A stretch of 64,000 bases of DNA from Verrucomicrobiales bacterium (GTDB lineage Bacteria; Verrucomicrobiota; Verrucomicrobiia; Verrucomicrobiales; V1-33): positions 1 through 64,000 of the forward strand of contig JAQGPJ010000004.1 in the NCBI GenBank assembly GCA_028293125.1, in the 5' to 3' direction. The position numbers and the translations under genes were made by a program. The first letter of the stretch is position 1; each line of letters begins with the position of its first letter. Below are positions 1 to 64,000 of this stretch, piece after piece. The notes below the pieces were generated by a model. That model was not told where the DNA came from and ran no database searches. It saw only the letters and a program-made list of their open reading frames with translations.

Positions 1-39
1 CTCGCGCAGGTCAAGGGAAAGGGTCTTCAAAGTCTTCAT
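1..39 (-). CDS. Possible start of an IS630-family transposase (partial)
   Basis: An ATG at 37-39 on the minus strand opens a frame that runs off the left edge and reads MKTLKTLSLDLRE. The SLDLRE stretch resembles the N-terminal start of IS630/Tc1-type transposases, where a 'LSLDLRERI' motif opens the helix-turn-helix domain. Only 13 codons are visible, so no catalytic residue can be checked and the inverted repeat of an element cannot be placed with confidence. Alternatively it is an unrelated gene with a chance match. Confidence 0.35.
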   Translation of the reverse strand, partial: MKTLKTLSLDLRE

Positions 40-517
40 TGGACAAATTTAACCCGATTCCGGATCAAGACCACAAAAATTATGGAAATGCTCTAATTCC
101 GAAAATGCCCGCCGCCGCTGCGGGGCAGGATTCACAAAATCCGCAGGCGTGGGATTCCGGTTTCCAGACACGCACAAAATAACACACAGCACACAGTCAC
201 ATACACCGATTTTTCCGTTAGTCCGGGGACGGTGACCGTTTGGGGAAGGGTGGCTGTCGGTGGGCCCCCACACTGTTCCCGCAATCGGAGCCGGGCCTGG
301 GGAGGAGGACTCCCCAGGCTGTTCCCGTTTCCGGAATGCTCTGGATCCGGAAAAACAGCTATGACATTGGAGGAAATGCTCTGGTTTTTGAAGCATGAAA
401 CAGTCACTCCCCAAGGTGCCTTAGTATAGCTTCAGCTTCACATTCCAGAAAATTGAAAATCTTCAAGGCAGTGGCACTGGGCAGGATAACCCGGGATGGC
501 AGTTTTCCCCGGCTGCT
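40..517. other. Intergenic region, no gene recognised
   Basis: About 480 bases between the left-edge frame and the rapA terminator. Short frames on both strands have an unnatural composition, rich in Pro, Arg and Ser. No tRNA-like fold or family match was recognised. If an IS630-type gene begins at 39, its element end should lie near the start of this stretch, but no clear terminal repeat was found. Confidence 0.4.
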
Positions 518-563
518 ATAAAAAACCCGGATGGCACCGGCTTTTCAGCCTCACCATCCGGGT
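518..563 (-). terminator. Rho-independent terminator of the rapA-like gene
   Basis: A perfect 10-bp stem (525-534 paired with 554-563, ACCCGGATGG/CCATCCGGGT) is followed on the minus strand by a run of T residues (519-525). It lies 30 bases past the stop codon of the rapA-like gene, as expected for an intrinsic terminator. Confidence 0.85.
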
Positions 564-592
564 CATTACGAAAAAACAGGTTCCTTCTCCGG

Positions 593-3526
593 TCAGATCC
601 CCTTCCCGGACGGTCCGCGGCGGAGCAGGCGGAGCTGGTCGAGGCTCAGCACGGGCTCCCCAAGGAGCGGTTTGAGGGTGGCGATCTGGCCTTCGAGGCG
701 CTCGGTCTCCGCAGCGCGCAGGCTGGTGGGCGGCAGGCGCTTCAGGCGGGCGATGTCGGCGTTCAGCATGGCCTCCATCTGATAGGAGGCTTTGCCGGAG
801 AGCTCGCGCATTTTGATCTCCGCGCGCTGGGTCAGACTGCGCATCATGCTGGGGATGATGTTGTAGAGCGGACGGGCGTTGTTGCGCAGCCACTCGCGGC
901 GGCCGTTGCGGACCACTTTGTTGACCACCTCGCTGGTGTACTCGCCGCTCATGTCCTCGAAGTCGTGGCTGATGACCACACGCACGGGAGTCGGCGGCAT
1001 GTGGCGGGAGGTCTGGAGCGAGGGATCGCCGGGCACCGGGGAGGCGAGGAAAATCCCTTCCAGAAGCACGATCTGCGCGCGCTCGTCCTCCCAGACCACA
1101 TAGGCGGTGTTGCCGATGGCGGTGGACAGCAGGCGGTCGGTGGCGCGGAAAACCAGCGGATGGTCCCACGTCAGGAAATCCGCGTCCTCGCGCACCATGG
1201 CGGTCACGCGGCTGTAGCACAGGCCCATGCCGTTCTGCGGGATTTCCTCTAGGCGGAAAGTGGCCTCCGGATTGGGCTTCACCACCACGGTGCGGCCGGT
1301 CTTGGTTTCCACCAGGATGCCCAGCTGCTCCAGCGTGCGGTTCATGTAGATATCCAGCGAGTCGTCCTCGTCCGCCGTTTTCATGCGGGCCGCAGCCTGA
1401 TCCGCGCCATTTTTCCGGCAGGACACGGCCTCCAGGAAGCGGTCGCGGTGCTTGTCGATCTTGCGCAGGTGGGACTCGTGGGAGCTGGCGGATTTTTTGA
1501 TCAGGGCTTTCAGCTCCTCGTCCAGCTTGGGATTGTGCTTCACGCCGATGCGTTTGGCGATGTCGTGGACCGGTTTGGCGAACTCCGCGGAGGTCTCCGC
1601 CTGGGCGGGAGTCCACATTTCAAACGCGTGCACTCCCTCGTGCAGCCAGTGGGCCGTCATTTCCTGGGGTGTGTCCCCAAACACCGGGACCACCACTTTG
1701 AGCGTGCCAGAACGGCAGGAGTTCTCCGCCACGAACAGGCGCTCCGAAGCCTCCTCCAAGGTCAGCGGCGTGTCCCATAGAACCACGAGATCCATGCCGG
1801 GGAAGCTGCGCCCCACCCAGTCCTCGGCACCGACGACCACCACGCAGGGGGCCACATCGTCACTGCCGCGGACATCCGGACCCACCAGCTCCACGATTCC
1901 CTGAACTTTTTTGCTCAGCAGCTTCTCCACCGCGATGGCGCGGCCGCGGCTGGAGCACAGTACCAGCGCGGTGGGGGGAACCACCGGGGCCGGAGCCTCC
2001 TCGCCGGGTGCAGGGGGTGCGGGCGGGACCGGATTCACCAGACCGGCCAGCCAGACGGACAGCGGGGCATCCACCGCGGACGGCACGGCTTTTGCTTTCC
2101 CCTTGGTGGCTTCGGCTGGTTTTCCGTGATGTTTGAACTCCTCCTTCAGCCCTTCCCGCACTTCGGGTTTAAGGGAATCAATCTGCTCCAGCGTGATCTC
2201 CCGCACGGGGATGCCGGTGGCCTGCTGGCGCGTGCAGCGGAAAACATAGCGGCCCTGCTCCTGGCCATCCAGCAGGTAATCCACGATCTGGTCGCGGGCC
2301 TCCTCACGGCCCTCCTTCCAGGCTTTCAGCTGCTCCTTCAGCTTCGGCTCCTCCTTGGTGCACAGCGGCTTGACCAGCGCGTCGGCCTCGCGGTCCCACG
2401 CGGTCACGGACAGCAGCTTGGTCACGGCAGCCTCCACCGCCTCCAACTCCTTGCGGTGGGAGGAAACTTTTCTCGGGGTGGCGAAACCCTCGGGGTCGAT
2501 CAGGTGCAGCCGGCCAAAGTGGCTCCTGGCGTCCTGCTCCGGTCCGGAATCGCTCAGAATCAGCAGGCTTTTGGTGGCTGCCGCCAAGGGCTCCACCGCC
2601 GTCCACGCGGCGTTGCCGCCCTCCTCCGTCCACTCCAGGCTTTCGCCGCCGGCCACCACCACCACATCCCAGCCCGCCTCGGCGGCCGCCGCCGAGCGTT
2701 TGCCGCGTCCGCCCGCCAGGTCCTCCAGGGTGCAGGATTCCCAAACCTCCTCATCGGGAGCGCCAAAGGGATTGGCCACAGATGCCTCCTCCGTTGTTTT
2801 TTTGGCAGTCTTCTTCGCGGGTTTGGCCCCGGCGAAGTCCTCCGCCGAAAGGCGCGTGAAAATCTGACCGAACCGGCGGCGGAGCTCCAGCTCCACCTTC
2901 TCCAGCAGGGCCTCCGGAGCCAGCAGCAGCACGCGGTCGGCGTTTCCGAACGTCCGCAGACGCTGGAGGATCAGACCGGCCTCCACCGTTTTGCCCATGC
3001 CGGGCTCATCGGCCAGCAGCACGCGGGGATGCGCTTGGCGCACCGCCTGCACCGCCACGTAAAGCTGATGCGGACGCGGGTTGTAGCGTCCACTGAAAAA
3101 ACCGCGCAGGGGAGCCCGCAGCGTTTTGAACCGGCGGTAAAGGGCGCGGTGGCGCAGGTTGTAAACCGGCTTCTCGTCCACCTGGGCGTTCAGCAGGCGG
3201 TCAAAAGGCTTACTGAAGGTCAGGGAGTCCGAAAGGCGGCTCTCCTCAATCTTTTTCCCTTTGTTGATGTAGGTCACCAGTCCGTCCTTGTCGATCAGGT
3301 CCTCGACCGTGAACTCCTTGCCCTCCTGCGTTTTCAGCACGTCACCGACGGAGAAGCTCACGCGGGTCAGCGGCGGATTCTCAATGGTGTAAACCCGTGT
3401 GGTTTCGCTGGATGGAAAGACAATGTTCACCCGGTCGGGCTCGACCTTCAGCACCAGACCCAGGCCCAATTCCGGTTCGGTCTGGCTTAACCAGCGCTGC
3501 CCTGCTACAAATCTGTTCACTGCCAT
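593..3526 (-). CDS. rapA: RapA/HepA-like RNA polymerase-associated protein with degenerate ATPase motifs
   Basis: This 977-residue protein is collinear with RapA, the Swi2/Snf2 ATPase that recycles RNA polymerase (about 968 residues in E. coli). The N-terminal Tudor-like part (FVAGQRW, ELGLG, residues 6-90) and the C-terminal RapA domain (FLTWDHP onward, roughly 640-977) are clear. Walker A is kept (GMGKT, 176-180). Motif II, DEAH in RapA, reads AGGE at 292-295; motif III TATP reads SDSGP near 325-329; motif VI, RapA's QRIGRLDRIGQ, reads ERLFVAENSCR at 595-605. The second RecA lobe is shorter and has a Pro/Ala-rich insert near 500-517. It may bind ATP without hydrolysing it, or be a structural RNA polymerase partner. 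The frame is open over its full length, so it is not an obvious pseudogene. It is a single-gene unit with its own promoter and terminator. Confidence 0.85.
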   Translation of the reverse strand: MAVNRFVAGQRWLSQTEPELGLGLVLKVEPDRVNIVFPSSETTRVYTIENPPLTRVSFSVGDVLKTQEGKEFTVEDLIDKDGLVTYINKGKKIEESRLSDSLTFSKPFDRLLNAQVDEKPVYNLRHRALYRRFKTLRAPLRGFFSGRYNPRPHQLYVAVQAVRQAHPRVLLADEPGMGKTVEAGLILQRLRTFGNADRVLLLAPEALLEKVELELRRRFGQIFTRLSAEDFAGAKPAKKTAKKTTEEASVANPFGAPDEEVWESCTLEDLAGGRGKRSAAAAEAGWDVVVVAGGESLEWTEEGGNAAWTAVEPLAAATKSLLILSDSGPEQDARSHFGRLHLIDPEGFATPRKVSSHRKELEAVEAAVTKLLSVTAWDREADALVKPLCTKEEPKLKEQLKAWKEGREEARDQIVDYLLDGQEQGRYVFRCTRQQATGIPVREITLEQIDSLKPEVREGLKEEFKHHGKPAEATKGKAKAVPSAVDAPLSVWLAGLVNPVPPAPPAPGEEAPAPVVPPTALVLCSSRGRAIAVEKLLSKKVQGIVELVGPDVRGSDDVAPCVVVVGAEDWVGRSFPGMDLVVLWDTPLTLEEASERLFVAENSCRSGTLKVVVPVFGDTPQEMTAHWLHEGVHAFEMWTPAQAETSAEFAKPVHDIAKRIGVKHNPKLDEELKALIKKSASSHESHLRKIDKHRDRFLEAVSCRKNGADQAAARMKTADEDDSLDIYMNRTLEQLGILVETKTGRTVVVKPNPEATFRLEEIPQNGMGLCYSRVTAMVREDADFLTWDHPLVFRATDRLLSTAIGNTAYVVWEDERAQIVLLEGIFLASPVPGDPSLQTSRHMPPTPVRVVISHDFEDMSGEYTSEVVNKVVRNGRREWLRNNARPLYNIIPSMMRSLTQRAEIKMRELSGKASYQMEAMLNADIARLKRLPPTSLRAAETERLEGQIATLKPLLGEPVLSLDQLRLLRRGPSGKGI

Positions 3527-3559
3527 TTCCGCGTTGATGGGATTAATTGAAAGGGGACA

Positions 3560-3587
3560 GCTATAAGGACGCCGGGAACGGGGTCAA
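3560..3587 (-). promoter_or_regulatory. Sigma70-like promoter for the rapA-like gene
   Basis: On the minus strand TTGACC (3582-3587) is followed 16 bases later by TATAGC (3560-3565), about 34 bases upstream of the rapA ATG. The hexamers are close to the -35/-10 consensus. This is inferred from sequence only. Confidence 0.5.
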
Positions 3588-3768
3588 GTAATTCCCGTTG
3601 AACCGGCCGTATTATTCGGCCAACTCCTCCGTTTGGTACGGACCGCAGTGTCCGCTGTTTTTGCCGGAACGCGCCGTATTTTTTATGGCATATGCCGATT
3701 TCCCCGGCTTGGAGCCCTGATTTCGCGGTTTTTACAGGATTGGAGGGCAGAAAAGCACTGACAAACTG

Positions 3769-4320
3769 TCAGACCGCTCCCTCGGGAGTCGTTTCCACCA
3801 AATCGATGCGGCTGGACAGCAGGGTGTCCCCGTCGAAATCAAACCAGCCCTCAAACCACCGTCCCGCCAGGAAATGGTGGAACCAGTATTGGTCATCCGC
3901 CCACATCTCCTCAAAGGGAATGCGGTCCGCGGGTGTCCACAGCGGGGCCGCCTCCGCGGTTTCCTGCGGCTCTCCCGTGCAGCCGTCGGCGCGGAAGACG
4001 TGGACATACAGGCTCATGCCGTCCACAAACTGAAACCCCAGCCGGCCCGCCTCCCGGACGCCAGAGGGCTGGATGCCCAGTTCCTCCTCGGTTTCCCGCA
4101 GCGCCCCCTCCAGCGGGGTCTCCCCCGCCTCCACCTTGCCGCCCGGACCGTTGATTTTGCCGGCTCCCAGGCCGCGCTTTTTCCGGATCAGGAGCACCTG
4201 TCCGTCCTTCACTACAAAAAGCAGGGTCGCCACCACCGCCGCCCTCCAGGAGGACCAGTCGGTGGGGCGGAATTCGGGAGAGGAGTCAGTCACAGCTCGT
4301 GGCAGTGGGCCAAATTCCAC
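3769..4320 (-). CDS. NUDIX hydrolase, MTH1/MutT-like 8-oxo-dGTP diphosphatase
   Basis: The protein carries a complete NUDIX box (GGKVEAGETPLEGALRETEE) preceded by LIRKKRGLGAGKINGPGG. The C-terminal half (WADDQYWFHHFLAGRWFEG) matches the layout of MTH1/NUDT1 enzymes, which hydrolyse oxidised purine nucleoside triphosphates and so sanitise the nucleotide pool. No ATG precedes the domain. GTG at 4320 is chosen because GAGGGG lies 10 bases upstream; TTG at 4338 and GTG at 4293 are alternatives. About 183 residues, probably cytosolic. It lies downstream of a secreted-protein gene on the same strand with a gap of about 50 bases, so cotranscription is possible. Confidence 0.8.
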   Translation of the reverse strand: MEFGPLPRAVTDSSPEFRPTDWSSWRAAVVATLLFVVKDGQVLLIRKKRGLGAGKINGPGGKVEAGETPLEGALRETEEELGIQPSGVREAGRLGFQFVDGMSLYVHVFRADGCTGEPQETAEAAPLWTPADRIPFEEMWADDQYWFHHFLAGRWFEGWFDFDGDTLLSSRIDLVETTPEGAV

Positions 4321-4372
4321 GCCATGGCAACCCCTCAATCCTTTTATCCGGCCCGGTGACCGGCGGCGCGGC

Positions 4373-4876
4373 TCACTTCTGCCGTTTGAAGATCACCTCA
4401 TGCAGGCGGGAATCATCGGGTTTTCCATCGTCGCCGACACCCATGAGGTTCACGGTCATGGTGTCGGCATCGGTCTTGATGTGCTCGGTGGCGAATTTCC
4501 GCTCCGTGCCGTCCGCCTGCACGGATTTCATGATCAGGGTGGGATGGCCGTTGTGCTCGGTCCAGTGGCCCGTGGAGACGCCGCCCTTGTTGTCGGCGGA
4601 GCCGTAAACCACCTCGTCCTCCGTGCCGGGCTTGCGGATGATCATGCCCTCGCTCTCGCGGTCCCCCATTTTGAAAGTGAAGGCCACGGCGTGTTTGTCG
4701 AGCCGCCAAGTGTAGGAAATCTGCGCCGATCCGTCCTCGCTGGCCCATTTGCCGATCATCCACTCACTTCCGGCCTCCTTGGTCAGTTCCTCCAGAGTTT
4801 TGGCCTGAAGGAGAGCGGGACCAGCGGCGGAGGAAAGCAAAATGGCACCGGCGGAGAAAAGGGCGGCAAATTTCAT
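4373..4876 (-). CDS. Small secreted protein of unknown function (DUF1579-like fold possible)
   Basis: Start chosen at the ATG at 4876 because GGAGG lies just upstream and the product then begins with a normal signal peptide (MKFAALFSAGAILLSSAAG). The mature part of about 140 residues contains WMIGKW..., ISYTWRLDKHAVAF and repeated Thr/Lys beta-strand-like segments. The 'W..GKW...DG' pattern resembles small beta-barrel proteins of the DUF1579/lipocalin type that PVC bacteria secrete, but there is no catalytic motif. Divergent from fabD. Function unknown. Confidence 0.65.
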   Translation of the reverse strand: MKFAALFSAGAILLSSAAGPALLQAKTLEELTKEAGSEWMIGKWASEDGSAQISYTWRLDKHAVAFTFKMGDRESEGMIIRKPGTEDEVVYGSADNKGGVSTGHWTEHNGHPTLIMKSVQADGTERKFATEHIKTDADTMTVNLMGVGDDGKPDDSRLHEVIFKRQK

Positions 4877-5018
4877 AGTGCCTCCACTGATGCCAGGAGT
4901 GCTCCCCGAAGGCAATCTTTTCCAATATCCGCATTCATGTCTTCATCATCTTTCATCCGGGCACCCCTGCCCTTCCGGCTTGCCAGCCGGCCACCTTTCG
5001 CCCAATGGTCCCCGTTTT

Positions 5019-5957
5019 ATGAGCAAACCGGTCGTCTTATTGTTTTCAGGTCAGGGAGCCCAGGTCGTGGGCATGGGCAAGGATCTTGCGGCAGTGTCCA
5101 CGGGAGCCCGTGAACTGCTGGAGCGCGCGGATGCGGCTCTGGATTTTTCCCTGACCTCCGTCATGTTCGACGGACCGGCGGAGGAGCTGACCCGCACCAG
5201 CCGCTGCCAGCCCGCGCTGTATGTCCACGGCCTTGCCTGCCTGGCGGCCCTGAAGGAGCGGGTGCCGGGCCTCAATGTAGTGGCCGCTGCCGGCCTCTCG
5301 CTGGGGGAATTCACGGCCCACGCCGCCGCCGGCACATTCGGTTTTGAGGAGGGGCTGCGCCTAGTGGCGCGCCGCGGGCTGTTTATGGAGGAGGCCTGCG
5401 AAGCCACTCAGGGCAGCATGATCGCCATGCTCGGCGGCGAGGAGGAGGCCATCCGCCAGCTGGCGCAGGACTGCGATGTGGATATGGCCAATTTCAACAC
5501 CCCGGGTCAGATCGTGCTCAGCGGGGCGAAGGAGAACATCGTCCGCACCGCCGCCGTGGCCAGGGAGCGCGGCCTGCGCGGCAAGGAGCTGCCGGTCGCC
5601 GGGGCCTACCACTCCCGGCTGATGATCTCCGCCCAGGCCAAGCTGGCGGCGGAACTGCCCTCGGTGCCGCTGGCCACCCCCGCCTTCCCGGTAGTCTGCA
5701 ATCTGGAGGCGCGTCCCGTCTCCGAAGCGGACGATATCCGCCGCACCCTGGAGTGCCAAGTCACGCGCTCCGTGCGCTGGGCGCAGAGCATGGAATGGCT
5801 GCTGCAGCAGGGATACGAGCGCTTTCTGGAACTCGGACCCGGCGGACAATTGGCGGCCATGTTGGGCCGCATCCGCAAGGGAACCGCCGTTCACTCCGTT
5901 TCCGATCCTGCATCGCTGGAAAGCGCCCTTGCCTTCCTGTCCGACACTCCAACTTGA
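5019..5957 (+). CDS. fabD: Malonyl-CoA:ACP transacylase
   Basis: FabD loads malonyl units from CoA onto acyl carrier protein for fatty acid synthesis. The 312-residue product shows the GQGAQ motif (residues 11-15), the nucleophile in GLSLGEF (Ser94), the catalytic His in GAYHSR (His198), and a C-terminal FLELGPG segment; length is usual for the family. The ATG at 5019 is used because the sequence conserved in FabD starts at MSKPVVLLFSGQGAQ. The usual fab genes are absent around it: upstream is a divergent secreted protein, and 9 bases downstream begins a beta-propeller protein that may be cotranscribed. Confidence 0.93.
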   Translation: MSKPVVLLFSGQGAQVVGMGKDLAAVSTGARELLERADAALDFSLTSVMFDGPAEELTRTSRCQPALYVHGLACLAALKERVPGLNVVAAAGLSLGEFTAHAAAGTFGFEEGLRLVARRGLFMEEACEATQGSMIAMLGGEEEAIRQLAQDCDVDMANFNTPGQIVLSGAKENIVRTAAVARERGLRGKELPVAGAYHSRLMISAQAKLAAELPSVPLATPAFPVVCNLEARPVSEADDIRRTLECQVTRSVRWAQSMEWLLQQGYERFLELGPGGQLAAMLGRIRKGTAVHSVSDPASLESALAFLSDTPT

Positions 5958-5966
5958 TTTCCCGCC

Positions 5967-7208
5967 ATGAAACGCCCGCTCCCGCCGCTGCTCCTTCTGA
6001 TCTTACTGGGGACTGCGGGCGCGCAGGAGTGGACCCGCTTTCACGGGCCGGACGGACGCGGCGTCAGCGGCGCCAAAGAGTCGGCATTCCCCGCCACCTT
6101 CGGAGAAAAGGACTGGGGGTGGAAAAAGGAGCTGCCGGGCTCCGGCATTTCCTCCCCGGTTTTGTGGGGCAGCCGGCTGTTTCTGACCTGCGAGGGCCCG
6201 GAGAGCGGCGAGCGCTTCGTCCTCGCTCTGGATGCTGCCACAGGCAAGGAGCTGTGGCGGGTGGCGGACACTTTCACGGTCTATGGCAAGCATCAGTTCA
6301 ACAGCTTCGCCAGCAGCACCCCGTGCGTGGATGCCGATCACGTGTATCTGGCCTGGAGCTCCGGCGGCACCATGAAGGTGCTGGCCCTGACCCATGAGGG
6401 CAAACCGGCCTGGAACAAGGATCTGGGAGCGTATCAGGAGGACCACGGCAGCGGAGCCTCCCCGGTTCTGGCCGGCGGGGTGCTGGTGGTGGTGAAGGAC
6501 CATGTGGGTCCCGACAGCTTCATCGCCGGACTGAAACCCTCCGACGGCTCGATTGTCTGGAAGCATGAGCGCCAAAGCACGCGCACCCCCTTCGCGACCC
6601 CGTCAGTCATCCGCCGCCCGGACGGCGCGGAGACCGTGCTCCTTCCCGGCAATCCCAAAGCTCTGACCTGCCTGAACGCCGCCGACGGCAAACTGCTGTG
6701 GGAAGTGGAGAACCCCAGCCCCGGCGACCGTCCCGTGGCCTCCCCCGTCGTCGCCGGCAATATTTGCTACATGAGCGTCGGCCAGGGCGGCATCGGCAAA
6801 TCCTGCGTGGCGGTGGATGTGACCGCCGCCAAACCGGGCATCGTCTGGCAGGTGCGCAAAGGCATTCCCTATGTGCCCACCGCCGTGGGCGACGGAAAGC
6901 TCCTTTATCTGCTGGGTGACGGCGGCATTCTGACCTGCGTGAAGGCAGAGGACGGTTCGGTGATCTACACGGAGCGTGTTTTCTCCGACAAGGCCTACAG
7001 TTCCCCCGTGCTGGCCGGAGGCAAACTATACTGCGTGGGCCGCAGTGGCAAGGTGGCAGTCGTGCAGGCTGGTGAAACCTTCAAAAAGCTGGGCGGGGCC
7101 GATCTCGGCGAGGACACCGACTCCACCCCCGCCATCGCCAATGGCCGGCTTTTCTTCCGCACCCGCACCCACCTGATGTGCCTGCCGGCGGAGGTGGCGC
7201 GTCCCTGA
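5967..7208 (+). CDS. Secreted PQQ-type beta-propeller protein
   Basis: 413 residues with a signal peptide (MKRPLPPLLLLILLGTAGAQ). It opens with WTRFHGPDGRGVS and then carries repeated blades with 'LDAATGKELW', 'LKPSDGSIVWKHE' and 'LNAADGKLLWEVE' motifs typical of PQQ-binding-like (BamB/WD-like) eight-bladed propellers. Such WxRFxGPxG proteins are abundant in Planctomycetota and Verrucomicrobiota and are mostly of unknown substrate; they lack the catalytic Asp/Glu set of true quinoprotein dehydrogenases, so an enzymatic role is not assumed. It starts 9 bases after fabD. Confidence 0.85.
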   Translation: MKRPLPPLLLLILLGTAGAQEWTRFHGPDGRGVSGAKESAFPATFGEKDWGWKKELPGSGISSPVLWGSRLFLTCEGPESGERFVLALDAATGKELWRVADTFTVYGKHQFNSFASSTPCVDADHVYLAWSSGGTMKVLALTHEGKPAWNKDLGAYQEDHGSGASPVLAGGVLVVVKDHVGPDSFIAGLKPSDGSIVWKHERQSTRTPFATPSVIRRPDGAETVLLPGNPKALTCLNAADGKLLWEVENPSPGDRPVASPVVAGNICYMSVGQGGIGKSCVAVDVTAAKPGIVWQVRKGIPYVPTAVGDGKLLYLLGDGGILTCVKAEDGSVIYTERVFSDKAYSSPVLAGGKLYCVGRSGKVAVVQAGETFKKLGGADLGEDTDSTPAIANGRLFFRTRTHLMCLPAEVARP

Positions 7209-7312
7209 GCGGGGCAAACAGCGACGGTGGGCATGGAGGCGGCGGAGAATGTTTCCCCCTTATGCCCGCATTCCCCGATGATCCGCCCTGTCCCGCCCTG
7301 ACCTTCCTTTAC

Positions 7313-7348
7313 AAAAAACAGAGCACGCCTCCTGAGAAGCGTGCTCTG
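7313..7348 (-). terminator. Rho-independent terminator of the phosphatase/RpiB/GlyA gene
   Basis: A perfect 10-bp stem CAGAGCACGC/GCGTGCTCTG (7319-7328 with 7339-7348) is followed on the minus strand by six T residues (7313-7318). It lies about 60 bases past the stop at 7410. It may also stop the converging transcript from 7208. Confidence 0.85.
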
Positions 7349-7409
7349 TGAATTGGTTTGCCGTTCCTGACCTCCAGCCATCAAATGACCGGGAGGCCTG
7401 ACAGGGAAA

Positions 7410-9713
7410 TCAGGGCAGCGGGAAGCGCAGATTCAGTTCCGCCGCCCATTTGCGGGTGGATTCCAGCACGGCGTGGTCGCCGAGGTTGGAGAGCACTTTA
7501 TGAATGGCGTCCGCGATCTGGACCATTTCCGTCTCCTTCATGCCGCGGGTGGTGACTGCCGGGGTGCCGATACGGATGCCGCTGGGACGGAAGGGGCTGG
7601 CGGTGTCGAAGGGGATGCTGTTTTTGTTCACGGTGATGCCGGCCTCGTCGAGGGTCTCCTGCACGGTTTTGCCGTCCAGTCCCTGCGGGCGCAGATCGAT
7701 GAGCATCACGTGATTGTCCGTGCCGCCGGAGGCCACACGGTAGCCGTTCTCCACCATGCGGGCCGCCAGCGCCTGGGCGTTTTTGACGATCTGCTCCTGG
7801 TATTCCCGGAAGCCGGGCTGCAGGGCCTCGTGGAAGCACACGGCCTTGGCGGCGATGACGTGCATGAGCGGACCGCCCTGGACGCCGGGGAACACCTGAG
7901 CGTCGATTTTTTTGGCGTGCTCCGCCCGGCAGAGAATGATGCCGCCACGGGGACCGCGCAGGCTCTTGTGGGTGGTGCTGGTGACAAAGTCGGCGTGCGG
8001 CACCGGACTGGGATGCACCCCGGCGGCGACCAGACCGGCGATGTGCGCCATGTCCACGAACAGCAGCGCGCCCACGCTTTTGGCGATCTCCGCCATGCGG
8101 GGGAAGTCGATGATGCGGGGGTAGGCGCTGGCTCCGGCGGTGATCATTTTGGGCTTCACCTCCAACGCCATGCGGGCCAGCTCATCGTAGTCGATGCGGC
8201 CGTCCCTTTCGCTGACACCGTAGTGGGTGACATCATAGAACTTGCCCGAGAAATTGGCGGGATGCCCGTGGGTCAGGTGACCGCCGTGGGCGAGGTTCAT
8301 GGTCAGGATTTTGTCACCGGGCTCCAGGAACGCGAAATAAACAGCGGCATTGGCCTGGCTGCCGGAGTGCGGCTGCACATTGGCGTGGTCGGCCCCGAAG
8401 ATTTTCTTCACCCGGTCGATGGCCAGTTGCTCCACCTGATCCACGTTCTCACAGCCGCCGTACCAGCGTTTGCCGGGGTATCCCTCGGCGTACTTGTTGG
8501 TCAGACAGCTGCCCTGGGCCTCCTGCACCGCGCGGCTGGCGAAGTTTTCGCTGGCAATAAGCTCGATGAAGTTCTGCTGGCGGACCTGCTCGCGGATGAT
8601 GCAGGCGGAAATCTCCGGATCCGTCTGCGCCAGGCCGGCATTCATCTTGTCCACCCGCGCCTCATGGCGCCCGCTCTCGAACTGCGTGGCCAGGAAGGTG
8701 TCCGCCATCTCGGCCGCCTTGGCGGGATCCACGTTGCCGGCGAAGACCATGACGTTGGCGTCATTGTGCTTCCGGGTCAGGGCGGCGGCCTCCGTGTCCT
8801 GCAGCAGCGCGGCCATGATGCCTTTGTGGCGGTTGGCGGCGATGCTCATGCCGATGCCGGTGGTGCAGACCAGCAGGCCGGCATCGTAATGGCCATGCAA
8901 CACTCCCTGGCAGACCGGCGTGGAGTAATCCGGGTAATCCACCCGGGAGCTGTCCCGCGTGCCGATATCCTCCACGGTGTGCCCTTTGGCGCGCAGGGCT
9001 TTGACCAGAGCGTCCTTGAGACCCAGACCTCCATGATCCGCGCCGGCGATGATCTTTTTGAGGCCCGTCGCGGAGGGGGCGGGCGGGGAGGAGGCGGGTG
9101 CCGGAGCGGCTTCGGCGGCGGAGGGTGGGGTCATATCGTTGGTTGAGGTTGGGGAGGAAGGGGCGGCGGGGGTTGCGGTGTCGGTGTCCGGATCCTTCCA
9201 GGTGGTTTCGATAAAAGCGTGCACCGTCGGCAGAGCGCGGCGGAAGGTGGCCAAGGTCTTTTCATAGGCCCCCAGCCCATAGCCGATGGGGTCGGGCACA
9301 TCCCGGCCCATCAGGTCGTCATCCGGACAAAACTCGCAGACGAGGTAGGTTTTGGCCGCGGCCTTCGGAAAGAGGGCCTCCAGATGCTCGCGGTGGCCTG
9401 CGGTCATCACAAAGATGTGCGTGGCCTCGTTCACCAAGCTGCGGGTCAGCGGCTGGCTCCGGAAGCGGGAAAAGTCGATACCCTCGCGGGTGCGCAGCAC
9501 CTCCAGAGTGTGCTGGCTGGCCCGCTGTCCGTGGGCGGCGCTGATGCCGGCGCTCTGGATATCGTAATCCGGGGCATTTTTGACCATGGCACGGAAAAGC
9601 GCTTCAGCCATGGGGCTGCGGCAGACATTTCCAGTGCAGACAAAGAGAACGTTTTTCAAGGCGACGGATGCCGCAGGCAGGTTTCCCCGGCCGGACTCCC
9701 GGTCAGAGCCCAC
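7410..9713 (-). CDS. glyA: Fusion: LMW protein phosphatase - ribose-5-phosphate isomerase B - serine hydroxymethyltransferase
   Basis: One uninterrupted 767-codon frame carries three enzymes. Residues 20-172 are a low-molecular-weight phosphatase with CTGNVCRSP (Cys26-Arg32) and the DPIGYG loop. A Pro/Ala/Ser-rich linker spans 173-217. Residues 218-356 are RpiB ([21 protein letters not shown] with Cys283). Residues 358-767 are GlyA, with IELIASEN, the PLP lysine in STTHKSLRG (Lys583) and full family length. GlyA makes glycine and one-carbon units from serine; RpiB interconverts ribose- and ribulose-5-phosphate. In Bacillus subtilis ywlE, rpiB and glyA are separate neighbouring genes, so this looks like a fused operon. 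YwlE's phosphoarginine-selecting Thr is Val here, favouring phosphotyrosine. Start is GTG at 9713; TTG at 9659 is an alternative. An internal ATG near 9134 could make RpiB-GlyA alone. Confidence 0.9.
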
Positions 9714-9955
9714 GGAAGTGGAATGGGGCGCAGATTGTCGGTGGTGTCAAGCCCGCGGGAGGTGCTGGAATGCCGGAAATAACATCATTTTCAACCCCAT
9801 GGGGAACAGTCCGCAAACCGGCGGATTCCAGCCTCGGTGTCCGCTTTGCCCGATCCCCGCCCCTGCCTTGCCAGCTCATCTCCAGGAGGGCGTCCAAAGG
9901 AATTGCGGGCACCCGGCCGTTGCCTGGGATCGTTTTGGCTGTGTAATGGAGGAAC

Positions 9956-10969
9956 ATGCGCAGGATCTGGACTATCATCACCACCACCATCTCAGTCCGG
10001 CTCGCCATGCTCCGTTTGCGGTTTCCGCGCACGACGAAGGTGCTGCGGCGGTTCTGGACCTTCATTGACACCTACATCGACAACTGGTCGGATGATCGCG
10101 TGCCGCGGCAGAGCGCGGCCATCGCCTACTACGCCCTGTTCTCCATGGCTCCACTGCTGCTGCTGGCGCGGCTGATCATCGGGCGCACCCTGGGCCCTGC
10201 GGAGCTGGAGGGCATGCACGCCCGGCTGGCGGCGTTCATGGGCGAGCAGGCGGCCACCCAGCTGGAGCAGCTGACCGGGGACATGACGCTGTGGAAGGGC
10301 AGCACCCCCACGGCGGTGCTGGGGGCGGTGACCCTGCTCTACGGAGCCACCGGAGTTTTTGTGGAGCTGAAGGATTCCCTGAACATGATCTGGGGCCTGA
10401 AGCGGCGGGATGGCAAAAGCGCGGTGCTGTTTCTGAAGGACCGCCTGCTGTCCTTCGGCATGGTGCTGTTTTTCGGCGTGCTGCTGATGACGTCCGTGGT
10501 GACCACCGGTATTTTCTCCGTTCTTCAGGACTGGATACAGACCTTCCTGCCCCGGATCCCGGTGGAGGCCTGGGTCATGCCGGCGTTCGCCATCGCCCTG
10601 GCCACCGAGACCCTGCTTTTCGCCATCATCTTCAAAGTGCTGCCGGACATCAAATTCCCGTGGCGCGATGTCTGGCTGGGGGCGCTGGTGACCGCCCTGC
10701 TCTTCGAGGGCGGCAAGTGGGCCCTGGGCTGGTATCTCGGCCGCGCCAGCACCTTCGCCGCCGTGGGCAAAACCGGATCCGTGGTGCTGCTGCTGATCTG
10801 GGTGTACTATTCCTCCATGATCGTCCTCGCCGGCGCGGAGTTCATTGAAATCAACCAGCGCCTGCGCGGGACCAAACACGGCCGCAAGCGCGCCCTCACC
10901 GAGGGCCAGCCGCCTCCCGAGGAAAACCCCGCCTCCCCCCTCCAGCGCAACGATGGGCTTTCGAGTTAG
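9956..10969 (+). CDS. YihY/BrkB-family inner-membrane protein
   Basis: 337 residues with about six membrane segments and the family signature SAAIAYYALFSMAPLLLL near residue 55, followed by GATGVFVELKDSLNMIW and a C-terminal VLLLIWVYYSSMIVLAGAEF. These are hallmarks of the YihY/virulence-factor BrkB family, once mis-named RNase BN. The molecular role is unsettled. The ATG at 9956 has GGAGG just upstream. The last about 40 residues are charged and Pro-rich and probably cytoplasmic. Confidence 0.88.
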   Translation: MRRIWTIITTTISVRLAMLRLRFPRTTKVLRRFWTFIDTYIDNWSDDRVPRQSAAIAYYALFSMAPLLLLARLIIGRTLGPAELEGMHARLAAFMGEQAATQLEQLTGDMTLWKGSTPTAVLGAVTLLYGATGVFVELKDSLNMIWGLKRRDGKSAVLFLKDRLLSFGMVLFFGVLLMTSVVTTGIFSVLQDWIQTFLPRIPVEAWVMPAFAIALATETLLFAIIFKVLPDIKFPWRDVWLGALVTALLFEGGKWALGWYLGRASTFAAVGKTGSVVLLLIWVYYSSMIVLAGAEFIEINQRLRGTKHGRKRALTEGQPPPEENPASPLQRNDGLSS

Positions 10970-11008
10970 CAACTCGGCATGTGGGAATCGTGAGCCGCCC
11001 CGCTCCTG

Positions 11009-12403
11009 CTACTCAGTTTCCTCCGGGTGCGGGTCCGCCACCACATTGGCGGCTGGATACGCCGGCGCGGCTGGAGCCGCTGAAGCCGGGAGCCGCAGCG
11101 CCATACGCAGGCCGGGAGCCTTTGGATTGGTTGCGGTCCATCCCCGGTCCTCCGGCGGGAAAACAGGCGGATCAGGATTCCAATCCGCCCCCACCGCATA
11201 AACAGTACCCGTGGCGTGATCCCACAGCAGCGGCGCGCCGTTCCATGGGTCCTTCGGCACCTCCGGCAAAAAGTCCGGAGCCAGTTCTGTCAGAGTGGAC
11301 GGCCGCTGGCTAGGATGATTCCGACGCCACCCGTGAACCGCCAGCCGGACCTTCATGGCACGGGGAATGAAAAGAGCTTTGTATTGCGATAGAACCAATA
11401 GCCCCAATCCTCTCGTTCCTCGCAGAAACAGATTGCCCGTCGTGTTCGGGTTCCATTGTCCCAGCAATGGATGGTCACTTTCCGGCAGTAATCCATAGCC
11501 GGCCTGCTGCGCCGCCAACAGGGAGGGAAAAGGTTGAAACGGGGCGGCCACAATCTTTCTCAAGGATTCATGGTAGGCATTGAGGGTTCTGTTTTTTTTG
11601 AAAAGCAGCTTTTCGCGCCATTTGCTTCTGAACTGCGCTTCACCAAATGGTCCTGCGCCCGACTGCACCTGATCCATCATACTGCGGAACACAGCCCCAT
11701 CCTTCCGGACCGCGGACTGCCATGCCTCCGCGATAAGGGGCTCTTCCCCCCAAACCCTGGCCATGACTCCCAATTGACCGGAATCCGGATTGCCAAGGGC
11801 CAGCACCCCGCAACCAAGATCGGCCACCATCTCCATAGCGGCAGTGGCGACCAGCACGGATGTGATTCCATCACCGCCCGCCAGATGCCGTTTGATCCAC
11901 AGTGCCATCTCCTGCTGCAGGGCAATGGCGGGTCCCGCATCCCCGGCGCGGAGGGAGATCATGGCATCGAACACCAGCAACTGGACTGGCAGGATCATCC
12001 ATGATCCTGTCTCCACCCCGTCGCTGACAGGAAAAGGCAGCCTCCACTCCGGCATGGCCAGCGCGGTCCGCCAATCCTCCACGCTGTTCGCACGCCCGTT
12101 ACGCAGGCGGTCGATAAATGCCTGATCCTGAGGCTCCTGGCCGTTGGCCATCGCCTTCACCCGTTCGTATGGTCCGTTGCGCGGCCACTGTCCCCATTTC
12201 TCACGCAGATACAAATAACCGTTCGTGTGGATATCCGGCACGGGTGCCTCCACCACCTTCAGGTCATCATACGGCAGCAGCACATCGTCGGACTTCAGCA
12301 CCACCAGCACGCTGACGGCGATGAGCAGCACTGTCCCGGCCAGCAGCCATTTCCAAAACCCGCGTTTACCGGGTTTCGGCCGGCTTTCAGATTCCTGATT
12401 CAT
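11009..12403 (-). CDS. Membrane-anchored protein of unknown function
   Basis: 464 residues if started at the ATG at 12403 (MNQESESRPKPGKRG); a longer frame upstream has poor composition. One membrane anchor lies near residues 17-37 (WLLAGTVLLIAVSVLVVL). The remainder is probably outside the cytoplasm and mostly helical, and the C-terminal part (DFLPEVPKDPWNGAPLLW) resembles the tail of secreted PVC proteins in which a short 'DPW.G.PL.Y' segment follows a helical repeat domain. No catalytic motif was recognised. It converges with the yihY-type gene across 39 bases that contain a short GAGTT/AACTC hairpin. Confidence 0.6.
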   Translation of the reverse strand: MNQESESRPKPGKRGFWKWLLAGTVLLIAVSVLVVLKSDDVLLPYDDLKVVEAPVPDIHTNGYLYLREKWGQWPRNGPYERVKAMANGQEPQDQAFIDRLRNGRANSVEDWRTALAMPEWRLPFPVSDGVETGSWMILPVQLLVFDAMISLRAGDAGPAIALQQEMALWIKRHLAGGDGITSVLVATAAMEMVADLGCGVLALGNPDSGQLGVMARVWGEEPLIAEAWQSAVRKDGAVFRSMMDQVQSGAGPFGEAQFRSKWREKLLFKKNRTLNAYHESLRKIVAAPFQPFPSLLAAQQAGYGLLPESDHPLLGQWNPNTTGNLFLRGTRGLGLLVLSQYKALFIPRAMKVRLAVHGWRRNHPSQRPSTLTELAPDFLPEVPKDPWNGAPLLWDHATGTVYAVGADWNPDPPVFPPEDRGWTATNPKAPGLRMALRLPASAAPAAPAYPAANVVADPHPEETE

Positions 12404-12778
12404 GAAGGCGGATAAAGCAGGAACCGTCAGACTGCAACAGACTGGCCGGTTTCCCTGCCTGCGTTGCCGCCTATGGTCTGCGTGGAGCACGCTTTGGATG
12501 CTTTTTGCGCAGCTGCGCTAGGGAAGTTTCCGGCTCCGGAGGCAATTCCATCCGCAACCCCGGAGTCTTGGCGTCAGGAGCAAACCACTATTCCTGTTTC
12601 CTGCTCATGGATTAGTGAGCAAATGGCGAAAAGCCCCTCCCCCGCAATCGCCAGGCTGGGCGGAGCCTGCATCGTGGTCATGGGCAAAGCTCCGGGTTTC
12701 GTTATGACGGAACAGCTGACAGGAGTGCTTACACCAAGCCAGACACACGGCTCCGGTGCCGCGTCCTCCCCTTCCGCC
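12404..12778. other. Intergenic region, no gene recognised
   Basis: About 375 bases between the start of the membrane-anchored protein and the end of opgH. The frames across it have unnatural composition. No terminator with a T-run, RNA fold or repeat was recognised; presumably it holds the promoter of the left gene. Confidence 0.4.
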
Positions 12779-14938
12779 TCAGCGGTAAAGCGCGGTCACC
12801 GGCTCGCTGGTGAGCACGTTGTACTGGCGGATGGCGGTGTCCCACCAAGGGGCGAGGCCTTCGCCGGAGGCGGACCAGAGGTCATAGTGCAGGCGCAGCA
12901 TGAGATCGGGATCGTACATCACGGCGCTCAGCTCCCGTTTGTTCAGGGCATCCGGACCGTCCTTCACCAAGCGGCGGCGCAGGCTGTCCAGATACGCGCG
13001 GCTCTCCGGGGTCACCTTCAGACGGTGGCGCAGCAGGCTGACGTGGAGGGCGTTGATGTAGGGGTCCAGCAGGGACTGCATCAGGCCGTAGTTTTTCGCC
13101 AGCTGCGGCAGGGGCGCGGGGCGCACATGGGCAGTGCCGAGATTGCGTTTCAGATGGCGGAGGACGGTCGGGGGATGCAGCTCCTCGCGGGTGGCGAAAA
13201 ATCCGCGAGACCGGCCGCTGGCGGTGCCGGCGGTGAAGATGCTGAAGGGAATGGCCAGTGCGATGCCCAGCAGCACGGGGCTGATCCAGACAAAAAATGA
13301 CGGACTGATCCACAGCGCCACCGCCGCCCAGATTAGAGCGAAGGCGCTGACGCCGGCGAAGGTCAGGATGCTTTCCTCCCAGTCCACGGCATCGCCCCCG
13401 GACCGGCGCTGGCCGGCCCATTTGACCCCCTTCCCCAGCACCGTGTAGAGCACGAACTTGCTGTGGAACATCATCAGGATGGGGGCCAGAACGCTGAAGA
13501 AAACCGTGTCCAGCGCGCAGGACCACACCACCGCCTTCCGGCTGTGGAAGTCCTTTTCAATATCCTTTCGCAGCAGCTGACGGAGCAGCAGCAGTCCCTT
13601 GGGCACAAAGAGCAGGCCCACCGTGACCACCAGCAGCAGCAGACCCGCTTTTTCCCCCGCCGCGGACAGGTGATGGGTCTGGCCCTGCAGCTGGGCCTGA
13701 TGCCGGTCCACCCCCGCTAGGGCGGTGGCGCACAGCAGGAACAGAAACCACAGCGGCGAAGCCACATAGCTGAGAATGCCATGCAGGAAGTTCAGCCGCG
13801 CCAAAGGAGTCCAGCCTTTGGCGAAAAGCAGCCAGAAGTGCTGCATGTTCCCCTGGCACCAGCGGCGGTCGCGTTTGAGGGTGTCGATCAGCGTGGGCGG
13901 CCCCTCCTCGTAGCTGCCCTCATGCACGGGCAGCAGCCAGACCTGATAGCCGGCCTTGCACATCAGGGCGCTCTCCACAAAATCGTGGCTGAGAATATGC
14001 CCGCCGAAGGGCTCGCGGCCCGGCAGTTCCGGCAGGCCGCAGTATTCGATGAACGGCGCGAGGCGGATGATGGCGTTGTGCCCCCAGAAGGTGGCGTCGC
14101 CCATGGCCAGATAGTTCAGCCCGGCCATGAATGGCTCGCCGTAAATGGAGTGCGCGAACTGCATCACCCGGCCGAACAGGGTCTCCGCGCCGAACACCCG
14201 CGGGGCGGTCTGGAGAATGCCGATATTGGGATGCTTCTCCATGATCCGCACCATATTCGCCAGCAGCTCGCCGGACATGATGGAGTCGGCGTCCAGCGCG
14301 TGCAGATACCGGTAGCGCTTGCCCCACCGGCGGCAGAAGTCGGAGACGTTGCCGGATTTTCGATTAATAGGTTTGCGGCGCTTCCGGTAGAATATGCGGC
14401 CAAACCCGTTCAGCTGGCGGCACAGTTCCAGCCACGCCAGCTCCTCCTCGACCCATTTGTTGGGGTTGTCGGAGTCCGACAGCACGAAGAAGTCGAAGTT
14501 CTCCAGCTGCCCGGTGCGCTCCAGCGAGAGATACATGATGCGCAGCCCCTCGAAGACGCGGGACACGTCCTCATTGTAAACCGGCATGATGATGGCCGTG
14601 GAGGCCTGCACGGGGGCCTGCTTCTCGTCCACCGTCAGGCTGCGGGACAGGTCCAGCGGATCCTTTTTCCCGAAGGTCAGCAGATAAAGTCCGATAATAG
14701 CGGTCCAGAAGCCGACGGCCAGCTGATAAAACAGCGGCGCGAACACCGCCAGCATGACAAAATCGATGACATTGTAGCCATTCCGCCCCAGGGAGGCCGC
14801 CAGCAGCCACAGGCCCGCCGCCAGAGTGACGAGAACCATGCTGAAAAAGGTGGTGCGCCGCCGGTGGATGGCCGCAGCGGTGTAGCCGGGGATATTGGAG
14901 GGGGGAGGGAGCGTCTTCGCAGGGATCGGCGCATTCAC
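12779..14938 (-). CDS. opgH: Glucans biosynthesis glucosyltransferase H
   Basis: This GT2-family membrane enzyme builds the beta-1,2 backbone of osmoregulated periplasmic glucans from UDP-glucose. The D-D-D-(Q/R)xxRW signature is present: DSD at 155-157, DAD at 216-218, HDFVE at 318-322 and RDRRWCQGN at 356-364. Two membrane helices precede the catalytic loop and about four follow it. At 719 residues it is shorter than the roughly 850 of E. coli OpgH, mainly at the N-terminus. Start is GTG at 14938, read as MNAPIPAK; no strong ribosome site is visible. The usual partner opgG is not in the window. A tail-anchored protein gene lies immediately upstream on the same strand. Confidence 0.9.
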   Translation of the reverse strand: MNAPIPAKTLPPPSNIPGYTAAAIHRRRTTFFSMVLVTLAAGLWLLAASLGRNGYNVIDFVMLAVFAPLFYQLAVGFWTAIIGLYLLTFGKKDPLDLSRSLTVDEKQAPVQASTAIIMPVYNEDVSRVFEGLRIMYLSLERTGQLENFDFFVLSDSDNPNKWVEEELAWLELCRQLNGFGRIFYRKRRKPINRKSGNVSDFCRRWGKRYRYLHALDADSIMSGELLANMVRIMEKHPNIGILQTAPRVFGAETLFGRVMQFAHSIYGEPFMAGLNYLAMGDATFWGHNAIIRLAPFIEYCGLPELPGREPFGGHILSHDFVESALMCKAGYQVWLLPVHEGSYEEGPPTLIDTLKRDRRWCQGNMQHFWLLFAKGWTPLARLNFLHGILSYVASPLWFLFLLCATALAGVDRHQAQLQGQTHHLSAAGEKAGLLLLVVTVGLLFVPKGLLLLRQLLRKDIEKDFHSRKAVVWSCALDTVFFSVLAPILMMFHSKFVLYTVLGKGVKWAGQRRSGGDAVDWEESILTFAGVSAFALIWAAVALWISPSFFVWISPVLLGIALAIPFSIFTAGTASGRSRGFFATREELHPPTVLRHLKRNLGTAHVRPAPLPQLAKNYGLMQSLLDPYINALHVSLLRHRLKVTPESRAYLDSLRRRLVKDGPDALNKRELSAVMYDPDLMLRLHYDLWSASGEGLAPWWDTAIRQYNVLTSEPVTALYR

Positions 14939-15052
14939 GGTCGGATGAGGTCTGAAAGGGGTTTGGCGGCCTGCGGCATCAGGCTTCTCCGGGATGGACC
15001 AGGTGGACAGGATGGACGGGTTGGCGGATCATCCCGGTGGTTTATAGCAAAG

Positions 15053-15631
15053 TCAGTGCGTCACTCCCCACAGGCTCCAGCCCACCAAGGCGGCGAACGC
15101 CGCCAGCAGCGCATAGCGCAGCCACGGATGGCGCCCAAAAAATCCGCTGGTCTCCTCCGCCAAGTCCGGCAGCACGCCCAGATCGATGGGCCGCGGCACC
15201 ATGCTGGACAACATGAGGTCCGGCCCGCTCTGCTGGATGGGCCGGCGCATGGCCTCCAGCATCTCCAGCGGGGCCTCCGTGCTGTTCAGGAAAAAGTCCG
15301 GGTATTCCGTGGGGCCATCGCACAGCAGGAACGCCAGCCGTCCGTTGGCGTCCAACCGTCCCTCCGGCACATTCAGATCGCCGATGATGCCCCGCAGCCA
15401 GGCGCGGTGCATGCGCCGGGCCTCGTGAATGACCACAGCGGTGGGCGACTGGTCCGGGTGCTTTTCGTGAGTGACCTTGGCCCGGCGCAGGGTTTCGAGA
15501 ATCAGATACGTGCGGTGCAGCCGGCTGTGGATCCGGTAGGCGCGCAGATAATCGGCCAGCCGCGCATAGGCGTCGTTCCATTCGGCGGCGGTGCCGGTGC
15601 GGGGAGAGAATTCGATCAAAGGCTGATCCAT
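15053..15631 (-). CDS. Tail-anchored protein of unknown function upstream of opgH
   Basis: 192 residues from the ATG at 15631 (MDQPLIEFSPRTG); an in-frame ATG at 15643 would add four. The cytosolic part has a helical stretch rich in Arg (YLRAYRIHSRLHRTYLILET) and a region with LCDGPTEYPDFFLN. A single C-terminal membrane segment (YALLAAFAALVGWSLWG) ends two residues before the stop, giving tail-anchor topology. Same strand as opgH with a gap of 114 bases, so a joint transcript is possible. No family recognised. Confidence 0.55.
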   Translation of the reverse strand: MDQPLIEFSPRTGTAAEWNDAYARLADYLRAYRIHSRLHRTYLILETLRRAKVTHEKHPDQSPTAVVIHEARRMHRAWLRGIIGDLNVPEGRLDANGRLAFLLCDGPTEYPDFFLNSTEAPLEMLEAMRRPIQQSGPDLMLSSMVPRPIDLGVLPDLAEETSGFFGRHPWLRYALLAAFAALVGWSLWGVTH

Positions 15632-15843
15632 CGGGGCGCGCATCCAGCGCGTTGGGGAGGTAGAGCAATTTCCCCGCCGCGCAAGGGGCAGTGTGCCCGC
15701 AGGAATGGCGCGGGCAGGAAACCGGCGGAGACAAACCTGGGGGCCGGCCGGGCGGGCGGCCAAGGGCACGGAACACTGCCCCGCCCCGCCCTTTACAGAC
15801 CTGCGGCCCGGCGGCAGGGTGCCGGCGTTTTCCCCGGAATTCC

Positions 15844-16410
15844 ATGACCGCTTTTCTCCAAAAACACGCCACCCTGCTGATGGTCATTCTGGCCATTCCC
15901 GCCCTGTTGATCGTGCTGGGCATGACCGGCAGCTGGCAGCCGGCAGTGTCCTTTACCCGCACCCTGGGTCTGGCCCCGCCGGTGGCCTCCACCGCCGGGC
16001 TGGACCGCATGCCGGAATGGACGCTCCCGGATGTGAACGGTGCCTCCGCGCGTTCGGCGGACTATGCGGGCAAGGTGGTGCTGGTGAACTTCTGGGCCAC
16101 TTGGTGCCCGCCCTGCGTGGCGGAGATCCCCGGCTTCATCAAGGTGCAGGAGGAATACCGAAGCCGGGGCTTCACTATTCTGGGAATCTCCATGGACGAG
16201 GGCGATCCCGCCGTGGTCAGCAAGTTCATGGCTTCCCACGGCATCAATTACCCGGTTCTCCGCGGCGATGCGGCGGTGGCCACCGCTTTCAAGGCCGGCA
16301 ACGGCATCCCGGTCAGCTACCTCATCGATTCCAAAGGCAAAGTGGTGCTGCGCCACGTCGGCATTCTCAGCGCCCCCGCGCTGAGGAAGGCGGTGGAGGA
16401 AGTGTTGTAA
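15844..16410 (+). CDS. Membrane-anchored thioredoxin-like protein, TlpA/ResA type
   Basis: 188 residues starting at the ATG at 15844. An N-terminal membrane anchor (residues 11-27) is followed by a thioredoxin fold of the AhpC/TSA-Redoxin type with VNFWATWCPPCVAEIP (active cysteines Cys88 and Cys91), GISMDEGD and the cis-Pro segment GIPVSYLID. Such proteins reduce disulfides outside the cytoplasm, often during cytochrome c maturation. No cytochrome-assembly gene is adjacent, so the client is unknown. It converges on the gene ending at 16546, with an inverted repeat between them. Confidence 0.88.
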   Translation: MTAFLQKHATLLMVILAIPALLIVLGMTGSWQPAVSFTRTLGLAPPVASTAGLDRMPEWTLPDVNGASARSADYAGKVVLVNFWATWCPPCVAEIPGFIKVQEEYRSRGFTILGISMDEGDPAVVSKFMASHGINYPVLRGDAAVATAFKAGNGIPVSYLIDSKGKVVLRHVGILSAPALRKAVEEVL

Positions 16411-16455
16411 GTGAGGCGTGGGGGTGGGGTGGGACTTTTGTTGATCCGGCGGGGG

Positions 16456-16545
16456 AGTTTTCAGTTTTCAGTATTTCAGTTTTCAGCGGGCAGAAATTTG
16501 AACCGCTCCCACGTTCCAAAGCCAGGCGACTGAAAACTGAAAACT
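16456..16545. repeat. Inverted repeat at a convergent junction (TTTTCAG type, copy A)
   Basis: A perfect 16-bp inverted repeat: AGTTTTCAGTTTTCAG at 16456-16471 and its exact complement at 16530-16545. A further TTTCAGTTTTCAG follows the left arm. The right arm touches the stop codon of the minus-strand gene. A related element lies at 36509-36629, also between two gene ends. Confidence 0.75.
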
Positions 16546-17253
16546 TCATTTCCCTCCCGCACATCGGGAGGCGAAATGGATCACATTTATCCCGCTCTGG
16601 TCGCGCCAGACGGAGACCAGCCAGGTTTCGCCCGGGTGGGGCTTCCCGCCTTTGAATACGAAGCTGCGGCGGCCGGCTTTGAGTTTTCCCCCGGCATCGT
16701 GCCGGCCCTGCCTGCCGGCCAGCAGCACGGCGTCGGCCAGCTCCAGGGTGCTGCCGTCCCGCATGCCGTTCTCCACCAAGGCGGCCACCCGCCCGAGCCA
16801 CACGGCCTGCACCGCTTGGGCTTTTTCGGCGCGGGCGGGGTCGTCCAGCATCCCGGAGCGCTGATTGTCCTCCACCTGCTTTTTCAACTGGCGGGCCACC
16901 GGCCCCAGGCGGGGATCCTCCTCCAAGCGGCGCTCCACCTGATAGTGGCGGTTCTCCTTCTCCAGCCACACCACCCCCGCCACCGCGCCGAACCCGGCCA
17001 CCGCCAGCGCGCCCCAGCGGAACACGGCTGACTCCCAGAAAGGAGGGCCGTCAGCGGGATCGGAGGCAGCGGCGGCGGTGGAGCGGGCCATGCGGCGGGA
17101 GGAGCGGAGCGGAGGCTCATCACCGTCCCCGGCACCCGCGCGGCGGGAACCCGAGTCTGCGGCTGGAGGAAAGGCGGGCATAACCGCGGAGAACAAAAGC
17201 AATACAGACAGCGGACTGGCGCGGAGCGAAAGCCGGCCAGGGGATTCAATCAT
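16546..17253 (-). CDS. Membrane protein of unknown function, translationally coupled to a PfkB kinase
   Basis: 235 residues. The N-terminus resembles a signal or anchor (SVLLLFSAVMPAF), followed by an Arg/Ser/Ala-rich low-complexity stretch, a membrane segment near 76-96 (RWGALAVAGFGAVAGVVWLE), and a charged helical part. The C-terminal part (SFVFKGGKPHPGETWLVSVW) looks beta-rich. The ATG overlaps the stop of the upstream kinase gene (TGATG at 17251-17255), so translation is probably coupled. No family recognised. Confidence 0.6.
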   Translation of the reverse strand: MIESPGRLSLRASPLSVLLLFSAVMPAFPPAADSGSRRAGAGDGDEPPLRSSRRMARSTAAAASDPADGPPFWESAVFRWGALAVAGFGAVAGVVWLEKENRHYQVERRLEEDPRLGPVARQLKKQVEDNQRSGMLDDPARAEKAQAVQAVWLGRVAALVENGMRDGSTLELADAVLLAGRQGRHDAGGKLKAGRRSFVFKGGKPHPGETWLVSVWRDQSGINVIHFASRCAGGK

Positions 17254-18161
17254 CAGAACGTGGTGTAGCTGCGGAACTCCGCCAGGCGCCCGGCGGCCTC
17301 GCCGGCGGTGAGGTTGCCCAACCGTTTAACGCCGAACTCCTCGCAGGTGAACGAGGCCAGCACGCTGCCGTAAACCACCGCGCGGGACAGATCCTCAAAG
17401 GTGATATCCGTCTTGTTCAGGGAGGCCAGATACCCCGTCATGCCGCCCGCGAAGGTATCGCCGGCCCCGGTGGGGTCCGCCACCTTCTGCAGCGGATAGG
17501 CGGTGGTGGTGAAAAATCCGTTGGGGCCGAACAGCAGCGCGCCGTGCTCGCCCTTTTTCACCACCACATACTTCGGCCCCATGGCCCGCAGGCGGTGGCC
17601 GGCGGTCATCAGGTTGCGCTCGTCCACAAAAATCCGGGCCTCGTCCTCGTTGATCACGAAGAGATCCACCTTTTTCATCATCTCCTCCAGCCGCGCGCGG
17701 GCGATGTTGATCCAGAGGTCCATGCTGTCGGCGATGATAAAAGGCTTGCCAGTCAGCTGGCCCAGCACATCCAGCTGGTTGTCCGGGCTCATGTTCGCCA
17801 GCAGCACCACTTTGGCGGCGGCGGCATCCACGGTCAGGCGGGGGTTGAATTTCTCCAGCACATCGATAGACACATCCAGGGTCTCGCGGTGGTTCATGTC
17901 GTCATGGTAGCGCCCGGTCCAGCGGAAGGTGCGGCCCTCCACCACATCCACATTGGCCAGGTCCACCCCGCGGGACACCAGCAGGGAGTGGTGCGGCTCC
18001 GGAAAGTCCGTGCCCACGATCGCGCAGAGATGCACCGTGGACCCGCTCAGCGCCGCCGCCATCGCGGCATAGGAGGCGCTGCCGCCCAGCAGCTCGTTAT
18101 GAACCTCGGTGGACGTGTGGATGGAATCCAGGGCGACGGTGCCGGCAATGAGAACAGACAT
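17253..18161 (-). CDS. PfkB-family sugar kinase
   Basis: 302 residues from the ATG at 18161 (MSVLIAGTVALDSI). The N-terminal signature GGSASYAAMAAALSG and the C-terminal ATP/anion-hole motif DPTGAGDTFAGG mark the ribokinase/PfkB family, which phosphorylates sugars or nucleosides. Substrate cannot be read from sequence; the WTGRYHDDMNHRETL segment in the lid region may bind it. A longer upstream extension has poor composition and is left out. The stop overlaps the start of a membrane-protein gene. Confidence 0.88.
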   Translation of the reverse strand: MSVLIAGTVALDSIHTSTEVHNELLGGSASYAAMAAALSGSTVHLCAIVGTDFPEPHHSLLVSRGVDLANVDVVEGRTFRWTGRYHDDMNHRETLDVSIDVLEKFNPRLTVDAAAAKVVLLANMSPDNQLDVLGQLTGKPFIIADSMDLWINIARARLEEMMKKVDLFVINEDEARIFVDERNLMTAGHRLRAMGPKYVVVKKGEHGALLFGPNGFFTTTAYPLQKVADPTGAGDTFAGGMTGYLASLNKTDITFEDLSRAVVYGSVLASFTCEEFGVKRLGNLTAGEAAGRLAEFRSYTTF

Positions 18162-18431
18162 GATGAAAGTGGAGGGACGTGTGGATGGATAGGAAAGTAA
18201 AAAAATGCTCCATGCCGGTTCAAAAACCGGCACGCTCCGCCTTACCTTGCCCCTCCCGCGCAAGCAACCTTTTTCCGCAGTCCGGGCACCGGTGCCGCCC
18301 CTGCCCGGCCCCGCTCACTCCAGCCCGGGCTCCGTTCCCTCCTTCAAACCAGAGCATTCCCTTTCTGACGCAGGGCCAATATCCCAATCCCCCCTTGCTT
18401 CCCGGCGGAGCCGCCTTCACACCGGAGGGAC

Positions 18432-19988
18432 ATGGAACGCGACGTACTGCCTCTGGACCGCCGGCTGCGGCAGGAGATCCTTTTTGCCCGGGCCCGGGTT
18501 TACCGGTTCGGGCAGCCCACCCCTTTGGAGAAACTGGAGCTTCCGGATCCCGGTCCGGGCCCGGAGATCTGGGTGAAGCGCGAGGACCGCTCGCCGGTGA
18601 AGTCCTACAAGTGGCGGGGGGCCTGCAACCGCATGGCGGTGCTGACGCCGGAGGAGGCCGCGCGCGGCGTGGTCACCGCCTCCGCCGGCAACCACGCCCA
18701 GGGAGTGGCCCTCGCCGCCAAAGCGCTGGGCATCCGCGCCCGCGTCCATATGCCGCGCTCCACTCCCATGGTGAAGCGGAACGCCGTGCTCCAGCACGGC
18801 GGCGACTGGGTGGAGATCCACCTCAGCGGCGACAGTTATGACGAGGCGGTGATTTCCGCCCGGCGGGACGGCGAGACCTCCGGTGCGGTTTACGTCCACG
18901 CCTACGATGACCTGCAGGTCATGGCCGGTCAGGGCACCCTGGCGGATGAGGTGGTGCTGTCCGGGCACGGCCCGTTCGATGAGGCATGGCTTCAGATCGG
19001 CGGCGGCGGCATGGTGGCGGGGGCCTCCGTGTGGCTGAAAACCTATTGGCCGGACATGGCCATCGTGGGGGTGGAAGGCACCGGCCAGGCTTCCATGAAG
19101 GCGGCACTGGCTGCCGGAAAGCCGGTGGCCCTGAAGGATCTGGACCTTTTCTGCGACGGCACCGCGGTCCGCAAGGCCGGCACCTTGCCCTTCGCGGTAT
19201 GCCGGGAAACCCTGTTGGAAATCGTCACCGTGACCAATGCGGAGGTCAGCCACGCCATCCGCGTGCTGTGGGAAACCCTGCGGTGCGTCTCCGAGCCCTC
19301 CGGAGCCCTGGGGCTGGCGGCGGTGCTGAAAAACCGTGAAAAGCTGGCCGGCAAACGGGTGCTGGTGGTGGTCACCGGAGCCAATATCGACTTTCTCCAG
19401 TTGGGGCTCATCGCCCAGTCGCAGGGGGCCGCCGCCGGTGGCGCCAGCAGCCGCACTCTGCGGGTGTGTATTCCCGAACGTCCGGGCACCATGCTGGAGC
19501 TGCTGGACGGCTGCTTCGCGGGCCTCAATATCGCCGACTTCCAGTATGGCAAAAGCGCCACCGGCCAAGCCTGGCCGGTCTTCACCGTCACCGCCCCGGA
19601 TCCTGCGGTGCTGGAGGAGGTGCCCTGCCGGCTGGACGCCGGCGGCTTCATCTGGGAATCCCTGCCCGATGACGCGGTTGATATCGCGTTCCGCGCCATT
19701 CCCCTGCGCGCGGACCTGCTCACTTGCCCCGCCTTCCTGCGCCTGGAGTTCTACGAACGTCCCGGCACCCTCCACGACTTCCTCAGCCAGCACATCCGGG
19801 GGCGCGCCAGTCTTTGCTATTTCAACTACCGCCAGTCCGGGGAACGCATCGGGCGCGCGCTCATCGGGCTGGATTTCGTCAGTGAGGAGGAGCGCCGGGC
19901 GGTGCTTGCCGCCATCCCCCGGCATGGGGATGGCTACCGGCTCTGCGAGCCGGTGGATGGGGCGGCGCAGCAGCGGCTGATTGGTTGA
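18432..19988 (+). CDS. ilvA: Threonine ammonia-lyase, biosynthetic type with ACT-like domains
   Basis: 518 residues. It deaminates L-threonine to 2-oxobutanoate, the first step toward isoleucine. The PLP lysine lies in SPVKSYKWRGACN (about Lys60); SAGNHAQGVA and the Gly-rich GGGGMVAG loop follow. After about residue 335 come two ACT-like regulatory segments (LRVCIPERPGTMLELLDG and LRLEFYERPGTLHDFL), as in the isoleucine-inhibited enzyme, so feedback control is expected. GGAGGG precedes the ATG at 18432. No other branched-chain amino acid gene is next to it. Confidence 0.92.
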   Translation: MERDVLPLDRRLRQEILFARARVYRFGQPTPLEKLELPDPGPGPEIWVKREDRSPVKSYKWRGACNRMAVLTPEEAARGVVTASAGNHAQGVALAAKALGIRARVHMPRSTPMVKRNAVLQHGGDWVEIHLSGDSYDEAVISARRDGETSGAVYVHAYDDLQVMAGQGTLADEVVLSGHGPFDEAWLQIGGGGMVAGASVWLKTYWPDMAIVGVEGTGQASMKAALAAGKPVALKDLDLFCDGTAVRKAGTLPFAVCRETLLEIVTVTNAEVSHAIRVLWETLRCVSEPSGALGLAAVLKNREKLAGKRVLVVVTGANIDFLQLGLIAQSQGAAAGGASSRTLRVCIPERPGTMLELLDGCFAGLNIADFQYGKSATGQAWPVFTVTAPDPAVLEEVPCRLDAGGFIWESLPDDAVDIAFRAIPLRADLLTCPAFLRLEFYERPGTLHDFLSQHIRGRASLCYFNYRQSGERIGRALIGLDFVSEEERRAVLAAIPRHGDGYRLCEPVDGAAQQRLIG

Positions 19989-20402
19989 ATACCTCAGCAA
20001 AACATCTTCAGATATTCATATAATTATAATATCGAATATTTTTATATACAGCAACCGGGTAGAACAGGCGTCTCGCCTGTCCTGCCGGGCATCCTGCCCG
20101 GTGCCGATGCCTTGGCAGTTTTCAGCAGCCAAAGCTGAATCTGTCCTCGGGTGTCAAGCTGGGAGAAGCTCCTCCGGATTGCTAAAAACTGAAACTCCTC
20201 CGGCTTGCATCATCAGGAATTCAACCTCCGTATCGCTGCATCCCAAGATGCTGGAAGACCGATTCTCTGGAATCCCGGATGCTGGGAAGACCAATTCTCC
20301 GGCACCGGGCAGAATGCCCGGCGGGACAGGCGGGACGCCTGTTCTACCCGTTATCGAGCCGGCTCGCGCCGGAATTGAAAATTCAGTAATATTCACTTAT
20401 CG
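19989..20402. other. Convergent intergenic region holding an AT-rich patch and a long inverted repeat
   Basis: About 414 bases between the ends of ilvA and the dehydrogenase gene. It starts with an AT-rich patch (about 20005-20050) unlike the surrounding GC-rich DNA, followed by the 50-bp inverted-repeat pair listed separately. Frames inside it do not look like genes. Confidence 0.6.
20056..20350. repeat. Pair of 50-bp inverted repeats flanking a 195-base core
   Basis: Arms at 20056-20105 and 20301-20350 are reverse complements at 47 of 50 positions. Each arm itself folds into two hairpins (ACAGGCG...CGCCTGT and CCGGGCA...TGCCCGG). The core carries a near-duplicate (GATGCTGGAAGACC at about 20249 and GATGCTGGGAAGACC at about 20278). 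The whole could be a small non-coding mobile element or an intergenic repeat pair of the kind common in PVC genomes. No transposase lies inside. Confidence 0.75.
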
Positions 20403-21656
20403 TTATACATAACGATCCGGACTCATCAGTCCCAGATCGAAACTCGAAGCCTCCCCCGCCAGCAGCCGACCCACGATTTCCCCCGTCACCGGCCCCAGGC
20501 TGATGCCCATCATGCTGTGGCCGGTGGCAACAACCAGATTCTCCGCCGCCGCGGTGCGGCCCAGGTAGGGCAGGCCGTCCGGGGAGCAGGGCCGAAGGCC
20601 GCACCAGGGCTGGAGGCCGTCGAAATCCGCCGGGCTGAAATCCGGATAATAGTCCGGCACCGCGTTGACGATGCCGCGCACGCGGCGTGGGGAGATGGTG
20701 GTGTTCAGTCCCGCGATCTCCATGGTGCCGCCCACGCGCAGGCCGCCGGCCATGGGGGTCACGGCCACGCGGGCCTCGGCCAGGATGGAGCAGATCTCCG
20801 GGGACTGGCGGGGATTCGGCAGGGTCAGGCTGTAGCCCTTGCCGGCCTGCATGGGCAGGCGGAGGCCCAGCGGTTTGACGGTTTCCGCCGACCATGATCC
20901 GCCGGCCAGCACGAACTGCCCGCCTTCGATCTCCTCTCCGCGCGCCGTGCACAGAGCCCGCAGGCGTTTGCCGTCGCGCTGACAGCCGGTGATTTCCGTG
21001 TCCGGCAGAAACTTCACACCCATGGACCGGCAGGCTCTGACCAGCGACTGCATCAGCCGGTCCGGGGTCAGGTGGCAGTCTTTGGGGAAATACACCGCTC
21101 CCGCCACACTCATCCTGATACCCGGCTCCAAGGCCGCTGTGGCCGCCGCGTCCAGCACCTCCGCCGGCACGCCCAGCGTCCGTGCGTGTTCCGCGGTGTG
21201 CGCCTCCTCCTCCAAGGTGCGGGCCGTGCGGCAGAGCATCAGCAGGCCTTTTTTGACCAAGCCGAAATCCGCCTCCGGCAGCGTGGCCAGCTCCTCGTAA
21301 CAGGCGCGGCTGGCGAGGTGCAGATCCCGCAGCAGGGGGGAGCTGCGCCGCACGTGGGCGGGGGTCGCGGCTTTCCAGAATTTCAGCGCCCATGCGGCCA
21401 GATCGATGTCCGGTCTGGGTTTGATATAGAAGGGCGATTCCGGATTCCACATCCATTTCAGCCCCAGTGCCACCATGCCCGGCGCAGCCAGGGGAATGAA
21501 GTGGCTGGGCACGATCATCCCGGCGTTGCCATACGAGCAGCCGTTCTGCGCCAGCGGCTGACGGTCGATCACCGTCACCTTCAGCCCGCGCCGCGCCGCG
21601 TAAAAGGCGCTGCAAAGGCCGATGATCCCCTGCCCTATGATCACAACATTGTCCAT
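20403..21656 (-). CDS. lhpB: FAD-dependent D-amino-acid dehydrogenase, probable cis-4-hydroxy-D-proline dehydrogenase
   Basis: 417 residues of the DadA/DAO fold: FAD-binding VVIIGQGIIGLCSAFYAARRG at the N-terminus and GHSMMGISLGPVTGEIV near the C-terminus. The family oxidises D-amino acids to imines. Context decides the substrate: a proline racemase-family epimerase and a DapA-family lyase lie in the same cluster, as in the bacterial trans-4-hydroxy-L-proline pathway, where this enzyme makes pyrroline-4-hydroxy-2-carboxylate. The ATG at 21656 is preferred over TTG at 21668. A plain D-amino-acid dehydrogenase role remains possible. Confidence 0.8.
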   Translation of the reverse strand: MDNVVIIGQGIIGLCSAFYAARRGLKVTVIDRQPLAQNGCSYGNAGMIVPSHFIPLAAPGMVALGLKWMWNPESPFYIKPRPDIDLAAWALKFWKAATPAHVRRSSPLLRDLHLASRACYEELATLPEADFGLVKKGLLMLCRTARTLEEEAHTAEHARTLGVPAEVLDAAATAALEPGIRMSVAGAVYFPKDCHLTPDRLMQSLVRACRSMGVKFLPDTEITGCQRDGKRLRALCTARGEEIEGGQFVLAGGSWSAETVKPLGLRLPMQAGKGYSLTLPNPRQSPEICSILAEARVAVTPMAGGLRVGGTMEIAGLNTTISPRRVRGIVNAVPDYYPDFSPADFDGLQPWCGLRPCSPDGLPYLGRTAAAENLVVATGHSMMGISLGPVTGEIVGRLLAGEASSFDLGLMSPDRYV

Positions 21657-21746
21657 GGTCCCGTTCAATTCAGTTCAATTCAGCCTTGCTTACTTTGCTT
21701 TGCTTCCATTTCTGCGTTTCCCCATCCGCACCGTCCCTGTCCCGCC

Positions 21747-24140
21747 TCACAGCCGGGGCTCCACGCCCATCAGGTGCCGCACAAAAAAGTCCATGCGCCT
21801 GCGGGCGGCGTAGGGCGACTCTCCGGCTCCGTGGTCCGATCCCGGCACCACCAGGAGATCAAAATCCTTGCCCGCCTTCACGAGGGCGTTCACCGCCTGC
21901 ATGGTGCTGGCGGGGTCCACGTTGGTGTCCATCTCGCCCACGGTCAGGAACAGGTGGCCCTCCAGCTTGCCGGCATCGTCCACATTGGAGCTGCGGGCAT
22001 AGGATTCATCGACGGGCCAGCCCATCCACTGCTCGTTCCACCAGATCTTATCCATGCGGTTGTCGTGGCAGCCGCAGTCGGCCACGGCGGCGCTGTAGAA
22101 ATCGTGGTGGTCCAGCAGCGCCCGCATGGCGTTCTGACCGCCCGCCGATCCGCCGTAGATCCCGACATGTTTCAGATCCATCCAGGGCCGGCTGGCCGCC
22201 GCCGCCTTCATCCAGGCGATGCGGTCCGCAAAGCCGGCGTCCGCCAGGTTTTTCCAGCACACTTCATGAAATTTTTTGCCCCGGTGATTGGTTCCCATGC
22301 CGTCCGCCTGCACCACAATGAAGCCCAGCTCGGCCAGTCCGTGCTGCCGCAGCCCGCGGCCAAACTCCTTGGCGGTGAAGGCTCCCTGCGGGCCTGCGTA
22401 GATCTCCTCCAGCACCGGCCAGGACCGGGCGGGATCGAAATTGGAGGGCTTGATGATGGTGCCGTAAATATCTGTCACCCCATCCCTCCCCTTGGCCACA
22501 AACCGTTCCGGCACGGTCCAGCCGGCGGCCAGCAGCGCCGACCAGTCCCCGCGCTCCAGCTCCACCGCCAGGGTGCCGTCCGTGCTGCGGCGCAGCTCCG
22601 TCACCGGAGCTTGGTCCGGGCGCGACCAAGTGTCCACAAACCAGCGGCGGTCCGGGGAGAAGCGGATGCGGTGATCCCCATCCCCCTGGGTAAGCCTGAC
22701 AAATCCCGTGCCGTCAAAGTTCACACGGCAGAGATGGCGCTGATAGGGATCCTGCCCCTCCGCCTGGCCGCCGGCATAGAACCAGACTTGCCGCGCGTCA
22801 CGGTCCACGGACTCGATACCCCGCACCACCCACTGGCCGCCGGTGATACGGTTTTTCACTTGGCCGCTGACGGTGTCATAAAGGTAGAGATGGCACCAGC
22901 CATCGAGCTCGGACATCCACAGCAGTTCATGGGTCTCATCCAGAAACTCGTGCCAGGTTTTCTCGTTGTAGTCGATGAAGGTTGGCGAGGTCTCCTCCAC
23001 CACGGGGCGCACCGCCAGGCTGCCGCGGTCCACCGAGAGCAGGCGGAACACCTGATGGCCGCGCTGGTTGTATTCAAAGGTAAAGCTTTTACTGTCCGGC
23101 TGCCAGCGGATCTGGAGATTGCCGTCGGTAGTGAAGGGATTGGGGAACAGCCCGTCGCTGACCGGCTTCACCGACTTGTCGGCCACCGTCACCACCACCA
23201 GCTCCGGCTTGGGCAGCTTGTCCCCGGGCTTCAGATAGTCGTGGGTGAACAGCCGGGGCTGCAGCTGATTGCGCGGGGAGGATTCGACAATATGCACCGG
23301 GTGCTCCTGCCCCGGCTTCACACGCAGCGCGGTGAAGGCCCCGCTGTCCGGCGACCAGAACACGCGGCCGGTGTAGCGGTTGTCCTCCGTGCCGTCGGAG
23401 GTCAGCGGCACTGCCTCGGGCGCGTCCTTCTGCCGGAGGAACAGATTGTATGCCCGGGCCTCCACCGTGAAATTCCCGTCCGGCGAGGTGCCGCCTTCAT
23501 CCCCGCCGCGTCCGCGGCCCCGGCCCGGCCGTCCTTCGCCGGGACCCGCTGTCGGTGAGGGGGCATCGATCACTGCCCGCAGCGGTATGTCCGCAGCCTC
23601 GAACACTGCCAACGGTTTGCCCTCCCTGCCGGTCACCAGCCAGACGTGGCCACTGTAGGTGTTCTGCCCGCGTTCCGCCCCGGCCCGGATGCGGCCATAG
23701 GCCTGGCGTCCGCCGGCGGGGTCGATCCAGAACAGGTCCACATCCTCCGCCAGCTGATTGACCAGCTTGATCTCCGTGTTCTCCCCGCCATTGCGCGAGG
23801 GACGGATGCGCAGCGGTGTCTCCGATGCCTTCACGGCATCGTTGCCGGGGATTTGGGAAGGGTCCGTCACCACCTCCCGCGTGCCATTGGCGGCATCGAC
23901 GAGAACCGTTTCCTTCCGGTCCGGTCCGATGTCCACCCGGTACCAGAACCGCTCCCCGCCCGGCAGCCACACTGGCCGGACGCCGGTGCGGAAAACCTTG
24001 TTCTCCGTGCGTGGGGCCAGACTGGCGGCGCGGTCATAGTCCTCCTTTTTCCCCTGCGCCGGCACCTTCACAGCCAGTGTGGGAAAAGATAGAAGGGACA
24101 GCAGCAGAAAGGGAAGTCGGGAGTTCCGGGGATGCGGCAT
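21747..24140 (-). CDS. Exported S9-family dipeptidyl peptidase (DPP IV-like)
   Basis: 797 residues with a signal peptide (FLLLSLLSFPTLAVKVPAQG). An N-terminal beta-propeller is followed by an alpha/beta hydrolase domain with nucleophile GGSAGG (Ser665), Asp738 in GEMDTNVD and His770 in GSDHGAGES. S9B/C enzymes remove dipeptides with Pro, or similar residues, in the second position. A Gly/Arg-rich insert (GRPGRGRGRGG) interrupts the propeller near residue 215. It lies between the epimerase and dehydrogenase genes of the hydroxyproline cluster, so release of Pro/Hyp dipeptides from collagen-like peptides is a reasonable inference. Confidence 0.87.
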   Translation of the reverse strand: MPHPRNSRLPFLLLSLLSFPTLAVKVPAQGKKEDYDRAASLAPRTENKVFRTGVRPVWLPGGERFWYRVDIGPDRKETVLVDAANGTREVVTDPSQIPGNDAVKASETPLRIRPSRNGGENTEIKLVNQLAEDVDLFWIDPAGGRQAYGRIRAGAERGQNTYSGHVWLVTGREGKPLAVFEAADIPLRAVIDAPSPTAGPGEGRPGRGRGRGGDEGGTSPDGNFTVEARAYNLFLRQKDAPEAVPLTSDGTEDNRYTGRVFWSPDSGAFTALRVKPGQEHPVHIVESSPRNQLQPRLFTHDYLKPGDKLPKPELVVVTVADKSVKPVSDGLFPNPFTTDGNLQIRWQPDSKSFTFEYNQRGHQVFRLLSVDRGSLAVRPVVEETSPTFIDYNEKTWHEFLDETHELLWMSELDGWCHLYLYDTVSGQVKNRITGGQWVVRGIESVDRDARQVWFYAGGQAEGQDPYQRHLCRVNFDGTGFVRLTQGDGDHRIRFSPDRRWFVDTWSRPDQAPVTELRRSTDGTLAVELERGDWSALLAAGWTVPERFVAKGRDGVTDIYGTIIKPSNFDPARSWPVLEEIYAGPQGAFTAKEFGRGLRQHGLAELGFIVVQADGMGTNHRGKKFHEVCWKNLADAGFADRIAWMKAAAASRPWMDLKHVGIYGGSAGGQNAMRALLDHHDFYSAAVADCGCHDNRMDKIWWNEQWMGWPVDESYARSSNVDDAGKLEGHLFLTVGEMDTNVDPASTMQAVNALVKAGKDFDLLVVPGSDHGAGESPYAARRRMDFFVRHLMGVEPRL

Positions 24141-24247
24141 GGTTTGTCAGTGTCAGAGGATGAGGGCGGAAGCGGCGGCGCGGAATGCCTCCAGGGGTTT
24201 GCGGGAGGCGTTCCGCGCCATGAGCTTCAGAGCAATTTTTCAGCCGG

Positions 24248-25213
24248 TCAATCCGCAGTCCGGATACCATTTAAGAAGGGATCTGTGGGATCGAAAATCA
24301 GGGTGCTCTCCGCCGTGATCCAAGCCCGTCCGGTGATGACCGGATCAATCCGCCCGCCGTCCGCGCCGGTTTCATAACCGGCCTCGAACACGGTGCCGAG
24401 GATGCTTTCCTGACGCCACACCGCGCCCGCCGCCAGCTTTCCATCCGCCGCCAGGCAGGCCACCTTGGCGCTGGTGCCGTTGCCGCAGGGCGACCGGTCA
24501 TAGGCCTTGCCAGGGCACAGGACGAAGTTCCGGCTGTGGTTCCCCGCATCGCCGGGCGGGCCGAAAAACTCCACATGGTCCACCTCCGGCCAGCCCGCGG
24601 CGTTCACCGCCTGGCGGACCGCCCACGCCTGAGAGGTCAGGGTTTCCACATGACTCAGGTCCAGCGCCGGTGTTGGCGAGGTAACGAGGAAAAACCAGTT
24701 CCCCCCCCAGGCCACATCCCCGGTCACCGGTCCCAGGCCTGGCACCTGCACCGTGACGCCCGCATCCTTCCGCCACGACGGCACATTGCGCACGGACACC
24801 CGGCCATCCGCCAGCAGTTCCGCCGTCACCGGGCCCACGGGGGTATCGATGCGGCAGGGACCGGGCTGGATTTTCCCCACATGCGCCAGCGTGGCCATCA
24901 GGCCGATGGTGCCGTGACCGCACATGCCGAGAATGCCGACATTATTGAAAAAAATGACCCCGAACGCGCAGTCCGGATCATGCGGCGGCACCATCAATGC
25001 GGCCACCAGCACATCCGATCCCCGGGGCTCGTTCACCACGGCGGAGCGGAAGTGGTCGTGCTCCTGGCGGAACCGCTTCGCGCGCTCCGACAGTGGACCG
25101 GAGCCCAGATCCGGACCGCCCTCCAGCACCACCCGCGTGGGTTCGCCGGCGGTATGGGAATCGATCACCGGCAGCCGCTTCAGCGCCGTGGCCGTGGCTG
25201 TGGTCATGGTCAT
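24248..25213 (-). CDS. lhpA: Proline racemase-family protein, probable 4-hydroxyproline 2-epimerase
   Basis: 321 residues. Both catalytic cysteines of the epimerase mechanism are present: Cys98 in MCGHGTIG and Cys243 in SPCGNGTSAK. Trans-3-hydroxyproline dehydratases of the same family carry Thr or Ser at one position, so an epimerase is favoured. The reaction turns trans-4-hydroxy-L-proline into cis-4-hydroxy-D-proline, the substrate of the neighbouring dehydrogenase. Its ATG overlaps the stop of the upstream protease gene (25210-25213), which implies coupled translation. Confidence 0.87.
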   Translation of the reverse strand: MTMTTATATALKRLPVIDSHTAGEPTRVVLEGGPDLGSGPLSERAKRFRQEHDHFRSAVVNEPRGSDVLVAALMVPPHDPDCAFGVIFFNNVGILGMCGHGTIGLMATLAHVGKIQPGPCRIDTPVGPVTAELLADGRVSVRNVPSWRKDAGVTVQVPGLGPVTGDVAWGGNWFFLVTSPTPALDLSHVETLTSQAWAVRQAVNAAGWPEVDHVEFFGPPGDAGNHSRNFVLCPGKAYDRSPCGNGTSAKVACLAADGKLAAGAVWRQESILGTVFEAGYETGADGGRIDPVITGRAWITAESTLIFDPTDPFLNGIRTAD

Positions 25214-26085
25214 GGCCGTCCTTTCGTTGCGTCCTCCGTGCCCGGCCTCCAGCGGAAGGTCGGCGCGGTGGCCGGATCATAGCCATTCAGATGCTCCCGG
25301 TCTTTCTCCGGACGGTCCGCCGGCTTTTGATACCGCCACTCCTTGTCCCCGAAAACCTCCTGGCAGAGGGCCGCCAGCTCCGGGTCATACTCCTTCAGCT
25401 CCGCGCGGGTGTTCACAAAGTTGTGGGAGGTGTCGTTCTCGCGGTTGTTGTCAAACCAGCTCTGCACCCCCTCCGCCCAGTATTCGGCGGGGTTCGACCC
25501 CGCGTAAAACCCTTTCCACCGCCCCAGTGCCATCGCACGGGCATAGGTTTTGTTCAGCCGGCCCTCGAAGGTGGGATCCACCTTGCTGAGGCCCATCTGA
25601 TGGATGGCGTGGGCGAATTCATGAATCAGGATGTTCTCGGTGGCATAGTGGTCACCGGGAAAGCATAGCAGATTCTCCTCCCCGCAGCTCACCGCCGGGG
25701 CATCGGGGCTGGGTCCCAGCCCGCGGGCGCGGCGGTCCCAGTAGTCGCGGTCCCGCTTCAGGTCCGCATGCTCCGGCACATCGGTGGTGTATTCATCCAC
25801 CGCCATCACCGCCAGCCGGACCTGGTTCGCCGCCAACGCCTCCCGGATGTCGTTCCGCCCCGCCAGCAGGTGGTCCACGATCCAGGCCGCCTCCCGCAGC
25901 GCTTGGTCCCTCACCTTCGCCGAGGAGACGATGGGCAGCCCGGAGGCATCCACGGATTTTTGATAGAAGGGATCCAGCTTGAAGGCGGTGCGCACCGCCT
26001 CCGGCACCGGGGAACTGACCGTCTGCGCGGTGGAAAGCCCGGCGGCCAGCAGCCCGGCGGCCAGGAGGGGAAAGGTCGGTTTCAT
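25210..26085 (-). CDS. Secreted zinc metalloprotease-like protein (HExxH)
   Basis: 291 residues with a signal peptide (FPLLAAGLLAAGLSTAQT). A zinc site HEFAH (His155-His159) is followed by EYWAEGVQSWFD (Glu205), which could give the third ligand, as in gluzincin-type folds. Cys134 and Cys141 may pair outside the cytoplasm. Not assigned to a named family. It sits in the hydroxyproline cluster, 27 bases after the lyase gene and overlapping the epimerase gene, so a role in breaking down extracellular protein is inferred from context. Confidence 0.65.
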   Translation of the reverse strand: MKPTFPLLAAGLLAAGLSTAQTVSSPVPEAVRTAFKLDPFYQKSVDASGLPIVSSAKVRDQALREAAWIVDHLLAGRNDIREALAANQVRLAVMAVDEYTTDVPEHADLKRDRDYWDRRARGLGPSPDAPAVSCGEENLLCFPGDHYATENILIHEFAHAIHQMGLSKVDPTFEGRLNKTYARAMALGRWKGFYAGSNPAEYWAEGVQSWFDNNRENDTSHNFVNTRAELKEYDPELAALCQEVFGDKEWRYQKPADRPEKDREHLNGYDPATAPTFRWRPGTEDATKGRP

Positions 26086-26112
26086 GTCGGAGGAGGAAGG
26101 GGAACAGGCGGT

Positions 26113-27033
26113 TCAGCCATTTTTGGCCGGCACGGCGGGACGGTCCGCGATCCCCTTGTGGATGATTTTCAGAACCGCCTCCCGCTCGGCTCCCGCCAGC
26201 GTCAGGCGCGGCGCGCGCACCCATTCGCGGCCCAGCCCGCACTCCTGCACGCAGAGCTTGATGTACTGCACAAACTTGGGATGGGTGTCCAGATGCAGCA
26301 GCGGGCTGAACCAGCGGTAAACCTCCCGCGCCTTCACCCAGTCGCCGTCCTGCATCAGCTCCCAAAGCCACTGGTTCTCATCGGGAAACGCGATGCCCGT
26401 GCCCGCCACCCAGCCGTCGATGCCGAGGATGGCGCTCTCCAGCGCCAGATCGTCCACGCCGGTGAAAATAGCATACCGCCCGCCGACGGTGTTGTGCAGG
26501 TCCGTGATGCGGCGGGTGTTGCCGGAGCTCTCCTTCAGCGCCACGAAGTTCGGCTGGTCCGCCAGTTCCGCGAACAACTCCGGTGTGATATCGTGGCCAT
26601 AGCTGATAGGGTTGTTGTAAATCATGATGGGCAGGCCGGTGGCTCTGGCCACGGTGCGGAAATGCGCCAGGGACTCGCGCGGATCCGGCGATTTGTAAAT
26701 CATCGGCGGCATGAGCATAAAGCCGTCCGCGCCCAGTTTTTCGGAGTCGCGCACATAGCGGCAGGCCTCCGCGCAGGAGGACTCGGCGACGCCGCTGAGC
26801 ACCGGCACCCGGCCTGCCACCGTTTTGATCATGGCTTCCAGCACCTGGCGCTTCTCATCGGCGGCCAGCGACTGGTTCTCGCCCAGGGAACCCAGAAAGA
26901 CGAGACCGCTGATGCCGCTTTTGATCAGCACATCCACATGGTGCGCGGTGGCTTCAAGGTCGGGCTCGCCGTCCTCGGTCATTTGGGTGGTGATGGCGGG
27001 GAAGACGCCTTGCCAGAATGGTTTCATGTCCAT
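26113..27033 (-). CDS. lhpC: DapA-superfamily lyase, probable pyrroline-4-hydroxy-2-carboxylate deaminase
   Basis: 306 residues with the fold and residues of the dihydrodipicolinate synthase superfamily: GSLGEN loop (48-53), Tyr139 in MIYNNP, and the Schiff-base Lys167 in VALKESSG. With the epimerase and dehydrogenase beside it, the best fit is the deaminase that converts pyrroline-4-hydroxy-2-carboxylate to 2-oxoglutarate semialdehyde. The dehydrogenase that finishes the route was not found in the window. It is the first gene of the minus-strand cluster and divergent from the regulator. A true dihydrodipicolinate synthase or keto-sugar-acid lyase is the alternative. Confidence 0.8.
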   Translation of the reverse strand: MDMKPFWQGVFPAITTQMTEDGEPDLEATAHHVDVLIKSGISGLVFLGSLGENQSLAADEKRQVLEAMIKTVAGRVPVLSGVAESSCAEACRYVRDSEKLGADGFMLMPPMIYKSPDPRESLAHFRTVARATGLPIMIYNNPISYGHDITPELFAELADQPNFVALKESSGNTRRITDLHNTVGGRYAIFTGVDDLALESAILGIDGWVAGTGIAFPDENQWLWELMQDGDWVKAREVYRWFSPLLHLDTHPKFVQYIKLCVQECGLGREWVRAPRLTLAGAEREAVLKIIHKGIADRPAVPAKNG

Positions 27034-27121
27034 AAATCAGTAGTGGGGAGTAAACGCGGAAATCGGTGCCGCCACTGTGGCGCGTTTTCCGTCCCTGTCT
27101 TGACCGCTTCCGCCGCCCACC

Positions 27122-27862
27122 ATGCCAAAAGCCGCACAATCCCCCGCCTCCCCGCTGCCTGTGCTCAGCGCGGACACCATGGTGGAGCTCTTCGAGCAGC
27201 TGCCGGAGGTGGCGTTTTTTGTGAAGGACCTTCACGGGCGTTACACGGCGGTGAACGCCTCCCTGCTCCGCCGTTCCGGCCTCCGGGAGCGCGCCGATCT
27301 GCTGGGTAAAACGGTCAGCGACATCTTCCCGCCGGATCTCGCCGCCCGCTTCGAGGCCCAGGACAATGCCGTCCTGCGCACCGGCCGCCCGGTCCGCGAC
27401 CAGCTGGAGCTTCACTGGTACACCGACCGCCGCCGCGGCTGGTGCCTGACCACCAAGCTGCCCCTGCGCGGCCCCGATGGCACAGTGACCGGTTTGGTGG
27501 GCATCTCCCGCGATGTCCGCCATCCGGGCGAAACCGCCGAGGTTCCCGCCGCGGTGGCCAGTGCCTTGGAGTGGCTGAAGAAAAACTTCCACGAACCGGT
27601 CAGCGCCGCCTCCCTGGCCGCCCAGGCGCGCATGGCGCCGGGACGCTTCGCCCGCATCAGCAAGCGCCTGCTGGGCCTGTCCCCCCAGCAGCTGATCCAC
27701 CAGACCCGCCTGCAGGCCGCCACTTCCCTGTTGGAATCCACCGCCCGCTCCGTCGCCGAGATCGCCGCCGCCTGCGGTTTCACGGACCACAGCGCCTTCA
27801 CCCGCGCCTTCAAATCCGCCCTGGGCCACACCCCCACCCAGCACCGGCTGCGGCGGCGTTAG
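27122..27862 (+). CDS. lhpR: PAS domain-containing AraC-family regulator of the hydroxyproline cluster
   Basis: 246 residues: a PAS-like sensor (about 18-130, FEQLPEVAFFVKDLHGRY) and a C-terminal AraC double helix-turn-helix (about 150-246, ending IAAACGFTDHSAFTRAFK and LGHTPTQH). It is divergently placed 88 bases from the lyase gene, the usual position for a local activator; hydroxyproline clusters of proteobacteria are also controlled by AraC-type LhpR. The inducer is not known from sequence. Confidence 0.83.
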   Translation: MPKAAQSPASPLPVLSADTMVELFEQLPEVAFFVKDLHGRYTAVNASLLRRSGLRERADLLGKTVSDIFPPDLAARFEAQDNAVLRTGRPVRDQLELHWYTDRRRGWCLTTKLPLRGPDGTVTGLVGISRDVRHPGETAEVPAAVASALEWLKKNFHEPVSAASLAAQARMAPGRFARISKRLLGLSPQQLIHQTRLQAATSLLESTARSVAEIAAACGFTDHSAFTRAFKSALGHTPTQHRLRRR

Positions 27863-27965
27863 GAGGCAAGGCTCTGCGGAGCTGGGCAGGCGCACAGGCT
27901 CTTCTTTTCCACAACATTAACCCCGTGCTTGCAGGCGGCGGAGGGCGCTGGCAGGCTGCCGGTTC

Positions 27966-28997
27966 ATGAGGGAAAACAAGTCATCATCCAGCGGCCTGCT
28001 TGCGGCGGGAAATTTTATCGTGGATCACGTCAAACTGATCGATTACTACCCGGCGGAGGAGATGCTGGCGAGTATTCTGGAGGAGCATTCCAGCAACGGC
28101 GGAGGGCCCTACAATGTGCTCATGGATCTGGCCCGCATGGGCGCGCCGTTCTCACTGGCCGCCGTGGGTCTGCTGGGGCGTGATCCCGCTGGGGACTGGA
28201 TCGTGGAGGACTGCCGGAAACACGGCATCGACACCACGCAGCTGGAGCGCAGGGAGGGCATCGGAACCAGCTACACCGACGCTTTCACCGTGGCCAGCAC
28301 GGGACGCCGCACCTTTTTCCATCACCGGGGCGCGAATGCCGCCTTCACCGGAGCGGAGACCGCGCTGGAGACCAGCACCGCGCGCCTGTTCTATCTGGGG
28401 TATCTGATGCTGCTGGACACGCTGGACGAATCCGGACCGGACGGTCGCAGCGGGGCCTCCCATCTGCTGGAGCGCGCTTCCAACGCCGGCCTGACCACCG
28501 TCGCGGACATGGTCAGCGTCTCCCGCACGGAGCTCTTGGCCGGGGCCCGCAGCGCCCTGCCCTGGATTGATCACTTCATTCTGAACGAAATCGAGGCCGG
28601 CCAGCTCAGCAGCCGCGTGCTGAGGGCTCCCGGAGGCTCACTGGACCGCAAAGCCACGGAGGAGGCCGCCCAAGCCCTGCTGGAGGCCGGCGTGCGCCAA
28701 ACCGTGACCATCCACGCCGTGGAGGGCGCGGTCTCTGTAAGCCGTCAGGGCGTGACTTGGCAGGCCTCGCTCAATTTGCCGCAATCCTGCCTGCGGGGAG
28801 CCACCGGCGCGGGCGACGCCTTCGCCGCCGGCTGGATCCTCGGCCTTCACGAGGGCTTGGAGCCCGCTCTGGGCCTGAAATACGGCGTCTGCGCCGCCGC
28901 CGCCTGCTTGTCCGACCCTACGCCCTCCGGCGGCCTGAAGCCGTTGGCGGAGTGCCTGGCGCTGGCGGATGAGCACGGGATCAGGGAATGGGAATAA
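27966..28997 (+). CDS. PfkB/ribokinase-family carbohydrate kinase
   Basis: 343 residues. The N-terminal GGGPYNVLMDLARMG and AVGLLGRDPAG motifs and the C-terminal GATGAGDAFAAGW loop are diagnostic of the family. Substrate unknown. It follows lhpR by about 100 bases on the same strand, so a link to that cluster is possible but not shown. It is unlike the PfkB kinase at 17253-18161 outside the motifs. Confidence 0.86.
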   Translation: MRENKSSSSGLLAAGNFIVDHVKLIDYYPAEEMLASILEEHSSNGGGPYNVLMDLARMGAPFSLAAVGLLGRDPAGDWIVEDCRKHGIDTTQLERREGIGTSYTDAFTVASTGRRTFFHHRGANAAFTGAETALETSTARLFYLGYLMLLDTLDESGPDGRSGASHLLERASNAGLTTVADMVSVSRTELLAGARSALPWIDHFILNEIEAGQLSSRVLRAPGGSLDRKATEEAAQALLEAGVRQTVTIHAVEGAVSVSRQGVTWQASLNLPQSCLRGATGAGDAFAAGWILGLHEGLEPALGLKYGVCAAAACLSDPTPSGGLKPLAECLALADEHGIREWE

Positions 28998-29000
28998 GAG

Positions 29001-29142
29001 GTTCAGGGAATAGGGTTCAGGTTTCAGATGCCGGACATTTAAAACCATTCTCTTGAGCTGCGGTGGATTCCTGAACGCGAATCCACTGCAGCTCCCAAGA
29101 CTGCGGCAGCAGGGACCAGCTTCAACTTCCTGAACCCTGAAC
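29001..29142. repeat. Nested inverted repeat at a convergent junction
   Basis: An inner hairpin with 16-bp arms and one mismatch (29055-29070 with 29079-29094, 8-base loop) sits inside an outer imperfect inverted repeat of GTTCAGG units (29001-29022 against 29129-29142). It lies between the ends of the PfkB gene and the CotH-type gene and may act as a bidirectional terminator or be an intergenic repeat. Confidence 0.6.
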
Positions 29143-29157
29143 TCTTTAACTTTTTTC

Positions 29158-32100
29158 CTAACGTCCCACTACCCTAAGCCTCAGAAAGGACATGCTGGAA
29201 GCCAGCCTCACCGTCCAAGTGTGCTGGCCGTCGGTGACCGTGGTGGAGACGGTCTCCAGCAGTGATCCGTCGCCGGGATCGGCCTGCCAGGTGGAGAGGT
29301 TGGCGGACACTTCGGGAATGATGCGGGCCTCATCCGCCCCCAGCCGCTCGGTCCAGGACACAGTGCGTGGGCCGTTGGCATTGGCCGGAGCGGGTGCGGC
29401 CGCAGGCGCGGGCGGGGTGATGAGGGCATACTGGAGAATATCCGGGAAAGCGGACAGGGACTGGCTGTCAGCGGTGCCGGGGGAGCCGCCGGGCTGCACG
29501 CTGGGACGCCAGGAGGACGCCTGCGCCGGATCGCCGCCACCGGTGCCGGTGCCACCGCTGATACGGGTCAGAGTATACCCGCCGCCGTCCGCCTCCGGCG
29601 GCCATGGCAGTGAATCTTTATAGCTGAAATCCGCGATCACCGCCCCGCTCAGATCCAGCAGGGTGATGCGGTCGCCGCTGTTGGACAGACCGGAAAGCGT
29701 GGAGAACTCCCCGGCCACCGGCAGGCTGGTGCCGTAGCGGGCTCCGAAAGCCGCGCGGTTCTGCACAATGAGCAGCCGCTGCCCGGCGTTCAGCAGGGTG
29801 GAGGCGGCGGGGAAATCGAAGCGGATGCCCGCTGTGAACTTCAGCCCCGCAAGGTCAATGGCGCCGGCGCTGGTGTTCATCACCTCCACAAACTCCTCAT
29901 TGTTGGCCACGGGATGATAATTGATCTCGGAAATCACCAGATTGGAGGCGTCGGCGGGGGCCACGGAGCCAGTGTTGGTGACCGTGATGCTGTCCGTCGC
30001 CAGCACCGCGCCTGTATTGTCATGGGCGGTAATGGTCAGGGCATTGGCCCCCGGCAGCAGGGGCACCGTAATGCGCCAGCGTCTGGCGTCCAGCCAGGTG
30101 ACTGCGGCGGCGGTGGAGGGGCCGCCGGTCCGGGCGACCCGGATCTCCCGGACATCAATGCCGCCCTGCCCCTCGATGGTGGTGGAGGGCACCGCCACGC
30201 TGAAGTCCGCGCCGCCGGACGAGGTGATGGAGAAGGTGACGGCGGGATACAGTGCCTTGACCTGTGCTATGACATAGTTGCGGCGCTGGGTCACATACGT
30301 CCGGAAGGTGGCGGAGTAGTTGGTTTTGGCGGCCACCGTGCCCAGATGGTTGATCACCGGGTCCATGAAGGTGTTCGTGAAGGCGGTGTCGCACAGATCC
30401 AGCAGATGGGCGCAGTAGATCCGGCGGTAGGCGGGGATCTGGATTATGGTGGCCAGCCGGTGGTTGCCCCCTCCGAAAATGGAGGAGTTCGGGGCGTAGT
30501 AGAACGCGTGGTCCTGATCCCAGGGGAAAAGCATCACCTTGCCATTGTCCGGGCGGGCATAGAGCTCAATGTTGTGGGCATAGCCGCTGTTGTAGGTGTC
30601 CGCCAGACCGGTCAGGACGATGAACGCGTAGGTGCGCATCCAGTTGTCCACATCCATGGTGGCGGCGGTGTTGGCCGGCAGATTGGCGGCGCTGGAGGAG
30701 AAGGCGGTGCCCAGCGCCATGATGGACGTGTAGTCATCGCGGTCGGTGTGGTTCTCGTGCAGGAAGTTGAAGCGGTAGCTGTCGGGGGAGCTGCCGAAGC
30801 TTCGGATTTCCGTGTCCAGCACCTGGCTGTAGGCATTTTTCACACCTTCGGGATTTCCGTTAGTGGTGGTGGTGGGGTAGTAGATCAGCTCCAGTTTGTA
30901 GAGCGATCCCTCATCCCCATCGGGCAGGAATTCTTCCAGAAAGTTGGAGCCGAAGCGCGTCATTTTCAGCTGTGCGCGCCGGTTGCCCTCGGTGACGCGC
31001 GGGGTCTGGAAATACACGATATCATCATAGGTGGCCGCGATACCGCCCGCGCGGTTGGCGGCGGCTTGGAAAAGCATCTCGTTCACGCTCGGACCGGTGC
31101 TGTTCTCCTGGAATCCATTGCCGTCCGTTCGGGGCATGTTGAAGGCCCCGTCGATGACCACACTTTTCTGCACCCCCCGGAACAACGCGTCACTGCCGAA
31201 CTGGATATTCCATCCCGCCCGCGCCCCCTGCCGTCCATAGGGTGCGGAGCGCAGGCGCACCCCGGCATCGTACCAGACCTCCTGATCATTGTAGATCACC
31301 GTGCAGGGCCAGTGGAAATTGGACACGCTCTGATAAACGTCATGCAGGTTGTTGGCGTCCGCGGCGTTCATCAGCAGGCGCATCTTGTTGCGCACCAGCT
31401 GCGCGGAGATGCCGCCGTCACCCACGCGGTAGAGCGCCCTTGAGGCCGCGCCGTTTTTGGGAAACCAAGCCACTTCCCCCCTGGCGTCCGTGGCCTCGAT
31501 GTAGAACTGCACCAGCGCATTGGCGGTCTGGCCGGGAATCACGGCGAAGAACGTGCCGTCCGGATCCCCGCCCATGGGCACCGACTTCCAAGCCGACGCG
31601 CCCACGGAGTAAAACAGCCGCACGCCGGCCAATCCGTCGGGATCGTTCACCGCCGCGGACACCCGCACGGTCTGGCTGGCCGCAGGAACCAGCGGGCTGT
31701 GGCGCAGGTTCTGGAAAGCCGGCCCCGCATTGTCGGTCCGCGTGCTGTTGGGCGCGCCCGGGGTGCCGGCGGCGGCTGGCTGGGCGAGGATGGTGGTGCG
31801 CGCCGCGCGGTTCAGATAGAGCCGGGAATTCAGCTGCGGGGATCCGCTCAGCCACTTGGCGCGGTAGGAAATCTCATACGTTTTGGCACTGCTGATGGCG
31901 CGGTTGTTGAGCAAGGTGGTGGAGGCGCAGTTGTAGCTGTGCTCCATCTCCGCAGTGGCGATGAGATGCAGCGCCTTGCCATTCTCCGTGGCCACCACAT
32001 GGCTCAGTTTGTGCGTGCCCAGCAGCCGCCATTTGGCTGCTCCCTTGTCCACGGTGTCGCCCTCGAAGGTGCCATTCTGGATGAGCTGCATTTTGGCTCC

Positions 32101-33708
32101 GTCCGGATCCTCGATAACAGAGACATCGTCGATCAGCGCCTCTCCTTCATCCAGCATGCCGAAGAGAAATTCGCGCCAGATTGAGGGATTGTTGCTGCCC
32201 GGCGGCTCCGCCCCGGTGCTTCGGTAGGTCACGGTCTGCCATTCAGATTTGCGGGTCTCATCGCTGGCGGCCCAGCTTTCCGCCACCCGGTTGTCGGAGG
32301 CCGGATCACGCAGCTCCAGCGTGGAGCCGCCCCCGTCGGCGGCGGAGGGCCAGCGGCCGCCGTCGAAGTAATTGACCTCATCCACGGTGGCTCCCAGCGC
32401 GTCCCGCAGTCTGACGCTGCCTGACTGATTGGACAGGGAGCCGGAGAACTGTGTGGAGTCCACCACCAGATAACCGCCCGCCGCCAGCATGGTGCCGGCG
32501 GGGAAATCGTAGTCCGCGCCTCCGCGCAGCCGCCAGCCACCGAGGTCGATGGGGGTCTCCGTCCGGTTGAACAATTCGATCCACTCCGCCGGATTCTCCG
32601 CAAACTTGATGCCCTTCAGCGGCTCGGGATACACGGGCCGGGCATGATAGGAGATTTCATTGATGACCACCGGCCCGGCCACATGCGGCGCGGGGGTCGG
32701 AACCACGCCGGTGGTCCCGTCAATAAGCGTGACCGCCAGGTCGAGCGCCGCCTCCCCGCCGGTCCGGGGCAGCACCTCCAGCGCCAGCACATCGGCTCCG
32801 ACAGCCAAGGTCTCCGACTTCAACGTGACCGCGAAGTCCCCCGTGCCCGTAAAATTACCCTGCGGCGCGCCATTCAGCCAGACCGTGACGGTGCCTTTGA
32901 GCTGTCCGGTCAGCAGCACCCGCGCACCCCGGATACCGCCGGTGTAGCCAAAGGTCTTCCGGAAACGGTAAACCGTGCGCCCCGGCGGCAGCAGGGTGGC
33001 CGCCGGGCCTGAGGTGGCCAGGGGAGCGGTGCCGGCGGACCACTGATTCTCATCAAAGCCGCCACCGGACTGGTTCCAGCCCGCGGGCGGGGACACGGTG
33101 CCGGCGTCGTAGCGCCACTCCGTGCCCGTCAGGGCCGCATAACGCGGATTGGTCTCCACCGGCACCGTGAAGTTGTCCGCCCCCGGGGTGCCGCCGGGCT
33201 CTGCGGAGGCCTGCCAGTTGGCGGCATCGTCGCTCAGGGCATTCGCCTGCTCCTTCGCCAGGGTGAGGCCGCCACCGTCCGGTGACATCGGCCACGGATC
33301 GGTGTCCCCGTAGGTGATCTTGTCCATCAGGCGGCCCCAGCGTTCATGAAGGGTGATCTCCTCGCCCTTGTTGTCCAGCTTGCCACTGAAGGGGCCCACC
33401 GCCCCGGCAGGCGTGCCCGCCGTGGAGGAGACCACCAGCTTCGCCCCCGGCTCCAGCACCGTGCCCTCCGGAAACTGATACTCAATGCCACCTTTCAAAG
33501 TCCAGCCGCCGAGATCCACGCGAATGGACATCTGGTTGTGCAGCTCCACCCACTCCGGCGCGGCGGGGTCCGCCGGATTCGCAGGATCCGCAGGGTGATA
33601 GTGCAGCTCATTAAAGGTGACCACACTGTCAGGGGCGGCCTGCGCCAGGGAGCAGGAGCACAGAAGCATCGCCAGCCATGCCGGCGGAAAGAGTTTTCCA
33701 AAAGCCAT
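29158..33708 (-). CDS. Giant secreted lamin-tail and CotH-kinase-domain protein
   Basis: 1516 residues with a signal peptide. Lamin-tail domains begin at about residue 30 (TFNELHYHP, PEWVELHNQ), 347 (VVINEISYH, AEWIELFN) and 1255 (LVISEINYHP, EFVEVMNTS). A carbohydrate-binding-like beta region lies near 520-650, and a CotH-like atypical kinase domain at about 790-1190 (LFPWDQDHAF, YAHNIELYARPDNGK). PVC bacteria have many such surface or spore-coat-like proteins; CotH proteins phosphorylate partner proteins in Bacillus, but the target here is unknown. The C-terminal strand-rich tail is also seen in secreted verrucomicrobial proteins. Divergent from the repeat protein at 33917, with which it may share a promoter region. 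Confidence 0.85.
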   Translation of the reverse strand: MAFGKLFPPAWLAMLLCSCSLAQAAPDSVVTFNELHYHPADPANPADPAAPEWVELHNQMSIRVDLGGWTLKGGIEYQFPEGTVLEPGAKLVVSSTAGTPAGAVGPFSGKLDNKGEEITLHERWGRLMDKITYGDTDPWPMSPDGGGLTLAKEQANALSDDAANWQASAEPGGTPGADNFTVPVETNPRYAALTGTEWRYDAGTVSPPAGWNQSGGGFDENQWSAGTAPLATSGPAATLLPPGRTVYRFRKTFGYTGGIRGARVLLTGQLKGTVTVWLNGAPQGNFTGTGDFAVTLKSETLAVGADVLALEVLPRTGGEAALDLAVTLIDGTTGVVPTPAPHVAGPVVINEISYHARPVYPEPLKGIKFAENPAEWIELFNRTETPIDLGGWRLRGGADYDFPAGTMLAAGGYLVVDSTQFSGSLSNQSGSVRLRDALGATVDEVNYFDGGRWPSAADGGGSTLELRDPASDNRVAESWAASDETRKSEWQTVTYRSTGAEPPGSNNPSIWREFLFGMLDEGEALIDDVSVIEDPDGAKMQLIQNGTFEGDTVDKGAAKWRLLGTHKLSHVVATENGKALHLIATAEMEHSYNCASTTLLNNRAISSAKTYEISYRAKWLSGSPQLNSRLYLNRAARTTILAQPAAAGTPGAPNSTRTDNAGPAFQNLRHSPLVPAASQTVRVSAAVNDPDGLAGVRLFYSVGASAWKSVPMGGDPDGTFFAVIPGQTANALVQFYIEATDARGEVAWFPKNGAASRALYRVGDGGISAQLVRNKMRLLMNAADANNLHDVYQSVSNFHWPCTVIYNDQEVWYDAGVRLRSAPYGRQGARAGWNIQFGSDALFRGVQKSVVIDGAFNMPRTDGNGFQENSTGPSVNEMLFQAAANRAGGIAATYDDIVYFQTPRVTEGNRRAQLKMTRFGSNFLEEFLPDGDEGSLYKLELIYYPTTTTNGNPEGVKNAYSQVLDTEIRSFGSSPDSYRFNFLHENHTDRDDYTSIMALGTAFSSSAANLPANTAATMDVDNWMRTYAFIVLTGLADTYNSGYAHNIELYARPDNGKVMLFPWDQDHAFYYAPNSSIFGGGNHRLATIIQIPAYRRIYCAHLLDLCDTAFTNTFMDPVINHLGTVAAKTNYSATFRTYVTQRRNYVIAQVKALYPAVTFSITSSGGADFSVAVPSTTIEGQGGIDVREIRVARTGGPSTAAAVTWLDARRWRITVPLLPGANALTITAHDNTGAVLATDSITVTNTGSVAPADASNLVISEINYHPVANNEEFVEVMNTSAGAIDLAGLKFTAGIRFDFPAASTLLNAGQRLLIVQNRAAFGARYGTSLPVAGEFSTLSGLSNSGDRITLLDLSGAVIADFSYKDSLPWPPEADGGGYTLTRISGGTGTGGGDPAQASSWRPSVQPGGSPGTADSQSLSAFPDILQYALITPPAPAAAPAPANANGPRTVSWTERLGADEARIIPEVSANLSTWQADPGDGSLLETVSTTVTDGQHTWTVRLASSMSFLRLRVVGR

Positions 33709-33822
33709 CGGGGGGAGAGGGGGGTCGGATGAGAGAAAAGCTGGAAAAACCTCCGGTTTATCACGCTCCGGACATTGAATGCACGATTAATCACGCGGTC
33801 TGACACTTTTACAATTCGGGGC

Positions 33823-33852
33823 TTGACCCTCCCTGGGGAAATCCGCTAGACC
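33823..33852 (+). promoter_or_regulatory. Possible promoter of the four-repeat secreted protein
   Basis: TTGACC (33823-33828) and TAGACC (33847-33852) are 18 bases apart and about 65 bases upstream of the ATG at 33917. The same TTGACC core occurs in the rapA promoter. Inferred only. Confidence 0.35.
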
Positions 33853-33916
33853 AAAATTTAATCCTCTCTTTAGCAGATTCATTAATATTCAACCCTCCAC
33901 CTTTCCACCATACCGC

Positions 33917-36430
33917 ATGACTCCAACCACTGTTCCAAGGACTGTCCGCTGGGCCTTTTTCCTATGCACCGCCCTTCCAGCCCTGGCCGGGCTTGTGCAG
34001 AATCCCAGCTTTGAAGGGCCTTACAACCCCACCTGGCCGCACTATGGCTCCGCAGACTCCTGGGCCGGGGCCAACGGCACCAATGACAACACGGGACCTT
34101 TCCACAACACCGGCACCGCAGTCCCGGACCAAGGCTTGGTGGGGTTCAAGCAGGGGACCGGTTCGGTCACCCAGGATATTTCCGGCCTCGACCCCACGAA
34201 AAAATACTGGCTTCAGTATTTTTACGACGCCCGCGCCAACAGCCTGCTGGATCTGACGGTGAAGTGGGATGACGCTGTCATCGACTCCGTGGGATCGGTG
34301 ATTCCCTCAACGACCCAAGCCTACCGGTTCCGCAATGTGCCCTTCACGCCCGCGGCGGAGAGCGGCAGGCTGGAATTCGGCAGCGCGGTCACGGGTGACT
34401 CCACCCTGCTGCTGGACGGCGTGAGCATCGTGCAGCGCGATGATGGCCAAGTGGTGGTCCAGAACCCCAGTTTTGAGGCCAGCGGCGATCTGCCGGAAAC
34501 CGGCGTGGCCACCGGCCCCATTGCCGGCTGGGCCATCACGGGCACGGTGGGCATCAACACCGAAGCCGGCCCGTTCGCCAACAACGGCGCCATTCCGGAT
34601 CAGGACCACGTGCTTTTCATCCAGCAGGCCGGCTCCGTCACCCAGACCATCAGGGGTCTCATCGCTGGCAAACCCTACACCGTGGCCCTGAGTGTCAATG
34701 CCCGCACCGGCAACACGCCGCAGGTGCTGGTGACCGCCAACGGCACCACGGTGCTGGACAAGGCGGTGACCGCCGCCGGCGGGACCGCCGCTTATCAGAC
34801 GGTGACCGGCACCTTCACTGCGGACGCCGATTCCACGGAACTGGTGATCTCCCAGACCGTGGGTGCCGGCGATCAGACCCTGCTGGTGGACAATGTGAAA
34901 ATAACCGGCGAAGCCCTTGCTCCTCTGCCCCCGCTGATCGTGGGGCCAAGCTCACTGGAGCTGGCACCCGGATCCAAGGATTCCGTGTCCATCACCGTCT
35001 CCAAGGAGCGCCTGGCGCGCGGGGCGTCCACCGTGGTGCTGCGCAGCGCCAATCCCGGCGTGGCTGAGTTCACGAATGTGGGAGTGGATGGCTCCGTGGC
35101 TTTGAACTTCCCCGCCGGCGCGGACACCACGACTTTGACTGCGGAGATCGAAGGTTTCGCGCGCGGGCTGGCTGCCATCAACGTGGAGGACAACGGGGGC
35201 CACGACGAGATCCAGGGCTCCATCGCCGCCAATGTGGTCACCTCCTTCGTCCGCAATGCCAGCTTTGAGGGCAGCGCGGTTCCCGCATCTCCGGGCTACG
35301 GGGCCATCAGCGCCTGGACCCAGAGCAGCACTCAGAACACCGGCCTGAATACCAGCGCCGGCCCCTTTGCGGACAACGGCGACATCCCGGACCGCACGCA
35401 GGTGGCTCTGATGCAGGGGAACAACTCCATCAGCCAGATCATTTACGGGCTCACCCCCGGACAGCGTTACTGGCTGCAGTTTGCCTACAATGCCCGCACC
35501 TGCTGTGGCGGCACGCCGAATCTCCATGCCTCCCTCGACAACACGGTCATCGGCGAGGCTCTGGGGATCGAGCCCGTCGGCAGCGGCCCCTACCATCTCT
35601 TCCACGCGGAGTTCACCGCCACCGCGGAGATGGCGGAACTGAAAATCAGCTCGGATGTGCCCAACGGGGACGGCACCGTGGTGCTGGACGGCGTTTCCAT
35701 CGTGCAGCGCGATGCCGGCGAAATCGTGGTCATGAACCCCAGCTTTGAGTCCAGCGGCATCGCCAACGGCGTGGGCTACATCAGTGCGGACCGCATCATG
35801 GGCTGGCAGATGACCGGCGGCTACGGGGTCAATGTGGACGAGCGCGGTCCCTTCACCGACAACGGCACCGCCGGAGCGCAGGACCGCGTGCTCTTCATGC
35901 AGAACGCCGCTTCCGCCACCCAGACCATCAGCGGCCTCACGGCAGGGAAAACTTACAATCTGTCCTTCCTGCTGAACGCCCGCAATGCGGACGCCGCCGG
36001 CGGCACGCCCTATCAGATCGTTGTGGATGATATTGTCCTTGAGGAGGGAGTCCAGGATCCGGTGGGGGCCGGCAGCCCCTACAACGCCAAATCCCTCAGT
36101 TTTGTGGCCTCCAGCGACACTGCGGTCATCGCCTTCAAAAGCGTGCCGCCGAACACCGAAGACCAGACGCTGCTGCTGGATGACGTGCGGGTGACCGCCG
36201 CCGGAGCCGCCGCCACTGTGACGCTGAACATCGAATCCCTGGCCGGCAACTCCGTGGTCCTGCGCTGGCCGGCCTCTGCTCCCGCCAGTCTGGTGCTGAA
36301 GACCTCCACCACCCTCAGCGGCGGCGTGTGGGACACCGTCACCACCCCCGTCATCGTGGAGAACGGCCAGAACACCGTTGTCCTGCCCTTCAATGGCACC
36401 CGCCGCTTCTACAACCTCTTCCAGCCCTGA
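33917..36430 (+). CDS. Secreted protein with four NPSFE-type beta-sandwich repeats
   Basis: 837 residues with a signal peptide (WAFFLCTALPALAG). Four copies of a module start with (V/M)xNxSFE near residues 28, 182, 442 and 609; each contains 'PDQ' or 'PDR', then 'SVTQxIxGL' and 'LLLDGVSIVQRD'-like strands, resembling galactose-binding or DUF642-type folds. A distinct segment at about 335-435 (ELAPGSKDSVSITVSKERL) separates modules 2 and 3. The C-terminal tail (SLVLKTSTTLSGGVWDTVTTP) is a strand-rich ending common in secreted verrucomicrobial proteins. Probable carbohydrate-binding or adhesive role; function not proven. Confidence 0.75.
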   Translation: MTPTTVPRTVRWAFFLCTALPALAGLVQNPSFEGPYNPTWPHYGSADSWAGANGTNDNTGPFHNTGTAVPDQGLVGFKQGTGSVTQDISGLDPTKKYWLQYFYDARANSLLDLTVKWDDAVIDSVGSVIPSTTQAYRFRNVPFTPAAESGRLEFGSAVTGDSTLLLDGVSIVQRDDGQVVVQNPSFEASGDLPETGVATGPIAGWAITGTVGINTEAGPFANNGAIPDQDHVLFIQQAGSVTQTIRGLIAGKPYTVALSVNARTGNTPQVLVTANGTTVLDKAVTAAGGTAAYQTVTGTFTADADSTELVISQTVGAGDQTLLVDNVKITGEALAPLPPLIVGPSSLELAPGSKDSVSITVSKERLARGASTVVLRSANPGVAEFTNVGVDGSVALNFPAGADTTTLTAEIEGFARGLAAINVEDNGGHDEIQGSIAANVVTSFVRNASFEGSAVPASPGYGAISAWTQSSTQNTGLNTSAGPFADNGDIPDRTQVALMQGNNSISQIIYGLTPGQRYWLQFAYNARTCCGGTPNLHASLDNTVIGEALGIEPVGSGPYHLFHAEFTATAEMAELKISSDVPNGDGTVVLDGVSIVQRDAGEIVVMNPSFESSGIANGVGYISADRIMGWQMTGGYGVNVDERGPFTDNGTAGAQDRVLFMQNAASATQTISGLTAGKTYNLSFLLNARNADAAGGTPYQIVVDDIVLEEGVQDPVGAGSPYNAKSLSFVASSDTAVIAFKSVPPNTEDQTLLLDDVRVTAAGAAATVTLNIESLAGNSVVLRWPASAPASLVLKTSTTLSGGVWDTVTTPVIVENGQNTVVLPFNGTRRFYNLFQP

Positions 36431-36436
36431 GTCCCC

Positions 36437-36507
36437 GGACCGAAAAATCCGGTCCTTGTCCCCGTTTGCGCGGCGCTGCCCATGCCAATGGACAGCGCCG
36501 CTGCTTT
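36437..36507 (+). terminator. Two consecutive hairpins after the four-repeat protein gene
   Basis: GGACCG/CGGTCC (36437-36442 with 36450-36455) and a stronger GCGGCGCTG/CAGCGCCGC stem (36470-36478 with 36493-36501) follow the stop at 36430. The T-tracts are weak (TTGT and TGCTTT), so termination is likely but not certain. Confidence 0.5.
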
Positions 36508-36508
36508 G

Positions 36509-36629
36509 GGAAGTTTTCAGTTTTCAGTATCGCAGTTTTCAGTTTTCTGTATCGCTGTTTTCAGTGCTCATGAAGCTGAGGCTGTTCGCCGAAGGTCCTG
36601 AACGGTGAGCCGGTCAGCTGAAAACTTCC
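36509..36629. repeat. Inverted repeat at a convergent junction (TTTTCAG type, copy B)
   Basis: GGAAGTTTTCAG at 36509-36520 and its exact complement at 36618-36629 enclose further TTTTCAG copies. It shares AGTTTTCAGTTTTCAGTAT with the element at 16456, and its right arm again lies directly next to the stop codon of the minus-strand gene. Confidence 0.65.
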
Positions 36630-37193
36630 TTACTCTCCCTGTCCTCCATTCAGGAATTTGCTGATATCGAGTTTTTCCTTTTCGGCGATGGTCTGGAGTT
36701 TGGCTTTGGCGGCGGTGGCGGCTTCCGAGGCCTCTTCCATTTTGGTATTCATCGCGGCGAAGGTTTCGGCCGCACCCGGGTTTTTCTCATAATAGGCCGG
36801 CAGGGCGTCCATTTTGGAGGGGAAATCCGCCGGAAGGGTTTTGATGGCGGCCACGTGGGCATCGTTGGTCCGCAGCCATTCCTCATAGGCTGTTTTCAGT
36901 TCCGCCGGCAGATCCTGGGTGGACACCGCTCTGGCCTTCTCCACAATCTCCGGCAGCTTTTTCAGAAGCAGCAGAGGATTGCCGGCCGCATCGGCCTCCC
37001 GCCTGATGGGCCCCATCTCCACTGCCAGTTCGCCCAGCGACTTCTGGAAAGCTGCCTTGGCTGTGGTCACGGCGGGGGATTCCGCGGAAATGGCGGCCAC
37101 AGGTTTGGGAGCCGGTGGGGGCACCTGCCTGTCGCAGGAGGAAAGGGCAACAGCCAGCCCCGCGAGGACCGGAAGAAGACTTTGGTGTTTCAT
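36630..37193 (-). CDS. Lipoprotein of unknown function, tandem paralogue 1
   Basis: 187 residues from the ATG at 37193 (MKHQSLLPVLAGLAVALSSC); an in-frame ATG at 37202 is equally possible. The signal ends in a lipobox (ALSSC). The mature part is helical and Lys/Glu/Ala-rich, with GNPLLLLKKLPEIVEKA and KEKLDISKFLNGG at the C-terminus, which resembles the SPASIN-type helical lipoproteins only in general character. It is a clear paralogue of the next gene upstream, down to the ending. No function recognised. Confidence 0.7.
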   Translation of the reverse strand: MKHQSLLPVLAGLAVALSSCDRQVPPPAPKPVAAISAESPAVTTAKAAFQKSLGELAVEMGPIRREADAAGNPLLLLKKLPEIVEKARAVSTQDLPAELKTAYEEWLRTNDAHVAAIKTLPADFPSKMDALPAYYEKNPGAAETFAAMNTKMEEASEAATAAKAKLQTIAEKEKLDISKFLNGGQGE

Positions 37194-37700
37194 ATGCGGC
37201 ATGCAGGTTTTGGTATCGTTGGGCTGCAGCCGCCGTCCGGAATGGAATAGCGGGGAGCGGCGGCAGCGTCCGCAGCAGTCACACCGGGCGGCACGGGGGG
37301 CAATCATAAATCCCGGCTGCTTTCACGGATTCCACACTTCCCGACATTTCCTGCACCAAAGCCGTCCGCTGCTCCGCTGTCGTGCAGCCCAGGTCCATGA
37401 CTGCTTTCAATCTCCGCGGATCTGTTTATGCTGGCTGCCTGCGTGGAGATGGCGGCTTTCAGTTTCACTCCAGCCGCAGGGCCCGCCAGGGAATGCCCTC
37501 CTGCATGTTTATGTTGGTTTTGGCAAGAGAGTCACCCCGCGTTCCAACCTGTGCCGTGCTTTCCGCGTCCTTCATGGGACAGGCTGAAAAACATAGAACC
37601 CGCCCGGACGCGGAGGTCCGGGCGGGCGGATCAATGGTGCGGACTGGATTCAGGAAGTAAATCCGTCGGCTGGCACAGACTGGAAATCAGTTCCAACGGG
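37194..37700. other. Region between the two lipoprotein genes
   Basis: About 507 bases. The part next to the left gene (37194-37320) resembles the upstream region of the second gene (38283-38390): both carry a CCGCCG(C/T)CCGGAA core, a GGAGCGGCG(G/T)CAGCG segment and GG(G/A)GCAATCA near the far end, so the promoter region was probably duplicated with the gene. The part next to the right gene holds its terminator. No other gene seen. Confidence 0.5.
37581..37626 (-). terminator. Terminator of the second lipoprotein gene
   Basis: An 11-bp perfect stem (37599-37609 with 37616-37626, CCCGCCCGGAC/GTCCGGGCGGG) with a 6-base loop lies 75 bases past the stop at 37701. On the minus strand it is followed by TTCTATGTTTTTC. 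Confidence 0.65.
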
Positions 37701-38282
37701 TCAGTCCCCAGCGGTCAGAAATTTGTTGATATCAATGCCCTCCTTCTCCGCAGCGGCCTTTAAATTGTTCTTGGCTTCCTCGGCTTTTTGGGACGCCTCC
37801 TGCAGTTTCGGCTGCATCTCCGTGAAAGCTTTGGCGGCTTCCGGATGGGCCTGCATGTAGGCACCCATTTCCTCCTGCTTGGTCGGCATATCCGAGGGGA
37901 TGACTTTCAGAACCTCCAGCACGGCGTCGTTGGATTTGAGGAATCCGTCATAAGCAGTGCTGAGCTCACCGGAAAGGCCTGTGGTCGGGACGGTTTTGGC
38001 TTTTTCCAGGATCGGCGGCAGTTTTTGCATCATCAGCAGGGGATTGCCGGATTCCTTGGCCTCTTTGGTGATGGCCTCGACCTCCACTGCAAGGGCATTC
38101 AACCCGTCCTGAAAGGCCACTTTGGGATCCACCTTGGGCACTGTGCGGGCGGGGACGGACTCTGTGGACGCGGGCGTGCCGCCATCAGCGGGTTTGTGCA
38201 CCGCGTCGGCCGCTTTTTTGTCACAGGCGGCGAGGGTGAATGCCAAGCCGGCGGCGGCCAGAAGGAGACTCTGTTTTTTCAT
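37701..38282 (-). CDS. Lipoprotein of unknown function, tandem paralogue 2
   Basis: 193 residues from the ATG at 38282 (MKKQSLLLAAAGLAFTLAAC); the ATG at 38291 adds three residues. The lipobox is TLAAC. It shares with the left paralogue the segments GNPLL..(K/Q)KLP.I.EKA, (L/S)ELxTAY, (K/R)(S/T)NDA and (K)EGIDINKFL. It is predicted to be all-helical and outside the cytoplasm. The mature N-terminus is a Pro/Ala/Thr-rich linker of about 30 residues. No function recognised. Confidence 0.7.
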   Translation of the reverse strand: MKKQSLLLAAAGLAFTLAACDKKAADAVHKPADGGTPASTESVPARTVPKVDPKVAFQDGLNALAVEVEAITKEAKESGNPLLMMQKLPPILEKAKTVPTTGLSGELSTAYDGFLKSNDAVLEVLKVIPSDMPTKQEEMGAYMQAHPEAAKAFTEMQPKLQEASQKAEEAKNNLKAAAEKEGIDINKFLTAGD

Positions 38283-38445
38283 AAGCTGCATTTCAGTATG
38301 GTTGAATAACCGCCGCCCGGAACCAAACGGATCGGAGCGGCGTCAGCGGCAGCTGTCCTCCCTCCTGACACAGGGAGCAATCAGGAAATCCAGGCGTGGG
38401 AATACTCATCGGCGTGCCTCGGAGACAGCTTCGAACCACTGAAAA

Positions 38446-38604
38446 TCAGCCGGCAAAGCCATTCTCTTTGATATACAGAAGATCCTCCCGCCCCTCCTCA
38501 TTCATTTCGGTCTCAATCCAGCGGTCCGGATAATTGAGGATTTCAGGGGATTTGCAATGATCCAGCCAAAGGAGGATCGCATCCCAAATATCATGCGCAT
38601 CCAT
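38446..38604 (-). CDS. Small 52-residue hypothetical protein
   Basis: The frame starts at ATG 38604 (MDAHDIWDAILLWLDHCKS) and ends with ENGFAG. The composition is natural (acidic, aromatic). Only one base separates its ATG from the stop of the frame upstream (38606-38608), so it may be coupled to it or be the end of the same gene after a frameshift. Local base composition is less GC-rich than that of most neighbours. Confidence 0.4.
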   Translation of the reverse strand: MDAHDIWDAILLWLDHCKSPEILNYPDRWIETEMNEEGREDLLYIKENGFAG

Positions 38605-38605
38605 T

Positions 38606-38854
38606 TCATGGATAACTGACGTCAAAATGGATCATCAATCTGAGCGCGGGATCTGTGCTTTTCCGCGCCAGCGCCTCCAAGGAGGTCATGGTGCTTTTTG
38701 CGCAATCATAATTACGGGGCCGAACGGCTTGGGAAACCAGTTCCGGGCCACAGTCAAGGGCCAGCAGACCATTGATCACCTCAATGTCACCGGACTCAAA
38801 TTTTCCGCGTCGAATGCATGCGGCAGAGTGCGCCATCATTTCATCCGTAGTCAT
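38606..38854 (-). CDS. Hypothetical protein or gene remnant after the PIN toxin
   Basis: 82 residues from the ATG at 38854 (MTTDEMMAHSAACIRRGKF). The same frame stays natural for about 20 codons further upstream (LTAFLAYGHPIDVAVYNS), overlapping the end of the toxin gene, which suggests that an older, longer gene was truncated there. It ends one base before the 52-residue frame. No family recognised. Confidence 0.4.
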   Translation of the reverse strand: MTTDEMMAHSAACIRRGKFESGDIEVINGLLALDCGPELVSQAVRPRNYDCAKSTMTSLEALARKSTDPALRLMIHFDVSYP

Positions 38855-38912
38855 ACTGTTATATACAGCAACGTCGATCGGATGTCCGTATGCCAAAAAA
38901 GCCGTGAGTTGA

Positions 38913-39362
38913 TCATACCGGCACCAGCCCCTCGGCCTTGGCAAGTTTTTTCCGGTTCGCGTCGAAGGTCAGGAATTCCGCCGCGCCCAGCTGCAGCGCG
39001 GTGGCCACATGCAGTATTTCGGCCAACCGGTGCCCCGTTGCCAGCGTATGCGCACCGCTCAGCGCTTCAGCCCGTTGATGCACGGCGGACCAGTTCACCG
39101 GCACCGTCGTGAGCAGCCCCATATTGAGATCAATCTGCAGATCGTTCAGCATTTGCAGCCCTTCAACCTGCGGAAAACCTTTGGTGGCGTCATTGAGACG
39201 CAGCCGGATCTGAAGCTGCACCGACTGCCGGAACTCCAGCAGAAGCAAGCTCGACACTCCCAGAGCACCGCTGAGTCCGGCCATGAAATGATCCACCCGT
39301 GCGAAGTTGACCTGGGTCCGGCACAGGGCGCAGAGAAATGAGGTGTCGGGAAAAGCGCTCAT
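38913..39362 (-). CDS. PIN-domain toxin (VapC-like)
   Basis: 149 residues. PIN nucleases cleave RNA using clustered acidic residues: visible here are Asp6 (PDTSFL), Glu43 (LLEFRQS), Glu115 (AEILHVATALQLG, where most relatives have Asp) and Asp134 (FLTFDANRKKL). The ATG at 39362 overlaps the stop of the antitoxin frame, the standard toxin-antitoxin arrangement. The D-to-E change may lower activity. The target is unknown. Confidence 0.78.
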   Translation of the reverse strand: MSAFPDTSFLCALCRTQVNFARVDHFMAGLSGALGVSSLLLLEFRQSVQLQIRLRLNDATKGFPQVEGLQMLNDLQIDLNMGLLTTVPVNWSAVHQRAEALSGAHTLATGHRLAEILHVATALQLGAAEFLTFDANRKKLAKAEGLVPV

Positions 39363-39617
39363 CCTTCCTCTCCCTCGAATTCATTCGCCCGCATCGCAGC
39401 CACTTCCGCTTCTGTAAAAACACGATTTCCCCAAATGGCACGCCGCCGTGCCGCGAAATCAGGTTTGGCAGGCTGCGCGGAATCATCGGAACGCCATGCA
39501 CGGAGCACCCCGATGGGCTGACCCCGTTTTTTCGATACGGATGTCCTCCCCTTCCAGCAGCCATGCCTCGAGCATGGAGAAGGAATTACGCAAATCCCGG
39601 ACGGTCGCTGTTTTCAT
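39359..39617 (-). pseudogene. Antitoxin (Phd/VapB-like) gene with a +1 frameshift
   Basis: From ATG 39617 the frame reads MKTATVRDLRNSFSMLEAW...GEDIRIEK and then leaves the natural sequence within a run of six A residues (39527-39532 on the plus strand read as T). With one A fewer it continues as RGQPIGVLRAW, the usual antitoxin core, and ends EFEGEEG with its stop overlapping the toxin ATG. The interval is 259 bases, one more than a multiple of three. It may be a true frameshift, a slippage site or a sequencing error. Confidence 0.7.
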
Positions 39618-39942
39618 ATGGTGAACCTATATATGTCCACCATACGGCTCCGCATCAACTCCTTCCTGCAGGTGGCCTCCATGGCAGACCCAGCCATGCA
39701 GGGTTGAAAGCGGCAGAGCATCCACCACGCGGAACGGCGCTGAAAGCCTCTCTGGAGATTCACACAAAAAAAGCCGGGAGCCATTTTCATGGCTCCCGGC
39801 GCTGAGTGAACTGTTTGTGTGTCTTCCCGGCTGCTGGTTTATTTGTTCCGTCCAGGAGCTCCTGGCCGGTCATCCCGGCGAAGCGGCATTCCGGCGTGGC
39901 GGCGCGGGCGGGAGCAGAGGCCGGACAGGCCGTTGGCCGCTG
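39618..39942. other. Intergenic region upstream of the antitoxin
   Basis: About 325 bases between the PIN toxin-antitoxin start and the end of the cytochrome gene. It holds the likely toxin-antitoxin promoter (AT-rich CCTATATATGTCC near 39625) and the terminator of the cytochrome gene (39766-39800). No gene recognised. Confidence 0.45.
39766..39800 (-). terminator. Rho-independent terminator of the PVC cytochrome gene
   Basis: A perfect 10-bp stem GCCGGGAGCC/GGCTCCCGGC (39773-39782 with 39791-39800) is followed on the minus strand by seven T residues (39766-39772). It lies about 140 bases past the stop at 39943. Confidence 0.85.
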
Positions 39943-42900
39943 TTATTTGGCGAAGGCCTTGTCGTTGGGGTTGCCGCCGCTCATCAGGAAGGCCAGCAGG
40001 TCCAGCACCTCATCCTGGTTCAGGCTGTAGAGCAGCGCCGGGGGCATGGCGCTGATGGGATATTTGGAGCGGCTGCGGATGTTGGAGGTGTTGATGGAGG
40101 TCACGGCGGAGGCGTCGAGCGGATTCTCCGCCACGCCCACGAGGTCGCCCTCCTCCTTCACGATGCGGCCCACCACGGACGAGCCGTCGGTCTTCTCAAT
40201 GAGTGTGGACTCATACTGGTCGGAGATCACCTTGGAGGGCTCCATGATATTGTCCAGCAAGTCACGCATGGTGTAGCGGTTGGCAATGCCGCTGAGCTCC
40301 GGGCCCACGCCGCCGCCTTCGGTGCCGAAGCGGTGGCAGGAAGAGCAGAGAGCGGCCTTGTAGGCCCGGTGCCCGGCTTCGAAGTTGCGACCGCTCAACC
40401 CGTTGGCCGTCAGAGCCAGAAGCTCCTCGGTGGTCCAGGCCTTGCCGGGTCCGACAGGCTGTGGCAGCTCCTCCTTGGTGGTCGTCAGCTCGCCGGAGAT
40501 GGAGTCCAGCTCCGCCTTGAGACTGTCGGGCACGCGGACCAGCGCCTCTTTGCGCATGTTCTCCATGAAGCCGTGGAGGCTGTTGCCGCCTTGGAATTTG
40601 CGGGCGGTGTTGAACCAGCGGAAATACTGGCGGTAGAGTTCGGGGGACCAGCCCGCCGTGGCTTCGCGCAGGGCGTAGGCGTAGGAGATCTGCTGGCGGT
40701 TGGGCTTGGAGGCCTGGGCGCTCAGCACGCCCTTGGCGTAATCCTCGCTGCGCAGCAGCAGCTCCTTGTTGCCCAGATCCACCTGATCATCCTGGGCGAT
40801 GCTGCCCATGAGTGCCATGGCCTTGGGCACCACTTGGCGGCTGTCCAGCTTGACCAGCAGTTCACACAGCTCCCGGTTCAGGGCGAAGGAGGAGGCGGGG
40901 AAGAGCGGATCCAGCTTGGTGCAGGCATGGGCTTTGGCCTCGGCGCTCAGCGGCCCCTTGCGGATGAGGGTGACGGAGGCGGTGCGCAGCATGGCCAGCT
41001 TCTGCTCCTCAGTCAGGGTGCTCCAGTCCAGTTGGGCCAGACCGTGCAGAATGGGGATCAGCTGATCCTTTTCTCCCGCGCGGGCCAGCGCCAGCAGGCT
41101 GGTGAGGGAAGCCCAGGGGCGGCGCTCCTCCAAGGCTTTGCCGGCCCAGGAGGCCACGGGCTGCTCCTCGATCACGGTGCGGGCGGCGAAGCGGATGAAG
41201 CGGTCATCGTGGTTCAGATGGTCCCACACTTTAGCCACCACCTCCGGGGAGGCGGGAGCGTTCTGCAGGCTCTCAATCTCCCGGCGCAGCTTTTGGAGGC
41301 CGTTCACCCCGGTTTCCGGGGCCGCAGTCTCCTGCGGGGTTTCACCGGCCCAGCGCACGCGGTAGAGGCCGCTCTGGTTGCCGCGTCCGCCGATGGCGAA
41401 ATACATGGCACCGTCCGCGGGGCGGATCACAGCGTCCGTGAGGGGCAGCGGCTTGCCGGAGACGAACTCCTCCTTCTCGGCGGTGTAGGTGGCTCCGTGC
41501 TGTTTCAGGTGCACGGCGTACATGGTGCCGTAGGTCCAGTCGAGGATGAATAAGGCGTTTTGATATTTGGCGGGGAACTTCGAGCCGTAGCCGAAAAGCA
41601 CACCGGTGGGGCTGCCGGGGCCGATGTTCACCACCGGCGGCACGCTGTCCGGGAAGTGGGTGGGGAATTTACCGGAGCCGTTGCGGAAGCCGAAGTCCGC
41701 TCCGGGCACGATGTGGCACACGCGGGTGGGGCGGTACCACGGCAGACCGATGTCCCACTCCATGTCGCTGTCATAACCGAACAGCTCGCCGTCCTTGTTG
41801 AAAGCGATGTCGTAGGTGTTGCGGAAGCCCATGGCCGTCAGCTCCCACTTTTTGCCGTCGAAGTCAGTCTTCGCCACCCAGCCGGCGGGGGCCATGATGT
41901 GGGGATCGTGCCCGCCGGCGTCCGTCATGCGGGTGATCAGCTGGTCCTCCGCCCACAGACGGGGAGGCCGGGAGGAGTCAGGGTCGGGGATCTTCGTGAA
42001 GTTGCCCGCCACGATGTAGAGGCTTTTGCCATCCGGGGCCAGCACCACGGCGTGCGGGCCGTGCTCGCCGTCGCCGTCCAGCCGGCGCAGCAGCACTTCC
42101 TCATCGAACTGATCGTCGCCATTGGTGTCCCGCAGGCGGTAGAGGCCGCTCTCGCCGCCGTTACGCACCAAATAGAGGGCCTTGTTGACGTAGAGCAGAC
42201 CATGGGCATGGCCCACCTTGGACTGGAGAGGTGCCACATCGGCCTCCCCTTGGTCACCGATGGTCACGCGGAACAGGCCGCCGTTCTGGTCGCAGGCGAT
42301 GATGCGCTGCTTGTCATCCAGAGTCATGCTGACCCACGACCCCTGGGTGGATTTTGGCACAGTGTACACCAGATCCGCCTTGAAGCCCGGCGGCAGGTTC
42401 AGGTCCTTGGGCTCAATCACCACGCCGGGGCTGCCCGGGCCGGGCGGGGCAAACACATTGCCCCAGGGGCCGTCGCCCAGCTTGGCCACCACCGTGGATG
42501 CGGTCCAGGAGGAGTCGGCGAAATCCGCCGTTTCCCATCCGGGAGTGAAGACCAGGCTCTGTTTCCAGCCGGCACCGGTCTCGTCCAGAACGGTGCCCGG
42601 ACGGGCCCCGGTGTCCACACGGGCCACAAGGCCGGCCGTGTCGCCGTCGTTCACCGCCTTGACGGCGATCACGTTGCGTCCCGGCTTGAGAAATGAACCG
42701 ATTTTCACGCGCAGCGCCTGCTGCCAGTCGTCGGTTTTGCCGACCGGGGCACCGTTGACGAACACCTCGGCCCCATTGTCGCAGGAGAGGAGCAGACGGA
42801 TGGCTGGCGTGACCTCCTTCACCTCAAAGGCGTGGCGGAAGTAGACGGGCTCATTGTTGGGCTTGCCGGATCCCCAGATCCACTGGGGGGCGGCGGAAAG

Positions 42901-42972
42901 GGAGGGCGGCAGGGCAGCCAGGACGGCAAGACCGCCGATGGCGGCGCGGAGATTCCGGGAAGGTGATGGCAT
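39943..42972 (-). CDS. PVC-type membrane-bound dehydrogenase/cytochrome c protein
   Basis: 1009 residues with a signal peptide. An N-terminal galactose-binding-like domain (about 25-160, WIWGSGKPNNEPVYFRHAF) is followed by a beta-propeller of the glucose/sorbosone dehydrogenase type (about 190-560), a helical repeat region (about 570-850) and a single cytochrome c domain with heme motif CSSCH (876-880) and a likely Met ligand in SAMPP. Proteins of this architecture are a hallmark of Planctomycetota and Verrucomicrobiota and are thought to oxidise sugars or related compounds outside the cytoplasm; the substrate is unknown. Confidence 0.9.
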   Translation of the reverse strand: MPSPSRNLRAAIGGLAVLAALPPSLSAAPQWIWGSGKPNNEPVYFRHAFEVKEVTPAIRLLLSCDNGAEVFVNGAPVGKTDDWQQALRVKIGSFLKPGRNVIAVKAVNDGDTAGLVARVDTGARPGTVLDETGAGWKQSLVFTPGWETADFADSSWTASTVVAKLGDGPWGNVFAPPGPGSPGVVIEPKDLNLPPGFKADLVYTVPKSTQGSWVSMTLDDKQRIIACDQNGGLFRVTIGDQGEADVAPLQSKVGHAHGLLYVNKALYLVRNGGESGLYRLRDTNGDDQFDEEVLLRRLDGDGEHGPHAVVLAPDGKSLYIVAGNFTKIPDPDSSRPPRLWAEDQLITRMTDAGGHDPHIMAPAGWVAKTDFDGKKWELTAMGFRNTYDIAFNKDGELFGYDSDMEWDIGLPWYRPTRVCHIVPGADFGFRNGSGKFPTHFPDSVPPVVNIGPGSPTGVLFGYGSKFPAKYQNALFILDWTYGTMYAVHLKQHGATYTAEKEEFVSGKPLPLTDAVIRPADGAMYFAIGGRGNQSGLYRVRWAGETPQETAAPETGVNGLQKLRREIESLQNAPASPEVVAKVWDHLNHDDRFIRFAARTVIEEQPVASWAGKALEERRPWASLTSLLALARAGEKDQLIPILHGLAQLDWSTLTEEQKLAMLRTASVTLIRKGPLSAEAKAHACTKLDPLFPASSFALNRELCELLVKLDSRQVVPKAMALMGSIAQDDQVDLGNKELLLRSEDYAKGVLSAQASKPNRQQISYAYALREATAGWSPELYRQYFRWFNTARKFQGGNSLHGFMENMRKEALVRVPDSLKAELDSISGELTTTKEELPQPVGPGKAWTTEELLALTANGLSGRNFEAGHRAYKAALCSSCHRFGTEGGGVGPELSGIANRYTMRDLLDNIMEPSKVISDQYESTLIEKTDGSSVVGRIVKEEGDLVGVAENPLDASAVTSINTSNIRSRSKYPISAMPPALLYSLNQDEVLDLLAFLMSGGNPNDKAFAK

Positions 42973-43224
42973 ATGAAATGGGAAAAAGCCGGGAGGAAAC
43001 CAGAGGAGGATGGGATGAATAAAGAGTCAGCTTTAAACGGGCGGGAAGGCCCGGCTTTTCAGACCGACGCCCCGGTGCTTACTGCGGATTTCCATGCGTG
43101 GGAAATAAAAAGAACTTGGAAGCGTAGGGAGGGAACGCTAAATCCGGGCTTTGCCGCTGCCGGTCGGGTTCACAAATCCTTCCTGACAGCCCGCACCCCG
43201 CACCACCCAATCCACACCACCCTC

Positions 43225-44028
43225 ATGCCCAAAGTCACCACCAACGGAATCGAGATGTTTTACGAGGAGCGCGGCTCCGGCGAACCCCTCATCTGCATCA
43301 TGGGGGTCACCGCGCCCGGCGCGGTCTGGGAAGCCCACGCCGCCGAATGGTCGAAGCATTTCCGCTGCATCCTCGGGGACAACCGCGGCGTGGGATCGAC
43401 GGACAAGCCCGCCGGCCCCTACACCACGGAAATGATGGCCGACGACTACGCCGGCCTGATGGACGCGCTGGGCATCAAATCCGCCCGCGTGGTCGGCTGC
43501 TCCCTGGGCAGCGCGGTCGCCCAGCAGCTGGCCCTGCGCCACCCGCAGAAGGTGAAGTCCCTGATTCTCATGTGCACCTGGGCCCGCCAGGACCGCTATG
43601 GTCTGACCACCTGGGAGCACATGATGAAGTGCAAGGCCGCCTTCCGCCCGGAGGACTTCATGCACTATGTGCATATGCTGATCTTCACCAAGCCGTGGTT
43701 CGACAACGATGACTGCTGGAAGGCCATCCTGGAAGGCAATGCCGCCGCCGGCATCAACCCCGCCCCGCAGCCGGTGCACGCCATGGAGGCCCAGGCCGCT
43801 GCCGCCATGAGCCACAACACGCTGGACAAACTGGGCGACATCAAATGCCCCACCCTCGTCATCGGCGGGAAAAACGATGTCTTCACCCCCCGCTGGATGA
43901 GCGAGGAGACCGCCGCCGGCATTCCCGGAGCGGACCTGCACCTCTACGACAACGCCGGTCACGCCTTCCACTGGGAGTGCCTCGCTGACTTCAATCCCCG
44001 CACCACGGAGTGGCTGCTGAAGCACTGA
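43225..44028 (+). CDS. Alpha/beta hydrolase
   Basis: 267 residues from the ATG at 43225. Nucleophile elbow GCSLGS (Ser93), acid in GGKNDVFTP and His in NAGHAFHWE form the triad; GVGSTD follows the oxyanion strand. This resembles the 3-oxoadipate enol-lactonase or esterase class, but the substrate is open. A sugar isomerase/epimerase gene starts 72 bases downstream on the same strand. Confidence 0.85.
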   Translation: MPKVTTNGIEMFYEERGSGEPLICIMGVTAPGAVWEAHAAEWSKHFRCILGDNRGVGSTDKPAGPYTTEMMADDYAGLMDALGIKSARVVGCSLGSAVAQQLALRHPQKVKSLILMCTWARQDRYGLTTWEHMMKCKAAFRPEDFMHYVHMLIFTKPWFDNDDCWKAILEGNAAAGINPAPQPVHAMEAQAAAAMSHNTLDKLGDIKCPTLVIGGKNDVFTPRWMSEETAAGIPGADLHLYDNAGHAFHWECLADFNPRTTEWLLKH

Positions 44029-44100
44029 TCCCGGATCTTTTCCCGGATACTGAAACCACTGAACAACCCATATTTCCCCCCACTTCCCACCTCTCCATCC

Positions 44101-44961
44101 ATGTCCAAAATACAATTCGGCTCCGAAGTTTACACCTGGTTCATGCAGGGCACCGGCAAAGGCTACGACAACAAGCTGGACCACATGATCAAAATCGCGG
44201 GCCAGGCCGGCTTCACCGGCATCGAGCCCATGGTGCTCGAGATCTCCGAGAGCGCCCTCGGCTGCGGCAAATACTGGCTGGGCGACTTCTGCGACGCCGG
44301 CCGTCTGAAGGCCGCGCTGGACGAGCACAACGTCAAGCTGGCGGGCCTGGCCCTGGTCTGCGCCTTCGACGGCGACACCCTGACTCCCGGCGAGGAGGAG
44401 GCGGTCGATTTCACGATCAACCTGCTCAAGCAGTTCCCCGGCGCCATGCTGGGCACCGTCACCCTGCCCAGCGGTCGGAAGAACGACCTGCAGCGCCGAC
44501 GCCTGAACGTGGCCCGCAACATCAACGCCGTCTCGAAACGCGGCACGGACGCCGGTCTGAAGTGCTCCTACCACCCCAACAGCCCTCCCGGCTCCCTGGT
44601 GCGCACCCAGGAGGACTACGATGTCGTGATCAGCAGCCTGGACCCGAAATACACCGGCTGGACTCCGGATGTGGGGCACATCATCCGCGGCGGCATGGAT
44701 GTCATCGCCACGCTCAACAAGTGGCAGCACCTGGTGAACCACATTCACTACAAGGACTACTCCGGCAACGGCCCCGAGCCCTGGGCGCAGATGGGCACAG
44801 GCAAGCTGGACTTCCACAAAATCACGGAATGGCTGACCGCCCGCCATTACGAAGGCTGGATCATCTGTGAGGACGAGGCCCACATCGCCGTGGAGGATCC
44901 CGATGGGGTGACGCTTCAGAACGGCCAGTGGTGCAAGGAAAACCTGTATCCCTTGGTCTGA
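44101..44961 (+). CDS. Sugar phosphate isomerase/epimerase (AP-endonuclease-2-like TIM barrel)
   Basis: 286 residues of the xylose-isomerase-like family: FGSEVYTWFMQG at the start, FTGIEPMV, a metal-site region SYHPNSPPGSL, DVGHIIRGG, HIHYKDY and a C-terminal EDEAH. Enzymes of this group act on inositol, sugar and keto-acid intermediates. The particular substrate is not clear. Probably one transcription unit with the alpha/beta hydrolase upstream. Confidence 0.8.
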   Translation: MSKIQFGSEVYTWFMQGTGKGYDNKLDHMIKIAGQAGFTGIEPMVLEISESALGCGKYWLGDFCDAGRLKAALDEHNVKLAGLALVCAFDGDTLTPGEEEAVDFTINLLKQFPGAMLGTVTLPSGRKNDLQRRRLNVARNINAVSKRGTDAGLKCSYHPNSPPGSLVRTQEDYDVVISSLDPKYTGWTPDVGHIIRGGMDVIATLNKWQHLVNHIHYKDYSGNGPEPWAQMGTGKLDFHKITEWLTARHYEGWIICEDEAHIAVEDPDGVTLQNGQWCKENLYPLV

Positions 44962-45057
44962 GGATGATGCCCGGCCGGCAAGGCCGGCCCCGGATGCCGC
45001 CCATCCGCGGGCCCCGCTGGCCATTGATTGAATGACTCCATACGACGCCAGCCAGCG

Positions 45058-45825
45058 ATGAACCGACAAGCCTCATTCATCAGCTGGCTGGCGTTTCCAT
45101 GCGCTCTCATCTATGCTTGGCTGAGGACGTGGGATGTTATGAGGGAGTTTGCACGCGGCCTGATCCGACACGGCAGGATCGCCGCTCCGGACTTGGCCTC
45201 GCTCGGCGCGGGCGTTGGTGAGGATACCCTGTGGCGGTTGGGGCTGACCATCGCCGTGGCGGTGATGATGGTGCCCTGGGCCAGAAAATTCCTGCTCTTC
45301 TGCCGCATCCTGCATCCGGACGGGGCTTTCACGGAAAACACCGCCCTTCTCCTGAACGTCATCGGGCGGTGGCTGATCGCCGCCTGCCTGATCCTTTGGA
45401 ATTCGGAAACCGGGGCGATGCTGTTCTCCTCGATCTTCGCCGCCGTCCTGATCGTCCCGGAAGCCACTGCTCTCATCACCGCCGGCTTCACCGGTTTTAT
45501 CGATTCCCTTTTCTTTCCCGGCAGCCGGGAGAAAAAACCGCCCTACACCCTGAAGCTGGCGCGCTTTTATGTGCAAAAGCAGCGCTGGGAGGACGCCGAG
45601 GCGGAGTATGCCCGCATGCGGTCCTTTTACCCGGACCGGCTGGAGGCTTGGCAGGAAAGCCTGCGCACAGCCTTCGCCCTGGGCGATGACGCCGATCCCC
45701 CGCCGGAAAAAATCCTGTCCAAAGGGCTGAGGAAACTCAAAGCTCCGGCGGAGAAGGAGGCGCTTTTCGCAACGTTCAAGGCGCGGGAAAAGCCGGTCAT
45801 CCTTCCGGAGGTGGAGGATTTTTAA
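45058..45825 (+). CDS. Four-helix membrane protein of unknown function with a TPR-like tail
   Basis: 255 residues from the ATG at 45058. Hydrophobic segments lie near 8-24, 60-82, 98-113 and 118-142; after FFPGSREKK the tail is soluble, with LARFYVQKQRWEDAEAEYARM resembling a tetratricopeptide helix pair. A TTG at 45028 is possible but less likely. No known family. Confidence 0.6.
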   Translation: MNRQASFISWLAFPCALIYAWLRTWDVMREFARGLIRHGRIAAPDLASLGAGVGEDTLWRLGLTIAVAVMMVPWARKFLLFCRILHPDGAFTENTALLLNVIGRWLIAACLILWNSETGAMLFSSIFAAVLIVPEATALITAGFTGFIDSLFFPGSREKKPPYTLKLARFYVQKQRWEDAEAEYARMRSFYPDRLEAWQESLRTAFALGDDADPPPEKILSKGLRKLKAPAEKEALFATFKAREKPVILPEVEDF

Positions 45826-46361
45826 ACCCTGCGCCCGGTAGGCCCATGCACTCACTCCGCGTCATCGCCAGCTGGACCGTTTTTCTCTGCATAAATTCTC
45901 TGCGCACGCGGATTTGGTAAGGACTTCCAAGTTCCGGATTGCCTGCGGAAAACTGAGACGGTCATTCTGTGCGGGTTGCACATTTGGTGTTGAGGACACC
46001 CGACGCCACCCTTTTTACCGGACTTGGTAAACCGGAACCTTTAAAGCACCGGGCAAAGGCTTCATGGTCGCGCCGAATCGATCACAAGCACCGGCTGGTC
46101 CACCGCGTGCAGAATGCCGCTCTTGTGATTATCTCCTGCCACTTTCATTATTGAAGACTGGTCATCAAGCATCGGATGGACAGGACTGTGATGCTGAACA
46201 TGCCCCATCCCGCGGCTTTAAACTGCCGGCTGCGCAGCCTGGGGTGTGGGCCGGCACCAACAAATTTTGGCATTCAAAGCGGCTTCTGCCGGCTGAGCTT
46301 GCAAAAGGATGGAACTTCGGATAAACTGGTTTGCAATCTGGTTTATCCAGGAGAAAATTTT
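45826..46361. other. Intergenic region with possible gene remnant and toxin-antitoxin promoter
   Basis: About 536 bases. A short minus-strand frame near 46070-46155 (MKVAGDNHKSGILHAVDQ...) reads like the end of an old gene but is only 28 codons long. The right end contains the antitoxin operator. Nothing else supports a gene. Confidence 0.4.
46319..46348. promoter_or_regulatory. Palindromic operator upstream of the VapBC-type pair
   Basis: GGATAAAC (46319-46326) and its complement GTTTATCC (46341-46348) are separated by 14 bases and end 14 bases before the antitoxin ATG. Type II antitoxins bind such palindromes to repress their own operon, and the AT-rich arms stand out here. Function inferred. 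Confidence 0.5.
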
Positions 46362-46622
46362 ATGGCAACCATCGTCGGCCTTTTTGAGGCCAAAACCAAT
46401 TTGGGACAAATCGTCAAACGTGCGGCGGGGGGGGAGGACATCGTTATCACCAATCGCGGAAATCCTCTGGTCCGGCTGGTGCCCGCCGATGCCGGTCCGG
46501 CTGGTGCGGATCTCAAAGCCGCCTTTGAGCGCTTTAAGGAAATCCGGAAAAAAGCGGTGCTCAACGGTCCGGGCCTGCCCAAGCTCGGGTTGAAGGAGCT
46601 GACCCGTGAAGGATTGAGATGA
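46362..46622 (+). CDS. vapB: Antitoxin of a VapBC-type module (Phd/YefM-like)
   Basis: 86 residues from the ATG at 46362, preceded by a good ribosome site (AGGAG). It opens with GLFEAKTNLGQIVKRAAGGE and has the VITNRGNPLVRLVP core typical of this family, with a C-terminal part that would wrap the toxin. Its stop overlaps the toxin ATG (ATGA at 46619-46622), so the two proteins are made together. Confidence 0.88.
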   Translation: MATIVGLFEAKTNLGQIVKRAAGGEDIVITNRGNPLVRLVPADAGPAGADLKAAFERFKEIRKKAVLNGPGLPKLGLKELTREGLR

Positions 46623-47044
46623 GAGCCAGTTTTGTGGTCGATAGTTCAGCAGCGCTGCCATGGCTTCTGGAAGACGAGAAAACACCCGCCTCCGAAGCTC
46701 TGCTCGAACGGCTGATCAACGGTGGGGAAAGGGCCGTCGCTCCGCCTCTTCTCCGTTACGAGGTTTCCAATGCCATGGCGATGGCAGTGAAACGTAAACG
46801 CATAACCAAAGAGGTGATGCGCGAAGCTCTGGATTTTTTCAGTCTGCTCCCCATTGATCTGGATGATGACTCCAACCACTTGGTTTTAACCTCCGCCCAG
46901 ACGGTGGCCGGGAAACATTCCCTGACCATTTATGATGCCGTCTATCTTGATCTGGCTGGACGGCTCGGTCTGCCACTGGCCAGCAACGATGATGCGCTGA
47001 CGAAAGCGGCCCAGTCGGAAGGGGTTCCGCTGGTGAAGGTTTAA
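46619..47044 (+). CDS. vapC: PIN-domain ribonuclease toxin (VapC-type)
   Basis: 141 residues. Acidic residues of the PIN active site are in place: Asp8 (VVDSSAALPW), Glu48 (LLRYEVSNAM), Asp106 (TIYDAVYLDLA) and Asp124 (LASNDDAL). VapC enzymes cleave tRNA or rRNA when not bound by the antitoxin. This copy looks intact, unlike the pair at 38913-39617. Confidence 0.88.
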   Translation: MRASFVVDSSAALPWLLEDEKTPASEALLERLINGGERAVAPPLLRYEVSNAMAMAVKRKRITKEVMREALDFFSLLPIDLDDDSNHLVLTSAQTVAGKHSLTIYDAVYLDLAGRLGLPLASNDDALTKAAQSEGVPLVKV

Positions 47045-47184
47045 GCCTGCGGGGATTCCGTGGACTGGAAAAAGCAAACCCGCCCCGCCAGGCCAGGCCG
47101 GGCCGTGCCGGGCCATGACCCGGGACCGCGCGCATTGCTGCTGACAAATCCGTCGGACTGCGGCAGGATGCATGGCCTGATCGC

Positions 47185-48153
47185 ATGAAAAAACACCACG
47201 CGGGCGCCGGCCTGCTTCTCCTTGGAGTCATAGCCCTCCTTTGCTGGCAAAACCACCTGCTGACGGTTGAGCGGGACGGCTTCGCCAGCCAGTTGGCTGA
47301 CGCCCGGAAGCGGATGAACTGGCTGGATACCCAAATCGCCCGGCTTTCCCGTCCCACGGCGGCACAGATGGCCAAAGCCCCCCTGCCGACAAAGCGGATG
47401 CCGGAGGATGGAGACATGGCTGATGGCGGGACGGAGGATGAAAACGGTGAAATCCCAGCCGGGGAGGTCCCTGACAATCCTTATGCCGCCGTCATTCCTG
47501 CGGACTCCATGTACGGTCCCTTCAAGCCGGTCAGTATTCCGGTGGCGGAGGGACGGATCACGGCCACTGAACTGCGGAAGCTGGAGGATTTGCCACCACT
47601 GGAATCAGACGGCTACGTTTTAAAAGCCCGGCTTCTGAACGCAAAAGGTGAACAGGTCTCAATTGGTGAGTTCCGCGGCGGACAGAAAGGCAGCATGCAG
47701 TTGTTGAAAGAATTTCCTTATCCAACAGCTTTTCAATCCCCTCTGATTGGTCCGGACCGCCAGTCATCCGGGAAATCCTCCAGCTTTCCGATCACGCCCT
47801 CCACGCCCATGCCGTTTTCGGTCACGCCCTTCACGCCCACCGAATTTGAGTTTAAAAACACCGGATGGACAGTTGATCTGGAAATGAGCGCGCAGGGCGG
47901 ACTGCTGCTGGTGCACGGACGGAGCCAGCAGACTGCCTTTGAAAACTTCACCGCCCAGCCTGGGGAAACGGGAAAGCCCATTTATGACGACAGCGGCATC
48001 CTGCTCACGGACAACAAGCAACTCCAGCCCACTTTCAACACCCGTGAGACACCGTTTCTTTTCGACATGCTGCCCGGCAAAACCTACCGCCTGCCTCTTG
48101 GCACCGGCGACGGAGGAGAAATGCTCGAATTCACGCCCGTGCCTGCCCAGTGA
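47185..48153 (+). CDS. Membrane-anchored protein of unknown function
   Basis: 322 residues. An N-terminal anchor (AGLLLLGVIALLCW) is followed by a short coiled-coil (about 27-55) and an acidic linker (MPEDGDMADGGTEDENGE). The large C-terminal domain (WTVDLEMSAQGGLLLVHGRS, FDMLPGKTYRLPLG) is predicted beta-rich and resembles the start of secretin-like or pilus-assembly proteins of this phylum only loosely. Not assigned. It ends 28 bases before a convergent small gene. Confidence 0.6.
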   Translation: MKKHHAGAGLLLLGVIALLCWQNHLLTVERDGFASQLADARKRMNWLDTQIARLSRPTAAQMAKAPLPTKRMPEDGDMADGGTEDENGEIPAGEVPDNPYAAVIPADSMYGPFKPVSIPVAEGRITATELRKLEDLPPLESDGYVLKARLLNAKGEQVSIGEFRGGQKGSMQLLKEFPYPTAFQSPLIGPDRQSSGKSSSFPITPSTPMPFSVTPFTPTEFEFKNTGWTVDLEMSAQGGLLLVHGRSQQTAFENFTAQPGETGKPIYDDSGILLTDNKQLQPTFNTRETPFLFDMLPGKTYRLPLGTGDGGEMLEFTPVPAQ

Positions 48154-48181
48154 CCGCCGACGCGCACGGCCATGGCCATGA

Positions 48182-48352
48182 TCAGGCCATTTTTGGAATT
48201 CTGCTTTTATGGCTGATCTTTTTCAGACCGTAAACAAGGCCGTTGAGAACAGCAAGCACCAGCAGGATTTCCAGAACTCCGGGACGGAAAGCAGAACCGA
48301 TCAATGCTCCCAATCCCAATGCCGCACTCAGCCAGAAGAGAAATGATTTCAT
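48182..48352 (-). CDS. Small two-helix membrane protein, 56 residues
   Basis: The frame starts at ATG 48352 (MKSFLFWLSAALGLGALIG) and ends HKSRIPKMA. Two hydrophobic helices with a short loop and a basic tail. The stop of the frame upstream overlaps its ATG (ATGA), which supports translation. Function unknown. Confidence 0.6.
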   Translation of the reverse strand: MKSFLFWLSAALGLGALIGSAFRPGVLEILLVLAVLNGLVYGLKKISHKSRIPKMA

Positions 48353-48555
48353 GATGCCATATTACGGTGGCTGTATGCCGTGTTTTCGAGGAGTTTTTTC
48401 CTTATTTCGATGTATTTGGGAAGCACCTGATCGACCGGTTTTGATTTCCGGAATGACCCCGCAGATTCCAACCATTGCGCACCGGAATCCCTCAGCGGTA
48501 TGGACTGCGCTCCACTGCCGATAATTTTCAGAGCGCAAGTGGTTTTACTCCCCAC
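48349..48555 (-). CDS. Short hypothetical protein between two membrane-protein genes
   Basis: About 68 residues from a GTG at 48555 that overlaps the end of the 136-residue gene. The second half (KPVDQVLPKYIEIRKKLLEN) has a natural composition and its stop overlaps the ATG of the 56-residue membrane protein. A different frame of the same stretch also looks coding-like, so assignment is weak. Confidence 0.35.
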   Translation of the reverse strand: MGSKTTCALKIIGSGAQSIPLRDSGAQWLESAGSFRKSKPVDQVLPKYIEIRKKLLENTAYSHRNMAS

Positions 48556-48955
48556 AGCCGCGCTCCGGCTGGCTTGCCTCCATCCCTTCCGCCGGTCCGC
48601 TGCCGATTTTAAAAACGGAGTACAGCTCAAAAATATCCCCGAATTTGGCCCGCTCCTCCGGCCCAAGGTCCAACCGTGCAAGCTCCCGCTTTCCCTGCCC
48701 GATGATGATTTCATAAACCGTGGCGGTGATCCCCCGGCAGCGCTCCGACAGCACCAAAACGCGGTCACCCACCTTCAACGGGGCTCCATTGATTCTGCTG
48801 CACAGAGGCCGGACCCACGCCCAGCCTACAAGCATGCCCAAAAAGAATCCGCCGGCGGCTGTCGCGGTAACCATGACCAGCAGCCACGCCATTCCCTGCC
48901 AATCAAATGTCCTGTCAATCAGCCGCACCCCATCCACCAAAGGCACGGTCAGCAT
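48545..48955 (-). CDS. Membrane protein of unknown function, 136 residues
   Basis: The start at ATG 48955 (MLTVPLVDGVRLIDRTFD). One or two membrane helices at about 22-46 (WLLVMVTATAAGGFFLGMLVGW), followed by a soluble part with PLKVGDRVLVLSERCRGITATVYEI, which resembles a small SH3-like or beta-barrel fold, and an acidic tail. First of three closely packed minus-strand genes. No family recognised. Confidence 0.6.
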   Translation of the reverse strand: MLTVPLVDGVRLIDRTFDWQGMAWLLVMVTATAAGGFFLGMLVGWAWVRPLCSRINGAPLKVGDRVLVLSERCRGITATVYEIIIGQGKRELARLDLGPEERAKFGDIFELYSVFKIGSGPAEGMEASQPERGCGE

Positions 48956-49228
48956 GTAAGCGTTCGCAGCGCAGGCACCGATGACCCGTGAAATGGCCGT
49001 GGGACAGGCTCAGATTCTGTTGAGCAGGCTTGGTTGCATGATTTTATGATTCCATAATGAAGTCCGGCACCGCCGGGCCTCGGAGTGTTGAAAGGCACGG
49101 CAACGGAACAATGGCCATCCTTTAATCGATGGACCGGCGCGGCGCGCACTGGCCGTACAGGAGCAAACCCCAACCCACACGCCGGCAGAGTCCCATCCGA
49201 ACACCCGGCACCCCACCCGGAAACGGTA

Positions 49229-50395
49229 TCATTCCCCCTTGGAGGCCCCGCCGGGAGCCCGCACATGCAGCTTGGAGATCACTTCCTTCAGCCGGGCCAG
49301 CTCCTCCGGATTTTCCGGCAGTGGAGCGGGTTTGAAGGAGGGCAGGAGGTGCTCCCAGACAAGGTTCAGCTCCTTCTGCATGTCGCCGGTGTTGGCGGTG
49401 ATGGCCACCACGGTGTCCTGTTCCGGGATCACCACGCAGAACTGCCCGTCCTTGCCATCGCCGCGGAAGGCGTTGTGGCGGCACCGCCAGAACTGGAATC
49501 CGTAGCCCTGCGCCCAGTCCGACTGGTCGGAATGGGGCTGGCCATTGTCGTTCGGCACCTGTTTGGAGGAGGCGGCCTCCACCCAGGAGGCCGGGATTAG
49601 CTGTTTGCCGTTCCACTGGCCTTTCTGAAGATAAAGCTGACCGAATTTGGCGATGTCCTCTGTGCGGAGGCTCAACCCGTAACCGCCGATGGAAATCCCC
49701 TGCGGACTGGTGCCCCACTCCGGCGACGTGATGCCCAAGGGCTCGAACAGGCGTGGTTTCAGGTAATCCAGAACTGTCTGCCCAGTGACCTTGGTGACGA
49801 TGGCCGAGAGCATGTAGGTGCCCGGCGTGTTGTAGAGAAAATGCGTTCCCGGCTTGTGAGGCACTTCCTGGGCAAGGAAGGTTTTCACCCATGTCTCTTT
49901 GGTGCCCCGGAATTTGGCTTCGGTCTCATGGCCGCAGGACATGGTGAGTAGATCCTTCACCGTCATCGCCTTCAGGTTTTCGGAGGGACTGGCCGGGGCG
50001 TCCTCAGGGAAGAATTTGAGGACCTTGTCGTCCAGCTTCAGCTTCCCCTCCTCCACCGCCAGACCCACCGCTGTGGAGGTGAAGCTCTTGCTCAGCGACC
50101 ACAGCACGTGGGCCTTGTCCGCGGACTCCGGATGCCACCATGCCTCAGCGACCACCCTGCCGTGCCGCACCAGCATGAAGCTGTGCATGGTGTTCACCTC
50201 CTTGTCCGCGGTCTCCACATAATTCCTCAGCGCGGCTGAGGAAACACCCTGAGCCTCCGGGGTGCTGCGCGGCAGGCTGCCCGCGTCAGCCCCGTGGGAC
50301 AGACCGGGCATCAGCAGCGCCCAGGCGGCCACCGCCGGCTGGAGCACCGTAAAAAACACAGAACGGAAACCGAAGGCGGGCATGGCAGCTTTCAT
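49229..50395 (-). CDS. Beta-lactamase-family serine hydrolase
   Basis: 388 residues from the ATG at 50395; GTG at 50404 is possible. Signal peptide, then SLSK (Ser100-Lys103) and the second motif FLYNTPGTYMLS. The family includes class C beta-lactamases, esterases and aminohexanoate-oligomer hydrolases; the Tyr-Asn arrangement (YNT) fits the esterase/oligomer-hydrolase subgroup better than a classic YxN beta-lactamase. Substrate unknown; located outside the cytoplasm. Confidence 0.85.
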   Translation of the reverse strand: MKAAMPAFGFRSVFFTVLQPAVAAWALLMPGLSHGADAGSLPRSTPEAQGVSSAALRNYVETADKEVNTMHSFMLVRHGRVVAEAWWHPESADKAHVLWSLSKSFTSTAVGLAVEEGKLKLDDKVLKFFPEDAPASPSENLKAMTVKDLLTMSCGHETEAKFRGTKETWVKTFLAQEVPHKPGTHFLYNTPGTYMLSAIVTKVTGQTVLDYLKPRLFEPLGITSPEWGTSPQGISIGGYGLSLRTEDIAKFGQLYLQKGQWNGKQLIPASWVEAASSKQVPNDNGQPHSDQSDWAQGYGFQFWRCRHNAFRGDGKDGQFCVVIPEQDTVVAITANTGDMQKELNLVWEHLLPSFKPAPLPENPEELARLKEVISKLHVRAPGGASKGE

Positions 50396-50576
50396 GGATG
50401 TCACAGAGAGGAGGTGGGAGCGGAAAACACGGATGGTGGAATGGTGCCTGTATCACACTTGGGGAAGTGCGCTTTTGTCCACAAAAACCTCCGCATTTCC
50501 GGCCAAACGGCGTTCAGCAAAAGGCGGACCGGGGCCACTCCGGAACAGAGGGAATGGCGGATAGGCCGGAAGGAAT

Positions 50577-51032
50577 TCAGGGTTTGCCTCCACCGCCGCT
50601 CCTGGGATCTGCGGCCTCATTCCATTTCCGCTTGGCTACAAACGGCTGTTTGAAGGCAGGCTGCACGGGCGGCGCGGGTATTTTCGGCGGTGGCGCTGCC
50701 ATGGGCTCGACAGGCTCGGCGTTTTGCTCCACCACCTCCAGGCCCAGCTCCACGGCGCGCGCAGCAATGACTCCCGGCTGCAGCGCTCCGCTCTCCTCCA
50801 GCAGAACCACCAGGCTTTCCACCAGCCGGGCGGTTTTTTCGAGATCGGACTCCAACTGCGCCACGCGCTCCTCCAGTTCCCCTGCGTTGGCTCCGCGCTG
50901 CTCCTCCTCCATGCGCATCCGCATGCGCTCCAGCATGATGGGAGGCTGCGGCATGGGAGGCATGCCGGGAAGCGGACGCGGCGGCAGGCCGGGTTGCTGC
51001 CGCTGGGGAAAAAGTGAATTGAACAGGCCCAT
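50577..51032 (-). CDS. Small coiled-coil protein with Pro-rich ends
   Basis: 151 residues. The N-terminal 35 residues are Pro/Met/Arg-rich (GLPPRPLPGMPPMPQPP), a coiled coil spans about 36-95 (ELEERVAQLESDLEKTARLVE), and the C-terminus is Pro-rich again. No catalytic motif. The composition of the overlapping alternative frames is poorer, so this frame is preferred. Function unknown. Confidence 0.5.
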   Translation of the reverse strand: MGLFNSLFPQRQQPGLPPRPLPGMPPMPQPPIMLERMRMRMEEEQRGANAGELEERVAQLESDLEKTARLVESLVVLLEESGALQPGVIAARAVELGLEVVEQNAEPVEPMAAPPPKIPAPPVQPAFKQPFVAKRKWNEAADPRSGGGGKP

Positions 51033-51247
51033 GGTTTTTCGGTTCCGGCGGGGATGGAGCCGGGTTTGTTTGCAACCGCAAGTCTAGCCTGTTTTCCCGC
51101 GCTGGCAAGCCCCCGACGGCGCCCCGTGCGGCCTTGCATCCGTTTTTTCATCCGAAGCCCGCAGGGTGGCCCGGCGTTTCCCGCACCTGCCGCGCACCGG
51201 AGGGACACCTTGCGCTTGCCCCGTTTCCTGTCAGAATCCGGTTATTC

Positions 51248-52879
51248 ATGGATCAACTGGAAGCTGACCCTCCCGACTCCGCCGCGGACGCGCCGCCGGC
51301 CCGGCCCGCCCTTTCCTCCCGCGCCCGCCGGGCCCGGAAAAAATCCCGCGGGGGTCTGTGGCTGGGCATCACCGGAGGATTGGCAGTGGTGGCCGCCTGC
51401 ACCGTTTTCAGCCTTCAGAGCTGGATGGAGAGCTATCTCCGCAGCCCCGCTTTCGCCCAAAAAATCAACGACGCTGCGCTTTCCGCGCTCCATGCCCAAG
51501 GCAGTCTGGACGGGATGGGCTGGCAGAGCTCGACGGTGCACGCCGCCCGGTTTCATGCTCAGGGACTGGAGGGCGCGGCCTTTCAGGAGCTGTCCGTGTT
51601 CGATGCCCGTGCGGAGGTGGATATCGGGGCGCTCTGGGACCGCGCCTGGCGGGTGAAGCGCATTTCCCTGGCCCGTGTGGAGGCGGATTTTTCGCCTGGA
51701 AGAGTTGCCGGCTCCGGCGATTCCCCTTCCCGTGATGAAACCGGGACCGGCTCCGGAAAACCGGCTCCCGGCTGGTTGCAGCGCTGGCTGCCCAACCGCA
51801 CCGAAATGGGGCCGGTGGTGGTGGACCGCTTTGATTTCCGGTGGCGGAGCGGTGGCGAAAACGTCCAGGGCGAACAGATCACGCTTAGACTGACGCCCAA
51901 TCCGGAGGAGCGGTTCACAACCGTGTCCGGATCCGGGGGCACGGTGAAAACCTCAAAAAATGCCCATGTCCTGACCGTCCGCAGTCTGCAGGCGGTGCTG
52001 CGGAAGGATACCTTGGAGCTGGAGCAGTTTCAGGGGGAGATCGCCGGCGCGCCTGTGAGGGCGGAGGGCAGTCTGGCCATGCCCGCGTCCGGAGGAAACC
52101 GCAGCCTGTCCCTGAATGTGACCTTGGAGAAGGCGCAGCTGGCGGACTGGATTCCGGACAACTGGCTGCGCCGCTGCTCAGGCCTGGTGTCTGTGAAGGC
52201 AAAACTGCAGGCCTCCGGGGAGGGATTCAGTCATTATGATGCAGCTGGCAGGGTGAGGCTGGAGGACACCCTTGTGCAGGCGCTGCCACTGCTGGAAGTG
52301 ATCGCCAAAAAGACGCGCAATGAAACCTTCCTGCGACTGCAGCTGAAGGATGCCGTCAGCGATTTCAGCCGGCTGCCGGACGGCGGGTGGCGGCTGGACC
52401 GCCTGCGGGCGGACGCTCCCGGCCTGCTGCGGCTGAAAGGCTCCGCGGCGGCGGACGCCACCGGCGCGCTGAACGGGGACCTGCTGCTGGGCATTGTGCC
52501 CGGCACGCTGCGCTACCTCGCCGGAGCTGAGCAGACGGTGTTTCTGCCCATGGAGCGCGCGGCCCTTCCGCCCGCGGAACGGGCCATGCTGGCCTCGGAC
52601 GACAGCGGGCTGCTCTGGACCCGACTGCGGCTGCGCGGCACCTTGGACCAGCCATCGGAGGATCTGTCGGACCGCTTGGCGAAAGCTTGGTTCAACGCCA
52701 CGGCGGAGGAGGTCTCCAATCTTTCCATGGAGGCCGCCGCCAAGGCCGCGGAGACCGCCGGCGGTCTCGCCGGTCAGGCCCTGGACATCGCCCCGCCGGT
52801 CCTGAACCGGGCTCCGGACCTGCTCCAGCAGGGTGTCAAAAGCGGGCTCAATGTGCTGGACGGTCTGCTGCCCCGCTGA
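51248..52879 (+). CDS. AsmA-like envelope protein
   Basis: 543 residues from the ATG at 51248. A cytoplasmic Arg-rich N-terminus, one membrane anchor (about 36-58, GLWLGITGGLAVVAACTVFSL) and a long periplasmic part with repeated amphipathic beta-strands (VRAEGSLAMP, LRLKGSAAADATGALNGDLLLG). This pattern fits the AsmA/TamB group, which bridges inner and outer membranes for lipid traffic. Assignment rests on the overall pattern rather than a sharp motif. Confidence 0.65.
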   Translation: MDQLEADPPDSAADAPPARPALSSRARRARKKSRGGLWLGITGGLAVVAACTVFSLQSWMESYLRSPAFAQKINDAALSALHAQGSLDGMGWQSSTVHAARFHAQGLEGAAFQELSVFDARAEVDIGALWDRAWRVKRISLARVEADFSPGRVAGSGDSPSRDETGTGSGKPAPGWLQRWLPNRTEMGPVVVDRFDFRWRSGGENVQGEQITLRLTPNPEERFTTVSGSGGTVKTSKNAHVLTVRSLQAVLRKDTLELEQFQGEIAGAPVRAEGSLAMPASGGNRSLSLNVTLEKAQLADWIPDNWLRRCSGLVSVKAKLQASGEGFSHYDAAGRVRLEDTLVQALPLLEVIAKKTRNETFLRLQLKDAVSDFSRLPDGGWRLDRLRADAPGLLRLKGSAAADATGALNGDLLLGIVPGTLRYLAGAEQTVFLPMERAALPPAERAMLASDDSGLLWTRLRLRGTLDQPSEDLSDRLAKAWFNATAEEVSNLSMEAAAKAAETAGGLAGQALDIAPPVLNRAPDLLQQGVKSGLNVLDGLLPR

Positions 52880-52945
52880 AAAAGTTGACTCGACCCGACG
52901 CATTTCCAGCGTTCCATTGATAAGTAATAAGTAATAAGGAAAAGT

Positions 52946-53386
52946 ATGAAGACCGTCTCCACCGCCCTGCTCTGCCTGCCCCTCCTGCTGACCGGCGTCC
53001 ACGCCGAGCCCCCGCCCCCCGGAGTTCCTGCTCCTGAAAAAGCAGCCCCCGCCGTGACGCATCTGAAAGCCCCGGAAGCCGCGAAAGCCATCGAAACCGC
53101 CGCCAAGGACCCCGCGAAGGCGATCACAGTGCTGGATGTGCGCACTCCTGAGGAATTCGCCTCCGGGCACCTGAAAGGGGCCAAAAATGTGGATTTCAAC
53201 GGGGATGACTTTGAGAAACAGCTTTCCACTCTCGACCGCAGCAAAACCTACTTGGTGCACTGCGCCGCCGGGGGCCGCAGCACGCGAAGCCTGAAGCTGC
53301 TGGACAAGCTGGGGTTCAAATCCGTCATCCACCTTGATGAGGGCTACAAGGGTTGGACCGCGGCCGGCCTGCCGGTGGAGAAGTAA
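52946..53386 (+). CDS. Exported rhodanese-domain protein
   Basis: 146 residues with a signal peptide (ALLCLPLLLTGVHA) and a rhodanese domain: VLDVRTPEEFASGHLKGAKN, catalytic Cys106 in VHCAAGGRS, and a final YKGWTAAGLPV. Such domains move sulfur or act as binding modules. A good ribosome site (AAGGAAAAG) lies before the ATG, just after tandem TAATAAG units. It follows the AsmA-like gene on the same strand. Confidence 0.88.
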   Translation: MKTVSTALLCLPLLLTGVHAEPPPPGVPAPEKAAPAVTHLKAPEAAKAIETAAKDPAKAITVLDVRTPEEFASGHLKGAKNVDFNGDDFEKQLSTLDRSKTYLVHCAAGGRSTRSLKLLDKLGFKSVIHLDEGYKGWTAAGLPVEK

Positions 53387-53458
53387 CCCCTGCCCGACCA
53401 CCAGTCCGCTCCCGAGCCTCCTCTCTTCCCTTCCGATCCGTCACGGAATCCGCCGCCC

Positions 53459-54448
53459 ATGTCCAATCCTCCTGCCCGCAAACAGCCGGTGCGCGATCTG
53501 ATGACGCACCTCCGGCAAAAGTCCCACCTGCTCAGCTTGGGAGGCCGGTCCGCCAGCAACGAGCACCAAGTCGGGCTTTTGCCCAACAAGGGCTCTCTGC
53601 GGCGGAACTATCATTTTGTGAAACGGGTGCTGCTGCCGCAGATCTTCTCCAAACGCGGCGGTCAGACCCAGCGGCCTGACCTCGCCGCGCCGGAGTCCCA
53701 TGAGTTCCGTGTCACTTGGATCGGTCATGCATCCTATCTGGTGCAGACCGAGGGCGTGAATGTGCTCATCGACCCCGTATGGGCAAAGTGGCTGGGCTTT
53801 GTAAAGCGGGTGCGGGAACCTGGCCTGCACATCGAGGAGCTGCCTCCCATTCATCTGGTGCTCATTTCCCATGCTCACTTCGACCATTTGCATCTCGGCA
53901 GTCTGGCGCGGGTGGCCGGCGGCCAGCCCATCATCACGCCGCGTGGCGTGGGCCCTCTGGTGGCCAGGAGGGGATTTGGAGAGGTCGTGGAGCTGGACTA
54001 CTGGGAGAAGGTGATGTGCGGCCCGCTGGAGATCACTTTCACTCCCTCCAAACACTGGGGAGCGCGCATGGTCCATGATGTCCATCGCGGCTTCGGCGGG
54101 TTCCTGATCCGCAACTCCGCCGGGCGCACGGTGTTCCACTGCGGCGACAGCGCCTATTTCGACGGCTTTCAAAGGATCGGGGACGCCGCCGACATTGACC
54201 TCGCCATGATGCCCATCGGTGCCTATGAATCCATGAGCGGGCGCGAGGTGCACATGAATCCGGAGGAGGCGGTCGCGGCCTTCAACGATATGAAGGCCAA
54301 ACACATGATTCCCATGCATTACGGCACATTCCCGCTCGGAGGCGAACTCATGCACGAGCCGCTGGAGCGCTTGGCCCGCATCACCAAATCCTCAGGCCTG
54401 ATTGGCCGCATCACCGTTCCTGGCGAAGGGGATCCCACGCTTTTCTAG
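53459..54448 (+). CDS. MBL-fold metallo-hydrolase, NAPE-PLD/UlaG-like
   Basis: 329 residues. The metal motif SHAHFDH (His138, His140, Asp142, His143) is followed by FTPSKHWGAR, FHCGDSAYF and MIPMHYGTFPLGGE, the layout of N-acyl-phosphatidylethanolamine phospholipase D-like and RomA-type enzymes. TWIGHASYLVQ precedes the active site. No signal peptide. A short TTCCCGC/GCGGGAA hairpin (about 54453-54470) follows the stop. Confidence 0.85.
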   Translation: MSNPPARKQPVRDLMTHLRQKSHLLSLGGRSASNEHQVGLLPNKGSLRRNYHFVKRVLLPQIFSKRGGQTQRPDLAAPESHEFRVTWIGHASYLVQTEGVNVLIDPVWAKWLGFVKRVREPGLHIEELPPIHLVLISHAHFDHLHLGSLARVAGGQPIITPRGVGPLVARRGFGEVVELDYWEKVMCGPLEITFTPSKHWGARMVHDVHRGFGGFLIRNSAGRTVFHCGDSAYFDGFQRIGDAADIDLAMMPIGAYESMSGREVHMNPEEAVAAFNDMKAKHMIPMHYGTFPLGGELMHEPLERLARITKSSGLIGRITVPGEGDPTLF

Positions 54449-54497
54449 CCGTTTCCCGCCGGAGCGGGAAATTCAACGCCGGCCACTGACTGCGGAT

Positions 54498-55562
54498 TCA
54501 GCTTCCCGGCTCATAGACGGCGGCCAGCCGGCGCATCAGCGTCTCCAGCAGCTGATAGTACTGATCCTCCTTCAGGGAGTTCTTCCGGGCGCGCAGAGTG
54601 GCGATCTCCGTCTCCAGCCGTCCGCGCTCCGCCAGCTGGTCCGGTGTCAGACGGCGCGCGCCATCGTCGGGAATCAGCCACAGGCGCTGGGCGGCGGCTC
54701 CGTCCAGAGGGATGGCATCGCGCGTCTTTTTCACCGCCTGCAGGCCTTGAAACCACTCCGCCGGGGTGCCTTTGCCATCCCCGTTGTCATCAATAAGAGC
54801 ATGCTCGGTGGCGATGCGGCCCTCCGTTTTGTAGAACTCCACTGTGCGCGCTGCAGCGCTGAGAAACCACTCCAGCAGGGACCACTGTTTGTCCTGATCG
54901 TAGTCCGCCGCCGGATCAGTCAGGGAAGCTGCGAGGTATTCGCCAAAGCGGGTATAGTTCTTCTCCGATCCACTGCGGACCGCCGTGATGATGCTGCGGT
55001 CCGCACCCGCCAGAGCATTCAAAAACGGCGCACTGCACGAGGCGGTGTTGATGACCACCAGGGGCCGGCGCACACGCTTCAGCCATTCCGCCAGCTCTGT
55101 TGCCGAAACATCCGGTCCCTCCAGATTGAAGCGCGCCTCCTTTCCGTCCCAAGTGCCGTGGCCCATCATCACGATCCAAATTTCCCCCGGCCCTTCGGGG
55201 GGGAGGGCGGTCAGGGCTTTTTTCAGGGTGCCGTGGGCGGTTTCCTCATCCACTTTGGTGTCTTTGGTGTCTGCGGCGGCGGCGGGTGAGCCTTCGTGAA
55301 TTATGATGGTCTGCGCACCGGCCATAGCGGCCACTTTTTTCCAAGCCTCCAGCTGGGCGTCGAATTTGGGTGCATATTCGGGCTCGCCGTTTGCTCCGCG
55401 GACGAGGATCACCCGGGTGGCGGCGGAGATGGGGGATGCCATGGACTGAGTGGACGCAGTGGATGGTGCCGGGGGAGCAGGATCCTGGGCCAAAACCGGG
55501 CCCGTACCCAAAACCAAAGTCAGGGAGGTGATTTTAAAAACTCGGGGGGACAGTCTCATCAT
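54498..55562 (-). CDS. Caspase-like (clan CD) cysteine protease at the end of the BatA operon
   Basis: 354 residues, start at one of two adjacent ATGs (55562 or 55559), overlapping the stop of the gene upstream. After a signal-like segment (ITSLTLVLGTGPVLAQ) the fold is that of caspase/legumain-type peptidases: His135 in IVMMGHGTWDG and Cys176 in VINTASCSAPFL lie after hydrophobic strands, as in the catalytic dyad. The C-terminal part is helical and charged. Placed outside the cytoplasm or at the membrane. Its substrate is unknown; it is the last gene of a coupled operon with VWA proteins. Confidence 0.7.
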   Translation of the reverse strand: MMRLSPRVFKITSLTLVLGTGPVLAQDPAPPAPSTASTQSMASPISAATRVILVRGANGEPEYAPKFDAQLEAWKKVAAMAGAQTIIIHEGSPAAAADTKDTKVDEETAHGTLKKALTALPPEGPGEIWIVMMGHGTWDGKEARFNLEGPDVSATELAEWLKRVRRPLVVINTASCSAPFLNALAGADRSIITAVRSGSEKNYTRFGEYLAASLTDPAADYDQDKQWSLLEWFLSAAARTVEFYKTEGRIATEHALIDDNGDGKGTPAEWFQGLQAVKKTRDAIPLDGAAAQRLWLIPDDGARRLTPDQLAERGRLETEIATLRARKNSLKEDQYYQLLETLMRRLAAVYEPGS

Positions 55563-57961
55563 GGCAGACCCTGGGTTCGGCGCAGCCCCCACTCCGCGAG
55601 CAGGCAGCCGACAGCGGTTAGAAAAATCCATGGGGTGTGCCAGAGGGGCTCGGTCCAAGTTTCCATCACGGGGGCCTTCTCCTGCGGCAGTTTGGCCGTG
55701 AAGGCCTCCAGTTCCGAAGCCGGCACCATTCTGCCGCCGGTGCGGCGGGCCAGTTCCTCCAGCAGGGCGGTGTTGGGCTGGAGCGAGCGGAATTCCTGGG
55801 CGGCGAGCTCGGGTGCGCCTCCGGCCACAGCCCGGCCCTCCTCGGCTCCGTCGGCGTTCACAGCCTTTGCCGTGGCCTTCCAGCCTCCGATGCCCTGCGG
55901 CACATATGATGCTGTGTAAAGTCCAGGCTCCTCCAGGGAGGGCTCCGCCTGGAGCACCAGCTTTGACGGCGGGAGTTCCCCTTCAGTCTTTGGAGGCACG
56001 CCGCCGCCGGCTGTCGCAGGCTCCGCAAACACCACCGGCTCCACCTCCACGGTCACCGCGGCATTCTCCACCGGCTGAAAATCCGCGTTCCGCACCCGGA
56101 CCTGCAAATCCACGGTGCCGGAGGCGTCGTTGGGCTTCGGCTCCACCGCCAGCGCCACGCGGCCGGGCACATCCGCCACCAGCCAACGGACCAGCTGGCG
56201 CCAGGCTTTCTCCAGATCCGTGCGCGACTCCGGGGATTTCATGCCCCAGCGCCACAGGTCCCCGATCATCAGCCCCGCCGTGCGCCCGCGGCCAAACCGC
56301 TGCACCACCAGCGCCGGAGCCTTTTTGCCCGTCGTATCCAGTGCGGTGGCGATCACGCTGGCTCCCGGCTTCACCTCCCTGATCCGGTTCATCACCCGCA
56401 GGGGCGGCATGTCCCCGATCCGTGAGCGCTCGTCGGATTCATTGGCCCGCAGCCGTGCCCAGGGCTGCAGCCAGCCCTCGCGGTCCAGATCGAACCTCAC
56501 CGGTCCGGGCCCCGGCGTGACGTCCGGACGGTCCAGATGGACGGGCAGCATATCGCCTACAGGCGTGCGGGCATAACCGCCCTCGCCGAAAGTCTCCATG
56601 CCGCCCAGCATCAAAAAGCCGCCACCGCGCTCGGAGACGAAGCGCTGCAGCAGGGCCGACTGCGTGCGGGTGAAAAATTCGCTCTCCACGTCATCCAGAA
56701 TCACAGCGTGATAGCGGAACAACTCCTCCGGCAGCTTGGGAAATCCTGTGGCCAGCTCTTGGTCGTCGAGTGTGTTCAACCGCACGATCACTGGCTGGTC
56801 GTAACCCGCCGTGGTCTCCTTGTTCTGATCGTCCGTGCCCCGGTAGATTGGATTGCTGGTCTCGCCGGCGCGCCCCAGGAAGGAGAACTTCGGCTCCCGC
56901 CTGGCCACCCGGATCAGTGCGGTCATCCGCACCTGCTGATCCCCCTCCAGGGCGCGGTTCAGAAACTTGTATTCCCAATTGGGGCGGCCGGAGACATACA
57001 GCACGCGGTAGGGTCCCTGCCCCCGGTCCACCACCAGCACCTGCTGATTGTTCTCCAGCGTGGCCTCCCGGGTGGACGGGCCGGATTCCCCCTCCTCCCG
57101 CACGGTGAAGCGGTGGAACGACAGCCCCGCCGGAGCCGCCTTCAGCTCGAAGCGGAACACCGCCGGGCCGCTGCCCGCCGTCACCGTCCGCTTTTGCTCC
57201 TCCTCCACCCGGCCATCCGGCGCGGTCAGCCGGGCCACGACGGCCGCGCCCTCAAATCCCGTGGTGCCCACATCGGCCTGCACGGTCACCGGGGCATCCT
57301 CGAACGCCGTCTGGGTCACGGAGATTTTCCGCACACTGAGGTCCCGCGCCGGCCCCGTGCCGCCGATGACCACAGGATAAACCGGCGGCCATCCTGACAC
57401 CTCCTCCGGGACGGCGGCCATATCCGTGGCGTTGCCGTCCGTCAGCAGCAGCACCCCCGCCAGCGGACGGGAGCGGAAGCGGTCCGCCAGCGTGTGCAGG
57501 GCGGTGCCGATGCCCGTGGCTCCACCGTCCGCCGTCAGTCCTGAAAAGCCCTCCACCGCCTGCAGCCGCTGGTTGAAGAGATAGCGCCGAACATCGAAGG
57601 CACCGGTCAGGGAGGCCTGCCATTTCCCCTCCATGGACAAAGGATCCAATAACTGTCTGAGCTGCTCCAGCCGCGGCGCGCCGGCTCCGTTGTCCTGCAC
57701 CTGAAGGCTGCGGCTGTTGTCCGCCGCCACCGCGAACAGATTGGCTCCCGGCCTCACGCGCTGCCGGCTCCACTGCGGCTCCAGCACGCACAGGGCCAGC
57801 AGCGCCAGCCCCAGCACTTTCAGCCCCGCGCACCACCAGCGGCGGCGGATGGGCCGCGCCCGGTAGCTCCAGAACACCAGCACGGCCCCCGCCGCCAAGG
57901 CCAGCACCGCCGGCCAGCGCCAGGCCTCCCCTGTGAATGTCACCACGCCCTGCATCACCAT
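55559..57961 (-). CDS. VWA/glutamine-amidotransferase-like membrane protein
   Basis: 800 residues from the ATG at 57961, four bases after the stop of the giant gene upstream. Two N-terminal membrane helices precede a VWA-like domain with VAADNSRSLQV and VLLLTDGNATDM. A class I amidotransferase-like segment (VILDDVESEFF, GGGFLMLGGMETFGEGGY) follows without an obvious catalytic triad, as usual in this membrane family. One C-terminal helix (WIFLTAVGCLLAEWGL) ends the protein. Belongs to the BatA-type operons of PVC bacteria. Confidence 0.8.
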   Translation of the reverse strand: MVMQGVVTFTGEAWRWPAVLALAAGAVLVFWSYRARPIRRRWWCAGLKVLGLALLALCVLEPQWSRQRVRPGANLFAVAADNSRSLQVQDNGAGAPRLEQLRQLLDPLSMEGKWQASLTGAFDVRRYLFNQRLQAVEGFSGLTADGGATGIGTALHTLADRFRSRPLAGVLLLTDGNATDMAAVPEEVSGWPPVYPVVIGGTGPARDLSVRKISVTQTAFEDAPVTVQADVGTTGFEGAAVVARLTAPDGRVEEEQKRTVTAGSGPAVFRFELKAAPAGLSFHRFTVREEGESGPSTREATLENNQQVLVVDRGQGPYRVLYVSGRPNWEYKFLNRALEGDQQVRMTALIRVARREPKFSFLGRAGETSNPIYRGTDDQNKETTAGYDQPVIVRLNTLDDQELATGFPKLPEELFRYHAVILDDVESEFFTRTQSALLQRFVSERGGGFLMLGGMETFGEGGYARTPVGDMLPVHLDRPDVTPGPGPVRFDLDREGWLQPWARLRANESDERSRIGDMPPLRVMNRIREVKPGASVIATALDTTGKKAPALVVQRFGRGRTAGLMIGDLWRWGMKSPESRTDLEKAWRQLVRWLVADVPGRVALAVEPKPNDASGTVDLQVRVRNADFQPVENAAVTVEVEPVVFAEPATAGGGVPPKTEGELPPSKLVLQAEPSLEEPGLYTASYVPQGIGGWKATAKAVNADGAEEGRAVAGGAPELAAQEFRSLQPNTALLEELARRTGGRMVPASELEAFTAKLPQEKAPVMETWTEPLWHTPWIFLTAVGCLLAEWGLRRTQGLP

Positions 57962-57965
57962 GCCA

Positions 57966-60900
57966 TCAGTCCTTTCCGAGTTTTTCGTAATAATTCCGCA
58001 CCTGCTCGGAGTAGCGGCCCGGCACCGGATCGCGGTCGATGGGCACCAGGGCCTCCCCGGACCGGCGGCGCAGCAGTTCCTCCCTGACACTTTTCCACAC
58101 CTCCACCAGAGGTGTCAGGACGTCGCTTTTCACCACCGCCCAGTCGGGCTTTTTCAAATCGCGCTTCGATTCCACCCGCATCTGCCGCGCCGCCTCGCGG
58201 ACATCCGCGATGCGGTTCTGAAGATCCGGAAACTCGACCAGCTCCTGGACATCCCGCAGGCTGTCCGACCAGTCGTTGTAGCCCTCCCCGCCCAAAGGCC
58301 GGGTGTAGCCCCCACGGCTTCCTCCAGCCGACCCGCCGCCGCCGGAGCGGCCTCCGCGTCCGGAGGGATCGTTGCCGGAGGGACTGGGGGACTCACCACC
58401 TTGGGAATCCTCATTGCCACCCTCCTGACCTTGGCCCTTTCCACCGCCCTGGCCTTGACCCTGTTGCTGACTTTGGCTCTGCTGCTGGCCGGGACGCTGT
58501 GATGCGCCGGACTGTTGGCTTTCACCCTGTCCCTGGTCTTGGCCCTCCCCTGCTTGGCTTTGATTCCGCCCTTGGGCCTGTTGACCTGGGCTCTGACCCT
58601 GACCCTCCTGACCCTGATTCTGTTGACCTTGGCCAGGCTGCTCCCCCTGTTGACCTTGGCCTTGATCGTCCTGCCGGCCTTCTTCAAGCTCCTGTGCCTG
58701 TCCCTGTTCCTGACCTTGGCGGCCCTGCCCCTGATTTCCCTCCTGACGTCCGGCACCGCCGCCGGGCGGCTGGCCTCCAGTTTCTGAATTCTCCTCCTGA
58801 CCCGCACCCTGCCCCTGACTCTGCTGTCCATCCCGGCTGTTGGCCCGGGCCAGCTGTTGGCTGGAGTCATTGCCCTCTCCGGACTGCGGTGAGGTCCCAG
58901 CCTCCGGCTGTCCATCGGCTCCGCTCTGTCCAGCCCGCTCACCAGGCTCCTGCCCGGCTGCGTCAGGCTGCCCCTGCTGATCGGTTGAAGCCACCCCCTC
59001 CTCACCGCCCTCACGGTTTTCCTGTCCCGGCTCATTTCCCGGCTGTCCTGCGGTGCGGGAATCATTTCTATCAGGATTTTCACTGCCGGGATCATTTCCG
59101 GGCTGAGCATCTCCCTGACCGCCCGAAGCCTCCGCGATCTCCTTTTCCAGTTCCCTTGTCAGCGACTCCAACTCGCTGTCCGCGCGCTTCAGCGCCTCGG
59201 TGTCGTCACCGACCACGCTTTCCGCGGCCTTCTCGATCCCCTTTTTAAAATCCTCAATTCCTGCCTGCGCATACTGGCCGGTGCTCCGCGCCTGATCCAC
59301 AAAGTCCTCCTGCAGCAGGTCGGAGGTCAGATCCAGCGTCTTCGCCCCCTCCTCGCGGTTCTGCATCTCCTGAATCCGGCGGTACATCTGCCGCGAAATC
59401 CGACCACTTTGGAGCATCTCCTCCTGCGCCTGCTTCACACCGGCGGCGTCGTCCTGGGCGTATTTCCTCATGCTGTCATAAAGCTGCCGGGAAACCAGCG
59501 GCTCGGCGCTCTCAGCGCTTTCGGAAATCTCCGCCGCCTTTTTCGTCAGCTCCTCCGACCGGCGTTTCTGCTCCGCCAGAGTTTTCAGCGCCTCTTCCCG
59601 CGCGGGATCTCCGCCAAGTCCGGGCCCGCCGGAGTCATCCATCGACTTCAGCTGCTCATTGACCTTCTGCTGCTCACTGGCCAACTCCCGCGCCTGGGAC
59701 CGCATCCGCCGCAGGTCCTGCTCAAAGCCGCTGCTTGTTTTGGTGCGCATGTCCTCGCGCATCTCCTGCAGCTGCCGCTGGGCGCGGGTGCCGGAGGACA
59801 GTGCCTGGTCGGCGTTGCCCTGCGAGGCCTGCTCGGAGGCCTGACGGGCATTCTCGCGGGCCTGCTCCAGCTGCTTCCGCTCCTCCGCCATGCGGCTGCG
59901 GTTCTCCGGGCGCTCCATACGCTGGTTCAGCTCATCCACATCCGCCAGCAGTTCGCGCTGCTCCTCCTCCAGCCGCTTCAGCTCGCGCTGAAGGGCCTCC
60001 CGCTGCTCCTCGGTCTCCGCCGCCTGGAGGGAGGTCTGCAGCTCCTTCAGGCGCTCGTTGACCTCCTCCTGGCGCTTCGCCAGCTCCTGCAGGCGGTTGA
60101 TCACCTGCCGGTCCTCGCGGCGCTCCGACTCCTCGGCGGCCTGGGCCTCGCGCTCCTTTTCATAACGGTTTTTCTCCTCCGTGAGCTCCATCTCGTTCAG
60201 CTGCTCCTGCATCCGCTGGTCGGCCTGCGACTGGCTGGAGCTGCTGGACTGGCTGCGGCTGACCTGAAACTCCCGTTCCTGAAGTTTCAGCAAAGCCTGA
60301 TAGGCGGCCTGCTCCGCCGTGAGCGCGCCGGACAGGCCGGTCGGTTTATCCACGGATTCCTCCAAAGCCGTGACCGCCTGATTCATCAGCGCCTTGGCCT
60401 TTTGCCATCCCGCCTTCATGATCCGGTCCCGGGTCTCCGCCGACGCCTCCTCCGCCTGGGCCAGGGCGTCCTTCTGGGAATCCCTGACCACTCCAATGTC
60501 ATCCTTTTTGGGGGAGGGGGAGCGCTTCAGCTTCCACGTGGCATTGATGATCTGCTTCTGAAGCTCCGCGAGTTTGGCGCCCGGTCCGCCTCCCTGCCCG
60601 CCACCGCCCTGCTGTCCGCCTCCCTCCTGATCCTGGCCACGGCGGAAAACCTGCTCAAAGGGCCGCACCTCGCCAAAAAACAAATCCCCCTCCGTGCGGC
60701 GGCGTTTGCCGTCCGGGCCGATGTCATCCGCCCACACAAACCAGGACACGAGGTCGTTGATTTTAACCCCCTTCTCCTCCAAACGCAGCAGGTGGGAAAA
60801 ATCCTGCGCCGCGCCTCCCGGGGCCTCCTTCCCCAACTCCAAATACTCCGGCTCCCCGCCGCCCTGCGAAAAGGCCAGGCCCCACGCCAGCAGCCCGAAA

Positions 60901-62162
60901 TCATCCCGCGCCGTGCCGTTGAAGACCATCTCCTCCAGCGCCGAGGGTGTCTGGTCCCCGCGCGGCTGCGCGAGCTTCACCTCCGGCGGGCTGTTGGGCA
61001 GCGCCTCAAAGGTGAAGACCGGCGGCACCTTGCCCGTGCGGCCCTCCTTGTCGGTCAGAATCAGTTCATAAGTCCCGCTGGCGGTCAGTATATAGTTGGT
61101 CAGGACCGCCACCGGCTTGTCCGCCTCCGCCTGAAGCTTCAGCGGCTCAGCGCCCTGCAGGCGGGGCTTCAACACGGCGGAGGCCACCGATTTGTTCAGC
61201 TTCAGGGTCAACGACACTTTGGTGCCCTCCACTGCGCTGACGCGGCGGGTGTCCTCGATGCGCTTCTCCGGCAGGCCGGTCCACTCCGGGAAGTTCAGCA
61301 CCACATCCGACCGTTCCAGCCGGGGATACTCGAACACCTTCACGGTGAATTCGCGGGTGCTGCGGCCATCATAGTCGATGTGATAGCGGAAATCCTCCTG
61401 CACCCCCGGCAGGCTGCCACCGAAAATGGGGTCCTTCAGACTGCGGGCCAGTGGCACGGTGCGCACCGGTGCGGTGCCGCCGCCGGCCACCAAGCTCACA
61501 TTTTCAGGCACCGCTTGGGAAAACCTCACGAGCACCACCAGATTGCTGCCCTTCTCCAAGACGGCATCGCCGGGCGTGACCTCCACGCCGTCGGCCAGTT
61601 TCACCGATTCCTCCGGCACGGAAACCACCGCCGCCATCTGACTGTCCCCCGGTTTTCCTCCCCAGCGCAGCATGGCCACGCAGCCCAGCACCCAGGCGAA
61701 CGCCAGGACCGCCAGCAGGGCAGCGGTCTGTCCGGCGGTGCCTCCCAGCGGTCCCACCGCCTTGTTCCAGTCGTGGTCCACGCTGTGCTGCATGGCCTGG
61801 GACAGGAGGCGTTCCCGGATGAAAGCCGGCTGATCGTTCTCTGCCTCCTGATCCACCTGCACCGCTGTCAACAGCCGGCCGTCCAGCGCGGGAAAGCGTT
61901 TTTCAATGCGCCGCGCCATGCCCCGGAATCCCATGGGCATCAGATACCAGAGCACCCAAATCAGCCCCGCGCCCAGCAGGGAGATCATCACCCAGTCCGG
62001 CAGGAACTCCGTGGAGAGCGGCGGCGGCCCGCCACGCAGGAAAAGCACCCAGCCGGCCACGGCTGCGAGCGTCCACCACAGGGCCATGCCCAGCGCCAGC
62101 CGGCGCAGGCGGTGACGTCTGACTACCGGCTGCAGCCGGGCGGCTAGAAAGGGATTGATCAT
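57966..62162 (-). CDS. Giant Gln/Gly-rich coiled-coil membrane protein, DUF4175-like
   Basis: 1398 residues. Membrane helices lie near 20-42, 57-78 and 146-168; a beta-rich part follows (180-520), then a very long charged coiled coil (about 560-1010) and a segment of about 280 residues (about 1010-1290; 58290-59130) made almost only of Gln, Gly, Ser, Glu, Asp and Pro, before a short folded end (YNDWSDSLRDVQELVEFP). The layout is that of the DUF4175-like proteins found next to BatA/MoxR genes. The start overlaps the stop of the upstream gene (62159-62162). Role unknown; probably a scaffold. Confidence 0.82.
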   Translation of the reverse strand: MINPFLAARLQPVVRRHRLRRLALGMALWWTLAAVAGWVLFLRGGPPPLSTEFLPDWVMISLLGAGLIWVLWYLMPMGFRGMARRIEKRFPALDGRLLTAVQVDQEAENDQPAFIRERLLSQAMQHSVDHDWNKAVGPLGGTAGQTAALLAVLAFAWVLGCVAMLRWGGKPGDSQMAAVVSVPEESVKLADGVEVTPGDAVLEKGSNLVVLVRFSQAVPENVSLVAGGGTAPVRTVPLARSLKDPIFGGSLPGVQEDFRYHIDYDGRSTREFTVKVFEYPRLERSDVVLNFPEWTGLPEKRIEDTRRVSAVEGTKVSLTLKLNKSVASAVLKPRLQGAEPLKLQAEADKPVAVLTNYILTASGTYELILTDKEGRTGKVPPVFTFEALPNSPPEVKLAQPRGDQTPSALEEMVFNGTARDDFGLLAWGLAFSQGGGEPEYLELGKEAPGGAAQDFSHLLRLEEKGVKINDLVSWFVWADDIGPDGKRRRTEGDLFFGEVRPFEQVFRRGQDQEGGGQQGGGGQGGGPGAKLAELQKQIINATWKLKRSPSPKKDDIGVVRDSQKDALAQAEEASAETRDRIMKAGWQKAKALMNQAVTALEESVDKPTGLSGALTAEQAAYQALLKLQEREFQVSRSQSSSSSQSQADQRMQEQLNEMELTEEKNRYEKEREAQAAEESERREDRQVINRLQELAKRQEEVNERLKELQTSLQAAETEEQREALQRELKRLEEEQRELLADVDELNQRMERPENRSRMAEERKQLEQARENARQASEQASQGNADQALSSGTRAQRQLQEMREDMRTKTSSGFEQDLRRMRSQARELASEQQKVNEQLKSMDDSGGPGLGGDPAREEALKTLAEQKRRSEELTKKAAEISESAESAEPLVSRQLYDSMRKYAQDDAAGVKQAQEEMLQSGRISRQMYRRIQEMQNREEGAKTLDLTSDLLQEDFVDQARSTGQYAQAGIEDFKKGIEKAAESVVGDDTEALKRADSELESLTRELEKEIAEASGGQGDAQPGNDPGSENPDRNDSRTAGQPGNEPGQENREGGEEGVASTDQQGQPDAAGQEPGERAGQSGADGQPEAGTSPQSGEGNDSSQQLARANSRDGQQSQGQGAGQEENSETGGQPPGGGAGRQEGNQGQGRQGQEQGQAQELEEGRQDDQGQGQQGEQPGQGQQNQGQEGQGQSPGQQAQGRNQSQAGEGQDQGQGESQQSGASQRPGQQQSQSQQQGQGQGGGKGQGQEGGNEDSQGGESPSPSGNDPSGRGGRSGGGGSAGGSRGGYTRPLGGEGYNDWSDSLRDVQELVEFPDLQNRIADVREAARQMRVESKRDLKKPDWAVVKSDVLTPLVEVWKSVREELLRRRSGEALVPIDRDPVPGRYSEQVRNYYEKLGKD

Positions 62163-64000
62163 ACAGCGGTTCCTCCGGGGACAGTGGCGCGTCGGGCGGT
62201 CAGCCCGGCCAGCAGGGTTTCAGCAATCAATACGCACAGCGCCCCGGCAATGATCCACCGCCACAGCTTCTGACGGCCCTCGGTCTCCACCGCACCGGGG
62301 TCGGCCGTCAGTTCCCGGGCTGCTGTTTTCAAAGTGGCGGCGGCTCCCGCGACGGGCACCCCCAGTTTCTCCAGCTCCTCCACCGGCAGGGGCGCGGTTT
62401 TGGATTCCACGGGATCGGGGTTCACCGCGAAGGCCAGGGTTTTCCCCGCAGCGGACGCTGTGTAGAGCCCCGGCAGTTCCGTCTGCGTGAAAACCGGGGT
62501 TCCGGTCCCCAGGACCACGGACTTTTCCCCGGGCAGAGTGAGGCTCACCGGTGCTCCGCCGGGAAATCCGAGATCCTCCCGGGTCAGAGTGGCTCCGGCG
62601 GTGAACCAGGCGGGGGGCGTTCTGACCACTCCTCCGGACTCCAGCAGCGACGCAATCAGCGGCACGAATTTGGAGGACAACGCCAGCTGGCTGTCCGCCG
62701 GATGCCAGCCGGAGGTCAGCACCACCAGACGGCCCTTGCCCACCGGCAGCTCCAGGATGGCGGGATTGCCGGAATCGAATTTTGCCAGCACCCGGCTGCC
62801 CGGCAGCGCCTCCGCGTCCAGCCGGCGGTGATGCCAGAAACGGATTTTGGTGAAATCGCTGAACCTCGGATCGGCGAAGGGCGCAAAGAGGGGATGCCGG
62901 AAATCAATGCCCTCCAGCATGGCGTACTGGTTGCGGGTGGCCTCCTCCAATTTGAGCTTTTCCAACTCCACGCCTGCCAGCGCGGCCAACGCCGGGGCCT
63001 GCTGGGCGCTTGTCAAAACCATCACCACCAGACCGCCCTCCGCCAGCCGCGTTTTGAGCGGCTCCAATTGGCTGCCGGCAGGCACTCCACCCACAAAGTA
63101 CACGGCGGATTTCCCCTGCTCCACCTCCGGCAGCACCGCAGCCGGAGGCAAAGGGACCAGCTCCAGCGTTACCTGCCGGGACTGCGGCAGGGCGCGGTTC
63201 AAAAAGAAGAGCGGCTGTTTGGAATCATCCGCCCCCTCGCTCCCCAGATAAAAGGCCGTCACCTTCGCGGCCACGGGCGGCACGGCTTGGATCAGGTTGT
63301 CAAAAGACTCGGCATCGCCTTTCAGCAGAATGCGGCCCGCTCCTGATGTCTGCTCCGGCCAAGGCAGGGACACCACCCGAGCCTGTCCGGGGGGCACATA
63401 CACCTCCAGAGGTTTGCCTTCGAACTGAAGGCCGTCCCCCGAGGCCCAACCCACCTGAAATTGCGTGCTTTCAGTGTCGGCAGCGCTGTAAACCCGAACC
63501 CTCGCCGGAGGAATGCCGCCGCCTGCGGGCGGAGGTCCCTCCGCCGCCAGGGCGATGCCGGCGTTGCCGGGATTCTGAGGCGTCAGGGTGGACAGGGTGA
63601 GGGTGGTGCTGGGCAGCCAGCCGCGGCCCTGAAGACCGGTCAGGCGGCTGCCCTCCTGAAGGTCCGTCACCACGGTGATCTCCCCGCCCTCGGGGGTCCG
63701 CTCATCGCCGCCGGGAATGCGGCTGGCGGATTCCCGCAGCAGGTCCGCCGCCCCGCTCAGGGCCTCCGCCAAATTGGTTCCCTCCCAGGTCAGCTCCGTC
63801 TCCCGCAGCCGCGCCATGGCCTGAGCCACCCGCGACTCCGGCGGCACCGCCGACCACTGGCTGAAATCCATCAAGGTTCTGACCCCGTCGGCGAAGACCA
63901 GCACCGCCACGGAATCCGCCGGTCCCGCCTTGGCCAGCACGCTCTCCGCCTTGGCGAGGGACGCCTCCCGCAGGCCTGCACGCCGCAGCGAGGCGCTCAC
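62159..64000 (-). CDS. BatA-like VWA-domain membrane protein (cut by the window edge)
   Basis: About 613 residues are visible; the N-terminus lies beyond 64000. The visible part starts within a VWA-type domain (VAVLVFADGVRTLMDFS, TNLAEALSGAADLL, ITVVTDLQEGS), continues with beta-rich segments and a region like the amidotransferase fold (VGKGRLVVLTSGWHPADS), and ends with one membrane helix (WIIAGALCVLIAETLLAGL). BatA-type proteins work with MoxR AAA+ ATPases, which would be expected further right. The stop overlaps the ATG of the giant gene. Confidence 0.8.
   Translation of the reverse strand: MSASLRRAGLREASLAKAESVLAKAGPADSVAVLVFADGVRTLMDFSQWSAVPPESRVAQAMARLRETELTWEGTNLAEALSGAADLLRESASRIPGGDERTPEGGEITVVTDLQEGSRLTGLQGRGWLPSTTLTLSTLTPQNPGNAGIALAAEGPPPAGGGIPPARVRVYSAADTESTQFQVGWASGDGLQFEGKPLEVYVPPGQARVVSLPWPEQTSGAGRILLKGDAESFDNLIQAVPPVAAKVTAFYLGSEGADDSKQPLFFLNRALPQSRQVTLELVPLPPAAVLPEVEQGKSAVYFVGGVPAGSQLEPLKTRLAEGGLVVMVLTSAQQAPALAALAGVELEKLKLEEATRNQYAMLEGIDFRHPLFAPFADPRFSDFTKIRFWHHRRLDAEALPGSRVLAKFDSGNPAILELPVGKGRLVVLTSGWHPADSQLALSSKFVPLIASLLESGGVVRTPPAWFTAGATLTREDLGFPGGAPVSLTLPGEKSVVLGTGTPVFTQTELPGLYTASAAGKTLAFAVNPDPVESKTAPLPVEELEKLGVPVAGAAATLKTAARELTADPGAVETEGRQKLWRWIIAGALCVLIAETLLAGLTARRATVPGGTAV

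Follow-up and report, generated by a model that had tools for sequence, protein, structure and literature searches.

A RapA-derived protein without ATPase motifs II, III and VI, conserved beside an active RapA in a family of Verrucomicrobiales

What can a RapA-like protein do for the cell once key motifs of its ATPase are gone? This question is raised by a single 977-residue frame at 593-3526 on the minus strand of the window (the whole 64,000-nucleotide stretch of Verrucomicrobiales DNA analyzed here). RapA (HepA) of E. coli is a Swi2/Snf2 ATPase that recycles RNA polymerase (PDB 6bog, 4s20, 7mkn and 8t0l), and the debate over it sets an ATP-driven motor against a guardian that needs no ATP and holds the clamp of RNA polymerase in check. 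Recent work on RapA with ADP-AlF3 (PDB 8t0l) reportedly argues that ATP drives clamp opening. A sequence-only reading of the window had described the encoded protein as a RapA relative that has lost motifs II, III and VI and may bind RNA polymerase as a pseudo-ATPase. The features of the gene, its product and its flanks are as follows.

3560-3587, minus strand: putative promoter, TTGACC-N16-TATAGC, conserved in five of five genomes of the window's genus
593-3526, minus strand: coding sequence with stop codon of the ATPase-dead RapA paralogue, 977 residues (translation, Pfam, structure match, orthologues in 11 genomes)
3191-3514, minus strand: N-terminal double Tudor-like domain, residues 5-112 (PF18339 and PF18337), the most conserved part, with 97% identity within the genus
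2987-3001, minus strand: Walker A remnant GMGKT, residues 176-180, which is GLGAI or GLGRR in three orthologues
2867-2926, minus strand: RecA1 helix region, residues 201-220, whose E. coli counterpart binds the beta flap-tip helix (PMC8501970)
2783-2824, minus strand: Lys-rich low-confidence insert, residues 235-248 (pLDDT below 50 at 235-250)
2642-2653, minus strand: lost motif II, AGGE for DEAH, residues 292-295 (alignment and AlphaFold model; Glu281 replaced by Gly in 11 of 11 orthologues)
2540-2554, minus strand: lost motif III, SDSGP for TATP, residues 325-329 (alignment)
1973-2032, minus strand: Pro-rich linker inserted between the two ATPase lobes, residues 499-518 (alignment)
1802-1831, minus strand: altered motif V, GAEDWVGRSF (alignment)
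1712-1744, minus strand: lost motif VI, ERLFVAENSCR, residues 595-605 (Arg596 and Arg599 absent in 11 of 11)
626-1702, minus strand: RapA_C region, residues 609-967 (PF12137, 226 bits), the second most conserved part
878-913, minus strand: basic stretch VRNGRREWLRNN of the C-terminal region, nearly invariant and for the most part common to a half-eroded version from a fourth genus (described below)
596-622, minus strand: C-terminal tail RRGPSGKGI, specific to the clade and not seen in those C-termini of active RapAs that were inspected
519-562, minus strand: intrinsic terminator hairpin with U-run (-30.6 kcal/mol, z -6.0)

The fold of the protein is that of RapA. Both profiles of the RapA Tudor pair scored above the Pfam cut-off (PF18339, 72.7 bits; PF18337, 50.8 bits) and RapA_C was found as well. 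The alignment to E. coli RapA is collinear across residues 6-967, in agreement with the full-length collinearity noted earlier, and among solved structures only RapA entries match well. The AlphaFold model, which was built with 25 homologues (pLDDT 85.5, pTM 0.82), predicts a RapA fold over the full length, with a double Tudor N-terminal domain, two RecA-like lobes and RapA_C, and a Foldseek search with this model placed RapA entries at the top (PDB 6bog, TM 0.72). However, neither SNF2 nor Helicase_C was detected in the window protein above the Pfam cut-off, and the NCBIfam equivalog for RapA (NF003426) scored 512.9 bits, under its cut-off of 576. The protein differs from E. coli RapA in lacking motifs II, III and VI, in its altered motif V, its inter-lobe linker, its near-neutral charge and its C-terminal tail, and in that the N-terminal domain, not the ATPase lobes, is the most constrained part. 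Because the fold is kept but the full set of ATPase motifs that defines the enzyme is not, we call it a RapA-derived pseudo-ATPase and not a RapA.

The replacement of the catalytic motifs was borne out at each of the three sites. AGGE stands where DEAH is expected, within a base of the position first given for it, SDSGP takes the place of TATP, and SERLFVAENSC that of the EQRIGRLDR of active RapAs. Motif V is altered as well (SEIGSEGRNF to GAEDWVGRSF), and in the alignment the adjacent helix 540-553 of E. coli RapA is largely missing. Since the predicted strand 288-292 of the AlphaFold model runs directly into AGGE, we regard these four residues as the Walker B position. A pattern search of the window protein detected no QRxGRxxR, and it detected no DExH-type motif elsewhere in the ATPase lobes, the sole DExx match being DEDD at 719 in the C-terminal domain. 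The search and the model together rule out that motifs II and VI have merely moved to another part of the protein. With motifs II, III and VI gone, none of them found elsewhere and V altered, all in an intact gene, the sequence supports the view of a probable pseudo-ATPase.

Intact orthologues were found in 11 of 11 genomes from three genera of the same Verrucomicrobiales family, with 56-82% identity, and comparison with other RapA homologues showed that the motif loss is shared within this one clade (hereafter the dead clade). The position of Glu281 is Gly in every orthologue, and Arg596 and Arg599 are missing from all of them. The Walker A sequence, which had been taken as retained, is indeed present in the window protein, but it is not a feature of the clade, given that its lysine (K183) is kept in eight orthologues and lost in three on two separate branches (GLGAI in one orthologue; GLGRR in the two genomes of a single genus). 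Because this lysine has been lost in three of the 11, ATP binding by the dead copy is probably dispensable. Losses at K183, E281 and R599 were observed in none of 10 active paralogues of the family and in none of 105 other RapA rows of the phylum (47 of order/class plus 58 of order, class and phylum; about a dozen of the 58 are repeats, so that about 94 are distinct).

Each of the 11 genomes also carries a second RapA. Ten of these copies are full-length and have all catalytic motifs; in the eleventh genome (G007) the gene is split over two contigs, the pieces of which show DEAH and QRIGRLDR. The question of whether the window's own genome holds an active RapA is thus answered by the following locus.

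Contig C31, 9364-12222 (locus L044, 2359-5232, plus strand): active RapA with DEAH, SGTP and QRVGRLDR; Helicase_C and SNF2 above cut-off

This active copy has the same domain order as the dead one and groups with the RapAs of related families, in a clade separate from the dead copy. The tree recovered the dead clade as monophyletic (100/100) on a long stem of about 1.2-1.35 changes per site, and the active RapAs of the family as a whole lie apart from it and cluster with those of related families. A search of genome contigs with the single protein gave no match, and an alignment-based search gave ten named records, all from uncultured Verrucomicrobia MAGs. Four of these ten public records (L117, L118, L121 and L124) are titled Akkermansia muciniphila, which looks like mislabelling. 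In the order-level search, no strong RapA match was found in genus g5 of family f2 of the same order (genomes of 2.2-3.3 Mb), which we take to be perhaps Akkermansia, and it is for this reason that we doubt the label.

The dead copy is under strong purifying selection. Its omega within the window's genus is about 0.08, compared with about 0.29 for the active copy, and about 0.08-0.16 overall; these NG86 values are rough, as dS is near saturation. The comparison of dN between paralogues of the same genomes holds nevertheless, because it is independent of dS: in five genomes of the window's genus, the dead copy has a dN of 0.113 against 0.321 for its active counterpart, and the corresponding values in four genomes of another genus are 0.139 and 0.257. 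The gene as a whole shows no relaxed selection; its dN is about 2-3 times below that of the active paralogue, and the dead copy is kept more strictly than the working one.

The distribution of this constraint along the protein is inverted. The N-terminal Tudor pair, nearly identical within the genus in the dead copy, is only 55% identical in active RapA. In the dead clade, identity was 80% in RecA1, 97% in the N-terminal domain and 85% in the C-terminal part, whereas the four sets of active RapAs gave 75-77%, 54-66% and 53-57%, respectively, so that the inversion is found only in the dead clade. In the active RapAs of the family, the N- and C-terminal domains change faster than the ATPase lobes, as they do in the active RapAs of related families. 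The long stem followed by slow change fits a change of function and then the fixation of the new one. In the dead clade, evolution has removed the motor and has kept and tightened the remainder, which suggests that the RapA shape does a job without its fuel.

A fourth genus carries what looks like an intermediate stage of this decay. Its RapA (L102, genome G005) has an intact Walker A, with DDAD for DEAH, TDLP for TATP and KRIGSLDR for QRIGRLDR; in a second genome (L103, G006) it is a fragment. This half-eroded version joined the dead clade in a joint tree (support 99), and it has the basic stretch and a tail, RRGPTGKGI, that corresponds to RRGPSGKGI. The union is probable but short of proof, because both lie on long branches. 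When the intermediate was omitted from the tree, the sister-family RapAs of two genera (L047 and L048) were no closer to the dead clade than others; one of them, the active L047, already has some of the basic stretch. No second or active RapA was detected in the two genomes of the fourth genus, which are 87% and 77% complete.

What the remainder might still bind can be considered against the E. coli complex. There, the N-terminal domain of RapA touches the beta' zinc-binding domain (PMC8501970, PMC8666675), RecA1 and RecA2 touch the beta flap-tip helix, and RecA2 touches alpha and beta (PMC8501970). Deletion of the flap-tip helix strongly lowers the stimulation of the ATPase but not RapA binding, and deletion of the zinc-binding domain lowers binding only slightly (PMC8501970). 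In addition, non-specific DNA binding by RNA polymerase falls about 2.5-fold with E. coli RapA, and ATP makes no difference to this reduction, which has been ascribed to the N-terminal domain holding the clamp closed via the zinc-binding domain (PMC8666675).

In the dead clade, the position of E. coli E14, the residue that contacts beta' H80, does not vary, and the zinc-binding domain of the family's RNA polymerase retains the partner histidine. The hydrophobic flap-tip contacts L216 and L220 are mostly replaced (by E, S, R and others), and all 11 orthologues lack R545, the one RecA2 residue in a salt bridge to RNA polymerase that active RapAs have conserved; the contact residues R502, E527, R524 and D744 vary among active relatives too. 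Given that the flap-tip helix serves ATPase stimulation and not binding, the loss of that contact fits the loss of catalysis. However, with the flap-tip patch and R545 both lost, the canonical docking mode cannot be assumed, and since deletion of the zinc-binding domain has only a slight effect in E. coli, the conserved N-terminal contact need not suffice for binding. We saw no compensating change in the RNA polymerase of the family, where the zinc-binding domain (six of ten loci read in frame) and the flap-tip helix are E. coli-like. Active RapAs carry a net charge of about -19 to -49, whereas that of the dead clade is about 0; in this clade, 65 positions are invariant that are rare in active RapAs. 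The loss of R545 together with the deletion of helix 540-553 may mean that the docking mode, or docking itself, differs, and the charge shift may point to a different partner, such as nucleic acid.

Because the N-terminal contact residue is conserved, the motor is lost and the N-terminal effect in E. coli is independent of ATP, we propose, with moderate confidence, that this pseudo-ATPase derived from RapA binds RNA polymerase as a non-motor factor. On this proposal, the dead lineage would have split from the ordinary RapA lineage and its ATPase site would then have decayed, probably in steps: a weakening of motif II and of one arginine in motif VI, the state of the half-eroded version, may have come first, followed by the loss of motifs II, III, V and VI and finally, on two branches, by that of the Walker A lysine. 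Meanwhile, the shell, consisting of the N-terminal Tudor pair and the C-terminal domain, came under very strong constraint. Docking would most likely take place near the RNA exit channel, with the N-terminal domain on the beta' zinc-binding domain and perhaps with the C-terminal part involved. The protein could then act passively and independently of ATP, limiting non-specific DNA binding by restraining the clamp or by occupancy, or it could compete with other ligands of the zinc-binding domain, active RapA included.

Other explanations must be weighed against this proposal. We rejected a decaying pseudogene or an assembly artefact: catalytic motifs have been lost, but open frames of about 980 residues in 11 separate assemblies, the low omega and a promoter-like site plus terminator all argue otherwise. 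The frame had been called intact, with its own promoter and terminator, and the frame and the terminator hairpin 3' of the gene both stand. As to the promoter, a generic scan upstream of the dead copy detected none, but the TTGACC-N16-TATAGC candidate is kept in the five congeneric genomes. We also regard as very improbable an active but non-canonical ATPase in which other residues replace motifs II and VI. It could appeal to the Walker A of the window protein and to an acidic residue at the position of H283 (E in eight of 11 orthologues, D in three), but all orthologues lack motif III, the Glu of motif II and the two arginines of motif VI, three lack the Walker A lysine and V is altered, and the RecA lobes, which in active RapAs are conserved best, rank among the least conserved parts in the dead clade.

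A scaffold that has kept the RapA shell but serves something else than RNA polymerase (RNA or DNA, for instance, bound via the gained basic residues), and so would be a pseudo-ATPase that is no longer a transcription factor, seems unlikely to us. It would account for the charge shift of roughly +20 to +50, the invariant basic residues of the C-terminal region, the 65 clade-specific positions and the lost RecA-lobe contacts. However, conservation is strongest in the N-terminal domain that faces RNA polymerase, E14 is retained, and the basic stretch is in part shared with L047, an active RapA. We consider it decidedly unlikely that the dead copy is a regulator of active RapA, that is, a competitor or partner on RNA polymerase that tunes the loading of the motor. 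All 11 genomes with a fully dead copy do have a second RapA, but its rate of change is about 2-3 times that of the dead copy, which a tightly coupled pair would not suggest, and the two incomplete genomes of the fourth genus yielded the half-eroded version with no active RapA.

How far ATP-driven clamp opening applies is something that the dead clade would put to a natural test. The question of motor or guardian becomes directly testable here, because the clade comes with two controls: an active RapA within the same genome, and the half-eroded version from a sister genus. A bolder idea, that the dead RapA serves this family as a general RNA polymerase factor independent of ATP and matters more to the cell than the motor RapA beside it, is tentative and we are inclined to doubt it; if true, it would show that docking on the zinc-binding domain and clamp control alone can carry a function of RapA, with the motor dispensable. 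Searches of open-licence papers turned up no earlier account of a RapA whose ATPase is naturally dead. HelD, the RNA polymerase recycling motor of Gram-positive bacteria, is likewise a helicase-like protein bound to RNA polymerase, with paralogues in one genome (PMC8655204, in which a keyword search found no class of ATPase-dead HelD); however, it is not a homologue of RapA and it inserts into the RNA polymerase channels (PMC8666675).

The gene neighborhood of the dead copy has nothing that is shared across genera, and no conserved neighbor that points to transcription. Just upstream on the same strand lies a NUDIX-domain gene (3769-4338, minus strand), which the five genomes of the window's genus all share and the other genera lack. 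We rejected an operon or defence-system context, since this gene is conserved within one genus and nothing is common to several genera. We also rejected an assignment to the SNF2 defence proteins DISARM DrmD or DpdE, since the NCBIfam scores were 47-63 bits against cut-offs of 500-950, RapA-specific domains are present and the neighborhood does not extend across genera. Elsewhere in the window, a 767-residue frame (7413-9713, minus strand) appears to be a triple fusion of a low-molecular-weight tyrosine phosphatase domain, RpiB and serine hydroxymethyltransferase.
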